A program made the position numbers and the translations under genes. Under the pieces are notes generated by a model. It did not search any database and was not told the DNA's origin. It saw only the letters and a list, made by a program, of their open reading frames with translations. A DNA stretch of 44,863 bases from an uncultured Ectothiorhodospiraceae bacterium (GTDB lineage Bacteria; Pseudomonadota; Gammaproteobacteria; UBA6429; Thiohalophilaceae): positions 1 through 44,863 of the forward strand of contig CAMYOL010000051.1 of NCBI GenBank assembly GCA_947260005.1, read 5' to 3'. This document shows, in pieces, positions 1-44,863 of this stretch. The first letter of the stretch is position 1, and the number at the start of each line of letters is the position of its first letter.

Positions 1-1
1 G

Positions 2-316
2 TTACCCGTCATTGCCTACAATCTTTTACAATCAATCGAACTGCTGAGCAATGCGGCCAAAGTACTAGCCGATAAGGCCATCAAAAATTTCAGTGTTAAT
101 ACTGATAACATCAACGAGGCGTTAGAAAAGAACCCCATCCTGGTGACCGCCCTAAATCGAGTCATTGGTTACGAGAAAGGCGCGGCAATTGCAAAAAAAG
201 CCTACGCCGAAAAACGCCCTATTCTCGAAGTGGCATTAGCCGAAACTGATTTATCAAATGAAGAACTTAAAAAATTACTCGACCCGGCAAAGTTAACCCA
301 GGGCGGCATTGAGTGA
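2..316 (+). CDS. fumC: Fumarate hydratase class II, C-terminal part
   Basis: This is the last 104 residues of an open frame that enters from outside the window. The sequence matches the C-terminal end of class II fumarases, which interconvert fumarate and malate in the TCA cycle as cytosolic homotetramers. The visible part contains the helix beginning LPVIAYNLLQSIELL and the small C-terminal domain with NPILVTALNRVIGYEKGA, where E. coli FumC has a closely similar stretch. The catalytic SS-loop lies upstream and cannot be checked. Aspartase and argininosuccinate lyase share the superfamily, but the C-terminal domain reads as fumarase. No clear hairpin terminator follows the stop. Confidence 0.9.
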   Translation, partial: LPVIAYNLLQSIELLSNAAKVLADKAIKNFSVNTDNINEALEKNPILVTALNRVIGYEKGAAIAKKAYAEKRPILEVALAETDLSNEELKKLLDPAKLTQGGIE

Positions 317-463
317 GTAAGTTTAGCCTTTTCGTGTATGTCCATTGCCTTAATCAACTCAATAACATTAATGTAAATATAGCCAACAATCTCACATAGC
401 TGTAAACTAGCCCCAGTTGGACTAATGGAAATTAATCTATAAAAACTATATAAGGAGATTTTA

Positions 464-1057
464 ATGAAGTTCGCACTTAACAGATTCCTACTCTTATTGT
501 TCGCCTTTTTTTTATCATTTAACTCTGCCTTTGCAGGCTTTTTTGATGAAGAAGATGAGGAAGAAGCAACTGAGAAGGCTAAACCAGAAGGTAAACCGCT
601 CTATAGCATGGTCAATCTCTGGTATGAAAAACCAACCAAAATCCTGCCACTATTTCATAAAGGTACAATCATACCGGTTGGTACAAAAGTCTACATCGGC
701 GACACCAGTAAAAAGGCATTCTACTTTAAAACCGAGGATGGCTCTGAGTACAGAATATACTCGTGGAAATATTACAAGATGCCAGGTGAAGAAATGATCA
801 AGCTATTCTTCGATGAAAAAAATCCGAAAGCTAAAGGTGGTGTGTATCATAAATTTTCCAAAATGGAACGAAAGCAAATTGATCTCGGGCAATTAAAAGT
901 TGGTATGAGCAGAAAAGCGGCAGTGATGGCATACGGTTTTCCGCCAACCCATGCCAACCCAAGCGTTAAGGCTGATACCTGGAATCTGTGGAAAAATCGT
1001 TGGGATAAACTAATCGTTACCTTTAATAATGGAAAAATCAGTGAAATACGAGACTAA
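464..1057 (+). CDS. Exported protein with BamE/SmpA-like C-terminal segment
   Basis: This 197-residue protein starts at an ATG preceded by a strong ribosome site (AAGGAG at about 452). A signal peptide of about 25 residues ends in AFA. It is followed by a very acidic linker (FFDEEDEEEATEKA) and a lysine-rich, tyrosine-rich middle. The segment from about residue 143 (LGQLKVGMSRKAAVMAYGFP, then a Trp-rich strand and a final FNNGKISEI) resembles the repeat unit of the BamE/SmpA/OmlA fold, which is common in outer-membrane assembly lipoproteins. There is no lipobox cysteine, so it is probably a soluble periplasmic protein. No specific function is recognised. It is a single-gene unit closed by a hairpin terminator. 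Confidence 0.75.
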   Translation: MKFALNRFLLLLFAFFLSFNSAFAGFFDEEDEEEATEKAKPEGKPLYSMVNLWYEKPTKILPLFHKGTIIPVGTKVYIGDTSKKAFYFKTEDGSEYRIYSWKYYKMPGEEMIKLFFDEKNPKAKGGVYHKFSKMERKQIDLGQLKVGMSRKAAVMAYGFPPTHANPSVKADTWNLWKNRWDKLIVTFNNGKISEIRD

Positions 1058-1080
1058 TAAACTATTCCTGATTTGATCTA

Positions 1081-1108
1081 AAAAGCCCGGCTAGTGCCGG
1101 GCTTTTTT
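1081..1108. terminator. Bidirectional Rho-independent terminator
   Basis: A perfect stem (AAGCCCGGC, loop TAGT, GCCGGGCTT) is flanked by A's on the left and T's on the right. It can therefore end transcription in both directions, between two convergent genes. Confidence 0.92.
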
Positions 1109-1122
1109 CTTGTCTCAATTAA

Positions 1123-1407
1123 TTAAAATTTAGAATGTGCTCTATCGATAGCTTCCGTTAGCTTCTGCCAGGCCGCTTCAACACCGACTTTCAATTCGCC
1201 CCAGGCTTCTTCACTGGATTCAACCAGTTCCATGGTCTTCTCTTTTACGTTGTCACGTTGCTTACGGACAACCACAATTTCCTCTGCATATTTTTCTTTC
1301 AAATCATCTTTAACATGATCGGCTTTAGCTTCCAGTTTATCGATATCTTCATTCCAGTCATCAAGCTTGTGTTTTAATTTGTCTACATATTCTTCGCGTT
1401 TAGTCAT
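1123..1407 (-). CDS. Coiled-coil protein, sll1863 stress-response type
   Basis: This 94-residue, highly charged protein is predicted to be helical almost throughout. Heptad-like spacing of Leu, Val and Trp runs from residue 8 to 85 (for example KLKHKLDDWNEDIDKLEAKA). Its size and composition match the small coiled-coil family annotated as sll1863-type stress proteins in several Gram-negative bacteria, whose biochemical role is not established. It has no signal peptide and no cysteine. AGGTGACTC just upstream of the ATG supplies a ribosome site. It ends at the shared terminator facing the upstream exported-protein gene and appears to be monocistronic. The family assignment rests on composition and size rather than a diagnostic motif. 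Confidence 0.7.
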   Translation of the reverse strand: MTKREEYVDKLKHKLDDWNEDIDKLEAKADHVKDDLKEKYAEEIVVVRKQRDNVKEKTMELVESSEEAWGELKVGVEAAWQKLTEAIDRAHSKF

Positions 1408-1661
1408 GAGTCACCTCGCAATATAGGCATCGAGTTATTAGAAAATTCCCAATCTATACTAGTAATATAGTACAAAAAGTGAAATTCAATGCCCAATTAA
1501 CGCACCAATAGTATTGTTCATTGACCAGGATCAGTCACTCAGGAATAAATTTTATTTATCTGTAAAATAAATTGGCCATTTGACTAGCCCATAAAAACGG
1601 TTTTATTGGATAACCCAGTAATATTGAGACGAGTTCAATAACGTCTATTTTAATAGTTTTA

Positions 1662-2378
1662 TTAGCTAAATTCTTTCATCGCCAGGATCGCACGACTGCG
1701 TCGATAAGCTGTGCGATAAGCTTCAGCTTGAGGAAAGAGTTTATAAGCCTGTTCAAGATACTCAACGGCTTGCTCGGCACAACACTCGGTATCCCAAAGA
1801 CTCATGCCAATCTGAAAGGCAAATTCGGCCACCAGTGCATCATCATTACTACTTGCAACTTGAGCATCAATGGTTACCGAAGGTTTGTCCTGAGTATCAA
1901 AAAAAGTCATATAACGCGTTGCTTCCATTTGGCGTGCTGCTGCATGCTCAAACACACTACAGGCGACCATCCGATCATTCTCATCAAAGCATACACCCGT
2001 ACCCCGGTGCTCTGCATGCTTAGGAATACCAGAGGGAGGCATTAAAGGGCATCTCAATCTGGGGTCACCAAATAAAGGTGCTGAGATCAGCTGAAATGAT
2101 TTATCTGAATTAAGTTGAATAACGGCTTTTGGCGTCAGCCCACCGCGGTACAACACGCGATATCGAGTATCGCCAGATCGGTAATCCTGGCAACTGTAAT
2201 ATTTACTAACTCCATTAAAAGCAGATTTGCAGATTTTACTATGGCCTTCAGCGACCGTGTCATAAGGAAACAGATCAAGACATTCATTTGCCGTTGCGTG
2301 ACTCGCCAGTAGCAAAACGAAACTGCTAAAGATAATTTTTAAAAAATTCGAAACCACATTACCACTTAAAAACAACAT
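1662..2378 (-). CDS. Exported protein of unknown function with C-terminal TPR-like helices
   Basis: I place the start at the ATG ending at 2378 because GGGAG lies 7 bases before it; an in-frame ATG six codons upstream has no ribosome site. The 238-residue product has a signal peptide ending near ASHATA. A cysteine-rich middle follows (ECLDLF, KICKSAF, YSCQDY, RCPLMP, GVCFDE, VACSVF) that probably forms disulfides in the periplasm. The last 50 residues (SLWDTECCAEQAVEYLEQAY and onward) look like one or two TPR-type helix pairs. I do not recognise the family. The gene stands alone, about 255 bases from its nearest neighbour on the same strand. Confidence 0.65.
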   Translation of the reverse strand: MLFLSGNVVSNFLKIIFSSFVLLLASHATANECLDLFPYDTVAEGHSKICKSAFNGVSKYYSCQDYRSGDTRYRVLYRGGLTPKAVIQLNSDKSFQLISAPLFGDPRLRCPLMPPSGIPKHAEHRGTGVCFDENDRMVACSVFEHAAARQMEATRYMTFFDTQDKPSVTIDAQVASSNDDALVAEFAFQIGMSLWDTECCAEQAVEYLEQAYKLFPQAEAYRTAYRRSRAILAMKEFS

Positions 2379-2892
2379 CACACATCTCCCATACATCGAC
2401 AGGTTAGCTAGTTATACCTCCACCCTAATTTATATAGTTATTATGTGATCCTTATGTATTGATATAAGCAATACCTGTGCCAGAAAATATGACAATTAAT
2501 CTGCTTAATTTTTGCTTCTACAGCCCTCAACATGCCCTAATTTGCTTCATAACGTCAAAAATATGCCCTTTTTTGGCACCTTACTATTATTATCGGTCTT
2601 AATCTCAACTTCTGTAATGCTATTTGAACTCACCCCACAATGGTCAGATACGGTCAATAACCTGTATTGCACAACATAATCGAAATTGGACAAAATAACC
2701 TAAAGTCGATGCCTTTAATTCTAATATAACTTTAACACCTCCTCTTTGTTATAATAGCTTTCTCAAACGCTACAAACCTTATTCATATTTATCAAAAGAT
2801 ACTAAGTTGATCTATATCAAGATAACTTAGCCTGGTTTCGGTAATACTTCGCATCACAAATCAAGCGCGCTATACAGCACAAGAATATAAAA
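2379..2892. other. 514-base AT-rich intergenic region
   Basis: The region separates two divergent genes. No open frame with coding character was seen. It holds a perfect FNR-type site near its right end and several pyrimidine-rich stretches, but no hairpin terminator. Confidence 0.6.
2807..2820. promoter_or_regulatory. FNR/Anr binding site upstream of the radical SAM gene
   Basis: TTGATCTATATCAA matches the FNR consensus TTGAT-N4-ATCAA at every defined base. Its centre is about 31 bp before the centre of a TAATAC sequence at 2842-2847. That is the spacing of a class II activator site (about -41.5) to a -10 element. The ATG of the radical SAM gene is 73 bases downstream. Induction under low oxygen is inferred. 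Confidence 0.75.
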
Positions 2893-3522
2893 ATGGCTTA
2901 TGTAATAAATTCAATTCAGCCAGACACACAAAACATAACTTATGTTTTGCATGGTAACTGTTATATCAATATGACAAACCGATGTACCTTACGTTGTACA
3001 TTCTGCCCAAAGTTTAACAAGCAATGGGATGTTAAGGGTTATGCATTACGTCTTGATTCAGAACCGGATATTCAGCAAGTGCTGGCAGCAGTGAACGATC
3101 CAACCGCCTATAAAGAAATTGTATTTTGTGGTCTGGGGGAACCCACTCTACGTTTAGATGAGATGCTAATCATTGCCAGACAACTCAAACTGCAAGGAGC
3201 TAAGATCCGCATTAATACCGATGGTCTGGCAAATTCAATTTATGGTAAAGATATCACACCATTATTTAACGGCTGTGTAGATTCCCTTTCAGTTTCTCTA
3301 AATGCACACAATACTCAAATCTATGAGAAATATTGCCGTCCACCAATTGACAATGCGTTCCACTCTGTACTTGAATTTGTACGGGCTTCCCGGGAATACG
3401 TTGCAGACATTACTGTAACGGCCATTGACGGCCTAGATGAAGTTGATATATCTGCATGTGAAGACATTGCATTTGGACTTGGGGTTAAGTTCCGGGCACG
3501 TGTTCTGGATGAAGTTGGATAA
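2893..3522 (+). CDS. TatD-associated-type radical SAM protein
   Basis: This 209-residue radical SAM protein carries the 4Fe-4S cluster motif CTLRCTFC (residues about 32-39) just after the strand YINMTNR. It also has a glycine-rich GLGEPTLR loop that contacts S-adenosylmethionine and the strands VSLNAH and VTAIDG. The length and the end (FRARVLDEVG) match the compact family associated with TatD nucleases (TIGR04038 type), so the protein seems complete. The substrate of the family is unknown. No tatD gene is in view. A perfect FNR box upstream suggests expression under low oxygen, which suits an oxygen-labile cluster. A different frame continues open to 3619 past this stop, so a late frameshift is possible but less likely. 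Confidence 0.85.
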   Translation: MAYVINSIQPDTQNITYVLHGNCYINMTNRCTLRCTFCPKFNKQWDVKGYALRLDSEPDIQQVLAAVNDPTAYKEIVFCGLGEPTLRLDEMLIIARQLKLQGAKIRINTDGLANSIYGKDITPLFNGCVDSLSVSLNAHNTQIYEKYCRPPIDNAFHSVLEFVRASREYVADITVTAIDGLDEVDISACEDIAFGLGVKFRARVLDEVG

Positions 3523-3868
3523 ATTTACGAATGAAAAGAGTAATATTTCCAAGTTTACTATTGATGACTCTACTATAAATATAATTCAATCAATCTGTAC
3601 TGAAATAGAAGCTCGTTAACCTAATCCCGCTTATGTCGAATATATTATTATAATATCTTGATTCACTCTTTATACGATTTGATAGTGATTCACCCACCGC
3701 TCCTTACGCGAGCCAATAGACTAGAAGTAGCAAGTTGGTTATGGTAAAAGATTTTAAAAGACATAAGCGAATAAACCAGTAATTGTCGACATTTTCACTA
3801 GATCAATTACACTGGCTCTTCACAACTATCTGTCAATGCAATTAATTAGTCCCAACAGGATCTTAATT
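3523..3868. other. 346-base AT-rich intergenic region
   Basis: There is no convincing gene here. The first 100 bases keep an open frame out of phase with the radical SAM gene. Around 3640-3660 lies an AT-only palindrome (ATATTAT-T-ATAATAT). No terminator with a GC stem was seen. Confidence 0.5.
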
Positions 3869-4297
3869 ATGAAATATTTCGTCTTTATTTTCACTTTTCT
3901 AATTAATACGGCCTGGGCGATCGATAACCCCGATACTCCCAAATATGTTGCCGAATTTGAGGCCCGCATAAAACCACTTGAACACTATATTCAATCTGAA
4001 GCGAGAAGCGATCAGGATTACACAAAAGGTTATACCCGATTATTAAAATCATTAGACAAAGAATTAAACACCGCTTATAAAAACTTATTAAATCAATTAC
4101 CAAAAAAAAATCAAAAGATCATACGTCAATCACAAAAGCATTGGTTAAATTTTCGTGATGCCGAGATTGCTTTTTTATCAGCTCAGTTTGACCGTGAAAC
4201 ATATGGGAGTTCATCTGTTATCACGCGTGGAACTTATATCAGTACGCTTATAAAATCACGCATCAAAACATTATTATCGTATCAAAAAGGAATATGA
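3869..4297 (+). CDS. DUF1311/LprI-like exported protein
   Basis: I start at ATG 3869, which has AGGA eight bases upstream and begins directly with the signal peptide (MKYFVFIFTFLINTAWA); an ATG 33 bases earlier would add a non-signal-like extension. The mature part is helical and has the DUF1311 pattern LDKELNTAYKNLL followed by QSQKHWLNFRDAE, the conserved W-x3-R-x-A/E core seen in YecT and in the lysozyme-inhibitor LprI family. Such proteins are periplasmic or surface located. Lysozyme inhibition is known for LprI only and should not be assumed here. Cysteines, usual in some members, are absent. It is a single-gene unit. Confidence 0.75.
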   Translation: MKYFVFIFTFLINTAWAIDNPDTPKYVAEFEARIKPLEHYIQSEARSDQDYTKGYTRLLKSLDKELNTAYKNLLNQLPKKNQKIIRQSQKHWLNFRDAEIAFLSAQFDRETYGSSSVITRGTYISTLIKSRIKTLLSYQKGI

Positions 4298-4507
4298 AAA
4301 TTAATTAAACAAGCAAAAACTAAAACTTAGACATAAAACTCACATAGAAAATATCAGGTAACGAGATATAAACTCATTTACACGGCAATCGTTACTAGCA
4401 GTCTACATTGGCTTTGGTATACTCAGAGCCACCAATAACCTTATACAAAAAATAAAGGGCTGATCGTTTAAATCTGCTAAGCCCGATAAAAATGGATTGC
4501 GTATATT

Positions 4508-5917
4508 ATGTCATCAACTTCGGAAGCGATAACAGAACAACCTGAATCGGTTTCATTCAGTGAAGCCTTTCTTTATTGGCTAAAACTTGGGTTTATTAGT
4601 TTTGGCGGCCCGGCCGGACAGATCAGCATGATGCACCAGGAACTGGTGGAACGGCGCCGCTGGATTTCAGAACACCGCTTCCTGCATGCCTTAAATTACA
4701 CGATGGTCTTACCCGGTCCTGAAGCTCAACAACTGGCAACCTATATTGGCTGGTTAATGCACGGGGTCTGGGGTGGTATTATGGCCGGATTCTTATTTGT
4801 TTTACCGTCTTTATTTATTTTGATGGGCTTAACCTGGATATACCTATCTTATGGTAACGTGTTAGTTGTCGAAGGTGTACTTTATGGAATTAAACCCGCC
4901 GTCACTGCCATTGTTTTATTTGCTGCTTATCGTATTGGCTCACGTGCGCTAAGTAACAATGTCCTTCTTGCTATGGCCATACTAGCCTTTGCTGCAATTT
5001 TCTTTTTTAACATTCCTTTCCCTTATATTGTATTAACGGCAGGTCTAATCGGATACATAGGCTCGCGTTATAGCCCGGACAGCTTTAAAGCCGGAGCGGG
5101 TCATGGCAGCTCAGCGGAGACTTATGGCCCCGCATTAATCGATGATGAGACACCGATCCCTCACCATGCCCTCTTTAAATGGAGCCGGTTAATTAGTTAT
5201 GCCCTGGTCGGTCTTTTGATCTGGGTATTAGTCATGACCGTATTATTTAATAACTATGGCTGGGAAGGCACGTTCACACAAATGGGCTGGTTTTTTACCA
5301 AAGCCGCCCTGCTCACTTTCGGAGGCGCCTATGCCGTATTACCTTATGTCTATCAAGGTGGTGTAGAACAATACTCCTGGTTAACCGGAACTCAAATGAT
5401 CGATGGACTCGCACTTGGTGAAACAACGCCTGGCCCTCTTATCATGGTTGTAGCTTTTGTTGGTTATGTTGGAGGCTGGGGGAGTAAAGTTTTTGGTCCT
5501 GAATCTCAGGCATTGGCCGGAGCAATGGGTGCGGGCATAGCGACCCTGTTTACCTTTCTACCATCGTTTTTGTTTATCCTTGTGGGTGGGCCTGCCGTCG
5601 AAGCCACGCGTCATGATATAAAATTTACGGCACCTCTTACTGGTATAACCGCAGCAGTTGTTGGTGTGATTTTAAATCTGGCCATCTTTTTTGCTTATCA
5701 TGTGTTGTGGCCAGAAGGTGTTGGGATTGAGTTTGAGTGGTCGTCGCCAATAACCGGAATCAAAGCCTTGTTTGAGGCCAGATTTGAATGGGTATCGGCC
5801 CTCATTGGTATGGCCGCGATGATTGCCATGTTTAAATATAAAGTAGGTATTATGCCTGTGTTAGCCGCCTGTGCTCTGGCCGGTTTGGTTTACTCCTTAT
5901 TACCCGTACTATTCTAA
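4508..5917 (+). CDS. chrA: Chromate transporter, two-domain ChrA
   Basis: This 469-residue membrane protein of the CHR family has both homologous halves, as in long-chain ChrA pumps that export chromate from the cytoplasm. The first half has the signature FGGPAGQISMMHQELV at about residues 33-48, then VLPGPEAQQLATYIG. The second half repeats it as FGGAYAVLPYV with LGETTPGPLIMVVAFVGY. About ten to twelve hydrophobic segments are visible, with a hydrophilic central loop (residues about 185-225). No chrB-like regulator or superoxide dismutase gene is next to it. It is separated on both sides and so probably has its own promoter. Chromate specificity is inferred from the family; sulfate or other oxyanions remain possible. 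Confidence 0.9.
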   Translation: MSSTSEAITEQPESVSFSEAFLYWLKLGFISFGGPAGQISMMHQELVERRRWISEHRFLHALNYTMVLPGPEAQQLATYIGWLMHGVWGGIMAGFLFVLPSLFILMGLTWIYLSYGNVLVVEGVLYGIKPAVTAIVLFAAYRIGSRALSNNVLLAMAILAFAAIFFFNIPFPYIVLTAGLIGYIGSRYSPDSFKAGAGHGSSAETYGPALIDDETPIPHHALFKWSRLISYALVGLLIWVLVMTVLFNNYGWEGTFTQMGWFFTKAALLTFGGAYAVLPYVYQGGVEQYSWLTGTQMIDGLALGETTPGPLIMVVAFVGYVGGWGSKVFGPESQALAGAMGAGIATLFTFLPSFLFILVGGPAVEATRHDIKFTAPLTGITAAVVGVILNLAIFFAYHVLWPEGVGIEFEWSSPITGIKALFEARFEWVSALIGMAAMIAMFKYKVGIMPVLAACALAGLVYSLLPVLF

Positions 5918-6020
5918 AATATTGATTCAGGTATTAGTATTAATGCTTATTCAGTTAAAAACCTGTTTGAAATGATAAACACAGCAGTCGCTGTAAAGAA
6001 ACAAATAAAGGTTGGGAGTT

Positions 6021-6452
6021 ATGTATAAAGGAAATTGTTTATGTCAAACCGTTCTGTTTGAGATTCACGGCCCCATTCGTAATATTATTTATTGTCACTG
6101 TTCTGAATGCCGCAAGGCACAAGGTTCCGCTTTTGCTACCAATGGTATTGTCGATACCGATAAATTTAAAGTCGTCGCTGGCGAAGATCAATTGACTGCC
6201 TACGCAAATTCGGCGACCCAAACCAAATATTTTTGTCGGAATTGTGGTTCTCCGATAATGAGTAAAAATACTGATCGCCCAAATCAGGTTCGGGTGCGGC
6301 TAGGGACGATTGAATCCGATATTATTGAACGACCCGAAGCACATATCTTTGTCAACTCGAAGGCCAACTGGGATTCAATTCATGACGATATTCCACAGTT
6401 TGACACGCATGAGCCGAATCGGGCTAGAATTGCCACCGAAATTGTAGAGTAG
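6021..6452 (+). CDS. GFA-family zinc-binding protein
   Basis: This 143-residue protein has the cysteine pattern of the GFA (glutathione-dependent formaldehyde-activating enzyme) fold: GNCLC near the N terminus, CHCSEC at about 26-31 and CRNCGSP at about 75-81. These bind structural and catalytic zinc. Many family members are annotated as glutathione-dependent formaldehyde-activating enzymes, but the activity is disputed and should be treated as unknown. I start at ATG 6021 (AAAGG nine bases upstream) rather than at the in-frame TTG three codons before. No formaldehyde or glutathione genes are next to it. Confidence 0.85.
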   Translation: MYKGNCLCQTVLFEIHGPIRNIIYCHCSECRKAQGSAFATNGIVDTDKFKVVAGEDQLTAYANSATQTKYFCRNCGSPIMSKNTDRPNQVRVRLGTIESDIIERPEAHIFVNSKANWDSIHDDIPQFDTHEPNRARIATEIVE

Positions 6453-6572
6453 CCTCCGAAAAAAATCGTTATATCAATCACTTATCGATATCACTTGCAT
6501 GATGATTAAAATCAAACCAAAATAACCCTACAATTTATTTTTAAATTAAAAAAAATTCTCGGGGGAGAATCC

Positions 6573-6992
6573 ATGTTTTTTTACCTTAACCGGTTTAGTC
6601 AGATGCTGTTATGCGTGCTGGTATTTCAACTTAGTAGTGCGGGTGTTTGCGATCAAAACGAATTTAATACCACCAAACAATTAAATAATGTGCCCGGTGA
6701 AAGTATTGCTAATGCCGCACCACTTTTTATGAAACGGTTTCAGGAATCACTATTAGAATATTCTCAACGGGCCCACCATTGTTCCAATCCGGCGGTTATC
6801 GAAACCAGAATTATGCATTTTTCGAGTATCGATACCAGCCAGGAAATTCCTATCATGACAGGACCGATTCATGAGCAATGGAAAATCCTTGCCTGCGGTA
6901 ATAAATTTTATTATTACGTTGGTGTTGCACCTGATGAACAAGACCATAGCACCCTGGTCTTTGCCGCGGTATTCAAGGAATCCGACTGGTAA
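6573..6992 (+). CDS. Small exported protein of unknown function
   Basis: This 139-residue protein begins with an N-terminal signal sequence (hydrophobic MLLCVLVFQLSSAG). The start is supported by a very strong ribosome site (GGGGGAG about 8 bases before the ATG). Two cysteines in the mature part (in HHCSNP and ILACGNKF) could form a disulfide. The end is a strand-rich segment, FYYYVGVAPDE followed by LVFAAVF. I do not recognise the family. A stretch of about 130 bases with no terminator separates it from the regulator gene downstream, so co-transcription cannot be excluded. Confidence 0.65.
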   Translation: MFFYLNRFSQMLLCVLVFQLSSAGVCDQNEFNTTKQLNNVPGESIANAAPLFMKRFQESLLEYSQRAHHCSNPAVIETRIMHFSSIDTSQEIPIMTGPIHEQWKILACGNKFYYYVGVAPDEQDHSTLVFAAVFKESDW

Positions 6993-7120
6993 TTACCATT
7001 TTATTATTGTGTCGACTGGGTCACACAGCTTCCCCAAAAAAATGCGAACACGCCATGATTTGAGTAACATTGAATCAAAATACTAAAAATAATAATGGCA
7101 AGGGAGGGATGGACTAGGAC

Positions 7121-7687
7121 ATGGCCAGGATTCGTTTACGCCTGTTGGGTGGACTCGAGATCTTCGACTCATCCAACCAGACTATTAGTCTGTCAGTTAA
7201 AAAGGCAAAGGCCTTATTGGTCTTTCTCGCCGTGCAATCACATATTAGTTTTAGCCGTGACCAACTCGCCGAATTCTTATGGCCAAGGGCGATAAACGAT
7301 CGCGCTCGTCAAAGTCTGCGCCAGGCGATTGCCGATCTGCGTAAGCATATCCCAGAGTTGGATGAGATTATAAAAATTACGCATAGCACACTGCAGGCCA
7401 ATGCAGATAATATCAAAATTGATCTCCAGAGTTTTGAGCAACTTGCCAGTCTACAAGATCCTCATGCACACCAGGAAGCCTACCAGTATTATGGTGGCTC
7501 TTTTCTCGATGGTTTTAACCTGCGTACAGAATCCTTTAACTCATGGTGTGAAGAAATAACTCAATCAGCCCATGAACAATACCTCCATGTTATTGAATCA
7601 ATGTCAGAACATCAGTTACTTGAAGGTAATAGTAAAGCAGCAATTGAATTATCCAGGAACAATATATGGATTGTTGTCGGCAAATAA
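7121..7687 (+). CDS. SARP/BTAD-type transcription regulator, N-terminal part (split gene)
   Basis: The 188-residue product begins with a winged-helix DNA-binding domain of OmpR/SARP type (RIRLLGGLEIF-like start, RDQLAEFLWP, then RQSLRQAIADLRK) at residues 1-95. A bacterial transcriptional activation domain (BTAD, helical TPR-like) follows from about residue 100. The BTAD breaks off after AAIELSRNN, where family members continue with about 35 residues of a second helix pair. The frame then ends after seven unrelated residues. The missing tail resumes in another frame in the next gene, so this is probably one gene broken by a small deletion. A free DNA-binding half without its ATPase is the alternative. 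The ribosome site before the ATG is poorly placed. Confidence 0.75.
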   Translation: MARIRLRLLGGLEIFDSSNQTISLSVKKAKALLVFLAVQSHISFSRDQLAEFLWPRAINDRARQSLRQAIADLRKHIPELDEIIKITHSTLQANADNIKIDLQSFEQLASLQDPHAHQEAYQYYGGSFLDGFNLRTESFNSWCEEITQSAHEQYLHVIESMSEHQLLEGNSKAAIELSRNNIWIVVGK

Positions 7688-10302
7688 AAAAACACCTCGA
7701 TTCTGAACCCGAAGAACAAACGAAAAATTTATACGCCAGAATAAAAAAACAGGTATCCCCACCAGGTACTGATATTATTCAAGCCGATCCAGCACCATAC
7801 ATAAAAAATAAAAAAGAAAAATATTTATTACCAAAGTGTATTGGCCGGGAAAGCGAAATAAGCATGATTTGCTCCTGCATTGAACATACCTCTACTACAA
7901 AACAGGGGCAGTGCATCTTTATCAGTGGTGATGACGGTATTGGAAAAAGTTATTTTCTGACTCAGGCATCCGAATTTGCTATCCAGCTAAATATGAAAAC
8001 GGCTAAAACACGATTTTTTGATATAAACTACAGTCATGAAAATGGTATTCGAGAATTTCTGTTAAACATCACCAATACCTCTTTATTAGCAGACAGTAAA
8101 GAAATCCCCGTCTATATCGCAAATCAATTTTTTCAGCATCATCCTAAATATGATCACTATTTGGCTACGCTTTATTCTATTTTAGATTTTCAGATACCCA
8201 AAAGATTGCTCAGCAAATATGAAACTCTTAAACCAGCAGCACGTAAATTACTCATGAAGACGGTTATTATCGAAATCGTGACGAAAGTTGCTGCTAAATC
8301 ACCAGTGATGATTATCCTGGATGACAGCCAGTATATGACAGCGAACATGAAACTGATTGCTCTAGCACTCATAAATCTAACCCGTAATTTACCGGTAATA
8401 ATAGTTTGCGTTTCCAATCAAAAACAAGATAACGCCGCGAGCGATATTAAAGATGTACCAGTCACGACGATTAAAATGGTTCCCTTAAATAAATCACAGG
8501 CTCAACTTATTTTCCCTGATATCGATGATTTCCAGAATACTAATTTACTTTATTTATCCTGGCTGCAACGAACAGAGGCCGTCACTAAAACTGAATATCA
8601 TCGGACTCTTGCGGAAATACTCGAGCAGATAAACTTACGCTTAAATGAAGAAGAACGCGATGCATTAAACATTGCATCCATACTTGGTTTACGTTTTAGC
8701 ACCGAGGTATTAAATACCCTGCTTGACAACCCTCATTTTGAAACAACAAGATTAATTAAACTTGGATACCTAAAATCATTTGGTAATATATTGGAGTTTA
8801 CTCATCAGATTATACAACTGACTTTGTACAAATCACTGAGCATTAAACTTCGCACGAAACTACATTATAAAGCCGCCTCATATTATCTATTTGGAAACGC
8901 ACCACTGCATGCCTATCATCTGGAGGCAGCTGGCTCAAATGATGCAGCAAAGGCTTACCTGTCAGCTGCCATATCAACAAGCAATAACTTTAAAACCGAT
9001 CTCGCTTTACATTATTACGAAAAAGCCATGGATTGTGCTCAGGATAATAATGAAAAATACTTTGCTGCTAGACATAAAGGAGATCTATTACTGGAATCCG
9101 ATCGCATCGCCCTGGCGGTGCAAGCCTATGACCAGGCGCAGAGTTTCGCAAGCAACCAACATGATCAAGCGCTTGCCTGGATGGGTATGGCAGTTGGATT
9201 AATAGAACGAAAGCAATATACGGCCGCACAGAGCTTATTAGAACGTTGCGAGCCAATTCTAACAAAATCTCCGGGGCATGAATCGCCTGAGCACATCATT
9301 CCAGCGAAACTATATTTTTATCTTGCTAAAACAATGGCTCATTTGAAATTAGCGGATGCGGCTATTCGTTTTAACAAAATAGCTTTTGAACATGCTAAAC
9401 AGGCTGGCACAAGCTATTGGCAGGCAAAAATTGCACTTTCTTTAGGTGAGATAGAATTTAGGCAGTTACACCTAACCAGGGCCTATTCGAACCTCAGTTT
9501 TGCCCTGCAACTTGCCCGGGAAGAACAGCACAACGATCTTGAAGTACAAGTTCTAATTACCCTGGCTAAAACGAAACTTTTTAAAGCTGATTTTCTAGGT
9601 GCCGCAAACGATTTAGAACACGCTATGAACCTGGCATCAATGAATGAAGATCATCAAAGCGTACTCGAAAATTTATGCGTATTATGTTTGTTAGATTTCT
9701 ATAAGGGTAAATTTTCCAGATTACAACAACATACAGAACTGGCAACTGAACTTTGCAGTCTGATCGGCTCGACGGATAAAAATAACCACATCGCAAGTTA
9801 TCAACTGCTGGCTGCTTATCACACAAACAACCACCATCAGCTACAGCGGCTTATTAAGGAAATTAAAAATAGTATTGATTCCAGGAATATCACCTCTTCG
9901 TATGTCCTTGCGCCCATTATGGCTTTAACTGAAAAGCAAGCAGAGGATGCATTGGCCTACTTAATAACAACAAAAAACACTTTGTCACATTTAGACGGCC
10001 CAGAGGCCCTGGAATGTTGCTTTTTATCTATCGAAGCCGCGATTCATCATCAACTGTGGGACATTGCTATTGAAATAGCCGATAAACTCATTCTGTTAAT
10101 CAATAATGAAGCCCTACACTTTTTTATTATGTGCGCTGAGCGGGTACGAATACTCTCTCAAATTGCCCAGGATGATATGACAGAGGTAACCCGGACGGAA
10201 CTTGTTGATATTTTTGCTTCGGCAAAACAGTTTGGCCTGGAAATCCATCTGCCTGCTTATGAAGAAGCGTTAAATCAATTACGGGACCCTATTCAGGTAT
10301 AA
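7666..10302 (+). CDS. AAA/NB-ARC-like ATPase with TPR repeats, C-terminal part of the split SARP regulator
   Basis: The first 27 residues (CCRQIKKHLDSEPEEQ and onward) are the end of a BTAD domain, which shows that this frame was once joined to the preceding gene. It then has an AAA-type NTPase module with Walker A GDDGIGKS (88-95) and Walker B MIILDD (about 215-220). From about residue 400 it has a long array of TPR-like helix pairs to the end at 878. In intact relatives the whole chain is a signal-dependent activator in which ATP binding and the TPR sensor control the SARP domain. The ATG overlaps the upstream gene by 22 bases and has AGGA seven bases before it, so translation can restart here and both halves may still be made. 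The regulated genes are unknown. Confidence 0.75.
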   Translation: MDCCRQIKKHLDSEPEEQTKNLYARIKKQVSPPGTDIIQADPAPYIKNKKEKYLLPKCIGRESEISMICSCIEHTSTTKQGQCIFISGDDGIGKSYFLTQASEFAIQLNMKTAKTRFFDINYSHENGIREFLLNITNTSLLADSKEIPVYIANQFFQHHPKYDHYLATLYSILDFQIPKRLLSKYETLKPAARKLLMKTVIIEIVTKVAAKSPVMIILDDSQYMTANMKLIALALINLTRNLPVIIVCVSNQKQDNAASDIKDVPVTTIKMVPLNKSQAQLIFPDIDDFQNTNLLYLSWLQRTEAVTKTEYHRTLAEILEQINLRLNEEERDALNIASILGLRFSTEVLNTLLDNPHFETTRLIKLGYLKSFGNILEFTHQIIQLTLYKSLSIKLRTKLHYKAASYYLFGNAPLHAYHLEAAGSNDAAKAYLSAAISTSNNFKTDLALHYYEKAMDCAQDNNEKYFAARHKGDLLLESDRIALAVQAYDQAQSFASNQHDQALAWMGMAVGLIERKQYTAAQSLLERCEPILTKSPGHESPEHIIPAKLYFYLAKTMAHLKLADAAIRFNKIAFEHAKQAGTSYWQAKIALSLGEIEFRQLHLTRAYSNLSFALQLAREEQHNDLEVQVLITLAKTKLFKADFLGAANDLEHAMNLASMNEDHQSVLENLCVLCLLDFYKGKFSRLQQHTELATELCSLIGSTDKNNHIASYQLLAAYHTNNHHQLQRLIKEIKNSIDSRNITSSYVLAPIMALTEKQAEDALAYLITTKNTLSHLDGPEALECCFLSIEAAIHHQLWDIAIEIADKLILLINNEALHFFIMCAERVRILSQIAQDDMTEVTRTELVDIFASAKQFGLEIHLPAYEEALNQLRDPIQV

Positions 10303-10335
10303 AAATGATATCAAATTCATGTATAATCGCGAATT

Positions 10336-10707
10336 ATGTCCATCATAAAATCCATACACGTTCTTTGTGCACTTTTATCGATTAGTGGATTTATCTATCG
10401 CGGTATTCTTAAACTAACCCGACCTGAAAAATTAACTCAAAAGTGGCTAAAGATTACCCCACACATTATTGACACGGTACTTTTGGCCAGCGCCATTTAT
10501 CTTGTTTTAGCATCACATTATTACCCAACCCTGTTTAACTGGGTTACGGTTAAAATTATTGCTTTAGTACTGTACATTATTTTAGGTTTATTCACGTTAC
10601 GTTTTTGTAAAAGCCAGGCGGGCGTTCTTATAAGCTTTATCCTTGCGCTGACTACCTTCAGTTACATTGTTTTCGTTGCCAGAACAAAGTTAATATGGTT
10701 TCTCTAA
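10336..10707 (+). CDS. SirB2-family membrane protein
   Basis: This 123-residue protein has four hydrophobic segments and the SirB2-family features: IKSIHVLCALLSISGFIYRG at the start, then the polar HIIDTVLLASAIYL helix and a C-terminal FIALTTFSYIVFVA-like helix. SirB2 was named in Salmonella near a regulator of invasion genes, but its molecular role is not known; it is an inner-membrane protein. A TATAAT at 10322-10327 lies only nine bases before the ATG. That would give an almost leaderless transcript or may be coincidental. The gene overlaps pyrC by 13 bases, so the two are likely co-translated. Confidence 0.85.
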   Translation: MSIIKSIHVLCALLSISGFIYRGILKLTRPEKLTQKWLKITPHIIDTVLLASAIYLVLASHYYPTLFNWVTVKIIALVLYIILGLFTLRFCKSQAGVLISFILALTTFSYIVFVARTKLIWFL

Positions 10708-11729
10708 CCATCACCCAGCCAGATGACTGGCATTTACATGTCCGCGATGGTGACGCATTAGCAGATATCATGTCTGAAACCACGCGCTGCTTTGCTCGTG
10801 CGATCATCATGCCCAATCTAAATCCGCCTGTGACGACAACGCAACAAGCCGAAGCCTATCGTCAACGTATTATGCTGGCCATTCCCGATGATGTTAATTT
10901 CACCCCGTTAATGACTTTATACCTAACCGATCAGACTGATCCTGAAGAAATTGAATTAGCCAGGGCCTCTGGCTTTGTGCATGCTGTCAAATACTATCCT
11001 GCTGGTGCAACGACTAATTCCGACTCAGGTGTAACCGATATTCGCAAAACCTATAACGCATTGCAGGCGCTAAGCGATAATGGCATTCCTTTACTCATCC
11101 ATGGTGAAGTCACTGACCCGAATAGCGATGTATTCGAGCGTGAAAAATTATTTATCGATCAAGTTTTAACACAAATCATTCGTGATTTTCCTGATCTTAA
11201 AATTGTACTTGAACACATCACGACCAAACATGCGGTGGAATTTATCCTGGCCCAGTCCGATAATCTGGCCGCAACTATAACCCCACACCACTTACTTTAT
11301 AATCGCAATGCCATGTTCAAAGGCGGGATTCGCCCGCACTACTATTGCCTGCCGATCTTAAAACACGAGCAGCACCGCCTTGCACTGGTCGATGCAGCGA
11401 CCTCAGGTAACCCTAAATTTTTCTTAGGCACCGATAGTGCGCCCCATGCTGTTGCTAACAAAGAATCAAGTTGTGGATGTGCAGGGATATATAACGCGCC
11501 GGTGGCCATCGAACTCTATACGTATATATTCGAACAGGCTGGCGCACTTGATAAACTTGAAGACTTTGCCAGCCTGTATGGTCCACGATTTTATAATTTA
11601 CCGACTAATACCAGCGAATTGACATTAGTAAAACAAAGTTGGACAGTCCCCGCCAATAAACCATTGGCCAGTGAAACCATTATTCCATTGTGTAATGGTG
11701 AGCAGTTAAGTTGGCAAGTGCAAACCTAA
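10695..11729 (+). CDS. pyrC: Dihydroorotase, homodimeric type
   Basis: This 344-residue enzyme closes carbamoyl aspartate to dihydroorotate in pyrimidine synthesis. The length and motifs match the short PyrC class of E. coli. The metal-binding HxH is in DDWHLHVRDG (residues about 8-17). The lysine that is carbamylated to bridge the two zincs is in HAVKYYPAGATTNSDSG. Further ligand histidines are in LIHGEV and LEHITTKHA, and the catalytic aspartate is in GTDSAPH. The start overlaps the 3' end of sirB2 by 13 bases, suggesting translational coupling. Its end lies 12 bases from the end of the convergent TraB-type gene, with no room for a separate terminator. Confidence 0.96.
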   Translation: MVSLTITQPDDWHLHVRDGDALADIMSETTRCFARAIIMPNLNPPVTTTQQAEAYRQRIMLAIPDDVNFTPLMTLYLTDQTDPEEIELARASGFVHAVKYYPAGATTNSDSGVTDIRKTYNALQALSDNGIPLLIHGEVTDPNSDVFEREKLFIDQVLTQIIRDFPDLKIVLEHITTKHAVEFILAQSDNLAATITPHHLLYNRNAMFKGGIRPHYYCLPILKHEQHRLALVDAATSGNPKFFLGTDSAPHAVANKESSCGCAGIYNAPVAIELYTYIFEQAGALDKLEDFASLYGPRFYNLPTNTSELTLVKQSWTVPANKPLASETIIPLCNGEQLSWQVQT

Positions 11730-11741
11730 TAAACTAACGTT

Positions 11742-12620
11742 CTAATAAATTACAGTAACCTGATAACCTTGTTGCCGTAATAATTCCAATATTCCTTGTT
11801 TGCCGGGTAAATGTAATGCTCCGACTGCAATAAATGCCTTACCTACCGAGAGTTGCGGCTGCATTCTTTTAACCATGCGATGATTACGCTCATTAATTAA
11901 TTTATCTTCCATGATACTGGATAATGACGAATCAATTTTTTTCATTTCATTGTCACTAAATTGCTTCATACCTTTTAAATCTCGTTTGACATATAACCTA
12001 ATTAAAGTATTAATTTTAGCGGGCATCTGCGCGTGATCTTTTATTGCCTGATCGAGCATAATCAATTGCTGTGACTCTGTCATATTGTCAAAGACACTCA
12101 TTTGTTCTGCGACCGTCTCAAGGCCATATGTCTTTTTGCCCTGGCTTTGCGCCATTTGAAATAGTTGCAGATCTAAAAATACACCGGTCTGAGGTTTTGG
12201 CATACTCAGTTGCGCGGCCACTGCCCAGGGTTTCATTTTCGAAAGCATGGCCTCCGGCACGCCATAAGTTCCCATTAACGAGACACACTTATTATAACGC
12301 TGTGCACCAATCACAGATTGCAGTGATTTATTATCAGGTAACAGCATTTGCATTTGTGCCTGTAACATCGCATTCATATTCAAATCTAATTCAGCGGTAA
12401 AACTACTCGCTTGTTGAAGCGCCTGGCTCACCTGAGTTGGTAACTGGGTGACTGCCGGGTCATCAGAATGGATGGTTCCTAGCACATAACTGGTTTGCTG
12501 CCCCGATTTACTGATCTTCCAAAGTAGTCCATTTCCCGAGCCTGCCGACCATGCATTCATCGAGATGCTGAATATCAGCACACATGTTAACAAGGCGTTT
12601 TTCTTTAAAATCCCACGCAT
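11742..12620 (-). CDS. TraB/GumN-family exported protein
   Basis: I chose the ATG ending at 12620 (292 residues) because AAAGGA sits eight bases before it and the protein then opens with a typical signal peptide (MRGILKKNALLTCVLIFSIS, cleavage near AWSAG). The family marks are clear: TSYVLGTIHSDDP near the N terminus and VGALHLPGKQGILELL near the end, the two conserved GxxH motifs thought to bind metal. TraB/GumN (TIKI-like) proteins resemble metalloproteases; activity in bacteria is mostly untested. It stands alone and converges on pyrC. Confidence 0.88.
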   Translation of the reverse strand: MRGILKKNALLTCVLIFSISMNAWSAGSGNGLLWKISKSGQQTSYVLGTIHSDDPAVTQLPTQVSQALQQASSFTAELDLNMNAMLQAQMQMLLPDNKSLQSVIGAQRYNKCVSLMGTYGVPEAMLSKMKPWAVAAQLSMPKPQTGVFLDLQLFQMAQSQGKKTYGLETVAEQMSVFDNMTESQQLIMLDQAIKDHAQMPAKINTLIRLYVKRDLKGMKQFSDNEMKKIDSSLSSIMEDKLINERNHRMVKRMQPQLSVGKAFIAVGALHLPGKQGILELLRQQGYQVTVIY

Positions 12621-12687
12621 TTCTATATCCTTTACTGACTGCAATTATTAACTATAAATTTAGCACTCTTTTCTATATCCTGTGTGA

Positions 12688-13320
12688 ATGAATCATACAA
12701 ATCCAGACGCACCGATCCAATTAATTGCTCACCGATTCCGCGGATTTCTCCCTGTCATTGTCGATGTTGAAACCTCCGGCTTTGATCCAAATAAAAATGC
12801 ACTATTAGAGGTCGCTGCCGTTCCGATTGTCGCTGATCAGGAAGGCTATATGGCACCCGGCGCCACTATCGCTTGTCATGTTGAACCCTTCGAAGGTTCG
12901 ATACTTGATCCTAAAGCATTGGAATTTAATGGTATTGACCCACATCACCCTTTTCGCATGGCAAAATCAGAACCAGAAGCCCTCGAGCACATTTTTAAGC
13001 CCATCCGTACTTTGGTAAAAAGCAAACAATGCTCACGGGCGATACTGGTCGGCCATAATGCCTTTTTTGATTTGGGTTTTATTCGCGCCGCAGTAGAACG
13101 ATGCAATATTAAAAATCAGCCTTTTCACTCTTTCAGTAGCTTTGATACTGCGACATTGGCAGGTCTTGCCTACGGGCAAACCGTGTTAGCGCGCGCCGCA
13201 ATCGCCGCAAAAATTGAGTGGGAAGCAGAGAAAGCTCACTCAGCAATTTATGATGCGGAAAAAACCGCAGAGCTGTTCTGTAAGATAGTCAATACCTGGG
13301 ACAAACATATCGGTATTTAG
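12688..13320 (+). CDS. rnt: Ribonuclease T
   Basis: This 210-residue DEDDh exonuclease trims 3' ends of tRNA and other stable RNAs and takes part in CCA turnover and DNA repair. All catalytic motifs are present: VDVETSGFD (Exo I, D and E), HNAFFDLGF (Exo II) and [14 protein letters not shown] (Exo III, H and D). The RNase-T hallmark [15 protein letters not shown] is at the start, and the spacing fits this enzyme better than the polymerase III epsilon subunit. It is divergent from the TraB-type gene and ends at a hairpin shared with grxD. Confidence 0.95.
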
Positions 13321-13335
13321 CTTGAATCAACAAAA

Positions 13336-13360
13336 AAGCCCGCATAAACGGGCTTGATTT
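13336..13360. terminator. Terminator between convergent rnt and grxD
   Basis: The stem AAGCCCG, loop CATAAA, CGGGCTT has a run of six A's on the left. It therefore gives a strong T-tail for the minus-strand grxD transcript and a weaker one (TTGATTT) for rnt. Confidence 0.88.
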
Positions 13361-13381
13361 AATATCTAATTTGAAACCTAT

Positions 13382-13696
13382 TTAAGCGCTGGCTTCTTCC
13401 ATCATCGTTTTTAGCTCACCTTTTTGATAAAGCTCTAAGGTAATATCACATCCACCTATCAATTCACCATGAATATAGATTTGAGGAAAGGTAGGCCAAT
13501 CCTGATAACGTGGCAGGTTTTCAAAAATATCCTGATCCATCAACACGTTTACATGTGCAAACTCCTTACCACATGATTGTAATGCCTGTGCCGCACGCGA
13601 AGAAAAACCACATTGCGGTAACTGTGGAGTACCTTTCATGAAAATAACGGCTGAGTTGTCTTTTACAATTTTGTCGATTCTTTCTAATACGTCCAT
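13382..13696 (-). CDS. grxD: Monothiol glutaredoxin, Grx4 type
   Basis: This 104-residue protein has the monothiol active site CGFS (within PQLPQCGFSSRA). It also has the glutathione-binding and dimerisation elements WPTFPQIYIHGELIGGCDI. It delivers or stores 2Fe-2S clusters bound between two protomers and two glutathiones, often with BolA. I use the ATG ending at 13696, which gives the usual family start MDVLERIDKIVKDN; a longer frame upstream (26 extra codons) has no family character. AGAGG lies about ten bases before this ATG. It is monocistronic. Confidence 0.95.
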   Translation of the reverse strand: MDVLERIDKIVKDNSAVIFMKGTPQLPQCGFSSRAAQALQSCGKEFAHVNVLMDQDIFENLPRYQDWPTFPQIYIHGELIGGCDITLELYQKGELKTMMEEASA

Positions 13697-13851
13697 CGGG
13701 TTATAACCTCTAATGCAGTGATCTGCTGTCAGTGGAATCGCTGCGAAACAGTTCACAGCAAAGTTAAATATCACGTAATTCTAATATAGTCTTTAGGAAA
13801 ACGAAACCAATACTTGAGTTAATTAGTAGGATATGGGCATGTTTTCAACTT

Positions 13852-15633
13852 TCAAGCCCGATCGACATGAGTTTGTAACCAGAACTCCAGCAAAGCCAAA
13901 TGCCACAACTTACTGCCCTGTAAGCGCGTAAAGTGTTGATCTGGCTCGGATAATAGCTTCTCAACATAGGCAGGCTGATATAAGCCTCGTTGCTGAGCCG
14001 CCGGCTGCAGCAAAATATCACGCATAAAATCGAGAAATTCACCCCGCACAAATTTTAGTGCCGGCATTGGAAAATAACCTTTGGGACGATCGATGACCGC
14101 ATCCGGCACGATACCACGCGAGATCTGCTTCAGTATGTGTTTACCACCACTGCCAAGTTTTAAATGAGGTGGCACCTGTGCAGCCAACTCAACCAGACCA
14201 TAATCAAGAAACGGCACCCGCGCTTCGAGCCCAAAGGCCATGGTCATGTTGTCTACCCGTTTCACAGGATCATCAACGATCAAGGTGGTCACATCGGTAC
14301 GCAACACCCGATCGATAAACTCATCCGCATCGGGCTCATTTAATAATTCTGCCATTTTGAGAGAGGTATAGTCTTCGCCGTGATAGCGTTTATTCACGGT
14401 CTCTAAAAATTCAGTATGATCACGGTCAAAATAATATCGACCAAAGCGATCGACGTACTCTCCATTAATATCCTCATGCATTCGTGGATACCAGAAATAT
14501 CCGGCAAACACTTCATCCGCACCCTGACCGCTTTGTACCACCTTCACACTTTGAGAAACCTGTTCGGATAATAAATAAAACGCCACCGCATCCTGACCAA
14601 ACATCGGTTCCGACATCGCTTGCACGGCCTCAGGTAATCTTTTTAAGACCTGATCATTGGCAATGTGAATCTTGTGATGTTGTGTTTTATATCTTTCAAC
14701 AACCTGATCAGAATATTCAAACTCATCGCCTTTTTCTTCGGGTTGATCTTCAAAACCAATAGAATAAGTTAATAAATCTTTTACATTACTCTCAGCAAGC
14801 AAGGCCACTAACAGGCTTGAATCCAGACCGCCCGAAAGTAAAACACCGACCGGAACATCAGCCACCATTAAACGTTTTCGCACCGCCTCGCGTAATTGAT
14901 CATGAATCCTGTCAGTCCATTCTTGATCGGTATAATTCTCTTTTGGACGTTGAGCCTTAAGATGCCAGTAACGGCGAGAGGTGGTTTTACCTTTTTTATC
15001 GATCATCAACGAAGTGCCGGGTTCAAGCTTTTTTATACCCGATAAGATGGTATGCGGTGCCGGAATAACGGCATGCAAGGTGAACTGATGGTGTAAGCCA
15101 ACCTTATCAATCGAAGTATCGATATTTCCTGCCGCTAGTAAAGCCTGCGTATTAGAGGCAAAACGAATAAAGTGTTCATTTCTTGAAAAATAAAAAGGTT
15201 TGATACCCATGCGATCACGAGCAATAAACAATTGTTTTTTATTCTGGTCCCAAATCGCAAAGGCAAACATACCATCTAAATATTCCGGGCAATGCTCGCC
15301 CCATTTGTGATACGCCTTCAAGATAACCTCAGTATCACCCTCGCTTTGGAATGAATAGCCTTCTTCAATAAATCGTTTACGTAACTCAGGATAGTTATAG
15401 ATAGCCCCATTAAACACGATCGTTAATCCTAATGCCGAGTCAAACATGGGTTGATTAGAACGCGATGATAAGTCGATAATAGATAAGCGCCGATGACCTA
15501 GCTGGATAACTTCATTTGACCAACTGGATTCAAAGTCCGGACCGCGCCGCGCTAATTCGGGTAACATTTTTTTTATTACATCAGGATTTAATGCCTGTCC
15601 ATCAAAACGTAATTCGCCACATATTCCACACAT
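13852..15633 (-). CDS. Asparagine-synthase-like amidotransferase, N-acetylglutaminylglutamine-amide clade
   Basis: This 593-residue glutamine amidotransferase must start at the ATG ending at 15633 so that Cys2 of MCGICGELRF is the free N-terminal nucleophile. The glutaminase domain (2 to about 210) has RRGPDFE and VFNGAIYNYPELR. The synthetase domain has the ATP loop LLSGGLDSSLLVALLA. Several stretches (LHHQFTLHAVIPAPHTIL, RPKGYFPMPALKFVRG, SKLWHLALLEFWLQTH) match, as I recall the family, the amidotransferase (TIGR03104) that amidates the dipeptide in the osmoprotectant NAGGN. Plain AsnB is the alternative. The usual partner, a GNAT/ATP-grasp NAGGN synthase, is not next to it. The gene lies 23 bases after the hydantoinase gene and is likely in its operon. 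Confidence 0.8.
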   Translation of the reverse strand: MCGICGELRFDGQALNPDVIKKMLPELARRGPDFESSWSNEVIQLGHRRLSIIDLSSRSNQPMFDSALGLTIVFNGAIYNYPELRKRFIEEGYSFQSEGDTEVILKAYHKWGEHCPEYLDGMFAFAIWDQNKKQLFIARDRMGIKPFYFSRNEHFIRFASNTQALLAAGNIDTSIDKVGLHHQFTLHAVIPAPHTILSGIKKLEPGTSLMIDKKGKTTSRRYWHLKAQRPKENYTDQEWTDRIHDQLREAVRKRLMVADVPVGVLLSGGLDSSLLVALLAESNVKDLLTYSIGFEDQPEEKGDEFEYSDQVVERYKTQHHKIHIANDQVLKRLPEAVQAMSEPMFGQDAVAFYLLSEQVSQSVKVVQSGQGADEVFAGYFWYPRMHEDINGEYVDRFGRYYFDRDHTEFLETVNKRYHGEDYTSLKMAELLNEPDADEFIDRVLRTDVTTLIVDDPVKRVDNMTMAFGLEARVPFLDYGLVELAAQVPPHLKLGSGGKHILKQISRGIVPDAVIDRPKGYFPMPALKFVRGEFLDFMRDILLQPAAQQRGLYQPAYVEKLLSEPDQHFTRLQGSKLWHLALLEFWLQTHVDRA

Positions 15634-15656
15634 ATTTACGAGCTGGGCTTGCCAAA

Positions 15657-17300
15657 CTAGTCGGCTTTGCCCCAACCTCCTCCTCCGGCCGTTTCGATAA
15701 CTAAACAATCATTTTTTTCTACGGTTGTACTGAATTTTGCAGGCATGACTACATTATTTAATTTGTTCACACCGCATTGACCATTCGCGCCACCCAAACT
15801 GCCCCATGGTGCATGCACTCGACGTTCTGTTAATAATGTCACTGTTGTTGTATCCGTAAATTCAAATTCCCGGATTAACCCATCACCACCTCGATGTTGG
15901 CCCAAACCACCTGTACCTTCTCGAATAGCATAGCGAATAACTCGCACAGGATAATTTGATTCCATCACTTCGACCGGTGTATTGCGCGTATTCGTCATGT
16001 GCGTTTGCACGGCCGAAAGTCCATCATGAATCGGACCCGCTCCCATACCACCCCCCATGGTTTCGTAATAATCCCAATGTCGGTCTTGATGTGCTCCGCC
16101 CCCATTTGAATTACCTCCATCGATTCTACCCCCATCGATTCTACCTCCATCGATTCTACCCCCATCGATTCTACTCCCTTCTATACTACCCCCTTCTATA
16201 CTACCCATAGCAATGTTATTCATACTGCCATGACTGGCCGCCGGAATTTTATCAGGGATTGCCTTGGCAAGTGCGCCCATCACGACATCAACAATTCGCG
16301 TGCTGGTTTCAACATTACCCGCCGCCACTGCAGCGGGTCGCTTGGCATTTAATAAACATCCTTCAGGAGCCGCAATGGTAATCGGTTTAAAACTGCCCTC
16401 ACACGCCGGTGTATAATCTGGCATTAAACATCGAAAGACATAATATACTGCGGCAGCAACGACTGACATGGGGCAATTAATGTTTCCTGTGGTTTGCGGA
16501 TCGGTGCCGGCAAAATCAGCATGGACAGTACTGTCCTTCACCTTCAATGTTAATTTGATGGCTAAGTCCTTATTACCAAGACCATCATCATCCATCACAT
16601 CATAAAATTGGTAGTCACCATTCGGTATCGATGCCAGCACGCCACGGGCGATGGTAAATGCGTATTCATTTAACTCATCGAGAGCGGTCTGATACGAAGA
16701 CACGCTGACTTTTTTTATTAAATCAGTTAAACGTATCACGCCGGTCCGGTTAGCACTGATCTGCGCCGCAAAATCGCCTTCACCGATGGTTTTATTGCGA
16801 GTGACATCCAGGATGGACTTCATCACCGACTGGATTATTTCGCCGCCTTTTAACAAGAGCTGAGGAGGTATCACAATACCCTCTTCCTCTAATGATTTCG
16901 ATATCGGCATCGAGCCCGGACTGTAGCCTCCAATATCAGCATGGTGAGCTCTGTTGGCAACAAAACCCATCAACTGTTCTGCAATAAACACGGGCGCAAT
17001 CAAAGTGACATCCGGTAGATGAGTCCCACCTAAAAACGGATCATTCACCACCACCATATCGCCTGCCTGCCAGTTAATATCCTTAACAATATCGCGCATG
17101 GCATAAGCCATACTGCCCAAATGTACCGGGATATGTGCGGCCTGGGCACATAATTCACCTTGCACATCAAACACGGCACACGAAAAATCCAGACGGTCAC
17201 GAATATTGGGTGAAAACGCAGCACGTTGTAATACCGCCCCCATTTCATCGCAGACAGCGTTTAGACGGCTCGAAAAGATGCTCAGTTCGATGGCATTCAT
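15657..17300 (-). CDS. Hydantoinase B/oxoprolinase-type subunit
   Basis: This 547-residue protein matches HyuB, the subunit that works with HyuA in ATP-dependent opening of hydantoins or 5-oxoproline. Family motifs include FSPNIRDRLDFSCAVFD, HIPVHLGSMAYAM, VVNDPFLGGTHLPDV, NRAHHADIGGYSPGSMP, YYETMGGGMGAGP and GGDGLIREFEF. Residues 366-395 hold an extra low-complexity repeat (GGRID units) made by a DNA minisatellite, placed just before HWDYYETMGGGMG where relatives have only a short loop. No HyuA gene is adjacent, which is unusual. The substrate is unknown. The ribosome site before the ATG is weak. It is probably transcribed with the amidotransferase gene downstream. Confidence 0.85.
   Translation of the reverse strand: MNAIELSIFSSRLNAVCDEMGAVLQRAAFSPNIRDRLDFSCAVFDVQGELCAQAAHIPVHLGSMAYAMRDIVKDINWQAGDMVVVNDPFLGGTHLPDVTLIAPVFIAEQLMGFVANRAHHADIGGYSPGSMPISKSLEEEGIVIPPQLLLKGGEIIQSVMKSILDVTRNKTIGEGDFAAQISANRTGVIRLTDLIKKVSVSSYQTALDELNEYAFTIARGVLASIPNGDYQFYDVMDDDGLGNKDLAIKLTLKVKDSTVHADFAGTDPQTTGNINCPMSVVAAAVYYVFRCLMPDYTPACEGSFKPITIAAPEGCLLNAKRPAAVAAGNVETSTRIVDVVMGALAKAIPDKIPAASHGSMNNIAMGSIEGGSIEGSRIDGGRIDGGRIDGGRIDGGNSNGGGAHQDRHWDYYETMGGGMGAGPIHDGLSAVQTHMTNTRNTPVEVMESNYPVRVIRYAIREGTGGLGQHRGGDGLIREFEFTDTTTVTLLTERRVHAPWGSLGGANGQCGVNKLNNVVMPAKFSTTVEKNDCLVIETAGGGGWGKAD
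16117..16206 (-). repeat. Six-unit 15-bp minisatellite inside the hyuB gene
   Basis: There are four units of CCATCGATTCTACCC type (with one-base variants in the last two positions), then two units of CCTTCTATACTACCC, end to end with no gap. Because 15 is a multiple of three, unit gain or loss keeps the frame. It encodes GGRID and GGSIE five-residue repeats in the protein. Confidence 0.95.
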
Positions 17301-17470
17301 GGTAAACGGGTATTATCAGTAATATATGATTTTGTCAAACAATTCATATGGTTAGCTAATCTCCATAAACACTCAATGGTTAAGATGGGGTGCCCAGCCC
17401 GTGAATACTGTAGTAGAATGCTCAAAAATTTTTATCAGATCTATCATTCACTATTAGAAAACTATAAAAG

Positions 17471-17482
17471 GGAGAATTCTCC
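17471..17482 (+). promoter_or_regulatory. Palindromic ribosome site of the PuuD-N-like gene
   Basis: GGAGAATTCTCC is a perfect 12-base palindrome that contains the Shine-Dalgarno core and ends at the base before the ATG. It could form a small 4-bp hairpin that hides the ribosome site. Any regulatory role is a guess. Confidence 0.4.
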
Positions 17483-18103
17483 ATGAACCCACTTAAGTCT
17501 GTATTGGGTACGATTATCTCAGGTATCGTACTGGCCGTTATTATTATTTTCGTTATCAAAGGTATGCAACCTGCTGCCCCTGAAGGTGCTGCTGCCTCGA
17601 CGATTAATCCATGGGCCTTCTGGGTCTGGATACACGTACTCGTCGGCATCACCTGGATCGGCCTTTTGTACTATTTCAATTTCGTCCAGGTCCCTGCTAT
17701 GCCTGCGGCTAAAGCCGATGGAACCGCACCAGGCATCACCAAACACGTCGCACCACGTGCCTTGCTTTGGTTCCGCTGGGCAGCGGTCGCCACCTGGCTT
17801 ACCGGTGCCATGGCATTGGAAGCAATGCACACTGCGGATGGTTCCGGTTTTGTTGCTGCTTTTACCCTGGCTGAAGGCTACAAAGCCATTGGCATGGGTG
17901 CCTGGTTAGGTACCATTATGTTATTCAACGTATGGGTCTTAATCTGGCCAAACCAGAAGAAAATCCTGGGTATGGTTGAAGCCAGCGACGAAGCAAAAGC
18001 CAAAGCGGCCACTGTGGCCTTGATGGCCTCTCGCATGAATACCTTGCTATCAATTCCGATGGTTTTGGGCATGATTGCACAAGGACACGGCTACCCATTC
18101 TAG
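17483..18103 (+). CDS. PuuD N-terminal-domain-like membrane protein
   Basis: This 206-residue integral membrane protein has about five hydrophobic helices. It contains the pattern found in the membrane part of PuuD-type urate hydroxylases (Urate_ox_N): IHVLVGITWIGLLYYFNFVQ followed by PRALLWFRWAAVATWLTGAM, WLGTIMLFNVW and MNTLLSIPMVLGMIAQGHG. Conserved histidine, tryptophan and asparagine residues are retained. Unlike full PuuD, it lacks the C-terminal cytochrome c domain, so urate oxidation should not be assumed; stand-alone versions are common in Gammaproteobacteria with unknown function. It has its own terminator and so is monocistronic. Confidence 0.75.
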   Translation: MNPLKSVLGTIISGIVLAVIIIFVIKGMQPAAPEGAAASTINPWAFWVWIHVLVGITWIGLLYYFNFVQVPAMPAAKADGTAPGITKHVAPRALLWFRWAAVATWLTGAMALEAMHTADGSGFVAAFTLAEGYKAIGMGAWLGTIMLFNVWVLIWPNQKKILGMVEASDEAKAKAATVALMASRMNTLLSIPMVLGMIAQGHGYPF

Positions 18104-18125
18104 AAATTATTGGGTTGAAGTCACG

Positions 18126-18152
18126 AAACCCGGCCTAAATGCCGGGTTTTTT
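18126..18152 (+). terminator. Rho-independent terminator of the PuuD-N-like gene
   Basis: The stem AAACCCGGC, loop CTAAAT, GCCGGGTTT is followed by TTT. It is a perfect nine-pair stem with a T-tail, 22 bases after the stop codon. Confidence 0.93.
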
Positions 18153-18208
18153 ATTTTAGAGGGTTTGCTCATTGGCAAACTAATGTCTAAAATTAAACCC
18201 TTCACAAG

Positions 18209-18233
18209 GCGGCCTCATGCAGGCTGCTTTTTT
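18209..18233 (+). terminator. Second hairpin with T-tract, in front of argD
   Basis: GCGGCCT, loop CATGC, AGGCTGC (one G-T pair) is followed directly by TTTTTT. It lies only 21 bases before the argD ATG. It could be a back-up terminator for the upstream gene or an attenuator in the argD leader. Confidence 0.6.
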
Positions 18234-18253
18234 ATTTATTGCTGGTAAGAAAT

Positions 18254-19441
18254 ATGGATCATTTAATGACAAATTATGCCCGCTTAGACGTCACTTTTTC
18301 TCATGGAAAAGGGGCGTTATTGTGGGATTCCGAGGGTAAAGAATATCTCGACGCCTTAGGTGGCATCGCCGTATGTGCACTGGGTCATGCCCATCCAGCG
18401 GTTCAGGCCGCGATCAGTGATCAAGCCAGCAAATTATTGCATACCTCAAATATTTACGAGATCGAAGTACAACGTAAATTAGCCGACAAGCTCTGCGAAC
18501 TCTCCGGTATGGATAATGTCTTTTTCGCCAATTCGGGGGCTGAATCAAACGAAGCGGCCATTAAACTGGCACGCCTTTACGGCCACAGTAAAGGTGTTGA
18601 TATACCAACCTTGATCGTGACCGATGGCAGTTTTCATGGCCGAACCCTGGCCACCCTGACCGCTACCGGAAATCGTAAAATACAGGCCGGTTTTGAACCG
18701 CTTGTGAGTGGTTTCGTCCGTGCACCCTATAACGATATCGAAGCCATTGAGAATATCGGTCAAAATAATAAAAACGTTGTCGGCGTCATGGTTGAACCCA
18801 TTACCGGTGAGGGTGGTATCTCGATCCCCGATGACGACTATCTGATAAAATTACGGGCCTTATGTGATCAGCATGGCTGGTTATTAATCGTCGATGAAAT
18901 TCAAACGGGCATGGGGCGAACCGGTAAGTGGTTTGCCCATCAACATCAAGGCATCAAACCGGATGTGATGACCCTGGCCAAGGCACTCGGTAACGGTGTT
19001 CCAATTGGTGCCTGTCTGGCACGTGGTGAGGCCGCTAAACTTTTCCAACCTGGTCATCACGGCTCTACCTATGGTGGTAACCCACTCGCCTGTCGCGCAA
19101 GTCTGAGCGTGATTGATACCATCGAACAAGATCATCTAATTGATCGCGTTAATGAACTATCAGAGTTATTCATAACCGGCTTCAATCAATCGCTTGGTGA
19201 ACAAGACGGCGTGGTTGAGATCAGAGCCGCAGGTTTAATGATAGGCATCGAACTCGAAATCCCCTGTGCCGATCTGGTTAAACAGGCGCTGCAAGAAGGT
19301 CTGCTCATCAATGTCACTGCAGGCAATGTAATACGCCTGTTACCTCCCTACGTGATGACCAATGAACAAGCTCAAAAAGTCATTGATATAGTTTCAAAAC
19401 TGGTCATTAATTACTTAGAAAATGCAAAGGTTCCATCATGA
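18254..19441 (+). CDS. argD: Acetylornithine aminotransferase
   Basis: This 395-residue class III, PLP-dependent aminotransferase acts in arginine synthesis, turning N-acetylglutamate semialdehyde into N-acetylornithine. Motifs include [63 protein letters not shown] and the Schiff-base lysine in [16 protein letters not shown] start at ATG 18254 instead of the in-frame TTG five codons earlier. The 3' end overlaps argF by four bases (ATGA), so argD and argF form a translationally coupled operon. A diaminobutyrate or succinylornithine role is less likely given the argF neighbour. Confidence 0.94.
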
Positions 19442-20343
19442 TCCAACACTTTCTAACCCTGCTCGATCTGTCTGAAGATCAAGCCCTGTCACTCATTCAA
19501 CGTGCGATTGAATTAAAGGCAAAACAAAAAGCGGGTGAGCCCCACGAATACTTTAAAACTAAAGTCATGGGTATGATTTTTGATAAATCATCAACACGCA
19601 CACGAGTTTCATTTGAAACCGGGATGGCGCATTTTGGTGGCACCGCAATCTTTTTATCACCTCGTGACACACAACTTGGTCGTGGCGAACCCATTGAAGA
19701 TAGTGCACGGGTGTTATCCCGGATGGTAGATATTGTCATGCTGCGTACGTTTGATCAGGATAATCTCGAATGTTTTGCAAAATACTCTGAGGTACCAGTA
19801 ATAAATGCCCTGACCGACATGTATCATCCCTGTCAACTTCTTGCAGATGTACAAACCTATGTTGAACACCGGGGCGACATTAAAGGCAAAACCATCACCT
19901 GGATCGGCGATGGGAATAACATGTGCCACTCTTACATTAATGCAGCACGTTTGTTTGATTTTCATTTAAATATCGCCACCCCAACCGGATTTGAACCCGA
20001 TAGCAAGGTTCTACAAGCAGCAGGCGATCGCATCAAACTCACAACGGACCCTAAACAAGCCTGTGAGGGTGCCGATATGGTTACCACAGACGTATGGGCC
20101 AGTATGGGCCAGGAAGAAGAACAGGCACAAAGAGAAACCGCCTTTGCTGACTTTCAGGTTAATAAGAACTTAATGCAATTAGCAAAAAAAGATGCATTGT
20201 TTATGCATTGTCTACCTGCTCACCGTGAAGAAGAAGTGAGTGCCGAAGTCATAGATGGATCGCAAAGTGTGGTGTGGGATCAAGCAGAGAACCGGCTACA
20301 TGCACAAAAAGCCTTAATCGAACTGCTACTAAACCAAAAATAA
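19438..20343 (+). CDS. argF: Ornithine carbamoyltransferase
   Basis: This 301-residue enzyme joins carbamoyl phosphate and ornithine to make citrulline. The carbamoyl-phosphate loop [12 protein letters not shown], the HPCQLLAD motif, the ornithine-side [11 protein letters not shown] and the closing-loop [12 protein letters not shown] are all intact, so it is the anabolic type and probably an active trimer. ATGA overlap with argD shows tight coupling. The gap to the next gene is 47 bases, with no terminator visible, so the Sel1 protein gene may be read through. Confidence 0.96.
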
Positions 20344-20390
20344 TGGTTATCAAACCTGTGAAAACCCTGTTTGCATACTATATTTTATAA

Positions 20391-20990
20391 ATGCGAATTT
20401 CAGTTTATATAATCCTGCTACACACAAGCCTGATATTTACCCAGTTGATCCAGGCAGGCCCGCTTGAAGACGGCCATGATGCCTTTGATAAAAAAGATTA
20501 TCAAAAGGCTTATGACATATGGCAACCTTTAGCAGAAAAAGGCAATGGCGACGCCCAATATAATCTGGCGTTATTATATTTAAAAGGATTAGGGGTCAAA
20601 AAAAATGCACGTGAGGCCCTTAAGTGGTTCACCTATGCCGGACAACAGGGCATAGCCGATGCACAATATAATGCTGGTGTGATGTTTTACACTGGCCAGG
20701 GTGCTTATAACGATTACAGTTCGGCTATTGAATGGTGGCAGTTAGCGGTGAATCAAGGCCATGCGAATGCGCAAAACAATCTGGCCATCATGCATGCCTA
20801 TGCCTACGGAACCAAAAAAGATCCCGCCAAGGCCCTTGAACTCTGGACCAAAGCCGCTGAACAAGGCCATCCCGATGCACGCCACTCTTTGATCAGTGCT
20901 TACACTGGCGCCATTGCCGGTTTCCCGGAAGATTTAGAAAAGGCGAATTACTGGACAAAAAAAAATAGCCCGACGAATGTCGGGCCTTAA
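20391..20990 (+). CDS. Exported Sel1-repeat protein
   Basis: This 199-residue protein starts with a signal peptide (MRISVYIILLHTSLIF, cleavage near IQAGP). Three to four Sel1-type repeats of about 36 residues follow, for example DAQYNLALLYLKGLGVKKN, DAQYNAGVMFYTGQG and NAQNNLAIMHAYAYG, ending with DARHSLISAY. Such repeats form a helical solenoid that holds protein partners, here in the periplasm. No partner can be named. It follows argF closely. The last codons overlap the hairpin that terminates the convergent porin gene. Confidence 0.85.
   Translation: MRISVYIILLHTSLIFTQLIQAGPLEDGHDAFDKKDYQKAYDIWQPLAEKGNGDAQYNLALLYLKGLGVKKNAREALKWFTYAGQQGIADAQYNAGVMFYTGQGAYNDYSSAIEWWQLAVNQGHANAQNNLAIMHAYAYGTKKDPAKALELWTKAAEQGHPDARHSLISAYTGAIAGFPEDLEKANYWTKKNSPTNVGP
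20957..20985 (-). terminator. Terminator of the porin gene, inside the 3' end of the Sel1 gene
   Basis: On the minus strand GCCCGAC, loop ATTC, GTCGGGC is followed by TA and nine T's. It serves the porin transcript although it lies within the coding end of the gene on the other strand. A weaker hairpin (CGGAGC/GCTCCG) lies between it and the porin stop. Confidence 0.85.
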
Positions 20991-21058
20991 CCTAACCTTT
21001 TAAAAGCGACGGAGCCTTCCCTGCTCCGCTTATCCATGCTTTTGTTATTCTATTGTGC

Positions 21059-22114
21059 TTAGAATTTGTAGATCATGCCTACAGATACTGAACTTGGATT
21101 GCCTCCGACAGGACCAGCCACTTCATCACCATGGCCACCATCAACTGCTTTAAACTGAGCATTGGTATCATTATCGGTCGCACCATAAGCAGCGTATAAT
21201 TGCAGTTTCTTATCCATTTTATGGAAGTAGCCAATACCAATTTTGTTCGCACCTGTCGCCGTTGTTCCTTCTGCGTCATCGGCTTCTAAATATTGCAGAC
21301 GAATGTCGCCCGCTTTACCGATTTTGAATTTGGCATTTACACCAATTACATCACGCTTCCATTGCGCAACAGTATCTGAATCGATATTTTCCCAGATAGC
21401 ACCAATCTCGCCGAATCCAAATTTGTAAGCAAGCGATAAACGTTTTGCATCACCATTTTCAATCGCACTGTGATTATCCCAGGTTTCATAACCGATGCCA
21501 TATTTAAAACCGCCAAGCTTACCTAATAAACCAAGACTGGTAACCTTCTCGTCATTATTATCAACTGAACCACTTGATGATTCGGGATCAACTGCATACA
21601 AAGCCTGGAATTTCAGGTTATCGTTTTTATATTCATACATGATCGCATTTTTCGCACGTTCATTAAGTTGGTTACCATCAACGTAACCCGCACCTAAGAT
21701 AGCACGACGTTCACCAACCGTATCACCAAACATGCCCCACTTAGAACCAACTGTTTTAAATGGAGTATCATGAATACCCGCAATTAGTTTACCAAAACCG
21801 CCTTTCATACCTACAAAAGTATTACGTGATGCAAATGTTCCGCCGCCACCATCATCGAAGCGAGCTTCTTGTTCTAACTGGTATACAAAATTTACAGAAC
21901 CAGCCGGTAATTTACCTTTGAAGCCAATACGTGATGAGTTACTTGAGACCGATAGGCCATCATTTGTTGTTAAGCCATCTGTATCACTTGAATCAATTGA
22001 GACATGAACCTTGCCGTAGATCTCTAATTTCTCACCAATAACTTCCATTGCCTGTACACTAGTCGACAGCAGTAATCCCGCTGACGCTATGGGTACGAGT
22101 TTTAATATTTTCAT
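21059..22114 (-). CDS. Outer-membrane general porin, probably Pho-regulated
   Basis: This 351-residue Gram-negative porin (porin_4 type) starts with a signal peptide (MKILKLVPIASAGLLLS, cleavage near VQAME). It continues with alternating strands such as KLEIYGKVHVSID, SRIGFKGKLPAGSVNFVYQL and the constriction-loop region FVGMKGGFGKLIAGIHDTPF, and ends in the BAM-recognition strand SVSVGMIYKF with terminal Phe. It should form a trimeric 16-strand channel. The start uses GGGAG seven to eight bases before the ATG. Three PhoB-type 7-mers at 11-bp steps lie about 65-95 bases upstream. This suggests a phosphate-starvation porin in the manner of PhoE or OprP, next to the pst operon. Selectivity cannot be read from sequence. 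Confidence 0.88.
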   Translation of the reverse strand: MKILKLVPIASAGLLLSTSVQAMEVIGEKLEIYGKVHVSIDSSDTDGLTTNDGLSVSSNSSRIGFKGKLPAGSVNFVYQLEQEARFDDGGGGTFASRNTFVGMKGGFGKLIAGIHDTPFKTVGSKWGMFGDTVGERRAILGAGYVDGNQLNERAKNAIMYEYKNDNLKFQALYAVDPESSSGSVDNNDEKVTSLGLLGKLGGFKYGIGYETWDNHSAIENGDAKRLSLAYKFGFGEIGAIWENIDSDTVAQWKRDVIGVNAKFKIGKAGDIRLQYLEADDAEGTTATGANKIGIGYFHKMDKKLQLYAAYGATDNDTNAQFKAVDGGHGDEVAGPVGGNPSSVSVGMIYKF

Positions 22115-22178
22115 AATTTCTCCCAAAGAGTTGTACAAATACGTCAAATGTTGTGTAAAAACATCTGAGGGAGATGAT

Positions 22179-22207
22179 GTCGATCATCGGTGACAATAGG
22201 ATGACAT
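22179..22207 (-). promoter_or_regulatory. Pho box of the porin gene
   Basis: On the minus strand three 7-mers follow at exact 11-bp steps: ATGTCAT, TTGTCAC, GATCGAC. The first two differ little from the consensus CTGTCAT; the third is weak. The first two match the units found in front of pstS in spacing and sequence. Confidence 0.65.
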
Positions 22208-22366
22208 AACTATGAAGGTTATATTACATTCGTAATACAAATATGCCCCTGTTTGAATGACGATCCACTAATACTTAAACTTGGCTCATTCTATTTGCCT
22301 TAATCGGCATCACATATAAATAGATAAAACTGGCTAATTAGTAGGAATTTTCGTCACTTTTCTAAA

Positions 22367-22381
22367 TGAGATTTGTTATCA
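22367..22381. promoter_or_regulatory. Possible Fur box before the ABC ATPase gene
   Basis: TGAGATTTGTTATCA matches the 7-1-7 Fur consensus TGATAAT-N-ATTATCA at 11 of 14 defined bases. It lies 25 bases before the ATG. In an AT-rich region such a match can arise by chance. Confidence 0.4.
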
Positions 22382-22405
22382 TTTAGATATCTTAAAGGAA
22401 ATCTG

Positions 22406-23449
22406 ATGCAGCCCGTCCTAGACGTAAAAAATATCGAATGCCGTTACCAGGAACGCGTCGCCGTTCATGACGTATCATTACGCATTAATGATGGTGATCT
22501 GCTGAGCCTGCTGGGCCCTAGCGGCTGCGGTAAAACCACCGTTTTACGTGCTATCGCAGGTTTCGAGTCAGTGAGTAGCGGCAACATCAGCCTCCGCAAT
22601 GAAATAGTCTCCAAGGCGGGCTTCACCAAACCACCTGAAAACCGTCACATCGGCATGGTCTTTCAAGATTATGCGTTATTCCCTCATATGGATGTTCAGG
22701 ACAACATCGGCTTTGGCCTACGGCAGCTAAGCTCCAAAGATCGGAATCAACGCGTCAAAGAGATGTTAAAGATCGTCGATCTAAGCAGCTATGCCGACCG
22801 TTATGTGCATGAGCTCTCGGGAGGCCAACAACAACGGATCGCCCTCGCCCGTGCCCTGGCACCACGACCTGATCTGGTGTTGATGGATGAGCCCTTTTCA
22901 AATCTTGACGTTGAAATGCGTGAGTACCTCAGTCAGGAAGTAAGGCAAATCTTGAAATCGCAAGGTGCGACCGGGATATTAGTCACTCATGATCAACTAG
23001 AGGCCTTTTCAGTCGCTGATCATATCGGCGTTATGTATAACGGTGCAATTGTACAAAATGACACGGCATACAACTTATATCATTCACCAAATAATTATTT
23101 TGTTGCCGATTTTATAGGACAAGGGGTGTTTCTGGATGGCACGATGCTCGCGCCTGACAAAATAGAAACGCCATTAGGCATTATTAAAGGTGATCGTGCC
23201 TATGATTTCCCGCGGGGAAGTAAGGTGAAACTACTGATTCGCCCCGATGATATCGTGCATGATGAACAAGGTAATTTGGTTGGCGAAGTCAGCAACAAAG
23301 CATTCAAAGGCGCTGAAATTCTATACACCTTACGCCTTTCTTCGGGAATCGAAGTACTATCTTTATTCCCCAGTCACCATAACTACGAGATTAAAGAACG
23401 TGTCCCCATCAATTTCGCACCCGACCATATGGTGGCATTTAAAGCCTAA
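22406..23449 (+). CDS. FbpC-like ABC transporter ATPase without nearby permease
   Basis: This 347-residue ATPase of the iron(III)/sulfate/polyamine importer group has Walker A GPSGCGKTT, Q-loop VFQDYALFPHM, signature LSGGQQQR, Walker B LVLMDEPFSNLD and H-loop VTHDQ. A C-terminal TOBE-like regulatory domain starts near residue 255. The region between strands (NRHIGMVFQDYALFPHMDV) is closest to FbpC/AfuC ferric importers. I start at ATG 22406, which has AAAGGA upstream, not at the in-frame ATG 33 bases before. No binding-protein or permease gene is adjacent, so its partners must be elsewhere. Its end overlaps the convergent phoU gene by four bases. Confidence 0.85.
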   Translation: MQPVLDVKNIECRYQERVAVHDVSLRINDGDLLSLLGPSGCGKTTVLRAIAGFESVSSGNISLRNEIVSKAGFTKPPENRHIGMVFQDYALFPHMDVQDNIGFGLRQLSSKDRNQRVKEMLKIVDLSSYADRYVHELSGGQQQRIALARALAPRPDLVLMDEPFSNLDVEMREYLSQEVRQILKSQGATGILVTHDQLEAFSVADHIGVMYNGAIVQNDTAYNLYHSPNNYFVADFIGQGVFLDGTMLAPDKIETPLGIIKGDRAYDFPRGSKVKLLIRPDDIVHDEQGNLVGEVSNKAFKGAEILYTLRLSSGIEVLSLFPSHHNYEIKERVPINFAPDHMVAFKA

Positions 23450-24198
23450 CTCTTCTTGTCCTTTTGGTGGTGCTCTTTATTGTATTCACGAGCGTCATGC
23501 TCTACCTGCTCTGAACTAATGTGGCGAACATCTTTACCCTTCACTAAATAAATCACGTATTCACAAATATTACGTGCTCGATCACCGATTCGTTCCAATG
23601 CACGAGCCGACCACAATACATTAATCACCCGAGGAATCGAACGTGGATCTTCCATCATATACGTCATCAGTTGGCGTAACATATTTTCATATTCACGATC
23701 GACTTTTTTATCTTGCTTAGCAATTTTTACCGCCGCCTCGGCATCCATACGTGCAAAGGCATCGAGTGCCGCGTGAAGATTTTTTTGGACATACTCCCCA
23801 AGGTGCTCTATGCCGGCCAGCGCTTTGCTATCATTGCTGTCACCTTCGGAAAATTTTAACGCCATGCGCCCAACCCGTTCGGCCTCATCACCAATTCGTT
23901 CCAGATCGGTAATGGTTTTGATGATGGCCATCAATAAACGTAAATCACTTGCCGCAGGTTGGCGGCGAGCTAAAATTTGCGTACATTCTTCATCGATGTC
24001 GACTTCTAATCGATTGATCTTATAATCATTGGTAACCACGACTTCGGCCAAAGACATGTCCATCGAAGTTAGCGACATAATCGCATCGCTAAGCTGTTGC
24101 TCGACGATCCCACCCATTTGCAGGACTCGGTTACGAACATCTTCAAGTTCCTGGTTAAACTGTTGAGAAATATGGTGACCTATATCTGCTTTTTCCAT
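23446..24198 (-). CDS. phoU: Phosphate-signalling protein PhoU
   Basis: This 250-residue, all-helical protein has two PhoU repeats, each with the metal-binding E/DxxxD pattern: ITDLERIGDEAERVGRMAL in the first and ARALERIGDRARNICEYVIY in the second. It links the Pst transporter to the PhoR kinase and keeps the Pho regulon off when phosphate is plentiful. It is the last gene of the pho-pst unit, 42 bases after pstB. The last ten residues (KEHHQKDKKS) are basic and low in complexity. Confidence 0.96.
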   Translation of the reverse strand: MEKADIGHHISQQFNQELEDVRNRVLQMGGIVEQQLSDAIMSLTSMDMSLAEVVVTNDYKINRLEVDIDEECTQILARRQPAASDLRLLMAIIKTITDLERIGDEAERVGRMALKFSEGDSNDSKALAGIEHLGEYVQKNLHAALDAFARMDAEAAVKIAKQDKKVDREYENMLRQLMTYMMEDPRSIPRVINVLWSARALERIGDRARNICEYVIYLVKGKDVRHISSEQVEHDAREYNKEHHQKDKKS

Positions 24199-24240
24199 AA
24201 CTACACCTTTAAATACGATAATGTGTGATATTAATTAACG

Positions 24241-25086
24241 TTATCCATAACGTCCGGTAATGTAATCTTCTGTTTGCTTTTCAGCCGGGTTCGTAAACAG
24301 TTTATTGGTACCTGCATATTCAATTAACTTACCCATATACATGAAAGCCGTATAATCAGAAACACGCGCGGCCTGTTGCATATTATGCGTTACTATAATA
24401 ATAGTATAATTTTGCTTCAGTTCATAAATTAGTTCTTCAATTTTTAAGGTAGAGATGGGATCCAATGCTGAAGCCGGCTCATCCAGTAACATGACTTCCG
24501 GTTCAATGGCAATTGCCCGAGCAATCACCAGACGTTGTTGCTGACCACCCGACATGCCTAAGGCATTATCATTCAGGCGATCTTTCATCTCATCCCAAAG
24601 TGCCGCACCGCGTAGTGCTTTTTCTACCGCCTCGTCTAATCGGCGCTTATCATTCACACCCTGGATACGTAATCCATAAGCCACATTTTCGTAAACTGAT
24701 TTAGGGAAGGGATTGGGCTTTTGAAACACCATACCAATACGACGGCGTAAATTGGCTACATTTACCTGCTTACTATAAATGTCCGTACCATGAAGTTCTA
24801 TTTTGCCGTTGATATGACAGCCATCGACCAGGTCGTTCATACGATTAAAACAGCGTAGCAAGGTTGATTTACCACAACCACTCGGACCAATAAAGGCCGT
24901 CACCCGGTTTTTAGGAATTACCATATTCACATCATACAGGGCTTGCGCGCTGCCATAATGAAGATTCAAGTTAGACACTTCCAGTGCTATTTCTTCACTG
25001 TCAATATCGCTCTGACCTGAAGGTCTGTCCAACGCATCCATATTAATCGCATGCGTTCTTGTTTGTTCGTCAGCTGCAGCTGTCAT
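24241..25086 (-). CDS. pstB: Phosphate ABC transporter ATPase
   Basis: This 281-residue protein has the PstB-specific pattern: Walker [21 protein letters not shown]-loop [20 protein letters not shown], signature [14 protein letters not shown], Walker [14 protein letters not shown] and H-loop [17 protein letters not shown]. It powers high-affinity phosphate import with PstSCA. An N-terminal extension of about 30 polar residues precedes the core, more than in E. coli PstB; an internal start at Met16 is conceivable. It lies 20 bases after pstA. Confidence 0.97.
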
Positions 25087-25106
25087 ACTGTCACCATTTA
25101 TTCCAG

Positions 25107-26777
25107 TTAACTTTCTAACGCTCTGTATTTTTCACGAAGTCGATTACGAATGCCAATTGCCACAATATTCAAGGCAATGATAACCAACACCAGCAACAAT
25201 GATGTTGCATAAACGAGGGGCCGCGCCGCTTCTACATTCGGACTTTGGAAACCAACATCATAGATGTGAAAACCCAGGTGCATAAATTTTCGATCTAAAT
25301 GCACAAACGGGGCATTGCCATCCAAAGGTAATGAAGGTGCAAGTTTAACCACACCGACTAACATCAATGGGGCAACTTCACCGGCAGCTCGAGCCACCGC
25401 TAAAATCAATCCAGTCATAATCGCCGGACTCGACATAGGAATGATCGTCCGCCATAGAGTTTCAAATTTTGTTGCACCTAAGGCGAGACTGCCCTCACGA
25501 ATACTTTTTGGAATGCGTGATAAACCTTCTTCGGTCGCCACAATGACCACAGGCAAAGTTAATATCGCCAACGTTAATGATGACCACATAATACCCGGTG
25601 TACCAAAGGTCGGTGCCGGTAATCCTTCAGAGAAAAACAGTTGATCAATATTCCCACCAAGGAAATAAACAAAGAAGCCCAAGCCGAATACACCATAGAC
25701 AATCGAGGGAACACCGGCCAGATTATTCACGGCAATACGAATCGTACGCGTAAGTGGACCTTGTTTCGCATACTCACGCAAGTAAACAGCGGCAATGACG
25801 CCTAGTGGTGTAACGAGTACAGCCATGATCATCACCATCATTACGGTGCCAAAAATAGCAGGGAATACGCCGCCTTCGGTATTTGCTTCACGGGGTTCAT
25901 CACTGACAAACTCCCAGATATTCGCGAAATAGGTTACTAATTTTGTAAACACCGACATTTGATTGGGCTGATATATCTTGACCACATGATCAAGCGATAT
26001 CTCTTTTTTCGATCCATCGGCTATACGTACAACCATTGAATCACGCGCAATGTCCTGATTCAGTTCATTCAGACGTTTTTGAATCTCAGCATACCGATCA
26101 TCCTGTACCTTACGAGCGCTAGCAAGCTCCGCCAAATGTTCGGGTGTTAATTCGTTATCAAGTTCATATCGACGTTTTTTCAGACGCAATTTTTCAAGTT
26201 CATGATTAACATCACCAATATCGCTTTTTTGAATATCAACGATCTCATCATGCAGTTCCAACACGCGTTTCGTTCTTGCCTCTAACTCAGACCAGAGCTT
26301 GTCTTCAGTTAGCGCCAGTTCGGTTCCTTTTTCTTTAATTGAATCAAGGAACCCGTAAAAATTACCCCATTCACGTCGAACCACCACCAGGGCATCATCA
26401 GGTAGTGTAGTCGACTTTATATTGGGTTTTAGTATTAACCTAAAGTCAGCACCATAGACATCACGGTTACCTGTTTTTAAAGTGTAACGTGTAATAAATT
26501 CATCGTCAGTATCAAGCTTAACGCCGTTTTCCAGCAAAGTCTGACGAGCGACTTCTTCGTCACCCCAAACCTCACCCATCAAACGAATTTGCTGCGCATT
26601 TTCGTCAACATAGTCCATCACTTGCACATCTGATGGCCAGAAGAAACCCAGTCCACGCACCATGATCAAAGCTAATAATCCAAAAACCATGATCAAACTC
26701 ACACTGACTGCTGAGGCATTTAACCAGATCCAGGGGCTTCCACTTTTAAACCAGTCTTGAACTTTCATTTTACTCAT
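25107..26777 (-). CDS. pstA: Phosphate ABC transporter permease, long PstA
   Basis: This 556-residue permease is nearly twice the length of E. coli PstA. After a first membrane helix (residues about 17-42) comes a periplasmic insert of about 260 residues with a charged coiled-coil stretch (around residues 160-245). The permease core then follows from about residue 300, with the EAA-loop [20 protein letters not shown]. Such long forms are known in other Gammaproteobacteria, for example pseudomonads, where they pair with a long PstC. It follows pstC by six bases, so the two are translated together. Confidence 0.94.
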
Positions 26778-26783
26778 TACTCG

Positions 26784-29306
26784 TTATAAGGAGCTGTATT
26801 TACGGCGCAAACGTTGACGAACGATCTCAGCCATCGTGTTAAACAGGAAAGTAAAGGCAAACAATACCAATGCCGCCAGGAACAGAACACGATAGTGCGT
26901 ACTGTCGACTTCGGATTCGGGCATCTCAACCGCAATATTGGCTGAGAGTGTGCGCATGCCCTGGAAGATACTAAAGTCCATCACCGGAGTATTGCCCGTT
27001 GCCATCAACACGATCATGGTTTCACCCACAGCACGCCCCAGGCCGATCATCACTGCTGAAAAAATACCCGGGCTGGCCGTCAAAATGACCACACGGGTTA
27101 GGGTCTGCCACTGTGTCGCACCCAATGCTAACGACCCGTTGACTAAGTGCTTGGGAACGGCAAATAAGGCGTCTTCAGCAATGGAGAAGATCGTCGGAAT
27201 GACGGCGAATCCCATTGCCAGACCGACCACAATCGAGTTTCGCTGATCAAACGCTATCGAGGCGTCTTTTAAAGCCGCAATCACATCGCCACCGAACAAA
27301 ATATTTTCAACCAGGGGTGACAAGATGGCTCCAATCACAAGGCTAATAACAAGCGATACAATTAAAGGCATATACGACTGCAAAAGCTCATTTTTAACTT
27401 TATTAAATTGCTTTTCGAATTTCTCAGAGCGCGAGACAAACAAAATGATCCAGGGAAAGAGTAAACCCGCAATGACCAAATATAGGTTTCGATCTAACCA
27501 GGGTCCAAGATGATTTCCATACTGCGTTATATCACCATCAAACCACCACATCTCGAGTTTCGGTCCTAGCGATAAGGTCACCCAACCTATTAAAATGATC
27601 GCCGGGATTAACATCGCGCCTTCCCAGCCATCGGGAATTAAAAAGCGCACCTTCTCGGGCATGCGTTGCCAGCTATAAGCCGCGATCAAGACCCCGACTG
27701 GCATACCCAGCATCATTAAAAAGATCCCGACCAGGTTATCTTCAACAAAGGGTGCTAACCATAAACCGGCAAGGAAACCAAGGATAACTGTAGGCAATGC
27801 CTCCATGATTTCAATCGAAGGCTTGATGGTCTTACGCATATTCGGTGACATAAATTGAGCGGTAAAGATTGCGCCCATGATGGCAAGCGGAATCGCAATC
27901 AGCATCGCATAAAACGCCGCCTTTAACGTTCCGAAAGAAATCGGAACCAAAGAAAACTTAGGCTCAAAATCATTATCGGCTGATGACGACTGCCAGATAT
28001 AATCCGGCTCAGGATAACTTTCATACCATACCTTACCCCACAATGAGCTCCAGGATATCTCTGGATGTTCATTCTCAATCGCCCACTGGCTCGCTTTATA
28101 ATCCTCACCTAAGACAAGCATCGCATTGGCGCGCGGTGACAACGCTATATTTTTTATCTTTCCAGAAGGTAAGGTTTGTCTGAGTACGGTATTTTCAGCG
28201 GTGGTATGATAAATCCCTAGCAAGCCCGAATCATCGAATGCCAAAAAGCCCTTGCGACTAAATTCTGGAACAACCTTTAAAATAGCCGACGGATGACTTT
28301 CAAACTCACGAAACTTAACCAATTGCTCCCGGTTATTTTCGTTGCGCACCAGAGACCACTGGGCAAGATGACCATTCGAGTCACCGACTAATATCGAAAT
28401 ACCGCCAGTAAGTGAATCAATCGCCGTAATCTCAGCGCCTGAATCGGTAACTGTTCGGTGTTGTAATAATTGTGGAGCCGACTTTTCCTGTATATCAAAA
28501 AATGTAATGTAACCACCTTTACTGACGAGATAGAGTTCACGCTGATCTTTGTCGATTAATAAATGGGTTAACTCAGTAGCTGGATAAGATAATTCCGCCT
28601 CGGTGCGTTCATATTCTTCCGATTCTTCAAGCAGAGATTCTTCTTTAGTGAACGCCGTCAGCATCAGCCGTTTGTCGGCCGTCGCAGCCGCCAGGGTGAT
28701 GCCTTCTTCATTTATCTGAACATCAATATGCGTTATCGGCTCGTCCTGAGTATCAATCAGAATCGGGGTCTCACCTAATGGGGTCTGAACCACTGGTGTG
28801 ATTAAGCGTTTGTCATTCGGATAGGTCACCCGGTATTTATGTTGATAGACCAAAGCACTACCATTACTTAGACCGAGTGCAATCGTTGTCCTTTCAGGGT
28901 CGGCATTAGCAAAACTGGTGACGCTAACATCCGCTGGCAGCTTAGGTGTATAACGATGTCTGATATCGCCGCTACGTGCATCAAAGAAAACCAACTCACC
29001 CGAAGACAATACCTTCAGGCCAACTTCATTTTGTTCCTCAATAGCAAGATGCAGTATCGATTGGCTGTCATCCCCTGCGGCGAGAGAGAATTGCTTTTCA
29101 AGAGTGATTTCAGCGCTATGAAATATAGGAAGCACCACCACAAGCAAATAGAGAAAAATAAGGGTGATGGCAATAATGATGCTAATACCGCCAAATGCCA
29201 CGGCATAGCGCATGAACAAATCCAGGAACATTCGGAAGCGAAAATACACGCTACCTGAAGAGCTCAACAAACTATTTGAGGACTGTTTAGATGGGGGCTT
29301 GGACAT
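26784..29306 (-). CDS. pstC: Phosphate ABC transporter permease, long PstC
   Basis: This 840-residue permease is much longer than E. coli PstC (about 320). One helix at residues about 34-58 is followed by a periplasmic domain of about 400 residues rich in short strands (IDKDQRELYLVSKGGYITFF and similar), which reads like a beta-propeller. The permease core starts near residue 455 (SFGTLKAAFYAMLIAIPLAI), with the coupling loop [19 protein letters not shown]. The extra domain matches the partner insert in PstA and probably contacts PstS or the cell envelope; that is inference. It has its own Pho box and lies behind a terminator after pstS. Confidence 0.93.
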   Translation of the reverse strand: MSKPPSKQSSNSLLSSSGSVYFRFRMFLDLFMRYAVAFGGISIIIAITLIFLYLLVVVLPIFHSAEITLEKQFSLAAGDDSQSILHLAIEEQNEVGLKVLSSGELVFFDARSGDIRHRYTPKLPADVSVTSFANADPERTTIALGLSNGSALVYQHKYRVTYPNDKRLITPVVQTPLGETPILIDTQDEPITHIDVQINEEGITLAAATADKRLMLTAFTKEESLLEESEEYERTEAELSYPATELTHLLIDKDQRELYLVSKGGYITFFDIQEKSAPQLLQHRTVTDSGAEITAIDSLTGGISILVGDSNGHLAQWSLVRNENNREQLVKFREFESHPSAILKVVPEFSRKGFLAFDDSGLLGIYHTTAENTVLRQTLPSGKIKNIALSPRANAMLVLGEDYKASQWAIENEHPEISWSSLWGKVWYESYPEPDYIWQSSSADNDFEPKFSLVPISFGTLKAAFYAMLIAIPLAIMGAIFTAQFMSPNMRKTIKPSIEIMEALPTVILGFLAGLWLAPFVEDNLVGIFLMMLGMPVGVLIAAYSWQRMPEKVRFLIPDGWEGAMLIPAIILIGWVTLSLGPKLEMWWFDGDITQYGNHLGPWLDRNLYLVIAGLLFPWIILFVSRSEKFEKQFNKVKNELLQSYMPLIVSLVISLVIGAILSPLVENILFGGDVIAALKDASIAFDQRNSIVVGLAMGFAVIPTIFSIAEDALFAVPKHLVNGSLALGATQWQTLTRVVILTASPGIFSAVMIGLGRAVGETMIVLMATGNTPVMDFSIFQGMRTLSANIAVEMPESEVDSTHYRVLFLAALVLFAFTFLFNTMAEIVRQRLRRKYSSL

Positions 29307-29328
29307 CCGGCCAGCATATCGGTCTTAT

Positions 29329-29346
29329 ATGACAGAATTGTGACAA
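29329..29346 (-). promoter_or_regulatory. Pho box in front of pstC
   Basis: On the minus strand TTGTCAC and CTGTCAT follow at an 11-bp step, about 23-40 bases before the pstC ATG. Together with the hairpin just upstream it suggests a separate PhoB-dependent start for pstCAB-phoU. Confidence 0.6.
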
Positions 29347-29412
29347 AGACATAAAGATTGGATGTATTTTTGAGTGTTTTATGACCATAATAAATCATGG
29401 TGTCATAAAACG

Positions 29413-29444
29413 GTAAAAAATAAAGCCCCATAAATGGGGCTTTA
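29413..29444 (-). terminator. Terminator between pstS and pstC
   Basis: A perfect ten-pair stem (TAAAGCCCCA, loop TTTA, TGGGGCTTTA on the minus strand) is followed by a T-rich tail, 19 bases after the pstS stop. It would leave pstS more abundant than the permease genes. Confidence 0.88.
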
Positions 29445-29462
29445 TTCCTGCCTTCTTAGCAA

Positions 29463-30431
29463 TTATTTAATTTTTGCTAAATACTTGTTGATGACCTTAG
29501 CTGGTAGTGGAATATAGCCATCTTTTACAACCACTTCTTGACCGCGTTTTGACATCACCATGGTCAGGAATTCACGTTCCAGTGGCGCTAATGCCTTATT
29601 TGGAGCCTTGTTAACATAAACGTACAAGAACCGTGACAGTGGGTACGTTCCTTTTACTGCATTAGCTGAAGTCGCTTCAACAAAATCGCCACCTTTCTTG
29701 GAAAGAGGAATGGCTTTTACACCCGATGTTTTGTAGCCAATGCCGGAGTAACCAATTCCGTTAATTGAAGTGGTAACCGATTGAACAACAGAAGCCGAAC
29801 CAGGTTGCTCGTTCACGTTGTTTTTGTAATCGCCTTTACATAATGCCTTCTTCTTGAAGTAACCATAGGTGCCAGATACCGAATTACGTCCATAAATCTG
29901 GATGTCACGGTTTTTCCAGGCGCCGGTTAAATCCAGTCCACCCCAGTTCGTAATATTTTTAGCACCGCCACATTTACGAGTAGAAGAGAAAATCGCATCT
30001 ACTTGTTTAATGGTCATACCTTTAACAGGATTATCTTTATTTACATAAACCGCTAACGCGTCAATCGCAACCGGAATCGCCGTTGGTTTATATCCGTACT
30101 TCTTTTCAAATGCAGCGATTTCTTTTGATTTCATCTTACGGCTCATTGGACCAAGATTTGAGGTGCCTTCAGATAATGCAGGTGGTGCCGTTGACGAACC
30201 AGCCGCCTGAATTTGTACATTGACATTTGGGTAAATCTTTTTGAAGTCTTCAGCCCAAAGGGTCATCAGGTTAGCCAGGGTATCCGAACCGACGCTGCTA
30301 ACATTTCCAGATACACCACTGGCCTTTTTGTAAGTCGGTGTGGCTGGATCGATACCTGCAGCCGAAGCACTTGCAGACAAGGCAACAGCTGCGGTCAATA
30401 CAGTTGCTTTAATGAACGAATTGTTAAACAT
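29463..30431 (-). CDS. pstS: Periplasmic phosphate-binding protein
   Basis: This 322-residue binding protein has a signal peptide ([20 protein letters not shown], cleavage near SASAA). It has the PstS-type phosphate loops [32 protein letters not shown]-like stretch and [13 protein letters not shown], with the conserved Ser, Thr, Asp and Arg ligands visible. The form (GxDxL start, [13 protein letters not shown]) is the PstS type seen in marine and pseudomonad Gammaproteobacteria rather than that of E. coli. Four PhoB-type 7-mers stand 50-90 bases before its ATG. It is separated from pstC by a terminator. Confidence 0.95.
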
Positions 30432-30481
30432 ATGGGTTATCCCTTAGTTAATTTATGTTGCAGCGAGTATGCTACATCTAC

Positions 30482-30521
30482 ATGACAAGTTTGTGATCGG
30501 TATGTGACAGTAGTATGACAG
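30482..30521 (-). promoter_or_regulatory. Four-unit Pho box of pstS
   Basis: On the minus strand CTGTCAT, CTGTCAC, CGATCAC and TTGTCAT occur at exact 11-bp steps. Three of the four are near consensus. They begin four bases after the phoR stop codon and end 50 bases before the pstS ATG. Confidence 0.9.
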
Positions 30522-30525
30522 TCGA

Positions 30526-31842
30526 TTAAACAACCTGGCGAATTTGATCTTTATGGGCGGTAGCATCCTTGGCAAAAGTACAGGTAAATGTGGTTCCCCG
30601 CCCTACCTCACTTTTAATAGATAGTTTTGCCGAATGTCGGTTAAGCGCGTGTTTTACGATGGCCAACCCCAAACCCGATCCTCCGGTTTCTCTGGAGCGC
30701 GCAACATCGACACGATAGAAGCGTTCCGTTAACCGTGCCAGGTGATGAGAAGGAATACCAATTCCGGTGTCATTCACTTCAAACACCGCCGCCGATTTTT
30801 TCTCATACCATTTGATGGTGATCTGCCCTTCATCCGGCGTGTAATTCACCGCATTAATCACCAGATTACTAAAGACGCTATCCAGCTCCTTGGCATCCCC
30901 ATACAGATACAATTCATCATCTAGTTCCAGCTTAATCTGATGTTTACGTGCCCCACTAACGACCTCGGCTTCTTCTTTTAGATTTACCAGCATTTGCGGT
31001 ACCGCCACCACTTCATGCTTGATCGGTTTATGTTCGTTTTCAAGTTTCGATAACAGCATTAGATCTTCGACCAAGCGATACATTCGTTTGGATTGTTGTT
31101 GCATTAATTTGATCGAGCGCTGGGTATCCGCATCCTGATCTTGTGGGTCAGTGGCCATGGTCTCCAGGAAACCAGTCATTACGGTCAACGGCGTACGTAA
31201 TTCATGTGAAATATTCGCCACAAAATCACGGCGAATTTGTTCAACCCGCTCAAGCAATGTCACATCGCGGGCGGTTAATAAACTTTGATCCTGACCATAA
31301 GCGGTTATCTGAATCGCTATGGTCTTGTTTGAATCACCGGGTGCTGACATATGAAATATCTCATCCTGATCAGCTCGTTGGTAAAAATCATGGAACTCCG
31401 GATTTCGCACCAGATTCGTAATGCGCTGACCGACATCTTGCGGGTAATTCAATTTTAATAATTTACTACCGACATCGTTCCACCACTCAATGGTGCCATT
31501 GGCCTGCATCACCACGACGCCGTCCGGCATCGCCTCGGTGGTCTCACGAAAACGGGCCAGTAAATTCACGAGACGCTTTTGGCGCTTCTTATTACGTTTT
31601 TGAAGTTTATATATCTCGGTATACAACTCGCCCCAGATACCCGCCGCATTAGGAGGCGAATAATTCTTGCCGATGGCAAGCCAGCGATACATGTTACGAA
31701 GATTGATTAAGGTCCAGCCCAGATAACCCAGTAAGGCAAGACTTAAAAATAAAAAGACCTGATCAAAGATAAACCCCAGTACAACGGTAATGGTTAATAA
31801 CGCAACCAGCCGCCAGACTTCTGCATTCCAGCTGTTGTTCAC
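30526..31842 (-). CDS. phoR: Phosphate-regulon sensor histidine kinase PhoR
   Basis: This 438-residue membrane kinase has two close N-terminal helices (about 9-45) with almost no periplasmic loop. A PAS domain follows at about 95-205 (AMPDGVVVMQANGTIEWWND). The phospho-acceptor motif is ANISHELRTPLTVMTGFLET, and the ATPase part has N (VFSNLVINAVNYTP), G1 (VNDTGIGIP) and G2 (GGSGLGLAIVKH) boxes. It phosphorylates PhoB when phosphate is low, under control of PstSCAB-PhoU. It is encoded after phoB with a gap of 63 bases and followed directly by the pstS Pho boxes. Confidence 0.96.
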   Translation of the reverse strand: MNNSWNAEVWRLVALLTITVVLGFIFDQVFLFLSLALLGYLGWTLINLRNMYRWLAIGKNYSPPNAAGIWGELYTEIYKLQKRNKKRQKRLVNLLARFRETTEAMPDGVVVMQANGTIEWWNDVGSKLLKLNYPQDVGQRITNLVRNPEFHDFYQRADQDEIFHMSAPGDSNKTIAIQITAYGQDQSLLTARDVTLLERVEQIRRDFVANISHELRTPLTVMTGFLETMATDPQDQDADTQRSIKLMQQQSKRMYRLVEDLMLLSKLENEHKPIKHEVVAVPQMLVNLKEEAEVVSGARKHQIKLELDDELYLYGDAKELDSVFSNLVINAVNYTPDEGQITIKWYEKKSAAVFEVNDTGIGIPSHHLARLTERFYRVDVARSRETGGSGLGLAIVKHALNRHSAKLSIKSEVGRGTTFTCTFAKDATAHKDQIRQVV

Positions 31843-31905
31843 TGAGCTTGATACCCGTTTAGCATTCGCGTATGAGTTCGCGCACGGTTAGAAAATAGAA
31901 TGACC

Positions 31906-32604
31906 TTAAACTTGCTCGGAAAAACGGTAACCCGAACCGCGCACCGTTTGAATATATTTGGCACAATCGAATGATTCCAGCGCCCGACGCAAGCGACGAA
32001 TATGAACATCGACAGTTCGCTCCTCAATATAGACATGATCACCCCAAACCTGATCCAGCAATTGGCTCCGACTAAAAACCCTATCTTTGTGAGTCATAAA
32101 GAAGTGTAACAGACGAAACTCGGTTGGTCCCAGCTCTAAAGGCTGATTATTTATACTCACCCGGTGTCCGACTGTGTCCAGTTTCATGGCACCCGCCTCA
32201 AGGGTATCACCTTCATTATCTGCACCGGTCCGACGTAATACCGCATTAATACGGGCAATCAGTTCTTTAGGCGAAAATGGCTTGGTCACATAATCGTCTG
32301 CACCCGCCTCCAGCCCCCGGATTTTATCGTCTTCCTCACCTCGCGCCGTGAGCATGATAATCGGCAGGCGACTGGTTCGATTGACCTGGCGTAATTTATT
32401 CGCCAATTCAACGCCACTGATGCCTGGCAACATCCAGTCCAGCAGGATCAAATCGGGGGACATTTCAGCCATCATGTCTTGAGCCTGACGGGCATCCGCC
32501 GCCTCATGCACTTCAAATCCGGCACGCCCCAGCGAATAGTTGAGCATCTCACGGATGGCGGCCTCGTCTTCGACTACCAATATATTTGGGATTTGTTTGG
32601 ACAT
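31906..32604 (-). CDS. phoB: Phosphate-regulon response regulator PhoB
   Basis: This 232-residue OmpR-family regulator has the phospho-acceptor aspartate in LILLDWMLPGISG, the conserved Lys in DDYVTKPFSPKEL and the C-terminal winged helix (GPTEFRLLHFFMTH, RTVDVHIRRLRRAL, VRGSGYRFS). Start chosen at the Met of MSKQIPNILVVEDE (a Met just before it is equally possible). Phosphorylated PhoB binds the 11-bp-step repeats found before pstS, pstC and the porin. It is the first gene of the phoB-phoR-pstSCAB-phoU series. Confidence 0.96.
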   Translation of the reverse strand: MSKQIPNILVVEDEAAIREMLNYSLGRAGFEVHEAADARQAQDMMAEMSPDLILLDWMLPGISGVELANKLRQVNRTSRLPIIMLTARGEEDDKIRGLEAGADDYVTKPFSPKELIARINAVLRRTGADNEGDTLEAGAMKLDTVGHRVSINNQPLELGPTEFRLLHFFMTHKDRVFSRSQLLDQVWGDHVYIEERTVDVHIRRLRRALESFDCAKYIQTVRGSGYRFSEQV

Positions 32605-32674
32605 CATGTTATACATTAGTTTACCCGCTATCATTGCTTACGGGCTCATTAAACGTCAAAATTGTTACCAGGAG

Positions 32675-32689
32675 ATGACAGTATGACAC
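32675..32689 (-). promoter_or_regulatory. Possible Pho box before phoB
   Basis: On the minus strand GTGTCAT and CTGTCAT are present about 70-85 bases before the phoB ATG. They are eight rather than eleven bases apart, so the site is not canonical. Autoregulation of phoB would be expected from the family. Confidence 0.4.
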
Positions 32690-32905
32690 TAGCCAGGTCG
32701 TAAAGGGCGTAAAATAGCGGTTATGTGTGATACAGATTACAAACTACTGTCATATTCCTGATAATATTGACAATATACAGCGGCTTAGCGCCAATCACAT
32801 AATTTTTGTAATTACTGGGGTTCCGATAAGAAACCTCTGAGAATGACAAGCCATTTTAATATTACTATATATAGTATAAGAATACGTACAACCAGGAACA
32901 CATAC

Positions 32906-33598
32906 ATGAAACGCCACCCTATTTTCGTGATTAGCCTCTGCTTCAGTTGCTTCACTAGCCTCACTCTATTAGCCCCATTGCAAGCCAGTGCCGCCAACAA
33001 ATACGTCAGTGATCAACTTCGCATTACGATGCGTACTGGTCAGGGCAACCAGTTCCAAATCATCAAGGCGCTCGTGAGTGGCATGAAACTCGAAGTGCTC
33101 GAAGAAACCGACACCGGCTACACCAAAGTAAAAACCGAAGATGGTCAGGAAGGCTGGGTTCGAAGCCAATACCTTGCTGACGAACCCATTGCTGCCGACA
33201 AACTCGTACGCGCCGAAAATCGCTTAGCCAAAACCAAAGAACGCAATAAAACCTTGAAAGAAGAACTGGCGACATTACGCCAGGCTAAGATAAAACTTGA
33301 TTCAGAACATACCGCCCTTCAATCAAAACACACAAGTGCAACAAAAGAATTAACTCACTTAAGCAAGGTCGCCGCTCGTCCCAAGCAACTTGCTAAAGAA
33401 AATATTGATTTGCATAAAAAATACGAGCAAATCAGTGATGAACTGGTTCTGGTCAAACAGGAAAACCAGGTATTAAAAGATCGTTCGCAGCGTCACTGGT
33501 TTATTACTGGAGCCGGTGTACTCATCATCGGTATGTTAATCGGTCTTATTATTCCCAAGTTCCGCTTTAAAACAAAAGACTCATGGAGTTCTTACTAA
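32906..33598 (+). CDS. TIGR04211-type SH3 and coiled-coil membrane protein (YgiM-like)
   Basis: This 230-residue protein has a signal peptide (MKRHPIFVISLCF, cleavage near QASA). A bacterial SH3 domain lies at about 28-92 (KYVSDQLRITMRTGQGNQF, EGWVRSQYL). A coiled coil follows at about 95-195, then one membrane helix near the C terminus (HWFITGAGVLIIGMLIGLII) and a basic cytoplasmic end. This is the layout of E. coli YgiM and TIGR04211 proteins. The domain is expected to face the periplasm, perhaps binding peptidoglycan; the role is unknown. AGGAA before ATG 32906 decides the start. The gene is divergent from phoB and close to argE. Confidence 0.85.
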   Translation: MKRHPIFVISLCFSCFTSLTLLAPLQASAANKYVSDQLRITMRTGQGNQFQIIKALVSGMKLEVLEETDTGYTKVKTEDGQEGWVRSQYLADEPIAADKLVRAENRLAKTKERNKTLKEELATLRQAKIKLDSEHTALQSKHTSATKELTHLSKVAARPKQLAKENIDLHKKYEQISDELVLVKQENQVLKDRSQRHWFITGAGVLIIGMLIGLIIPKFRFKTKDSWSSY

Positions 33599-33617
33599 TA
33601 ACAAAGCCTCTACCCGC

Positions 33618-34772
33618 ATGAATCACTCCTCACCAAAATTAATGGAGTGTCTAACACAACTCATTGCCACACCGTCCGTGAGTAGTGTGCAGCAAAGGTA
33701 CGATCAGAGTAACCGCCCGGTTATAGATTTACTCGCAAACTGGTTAGCGGATCTCGGTTTTAGTATCGAGATCATGCCGCTTCCCAATCAACCCAACAAA
33801 GCAAATCTAATCGCAACCCTGGGTAGTGGCCCGGGCGGACTCATTTTATCTGGTCATACCGATACCGTTCCCTATAACGAACAATATTGGGCATCCGATC
33901 CCTTTGCCTTAACCGAACGTGATCACAAACTCTATGGCCTCGGCAGTGCCGACATGAAAAGTTTTCTTGGTTTGGCGATGGAGGCCGTTAAACAACATGA
34001 AGCCGATAAACTCAAGGCACCAATCATATTGTTAGCCACCGCTGACGAAGAGAGTTCCATGGACGGGGCCATTGCATTGGTAGAAGCCGATCGGCCAAAA
34101 GCAAAATACGCCATCATCGGTGAGCCCACCGGGCTAAAACCCATCCGCGCCCATAAAGGCATCATCATGGAAGCCATTCACTTAACCGGACGATCAGGCC
34201 ATTCAAGTAATCCTGACTATGGTAATAACGCGATGGATGGGATGCATCTTGTTTTAGATGAGCTCAAGCAATGGCGCCAGGAATTACGGGAACAATATAA
34301 TGATCCCAACTTCGCCGTGCCTCACCCTACTTTAAACCTGGGCCATATTCATGGTGGTGACAACCCGAATCGAATTTGTGGAAACTGCGAGTTACACATC
34401 GACCTGCGTCCCCTTCCGGGTATGTCCACCGAAGAACTACGAGACACATTAGATCATCGTTTAAAAACACGCCTGGCTGACACTGGACTTGATTATCATC
34501 GTGAACCATTGATTCGCGGCACCGACCCCATGTATACCGCCGCCGATGCTGAGATCGTCAAAACGGCTGAAACCCTAACCGGGCACCGCGCCGAAACGGT
34601 CGCTTATTGTACTGAAGGCCCTTATTTAAACAGCATGGGAACTCAATCGATTATTATGGGTCCAGGATACATAGATCAGGCCCATCAGCCCGACGAATAT
34701 TTACCAATGGAGCAGATTCAACCCACCATCGAATTGCTTTCAAAAATGATAGGCAAATATTGTATTGAGTAA
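33618..34772 (+). CDS. argE: Acetylornithine deacetylase
   Basis: This 384-residue M20-family zinc hydrolase removes the acetyl group from N-acetylornithine in the linear arginine pathway. Metal and catalytic residues are in GHTDTVPY, GLGSADMKSFLGLA, ADEESSMDGA, EPTGLKPIRAHKG and the C-terminal histidine in GPGYIDQAHQPDEY. The dimerisation-domain histidine is in LTGRSGHSSNP. With argA, argD and argF in the same window it fits ArgE better than DapE. The gene starts 19 bases after the SH3 protein gene and is followed by the DsrE-like gene. Confidence 0.94.
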   Translation: MNHSSPKLMECLTQLIATPSVSSVQQRYDQSNRPVIDLLANWLADLGFSIEIMPLPNQPNKANLIATLGSGPGGLILSGHTDTVPYNEQYWASDPFALTERDHKLYGLGSADMKSFLGLAMEAVKQHEADKLKAPIILLATADEESSMDGAIALVEADRPKAKYAIIGEPTGLKPIRAHKGIIMEAIHLTGRSGHSSNPDYGNNAMDGMHLVLDELKQWRQELREQYNDPNFAVPHPTLNLGHIHGGDNPNRICGNCELHIDLRPLPGMSTEELRDTLDHRLKTRLADTGLDYHREPLIRGTDPMYTAADAEIVKTAETLTGHRAETVAYCTEGPYLNSMGTQSIIMGPGYIDQAHQPDEYLPMEQIQPTIELLSKMIGKYCIE

Positions 34773-34807
34773 AAATGCAAGACAGTAGTCCCAAGAGGAA
34801 TTTAAAG

Positions 34808-35236
34808 ATGAACTTAAACAAATTACCAATTTTAGCATTGCTGCTATTGGGCACATTTTTCTCGCCCTTAACCACCGCCGCTGGAGAACCCGTGCCATTT
34901 GTGATGCAACTTACCCGCTCAAGCGATAACTATGGCCACCGCCGGGCCTTTATGCAGATCGATAAAGTACTGAGCGATATAGGCGAAGAAAAATTGAATA
35001 TCGTGGTGGTTGCCTACGAAGACGGCATTCATGCCTTACTGGCAAAAAATAAAAAGACCTCGCAATTGTTAACCAAACTGGCTAATCGAGGCGTGACCTT
35101 TAAGGCTTGCCGCATTAGCATGAGGGCCTGGGAACTCAAAGAGGATGAATTCCCGTTAGAGGTGGAGTTTGTCCCTGCCGGCGCACCCGAAGTGATCCAG
35201 CTGCAAATGCAGGGCTATAAATACTGGCGACCCTAA
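34808..35236 (+). CDS. Exported DsrE/DsrF-like protein
   Basis: I use ATG 34808, preceded by GAGGAA at eight bases and followed by a clean signal peptide (MNLNKLPILALLLLGTFFS, cleavage near TTAAG). The 142-residue product has the alternating strand/helix pattern of the DsrE fold (LNIVVVAYEDGIHALL, then LLTKLANRGVTFKACRISM). The cysteine in TFKACRISM occupies the position of the reactive cysteine of some DsrE proteins. Periplasmic DsrE-like proteins are common near sulfur genes, but none are near here, so a sulfur role is only a possibility. It converges with the MscS gene at a distance of five bases. Confidence 0.7.
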   Translation: MNLNKLPILALLLLGTFFSPLTTAAGEPVPFVMQLTRSSDNYGHRRAFMQIDKVLSDIGEEKLNIVVVAYEDGIHALLAKNKKTSQLLTKLANRGVTFKACRISMRAWELKEDEFPLEVEFVPAGAPEVIQLQMQGYKYWRP

Positions 35237-35241
35237 TTATT

Positions 35242-36297
35242 TTAGCTCGCATTAATGTTGTATAGGGTTTGGGTTGGGAAAGCGAATTCCAGCCCTTTCT
35301 CATTGAATAAGCGTAGTATCTCCAGATTGATTTCGGTTTGCGTATCCGCCACGCTCTCACCACTCTTGATGTAATAGATAAACATAATGTTCATGGCAAA
35401 GTCGCCGAATCCATTAAAAGACACGATTGTTTTTTCCTCGGTATGGATATTTTCCTGATTGATATCTTTTAATAACTGCATCGCCAGCTGCATGTTCTCA
35501 GGCGTTGTATCGTAGGTTAATCCCAGATCTAAATTGATTTTACGTGAGGGCTCACGTGTTACATTTTCAACGGGGGCATCGGTAAAGGTGGAATTAGGGA
35601 TGGTTACTACACGTCCGGCAAGCGTTTTCAAACGCGTGCTACGTACTCCGATTTCTATTATGGTCCCGTCGTAACCATCGATTTTAACTCGATCGTTGAT
35701 ACGAAAAGGTTGATCAGCGAATATCGTAAACCCACCAAAGATATTCGACACCGTATCTTTTGCAGCCATCGCTAAAGCCAAACCACCAATACCCAACCCA
35801 GCTAAAATAGCACCGACATTATAACCGGCATTATTCAGTCCGATAATGATCGCCATAATCCAGATGACCATGCGTACCCCTTTACGCAGAATCGGCATTA
35901 ATTGATCATCCAGGTCATTTTCGGTTTTCTCAGACCAGGGTTGTAAAATGCTTTCATAAAAAGCCTCAAACAAACGGACTAGCAACCAGGCAATCAACAT
36001 CGCGATCAGTATGTGCAAAGAATTATTGACGGCCGCTGATAAGGACTCGGGTAGGGTCAACAGAGTAAAAGCAAACCAGATGCCACTGGCCATCAGCATA
36101 AAGACAACCGGCTCTTCGATGAGGTCGACAATAACATCGTCAAATGTTGTTTTCGTTTTTCTGGTAAAAGCTTTGACGACTTTAGAAAATACCCAGTAAA
36201 CTATCTTACCCAATAAAACGACAAAAAGAATAATCCCCAGTGAGATCAGCCATTGCTGAACCGTATTCCCATAGTAAGTGGTATTTAGAAATTCCAT
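35242..36297 (-). CDS. Small-conductance mechanosensitive channel, MscS family
   Basis: This 351-residue protein has four to five membrane segments before the pore helix GAILAGLGIGGLALAMAAKD, whose Gly/Ala pattern lines the MscS pore. The beta domain follows (FADQPFRINDRVKIDGYDG, then TRLKTLAGRVVTIPNS) and then the alpha/beta vestibule. It opens under membrane tension and releases solutes after osmotic downshift. It has one more N-terminal helix pair than E. coli MscS. AGGGGAGC stands just before its ATG. It is monocistronic. Confidence 0.92.
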   Translation of the reverse strand: MEFLNTTYYGNTVQQWLISLGIILFVVLLGKIVYWVFSKVVKAFTRKTKTTFDDVIVDLIEEPVVFMLMASGIWFAFTLLTLPESLSAAVNNSLHILIAMLIAWLLVRLFEAFYESILQPWSEKTENDLDDQLMPILRKGVRMVIWIMAIIIGLNNAGYNVGAILAGLGIGGLALAMAAKDTVSNIFGGFTIFADQPFRINDRVKIDGYDGTIIEIGVRSTRLKTLAGRVVTIPNSTFTDAPVENVTREPSRKINLDLGLTYDTTPENMQLAMQLLKDINQENIHTEEKTIVSFNGFGDFAMNIMFIYYIKSGESVADTQTEINLEILRLFNEKGLEFAFPTQTLYNINAS

Positions 36298-36627
36298 TTG
36301 TTGCTCCCCTTAATTTCTATATTTTATTCTTACCAAATTATACATGATGTTATGACGTTCTTACTGCATAATAAAATCAAGTATTTTAGCACAACAATGA
36401 TACGACCTATCCAGAGAAGTAAGATATAAGTAACCTATATAGCCTGGTGAAAAGTACATATTTATCAGCACCGTTGGGGCCAGGTTCTCATATGAAAAAT
36501 GTCTTCGGAAGACCATCAAAAACGGTCCTAAGTGGGAATTTTATCTCCCTTTTCCTGTCCAACCAGACATCGAGTCCTTTATGATAACTGAGCAAAACCA
36601 GTCCCATTCCAGAGCTAAAATTTATAT
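36298..36627. other. 330-base intergenic region between mscS-like and slp genes
   Basis: There is no coding frame of note. It contains two small perfect hairpins, GTCTT-CGG-AAGAC near 36500 and GGGA/TCCC near 36535-36550, without T-tails. It must hold the promoters of two divergent genes, but none could be fixed. Confidence 0.5.
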
Positions 36628-37164
36628 ATGAAAATAGCCTTATACATTCTCGTCGTCACTGGCACGTTATTAGGCTGCTCGGCGAAACCCGTGCTACCGG
36701 TCGCCGAGCCAAATCCACCCGTCGCCGCAGTCCAACAAAAAGTGGATGCTCACAAAAACATGGCCATTACCTGGGGCGGAGTCATCCTGGAAACCAATAA
36801 TGCCGAGGAACAAAGTGAGATCCTCATTATCAGCAAACGCCTCACCTCCTCCACCCGTCCGGTTGAAGGTGATCAAACCCTTGGCCGTTTCATTGCCAGA
36901 GTAGATGGCTTTTTAGACCCGGCGATTTACAGCCCGGATCGTGAGATAAGCATCCACGGCACCATCATCGGTAAAGAATCTCGTAAAGTGGATAGTTTTG
37001 ATTACACCTACCCGGTGGTGCAGGTAACTCAGCATCATTTATGGCCGGTGCGTGTTGAATATTATGATGGCTACTACGATAATTACTGGTACGGGCCCTA
37101 TTATCACCCTTACCCTTATTACTATCACCGCCCGCGGTCAATTAAGAGCATAGAAAAACATTGA
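36628..37164 (+). CDS. Slp-family outer-membrane lipoprotein
   Basis: The 178-residue precursor has a lipobox LLGCS (cysteine at about 17), so it is lipidated after signal peptidase II cleavage. The Slp core is VTWGGVILE-like (ITWGGVILETNN), LGRFIARVDGFLDPAIYSPD, ISIHGTIIG and YPVVQVTQHHLWP. The tail is rich in tyrosine and proline (DGYYDNYWYGPYYHPYPYYY). Slp proteins are starvation or stationary-phase lipoproteins of the outer membrane with unclear function. A second, shorter slp paralogue follows 52 bases later, probably in the same operon. Confidence 0.9.
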   Translation: MKIALYILVVTGTLLGCSAKPVLPVAEPNPPVAAVQQKVDAHKNMAITWGGVILETNNAEEQSEILIISKRLTSSTRPVEGDQTLGRFIARVDGFLDPAIYSPDREISIHGTIIGKESRKVDSFDYTYPVVQVTQHHLWPVRVEYYDGYYDNYWYGPYYHPYPYYYHRPRSIKSIEKH

Positions 37165-37210
37165 ATTAGCAAAGCAATAATTGAGAGAGACATTGAACCA
37201 GTAAAGCAAT
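37158..37210 (+). repeat. Imperfect 21-bp direct repeat between the slp genes
   Basis: ACATTGAATTAGCAAAGCAA-type and ACATTGAACCAGTAAAGCAA-type copies (three differences) start at 37158 and 37190. They lie at the end of the first slp gene and in the gap before the second, perhaps a trace of the duplication. Confidence 0.6.
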
Positions 37211-37216
37211 TAGCAT

Positions 37217-37711
37217 ATGACATATAAAAACACACACCGACTCACTATTGTACTCATCAGCCTGATTCTCGTCGGTTGTACGACGCCACCCTTTAACCTC
37301 GAAGGCGTACACCAGAATATCGTGCCACAACAAACCCTGGATGATTCGAGTAGCTTGAATAAACGCGTGGTCTGGGGTGGTCTGATCGTTGGCATGCGTA
37401 ATTTTAAAGACAGCAGCACCATTGAAGTCCTCAGTTATCCTCTCGACAGCAACAGCGAACCTCGCCGTTCATCCAATGCTCAAGGGCGTTTTCTGATTAA
37501 ACAGGAGGGCTATGTCGAGCCCGCCTCTCATACACCCGGTCGCTGGATCTCGGCCATTGGCACCGTCGATGCTAGCCAAAAAGGCAAAGTCGGTGAAGCC
37601 GATTATCTCTATCCGGTGATGCGTGCCGAGAATACCCACTTGTGGTCAGAGTCCTCGTCCGAATCCAATGTCCAAACCCGATTTAGCATCGGTGTTGGCA
37701 TTCATCGCTAA
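37217..37711 (+). CDS. Second Slp-family outer-membrane lipoprotein
   Basis: The 164-residue precursor has lipobox LVGCT. The core aligns segment by segment with the preceding gene: VVWGGLIVGMRNF, QGRFLIKQEGYVEPASHTPG, ISAIGTVD and YLYPVMRAENTHLWSE. The Tyr-rich tail of the first copy is replaced by a short Ser-rich end. The two are divergent enough to be an old tandem duplication. It is followed by a large inverted repeat and argA. Confidence 0.88.
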   Translation: MTYKNTHRLTIVLISLILVGCTTPPFNLEGVHQNIVPQQTLDDSSSLNKRVVWGGLIVGMRNFKDSSTIEVLSYPLDSNSEPRRSSNAQGRFLIKQEGYVEPASHTPGRWISAIGTVDASQKGKVGEADYLYPVMRAENTHLWSESSSESNVQTRFSIGVGIHR

Positions 37712-37745
37712 AAACACCCTAAAAAGTCTGTAAACGGCTCCAAGC

Positions 37746-37782
37746 GATCAAAATTAAGCCAAATTGGGCAATATTTTTGATC
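37746..37782. repeat. Inverted repeat with eight-pair arms before argA
   Basis: GATCAAAA and TTTTGATC flank 21 bases that include GCC/GGC. The RNA would form a long, AT-rich hairpin. There is no T-tail afterwards, so it may be an operator or a processed 3' end rather than a terminator. Confidence 0.5.
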
Positions 37783-37865
37783 TGAGCCATTCCCCCTGAT
37801 CTTTGCTTGGGTTATGCTTTGCTTATACTTGTAAATCAAGCAGATAGAGCTACATTTTAAAGCAA

Positions 37866-39191
37866 ATGCGAGAAAAAGATCAGCAGCCCAGTTTCGTAGA
37901 GTGGTTCCGCCATTCGACCCCCTATATCCGAGCCTTTCGGGGCAAGACCTTCGTCATCACCTTTGGTGGCGAAATGCTGACCGATGCACAATTTCCGAAT
38001 CTGGTGCATGACCTGGTGCTGTTAAATAGTCTCGGTATCCGCCTGGTGCTGGTGCACGGCGCGCGCCCGCAGATCAACAAACTGCTCAAACAACGTGACA
38101 TCAAAACCGAATATGTCGATGGCATTCGTATCACCAACGACGCGGCATTGGAATGCCTCAAACAGGCCGCCGGAGCGGTGCGGGTCGAGGTTGAGGCCCT
38201 GCTCAGCATGGGCATCAGCGACATGCCGCTCGATAAATTACCGACTCGGGTAGTGTCTGGAAATTTCGTCACCGCACAACCCCTCGGTGTACGCGATGGC
38301 ATCGACTACTGTCATAGCGGTGAAATACGGCGCATCGATACTGACTCGATTCGTTGGCACCTGGAGGACGAAAACATCGTGTTATTGTCGCCGATGGGTT
38401 ACTCACCCACCGGTGAAGTCTTTAACCTGACCGCCGAGACCATCGCCACCGAAGCGGCGAAACAACTCGAAGCCGATAAACTCATTTTTATGGCAGACGA
38501 AAGTTTAGCATCCGGAAAAAAATCGAGCGTCATGCATGAGCTGACTCAAGATGACGCCGAAAAATTGCTCTCTGCTAAGAAAAAATTAAAACCAACAACG
38601 CGTTTATTACTCACCCACGCCTTAAACGCCAGCGTCAGTGGCGTGAACCGTGTACACATCATCGATCGTCATATCGACGGTGGCTTATTGCTTGAAATGT
38701 TCACTCGCGATGGGGTGGGTTCGATGCTGACCGTGAACTCCTACGAGACGATTCGTAAAGCCGGCATTGACGATATCGGCGGCATCCTCGATCTGATTCG
38801 GCCCCTCGAAGAACAAGGCCTACTCGTGCGTCGCTCACGCGAAGTGCTGGAAACCGAGATCCAGCATTTTACCGTTATCGAACGTGATGGACTCATCATC
38901 GCCTGCGCCGCGTTTTTTCCATATGTAAAAGAACAAATCGCCGAACTCGCCTGTCTTGCCGTGCATGCGGATTATTTAAAAGAAGGTCGTGGCAATACGA
39001 TTTTTGAATACATCATCAAACAAACCCAACAACTTGGCATCGAAAAATTATTTGTGCTCACCACGCGGACCGCACACTGGTTTCGTGAACGTGGTTTCAA
39101 AAATGCCAAGCTCGAACAGTTACCGGTAAAGAAGCGCTCCTTATACAACTATCAACGCCAGTCAAAAGTCTACATAAAGGATTTAACTTAA
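37866..39191 (+). CDS. argA: Amino-acid N-acetyltransferase (N-acetylglutamate synthase)
   Basis: This 441-residue enzyme transfers acetyl from acetyl-CoA to glutamate, the first step of arginine synthesis. It has the two-domain ArgA layout. The N-terminal amino-acid-kinase domain (about 15-290) has FVITFGGEMLTD, LVHGARPQINKLL and MGYSPTGEVFNLTAE, and usually binds arginine as feedback inhibitor. The C-terminal GNAT domain (about 295-441) has AELACLAVHADYLKEGRGN and TRTAHWFRERGF. The stop codon touches the start codon of dam, so dam is translated in its wake. Confidence 0.95.
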   Translation: MREKDQQPSFVEWFRHSTPYIRAFRGKTFVITFGGEMLTDAQFPNLVHDLVLLNSLGIRLVLVHGARPQINKLLKQRDIKTEYVDGIRITNDAALECLKQAAGAVRVEVEALLSMGISDMPLDKLPTRVVSGNFVTAQPLGVRDGIDYCHSGEIRRIDTDSIRWHLEDENIVLLSPMGYSPTGEVFNLTAETIATEAAKQLEADKLIFMADESLASGKKSSVMHELTQDDAEKLLSAKKKLKPTTRLLLTHALNASVSGVNRVHIIDRHIDGGLLLEMFTRDGVGSMLTVNSYETIRKAGIDDIGGILDLIRPLEEQGLLVRRSREVLETEIQHFTVIERDGLIIACAAFFPYVKEQIAELACLAVHADYLKEGRGNTIFEYIIKQTQQLGIEKLFVLTTRTAHWFRERGFKNAKLEQLPVKKRSLYNYQRQSKVYIKDLT

Positions 39192-40025
39192 ATGGGCTCA
39201 ACCACATTAAATCGCCCATTTCTAAAATGGGCCGGAAACAAATTTCGCATCATGCAGCACATTCACACCATGTTGCCGACAGGCGAACGACTGGTTGAAC
39301 CGTTTGCCGGTTCCGGTGCGGTGTTTTTAAATACCGACTACGATCAATATTTACTCGCCGATAATAATTTCGATTTGATTTCGTTGTATCAAATCCTCGC
39401 CGAACAAGGTGAAGACTTTATCGGGCAATGCGCAAAGTTGTTTCGTGATGCGACCAATCAGGAAGCGTACTACTATCGACGCCGAATCGAATTTAACAAA
39501 AGCAAAAACCTCGAACGAAAGGCGGCACTGTTTGTCTATTTAAACCGTCATGGTTATAACGGACTCTGTCGCTATAATGCGAGCGGTGGTTTTAATGTCC
39601 CATTCGGTCGTTACAAACGCCCCTACTTCCCCGCTAAAGAGATGTATCGTTTTTATCAAAAGGCCCAACAGGCAAAATTCTTACACGTCGACTTTGCCAA
39701 AGTCTTTAACGAATTAAATACTGGTGACGTTGTCTACTGCGACCCACCCTATGTACCCTTATCCAAATCGGCCAACTTCACCAGCTACAGCGCCGGCGGC
39801 TTTGACACACAACAGCAAAAACAACTCGCGCAACTGGCCGAAACCTCCCGCCAAGATGGCATCCCCGTATTGATATCCAATCACAATACCCAATTCACCC
39901 GCCAGGCCTATAAACAAGCCGACAACATTAAACGATTTAAAGTCATGCGTTCGATCAGCTGCAACGGACAACAACGTAAACCAGCTGGAGAATTACTGGC
40001 CTTGTTTGAATCGAGAGTGGCTTAA
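39192..40025 (+). CDS. dam: DNA adenine methylase, Dam type
   Basis: This 277-residue enzyme is close in length to E. coli Dam (278) and similar along its whole length: FLKWAGNKFRIM and VEPFAGSGAVFLN (SAM binding), YLNRHGYNGLCRYN, GGFNVPFGRYKRPYFP (target recognition), the catalytic DPPYVPLS and RSISCNGQQRKPAGELLALF. It should methylate adenine in GATC; specificity is inferred. No cognate restriction nuclease is present, so it is an orphan methylase for repair strand marking or gene control. Its ATG directly follows the argA stop, an unusual partner for dam. The retron-type cassette lies just downstream. Confidence 0.93.
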   Translation: MGSTTLNRPFLKWAGNKFRIMQHIHTMLPTGERLVEPFAGSGAVFLNTDYDQYLLADNNFDLISLYQILAEQGEDFIGQCAKLFRDATNQEAYYYRRRIEFNKSKNLERKAALFVYLNRHGYNGLCRYNASGGFNVPFGRYKRPYFPAKEMYRFYQKAQQAKFLHVDFAKVFNELNTGDVVYCDPPYVPLSKSANFTSYSAGGFDTQQQKQLAQLAETSRQDGIPVLISNHNTQFTRQAYKQADNIKRFKVMRSISCNGQQRKPAGELLALFESRVA

Positions 40026-40205
40026 TTCAGGACAAGAAGTCCGAATTATGAATACAAATGGTAAACGGTTTGCTGAGTTCCTGGATTATTTTCTAAATGA
40101 ATAAGCATTCGAACTATGAGAATAGGGAGAGCTGCTTGATATTATAGTCGAGAACAATCGAGTAAGATTAACTATTGCACAGAATCAAATCATGCTTTAG
40201 GCTAA
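40026..40205. other. Region between dam and the retron-type leader
   Basis: It begins with a hairpin (AATTC, bulge A, GGAC, loop, GTCC, GAATT at 40024-40047) that has no T-tail. One frame reads MNTNGKRFAEFLDYFLNE, stops, and is open again for 24 codons from 40126 (GELLDIIVENN onward), possibly a decayed gene. A TTGCAC at 40175 and TAGGCT at 40198 (17-base gap) are a weak promoter candidate for the leader. CTTTAG-G-CTAAAG at 40195-40207 is a perfect palindrome. Confidence 0.4.
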
Positions 40206-40373
40206 AGGTGTGTGAAAACACCTGGTTCAGCGATACTTTTGCACTATAGAAGTACCGCGCTCTGAGGTTACCTCAGGGTAAATCGTGTAGTCAGGCAATC
40301 CGACTGCTGTACGGCCCTGCATTGATGCAGATTAGTACAGCATAATCAAGTTTGGCAGGTGTTTTTCACACCC
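40206..40373 (+). ncRNA. Putative retron-type msr-msd RNA upstream of the reverse transcriptase
   Basis: A 168-base non-coding stretch is bounded by inverted repeats that look like retron a1 (40207-40223) and a2 (40357-40373). Nine contiguous bases pair (AAAACACCT with AGGTGTTTT), then about six more around a bulge. Between them lie compact hairpins: GCG-A-TACTT / AAGTA-C-CGC (40230-40258) with T's at the loop edge, CTGAGG-TTA-CCTCAG (40262-40276), GTAGTC/GACTGC (about 40287-40308), and a nested pair GCTGTAC/GTACAGC (40306-40342) around CTGCAT/ATGCAG. Order and strand match retron RNAs, in which msr and msd precede the reverse transcriptase. Exact ends and the branching guanosine are not established. 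Confidence 0.62.
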
Positions 40374-40511
40374 AATATACTCTATGTTAAATACTCGTTC
40401 CGAATATTAGTCGACCTTATACATTAACGAGACGGCTTTGTTTGCACCAGTAATTCCTAAGTCACCTGGTCTTAGGAACTTATATTTAGCCAACATGAAA
40501 AACAATAAATA

Positions 40512-41825
40512 ATGACTCTAAGACTCGCAGCTTCTGCTCTGGCCGATGCCTTTCGATGCGGTGATCGAGACATACATTCTCTTATCTCACGAGGGCAACG
40601 CGTTCTTGGATACTCTCCAGACTGGCTTAATATTCTGGCTCAGGAAGTTCTACACCAGAAATTATTAGGTACAGATTATTTAACAGATCAGCCTGAGGAA
40701 CTAACAGCATTTATTTATAGCTTCCAACCACTACAACAGGTGTATAACAAATCAGCTAAGAGTCCTTCTATTGCTTATTGCTACTTTCCTACCACAAAAG
40801 CGATAACACCTGCGAAATATGTTCAACCGGATTTAGAAGTACTGAATTGTGAAACTGATTTACTTAATTTTTTGAACATTGATGAAACACGTCTTAACTG
40901 GCTTTGCGATCGCTATGGCGCCCCGCAACCTGGTGAAGGACCCTTGCAACATTATTACTACCAGTTTATTGACAAGAAAAATGCGGGCTGTTCTCGCCTT
41001 CTCGAAATCCCAAAGCCAATTTTGAAATCAATACAATCTAATATTAATCGAAATTTACTGAGCAAGATTCCAATACACCCTAATTGTCACGGATTTTCTT
41101 CTGGTCGTTCAACAATTAGCTTTACCCAACAGCATATAGGGAAAAAATGGTTATTGCGCATGGATTTAAAACAATTTTTTTCTAGCGTGTCTTATACAAG
41201 AATTTTTAATACTTTTTCTTGCTTAGGCTACCCAAAAAATATTGTACGTATTCTGAGTCAACTCTGTAGTAACCGTGTTCCCTCGTCAGTATTAAAAAAG
41301 TCTGGATATGACTGGCGTACCCGTAAACTACTTAAAACACCGCATTTACCTCAAGGCTCTCCAGCTTCACCGAGTTTAGCGAATTTAGCTGCATTCAATT
41401 TGGACTGTCGCTTGTCAGCTTTTGCAGAATCAATAGACGGTGATTACAGTCGGTACGCAGACGACCTTTTATTTTCTAGTGACACATATCGAAACATTAG
41501 TAATATGATTCCGTTTATTGCCAGTATCGTGATGGAAGAAGGTTTTGAAATAAATTTTCGAAAAACGCGGTTGATGGGTACGGGGCAACAACAAATTGTC
41601 ACAGGTATTGTCTTAAACCAACACCGTAATTTACCTCGAAAAGATTATGAGAGCTTAAAAGCGATTATACATAATTGTGTTACAAAAGGTGTATCTAGCC
41701 AACAACGAAATAAAATCAATTTTCAAGCCCATCTAAGAGGAAAACTAAACTACCTTTGTCAGTTGAATCCGTCAAAAGGTCAGAAATTATACGCTTTATA
41801 TCAAAAAATTGACTGGGCGTCATAG
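40512..41825 (+). CDS. Retron-type reverse transcriptase
   Basis: This 437-residue protein has the retron-type RT core. HPNCHGFSSGRS is at 189-200, LLRMDLKQFFSSVS at 214-227 holds the first catalytic aspartate (Asp218), LPQGSPASPSLANL is at 279-292 and the active site YADD at 315-318. The retron-characteristic QIVTGIVLN is at 361-369, and the end is LRGKLNYLCQLNPSKGQKLY (408-427). An N-terminal helical domain of about 130 residues (AASALADAFRCGDRD and onward) is longer than in the smallest retron RTs. No protease, nuclease or other effector domain is fused. No good ribosome site precedes the ATG, which lies in an A-rich run. The product would copy the upstream RNA into msDNA. A terminator follows, so the RT is the only protein in the unit. 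Confidence 0.88.
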   Translation: MTLRLAASALADAFRCGDRDIHSLISRGQRVLGYSPDWLNILAQEVLHQKLLGTDYLTDQPEELTAFIYSFQPLQQVYNKSAKSPSIAYCYFPTTKAITPAKYVQPDLEVLNCETDLLNFLNIDETRLNWLCDRYGAPQPGEGPLQHYYYQFIDKKNAGCSRLLEIPKPILKSIQSNINRNLLSKIPIHPNCHGFSSGRSTISFTQQHIGKKWLLRMDLKQFFSSVSYTRIFNTFSCLGYPKNIVRILSQLCSNRVPSSVLKKSGYDWRTRKLLKTPHLPQGSPASPSLANLAAFNLDCRLSAFAESIDGDYSRYADDLLFSSDTYRNISNMIPFIASIVMEEGFEINFRKTRLMGTGQQQIVTGIVLNQHRNLPRKDYESLKAIIHNCVTKGVSSQQRNKINFQAHLRGKLNYLCQLNPSKGQKLYALYQKIDWAS

Positions 41826-41856
41826 GACGCCATATGAAATGGGATTAGAATAAACC

Positions 41857-41884
41857 GACCCTGCTCCTTAAGGGGCAGGTCTTT
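41857..41884 (+). terminator. Terminator after the reverse transcriptase gene
   Basis: GACC-C-TGCTCC, loop TTAA, GGGGCA-GGTC has one bulged C and one G-T pair and is followed by TTT. It starts 31 bases after the RT stop and closes the cassette. Confidence 0.75.
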
Positions 41885-42058
41885 CAATGCAACATGGAAT
41901 ATAGCGTTGTAAGATCTGCTCCGAACCGTACCTATTTAAGAATAAAGAGTTACGAGAGAAACTAAAGAGGGTGTTCAATACTGCAAGTTTCTGTTGATTT
42001 GAAACTATTTCGGAGTTTATTTTTCTAATACTTGTATAATCAGATATTTAACAAGTAT

Positions 42059-42274
42059 TTAATTGTATTCTCCAGGAAGATCATTCTTTTTAACCGTAAC
42101 CTTACCCACTTTCTTTCCTGACATTCTCAATAACTCATCACCTGAAAATTCAAAACCAAGTTTTAATGCTATTCGTGCAACATCATCAGCCGTTGATGCG
42201 GCGAGCACCTGATTTTTAAGTTCTGGTTCTGTCTGCATTTTTTGTAAAAATGCCTCGAGCTGATCTAAAGCCAT
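42059..42274 (-). CDS. Nif11-domain small protein
   Basis: This 71-residue protein is built on the Nif11 pattern: ALDQLEAFLQKMQTEPELKN, then VLAASTADDVARIALKLGF and FSGDELLRM. Nif11 domains occur as short proteins of nitrogen fixers and as leader peptides of ribosomally made, modified peptides (NHLP type). Here the part after the domain (SGKKVGKVTVKKNDLPGEYN) has no double-glycine cut site and no Cys, Ser or Thr-rich core apart from one Thr, and no modification enzyme is nearby. A RiPP precursor is therefore unlikely. The role is unknown. The stop codon lies in one arm of a nine-pair inverted repeat (42027-42035 with 42051-42059). Confidence 0.75.
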   Translation of the reverse strand: MALDQLEAFLQKMQTEPELKNQVLAASTADDVARIALKLGFEFSGDELLRMSGKKVGKVTVKKNDLPGEYN

Positions 42275-42431
42275 ATTTGTAATTCCTATTCTCGATTATC
42301 GCGAGTATGTTAAACAGGAAAACCATTACAGGTTTTAAGTAAATTCTACTATTCTTTTAAAGTATAGGCAATCTGGTAACTCGCTGAAGATTAGATATAT
42401 TGTGCAAGATTAGGGAAATAATAGTATAAAT

Positions 42432-42809
42432 ATGGGAATGCATGAATTAATTAAACTACGCGAAATTATACTCGCACTGCCAGAGGTGAAAGAGAAACCG
42501 AGTCCTGGCGGCGCTGTTAGCTTCTATTTACCTGATAAAAAAACCCTATGTTATTATCACGACCGTCATCATCATGGCCGCGCCTCTTTATGGTGCCCTG
42601 CTTACTCTGACCTCAAGCAAGATTTAGTTCGTAATAAACCTGAACATTTTTTTCAACCACACACAAGCTCTGCAGGTCATTTTAGTGAATGGCTGGGAAT
42701 ATATCTTGATTCGAGTGATGAATATCCAGTAGATTGGAAATATATCGCGAAAATATTAGAAGATGCTTTTCGAAAGATTGCTTCAAAAAAGTTAATCAAT
42801 AAATTGTAA
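42432..42809 (+). CDS. MmcQ/YjbR-family protein
   Basis: This 125-residue protein of the MmcQ/YjbR (DUF419) group has the CyaY-like fold known from YjbR structures. Typical features are LREIILALPEVKEKPS at the N terminus, the strands VSFYLPDKKTLCYYH and ASLWCPAYSDLKQDLV, and the C-terminal WKYIAKILEDAFRKIA. Family function is unresolved; DNA-binding has been proposed from structure. It has no clear ribosome site, and Met3 is a possible start. Its stop codon is directly followed by an in-frame ATG of the next gene's frame, so the two genes are likely one unit. Confidence 0.8.
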   Translation: MGMHELIKLREIILALPEVKEKPSPGGAVSFYLPDKKTLCYYHDRHHHGRASLWCPAYSDLKQDLVRNKPEHFFQPHTSSAGHFSEWLGIYLDSSDEYPVDWKYIAKILEDAFRKIASKKLINKL

Positions 42810-42827
42810 ATGACATGGAGTCCCTTT

Positions 42828-43217
42828 ATGGATCGATTAGAACAGAACAAAGAGAGCGTAAAAGCATTCTACGACCTCATGTTTAATCAGAACAAACCGG
42901 TTGAAGCCATCGAAACCTATGTTGGAGACGAATACAGACAACATAACCCTCATGTCGCCGATGGAAAAAAGGCCTTTATCGAATATTTTGAACGTATGGC
43001 AAAAGAATTCCCGGGGAAACGAGTCACTTTTAAGCGAGTCATTGCCGAGGGAGATTATGTTGTACTGCATTGCCACCAGCATTGGCCTGCCGGGGAGGAT
43101 AAAGATTGGGCGGGTATAGACATATTTCGACTGGATACGAATGGAAAAATAGTTGAGCACTGGGATGTGTTACAAGTTGTTCCTGAAGATGCGGCGCACA
43201 ATAATACTATGTTTTAG
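42828..43217 (+). CDS. NTF2-fold (SnoaL-like) protein
   Basis: This 129-residue protein fits the SnoaL/NTF2-like group often found in bacteria: [59 protein letters not shown], then [20 protein letters not shown] and a final [13 protein letters not shown]. The pocket carries His and Asp residues, but its ligand cannot be told; such proteins act as isomerases, hydrolases or binding proteins. ATG 42828 is chosen for the GGAG nine bases upstream, although an ATG at 42810 touches the previous stop. It is the second gene of a pair with the YjbR-like gene. Confidence 0.85.
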
Positions 43218-43477
43218 ATCAAACCCGCCATTCCCTTCGCTTCTTCAAGTCCGCAAAAGTCGAATAGGTTATGGAGATAAATTTCCTGGTATACGGGTTG
43301 CGGTCATTCGAAATCAAATTTTGGTTTCGGCTCTGTACATTACAGGAACTTCAAGCCCTGGTAAGGCTATCTCCTAAACTTATATGAATCATTAATCCTG
43401 TCTCGACTGATCAGGATCAAACCGCTTTTCACCTAACCATTGCTATACTTAATCTATGTTGACAATGGAGCAGTCAT

Positions 43478-43693
43478 ATGACACAGGACAAACAGAATGC
43501 TCATGGACCACTTGAAGAGGGTGTGGTCTTTCATGTCCATGGTGTCACCAAGGTCTATCAGATGGGTGAAGTGCAGGTGCATGCCCTGCGCGGGGTAGAC
43601 CTGGATTTATTCAGCGGAGAGTTCACTGTGCTGCTGGGCGCATCCGGTAGCGGCAAGTCCACCCTATTGAATATTCTGGGTGGACCCAGCTGA
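43478..43693 (+). pseudogene. ABC transporter ATPase, N-terminal fragment (LolD/MacB type)
   Basis: The 71-residue fragment begins as a LolD/MacB-class exporter ATPase ([33 protein letters not shown]). It contains an intact Walker [17 protein letters not shown], where relatives go on with LD and the rest of the nucleotide-binding domain. The reading frame ends two residues later (PS, stop). The signature, Walker B and all later parts are missing, so it cannot be a working ATPase. At the break the sequence passes directly into the end of a membrane-fusion protein gene in another frame. A TATACT about 33 bases before the ATG suggests the old promoter remains. Confidence 0.88.
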
Positions 43694-44288
43694 ACGGGTT
43701 CCAATACGTTCCCATATTGCCGGTAAGATTTTAAAGATCGATCATAAATGTGAAGGTCCGGTTAGTACCAGTGACCCACTTATAGAAGTAGGCGATCCTT
43801 CTGCTCTGGAAATAGAAGTCGATGTACTTTCTGCCGATGCCGTCAAAATTAAAACCGGCATGACGGTCTTGTTTGATCGTTGGGGTGGTGAAAAACCACT
43901 GGAGGGGATTGTCCGCATTATTGAACCGGTCGCCTTTACCAAGGTCTCGGCGCTGGGAGTCGAAGAACAGCGGGTCCTGATTATTTCAGACTTCATCTCG
44001 CCTGCTGAGCAATGGCAACGCCTGGGGGATGGCTATCGTATTGAAGCACGTTTTATCCTTTGGCATGAAGACAATGTATTACAAGTCCCTGCGAGCAGTC
44101 TATTTCGCGTTAATGATGGATGGGCCGTATTTGTAGTAGAAGGTAATCGTGCAAAGCAACGTATTGTTAAAGTCGGTCAACGTAATGGTCTGATTGCACA
44201 AATACTCGATGGCATGCAAAAAGATGAACGAGTAATTAATCATCCCAGCGATAAAGTAGAGGATGATGTTCGTGTCATTGAATATTAA
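43680..44288 (+). pseudogene. HlyD-type membrane-fusion protein, C-terminal fragment
   Basis: The open frame reads VPIRSHIAGKILKIDHKCEG from its first codons, which is the second half of a lipoyl-like domain. It then continues with the beta-barrel and membrane-proximal domains (VGDPSALEIEVDVLSADAVK, FTKVSALGVEEQRVLI, LGDGYRIEARFILWHEDNV, LQVPASSLFRVNDGWAVFVV). The signal peptide, hairpin and first half of the lipoyl-like domain are absent, and the only start codon is a GTG inside the deletion junction. This was the periplasmic adaptor of an ABC exporter whose ATPase start is the preceding fragment. The permease lay between, or elsewhere, and is lost. Confidence 0.88.
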
Positions 44289-44333
44289 TGCAAGGCCATA
44301 TTAAATTTCTAGTTAACGGTCAGGAATACTATA

Positions 44334-44843
44334 ATGGATATCAATGCTTTACCAAAGTATGATTTGAGCGACAATCCAACAAAGTGTTGCCCCAGATTTA
44401 AACCTGAAGGCTGGGACGAACAGGAGCTACACTTTAAAGATAAATTATTTGTTAAGGCAAAGACCAAAAGTATCTTTCATATTCCCATCAATATGGGGTC
44501 AGTATTTACTAAAATACAAACTGCAATGGAAAAAAAAGGTGCTATTGATGAAGATAATCTGATTATTTTATCACATGATCCATCTGCGTGGCGCAGTGAG
44601 CATTTTTTCTCATCAGACAAAGATATTCCGGGACAAAATATGGTCCATCTATCTGGAGATTACTTAACAAAAGTTTTTGAAGGACCTTATAAAAATGCTT
44701 CTAAATGGGAAAAAGAAATGGAAACATTTGTTAACCGCAGGGGAAAGCAGATGAAGAAAATGTATTTCTTTTATACCACATGTCCAAAGTGTTCGAAGGT
44801 ATATGGTGAAAATTATGTCGTTGCTGTTGCAGAAGTCCAATGA
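44334..44843 (+). CDS. Conserved-looking soluble protein of unknown function with a CxxC motif
   Basis: This 169-residue protein has AGGA eight bases before its ATG and no signal peptide or membrane segment. The N-terminal part has CCPRFKPEGWDEQELHFKDK, the middle SEHFFSSDKDIPG, and the end MKKMYFFYTTCPKCSKVYGE with a CPKC pair. Together with the early CC this could bind zinc. I recall similar proteins annotated only as putative hydrolases in bacteria, but no catalytic motif can be shown here. It stands after the transporter scar and ends 20 bases before the window edge. Confidence 0.65.
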   Translation: MDINALPKYDLSDNPTKCCPRFKPEGWDEQELHFKDKLFVKAKTKSIFHIPINMGSVFTKIQTAMEKKGAIDEDNLIILSHDPSAWRSEHFFSSDKDIPGQNMVHLSGDYLTKVFEGPYKNASKWEKEMETFVNRRGKQMKKMYFFYTTCPKCSKVYGENYVVAVAEVQ

Positions 44844-44863
44844 TTATAATAGCTAAATTATTT

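Follow-up and report, generated by a model that had tools for sequence, protein, structure and literature searches.

The window, by which we mean the whole 44,863-nt stretch of DNA analysed here, carries on its minus strand a hyuB-type gene (15657..17300) that is open from ATG to stop and encodes a protein of 547 aa, HyuB. The Hydantoinase_B profile PF02538 matches residues 3–545 with 630.3 bits (cut-off 26.8, E 3e-189), and the Pfam search of the protein returned no other family. HyuB is of the same fold family as the caprolactamase beta subunit CapB (6YRA). The metal ligands given for CapB, Asp41, His99, Asp102, and His124 (PMC8453981), align with D38, H94, D97, and H119 of HyuB, which are invariant in 11/11 aligned proteins; this correspondence was read by hand off the alignment and concerns the presence of the residues alone. 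We infer that HyuB is an active enzyme. Against the CapB equivalog model NF050157 the protein scores 195.7 bits, under the cut-off of 1000, and we therefore do not claim caprolactam as its substrate.

The hyuA and hyuB genes of this family are generally adjacent or fused. Unlike that layout, the one HyuA gene (PF01968) found in the genome lies on a different contig from hyuB (G000:C65, about 64450–66567), and no HyuA was found near hyuB in 11 related loci, covered up to 4 kb on each side and less at contig ends. Around hyuB in these loci, some of them incomplete, we found argF and argD in 8/11, a putative membrane protein in 7/11, and an amidotransferase in 7/11. In the window, TIGR03104 (957.9 bits, cut-off 570.1) identifies the gene adjoining hyuB (13852–15633) as encoding an N-acetylglutaminylglutamine amidotransferase, although this gene also scores above the cut-off of the plain asparagine synthase model TIGR01536 (453.7 vs 267.1).

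The hyuB gene contains a tandem array of a 15-bp unit, called by TRF at 16112–16206 with 6.3 copies, 90% matches, and a score of 127. When the window was simulated 200 times under a first-order Markov model, no array scored above 68, and 199 of the simulations contained some array scoring at least 30; the next score in the window itself, leaving aside a 30-bp reading of the same array, is 43. In the reading frame of the gene, the array consists of seven units on the minus strand (16098–16202), which encode residues 367–401 and read SIEGG, SIEGS, RIDGG, RIDGG, RIDGG, RIDGG, and NSNGG. At the DNA level there are two units AGTATAGAAGGG(G/A)GT and four units AGAATCGATGG(G/A)GGT; unit 7, at the end, is degenerate. 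A single synonymous difference, GGG/GGA, alternates along the inner units 3–6 (RIDGG ×4; 16113..16172, minus strand), suggesting a recent duplication step of 30 bp. Together with a non-repeated tail, GAHQDRH, the array makes up a loop of 42 residues (367–408; 16077..16202, minus strand), so that 12 residues (NSNGG plus GAHQDRH) separate the last RIDGG unit from the conserved Trp409. The units are contiguous and nearly identical, and their period, divisible by three, preserves the frame. The array is real and of a familiar kind, an in-frame minisatellite inside an intact hydantoinase-B gene, as the initial annotation had proposed; the six units placed there at 16117–16206 belong to this array, shifted a little in register and lacking the worn seventh unit.

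A search of the 3.7-Mb draft genome with a 17-base pattern of the RIDGG-type unit, allowing at most one mismatch, gave four matches, all inside the array, and because the unit is confined in this way we reject an origin from a mobile element or from a family of dispersed repeats. A looser two-unit motif was not found outside the two array-bearing hyuB genes in the window, in a 157-kb sample of the same genome, or in one stretch each of the genomes of three congeners (G001, G002, and G003). Phase variation by frame shift is likewise rejected, since a 15-bp unit preserves the reading frame. GGG, the rarest Gly codon (9% of the Gly codons in 21 ORFs of the window, hyuB included), accounts for 5/13 Gly codons of the array, as expected from copying at the DNA level.

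Proneness of the genome to repeats was sampled over 202 kb. TRF (score at least 50) also reported there a 9-bp array of 19 copies, a 201-bp array of 6 copies, a run of nine TGG, and about a dozen arrays of 2–3 copies. The 9-bp array, CGGGAATGA, lies outside the window (G000:C51:48483–48656; L052 3620–3793) and is directly adjacent to a short inverted-repeat element, TTCCCGCGGAGGCGGGAA; the array seemingly repeats the end of that element. Another contig has 2.4 copies of a 24-bp in-frame repeat, GSNRGNAVGSNRGSAMGSS (L055 11881–11938, G000:C65), a second Gly/Ser-rich one in the genome, at the C-terminal tail of an apparent heavy-metal P-type ATPase, named by eye. The 201-bp repeat (L056 12616–13883, G000:C65; 6.3 copies, 73% matches) perhaps encodes a repeat-domain protein.

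To place the array among relatives, we compared HyuB loci across genomes. A match was present in 46/58 genomes searched, the window's own counted, and loop length, taken as the residues between the anchors AMG and WDYYET, was read in 29 of 30 HyuB loci (L005–L034), L017 being incomplete at a contig end. The loop has 42 residues in the window's species (G000) and in its congener G002, and 3–25 in the other 27 relatives. In two further congeners, which lack array units, the loop is 7 (G003) and 12 (G001) residues long. Among the relatives examined, only G000 and G002, two species in all, bear the array, at the same site and with seven units each. Pattern searches that require exact anchors, and hence undercount, found loops of 34–44 residues in 2/40 family genomes (G000 and G002; the order-level set for this pattern is the same 40 genomes), loops of 21–30 residues in 1/40 (G015), and loops of 31–40 residues in 0/40. 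In the class sample, the same kind of search found loops of 2–12 residues in 75/369 genomes and loops of 32–41 residues in 0/369, a range that just excludes the window's own 42. The HyuB loop of G015 (L007) has at this site a partial duplication of its own, in frame and independent of the array, WDYYEAENSKAWDYYET.

A tree of HyuB with the loop left out (28 rows from the 30 loci; L017, at a contig end, and L016, with a partial start, were dropped) groups G000 and G002 as sisters (98/87), followed by G003 (100/98) and then G001 (100/98). The arrays of the two sisters, compared here between species with one genome for each, have identical period, register, and copy number. Their inner units differ. 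Units 1–7 match between the species at 13, 12, 9, 8, 9, 7, and 11 of 15 positions, so the three edge units reach 36/45 (80%), like the flanks of the gene (78.4%), whereas the inner four reach only 33/60 (55%; binomial P 4.6e-5 against a flank identity of 0.784). None of 464 overlapping 60-nt windows of the flanks is as low; their minimum is 35/60. The inner unit is AGAATCGATGGRGGT in the window and AGTTCAGAAGGGAGT in G002, where the inner units read SSEGS in place of RIDGG. Within each species the inner units are alike: units 3–6 of G000 match at 14–15/15, units 3–5 of G002 at 15/15, and unit 6 of G002, in this register, at 12/15, its last codon differing. This contrast between edge and inner units is what repeat turnover yields. 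Weak constraint would also lower identity between the species but would not make the units alike within one, although relaxed constraint could contribute in part to the low inner identity. All 14 units keep Gly at position 4, and 13/14 keep an acidic residue at position 3, a pattern explained by descent from one unit that selection could also account for. The loop is hydrophilic in both species (Gly plus Ser 43% and 60%), but its net charge differs between them (K+R/D+E 5/7 and 2/9).

To view the array in a structural context, we turned to an AlphaFold2 model of HyuB (11 sequences, mean pLDDT 68, pTM 0.73). Compared with chain B of 6YRA it gave a VIA-align Z of 35.7 and an rmsd of 3.7 over 487 aligned residues; the model is poor at the array. 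It places the loop between two strands predicted with low confidence, one before it (residues 360–366, MNNIAMG; 16203..16223, minus strand) and one after it (residues 409–416, WDYYETMG; 16053..16076, minus strand), and pLDDT is below 50 at residues 354–359 and 361–441, a range that includes both. The initial annotation had argued that the repeats must sit in a surface loop if the enzyme works. A surface loop is plausible and moderately supported, in that the array replaces a loop of 3–25 residues in 27 relatives and is modelled between strands, within the region of pLDDT below 50. The CapB pocket is flanked, among other residues, by A365, I368, V386, and S389, and residues 358–531 form a barrel domain (PMC8453981). 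In two alignments, numbered by hand, A365 and I368 correspond to residues 358 and 361 or 360 and 363 of HyuB and, in the second alignment, V386 to about residue 416, so that the loop starts 4–6 residues past the position of I368 and ends about 8 before that of V386. By alignment, then, the array falls between two segments with pocket-lining residues, and at least four residues separate it from these.

Neither of the two solved structures closest to HyuB by sequence, N-methylhydantoinase and CapB, has a repeat at this site. Unlike HyuB, CapB has about ten residues (372–381, by hand count) at the place of the array. N-methylhydantoinase (7HK5, 9H03), the best sequence match among solved structures (profile E 1.4e-89), matches with part (703–1227) of a single chain of 1288 residues, and its aligned segment has a short stretch where HyuB has the array. 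Among the titles listed in a search of the open-access literature, a weak test of absence, none dealt with repeats in HyuB or oxoprolinase genes. Intragenic tandem repeats grow and shrink by slippage and recombination, according to a review (PMC3899988), and the HyuB array resembles the in-frame minisatellites described there in being head-to-tail, coding, and of a period divisible by three. Bacterial examples given in the review include phase-variation genes, chiefly surface genes, and coding repeats in pathogens are reported to be depleted in the middle of coding sequences. Unlike those examples, the HyuB array lies mid-gene (residues 367–401 of 547) in a metabolic enzyme; it was compared between species, with one genome for each.

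We consider it probable that the array arose once, on the stem of the G000–G002 pair, and that its inner units were then homogenised separately in each species within a tolerant loop. Slipped-strand mispairing or unequal recombination would have produced tandem copies of 15 bp at the beginning of the loop, which lies between two conserved HyuB segments, and the tree of this one gene points to a single origin in the common ancestor of the two species. Since 15 is divisible by three and the loop is flexible, growth would have been tolerated, and the product would be a linker of 42 residues rich in Gly, Ser, and acidic residues. Later turnover, separate in each species, would have overwritten the inner units with copies of one species-specific unit while the edge units retained older sequence. 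Independent origins of the two arrays, in a loop prone to duplication, are improbable: the inner units do differ between the species and a separate duplication did occur at this site in G015, but the arrays share period, register, and copy number, their edge units are similar (13/15, 12/15, and 11/15), and their bearers are sisters in the HyuB tree. A false expansion or collapse in assembly is more doubtful still. The two genomes with the array are drafts (81 and about 490 contigs) and G002 appears to be metagenome-assembled; however, substitutions distinguish the units, the array has unique edges, the array of 105 bp is shorter than the usual short read, and the presence of an array at the same place in a separate genome of another species makes misassembly less likely. 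Least credible is a function of the nucleic acid, in which repeated GGAGG/GGGGG motifs, spaced before an out-of-frame ATG, would signal the start or pausing of translation. The +1 frame of G000 is indeed open across the inner units, with one ATG in each. It is open in G002 too, but the inner units there lack the ATGs, and RNA folding is ordinary (z −0.88; 37/200 shuffles fold equally well). We set aside an alternative-frame ORF because the ATGs are not conserved in G002.

A role for the loop itself deserves more weight than these, yet we regard it as unlikely. The 42 residues could be under selection as a structural part of the enzyme, serving near the active site as a lid or docking arm and kept in length rather than in sequence. 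Both species hold 42 residues and seven units despite differing inner units, the flanking segments align to the CapB segments that contain A365/I368 and V386/S389, and HyuA is encoded elsewhere in the genome, so an extra contact element is conceivable. Against such an element, side chains and charge differ between G000 and G002, the loop has just 7 and 12 residues in two other congeners, and, as aligned, it starts 4–6 residues after I368 and ends about 8 before V386. Somewhat less likely again is the specific form in which a sequence-free lid or arm beside the active site is held at 42 residues while repeat turnover rewrites its content; if true, it would combine selection on loop length with concerted evolution of content at the DNA level within a metabolic enzyme. 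Under the preferred reading of one origin followed by separate homogenisation, the loop is most likely no more than a hydrophilic, tolerated spacer and would evolve nearly neutrally. The persistence of seven units in each species, though hyuB differs at 22% of its bases, argues against free slippage and may reflect a constraint on length. This equality, seen in two species, is the single observation in favour of such a constraint.

These results do not change views on the hydantoinase-B family or on bacterial repeats. They provide a two-species case of an enzyme loop built from DNA repeats, with no units in two congeners and seven in each of two sisters. As the sister arrays are of equal length but different content, with older edges, they offer a small natural test of selection on loop length versus selection on sequence.
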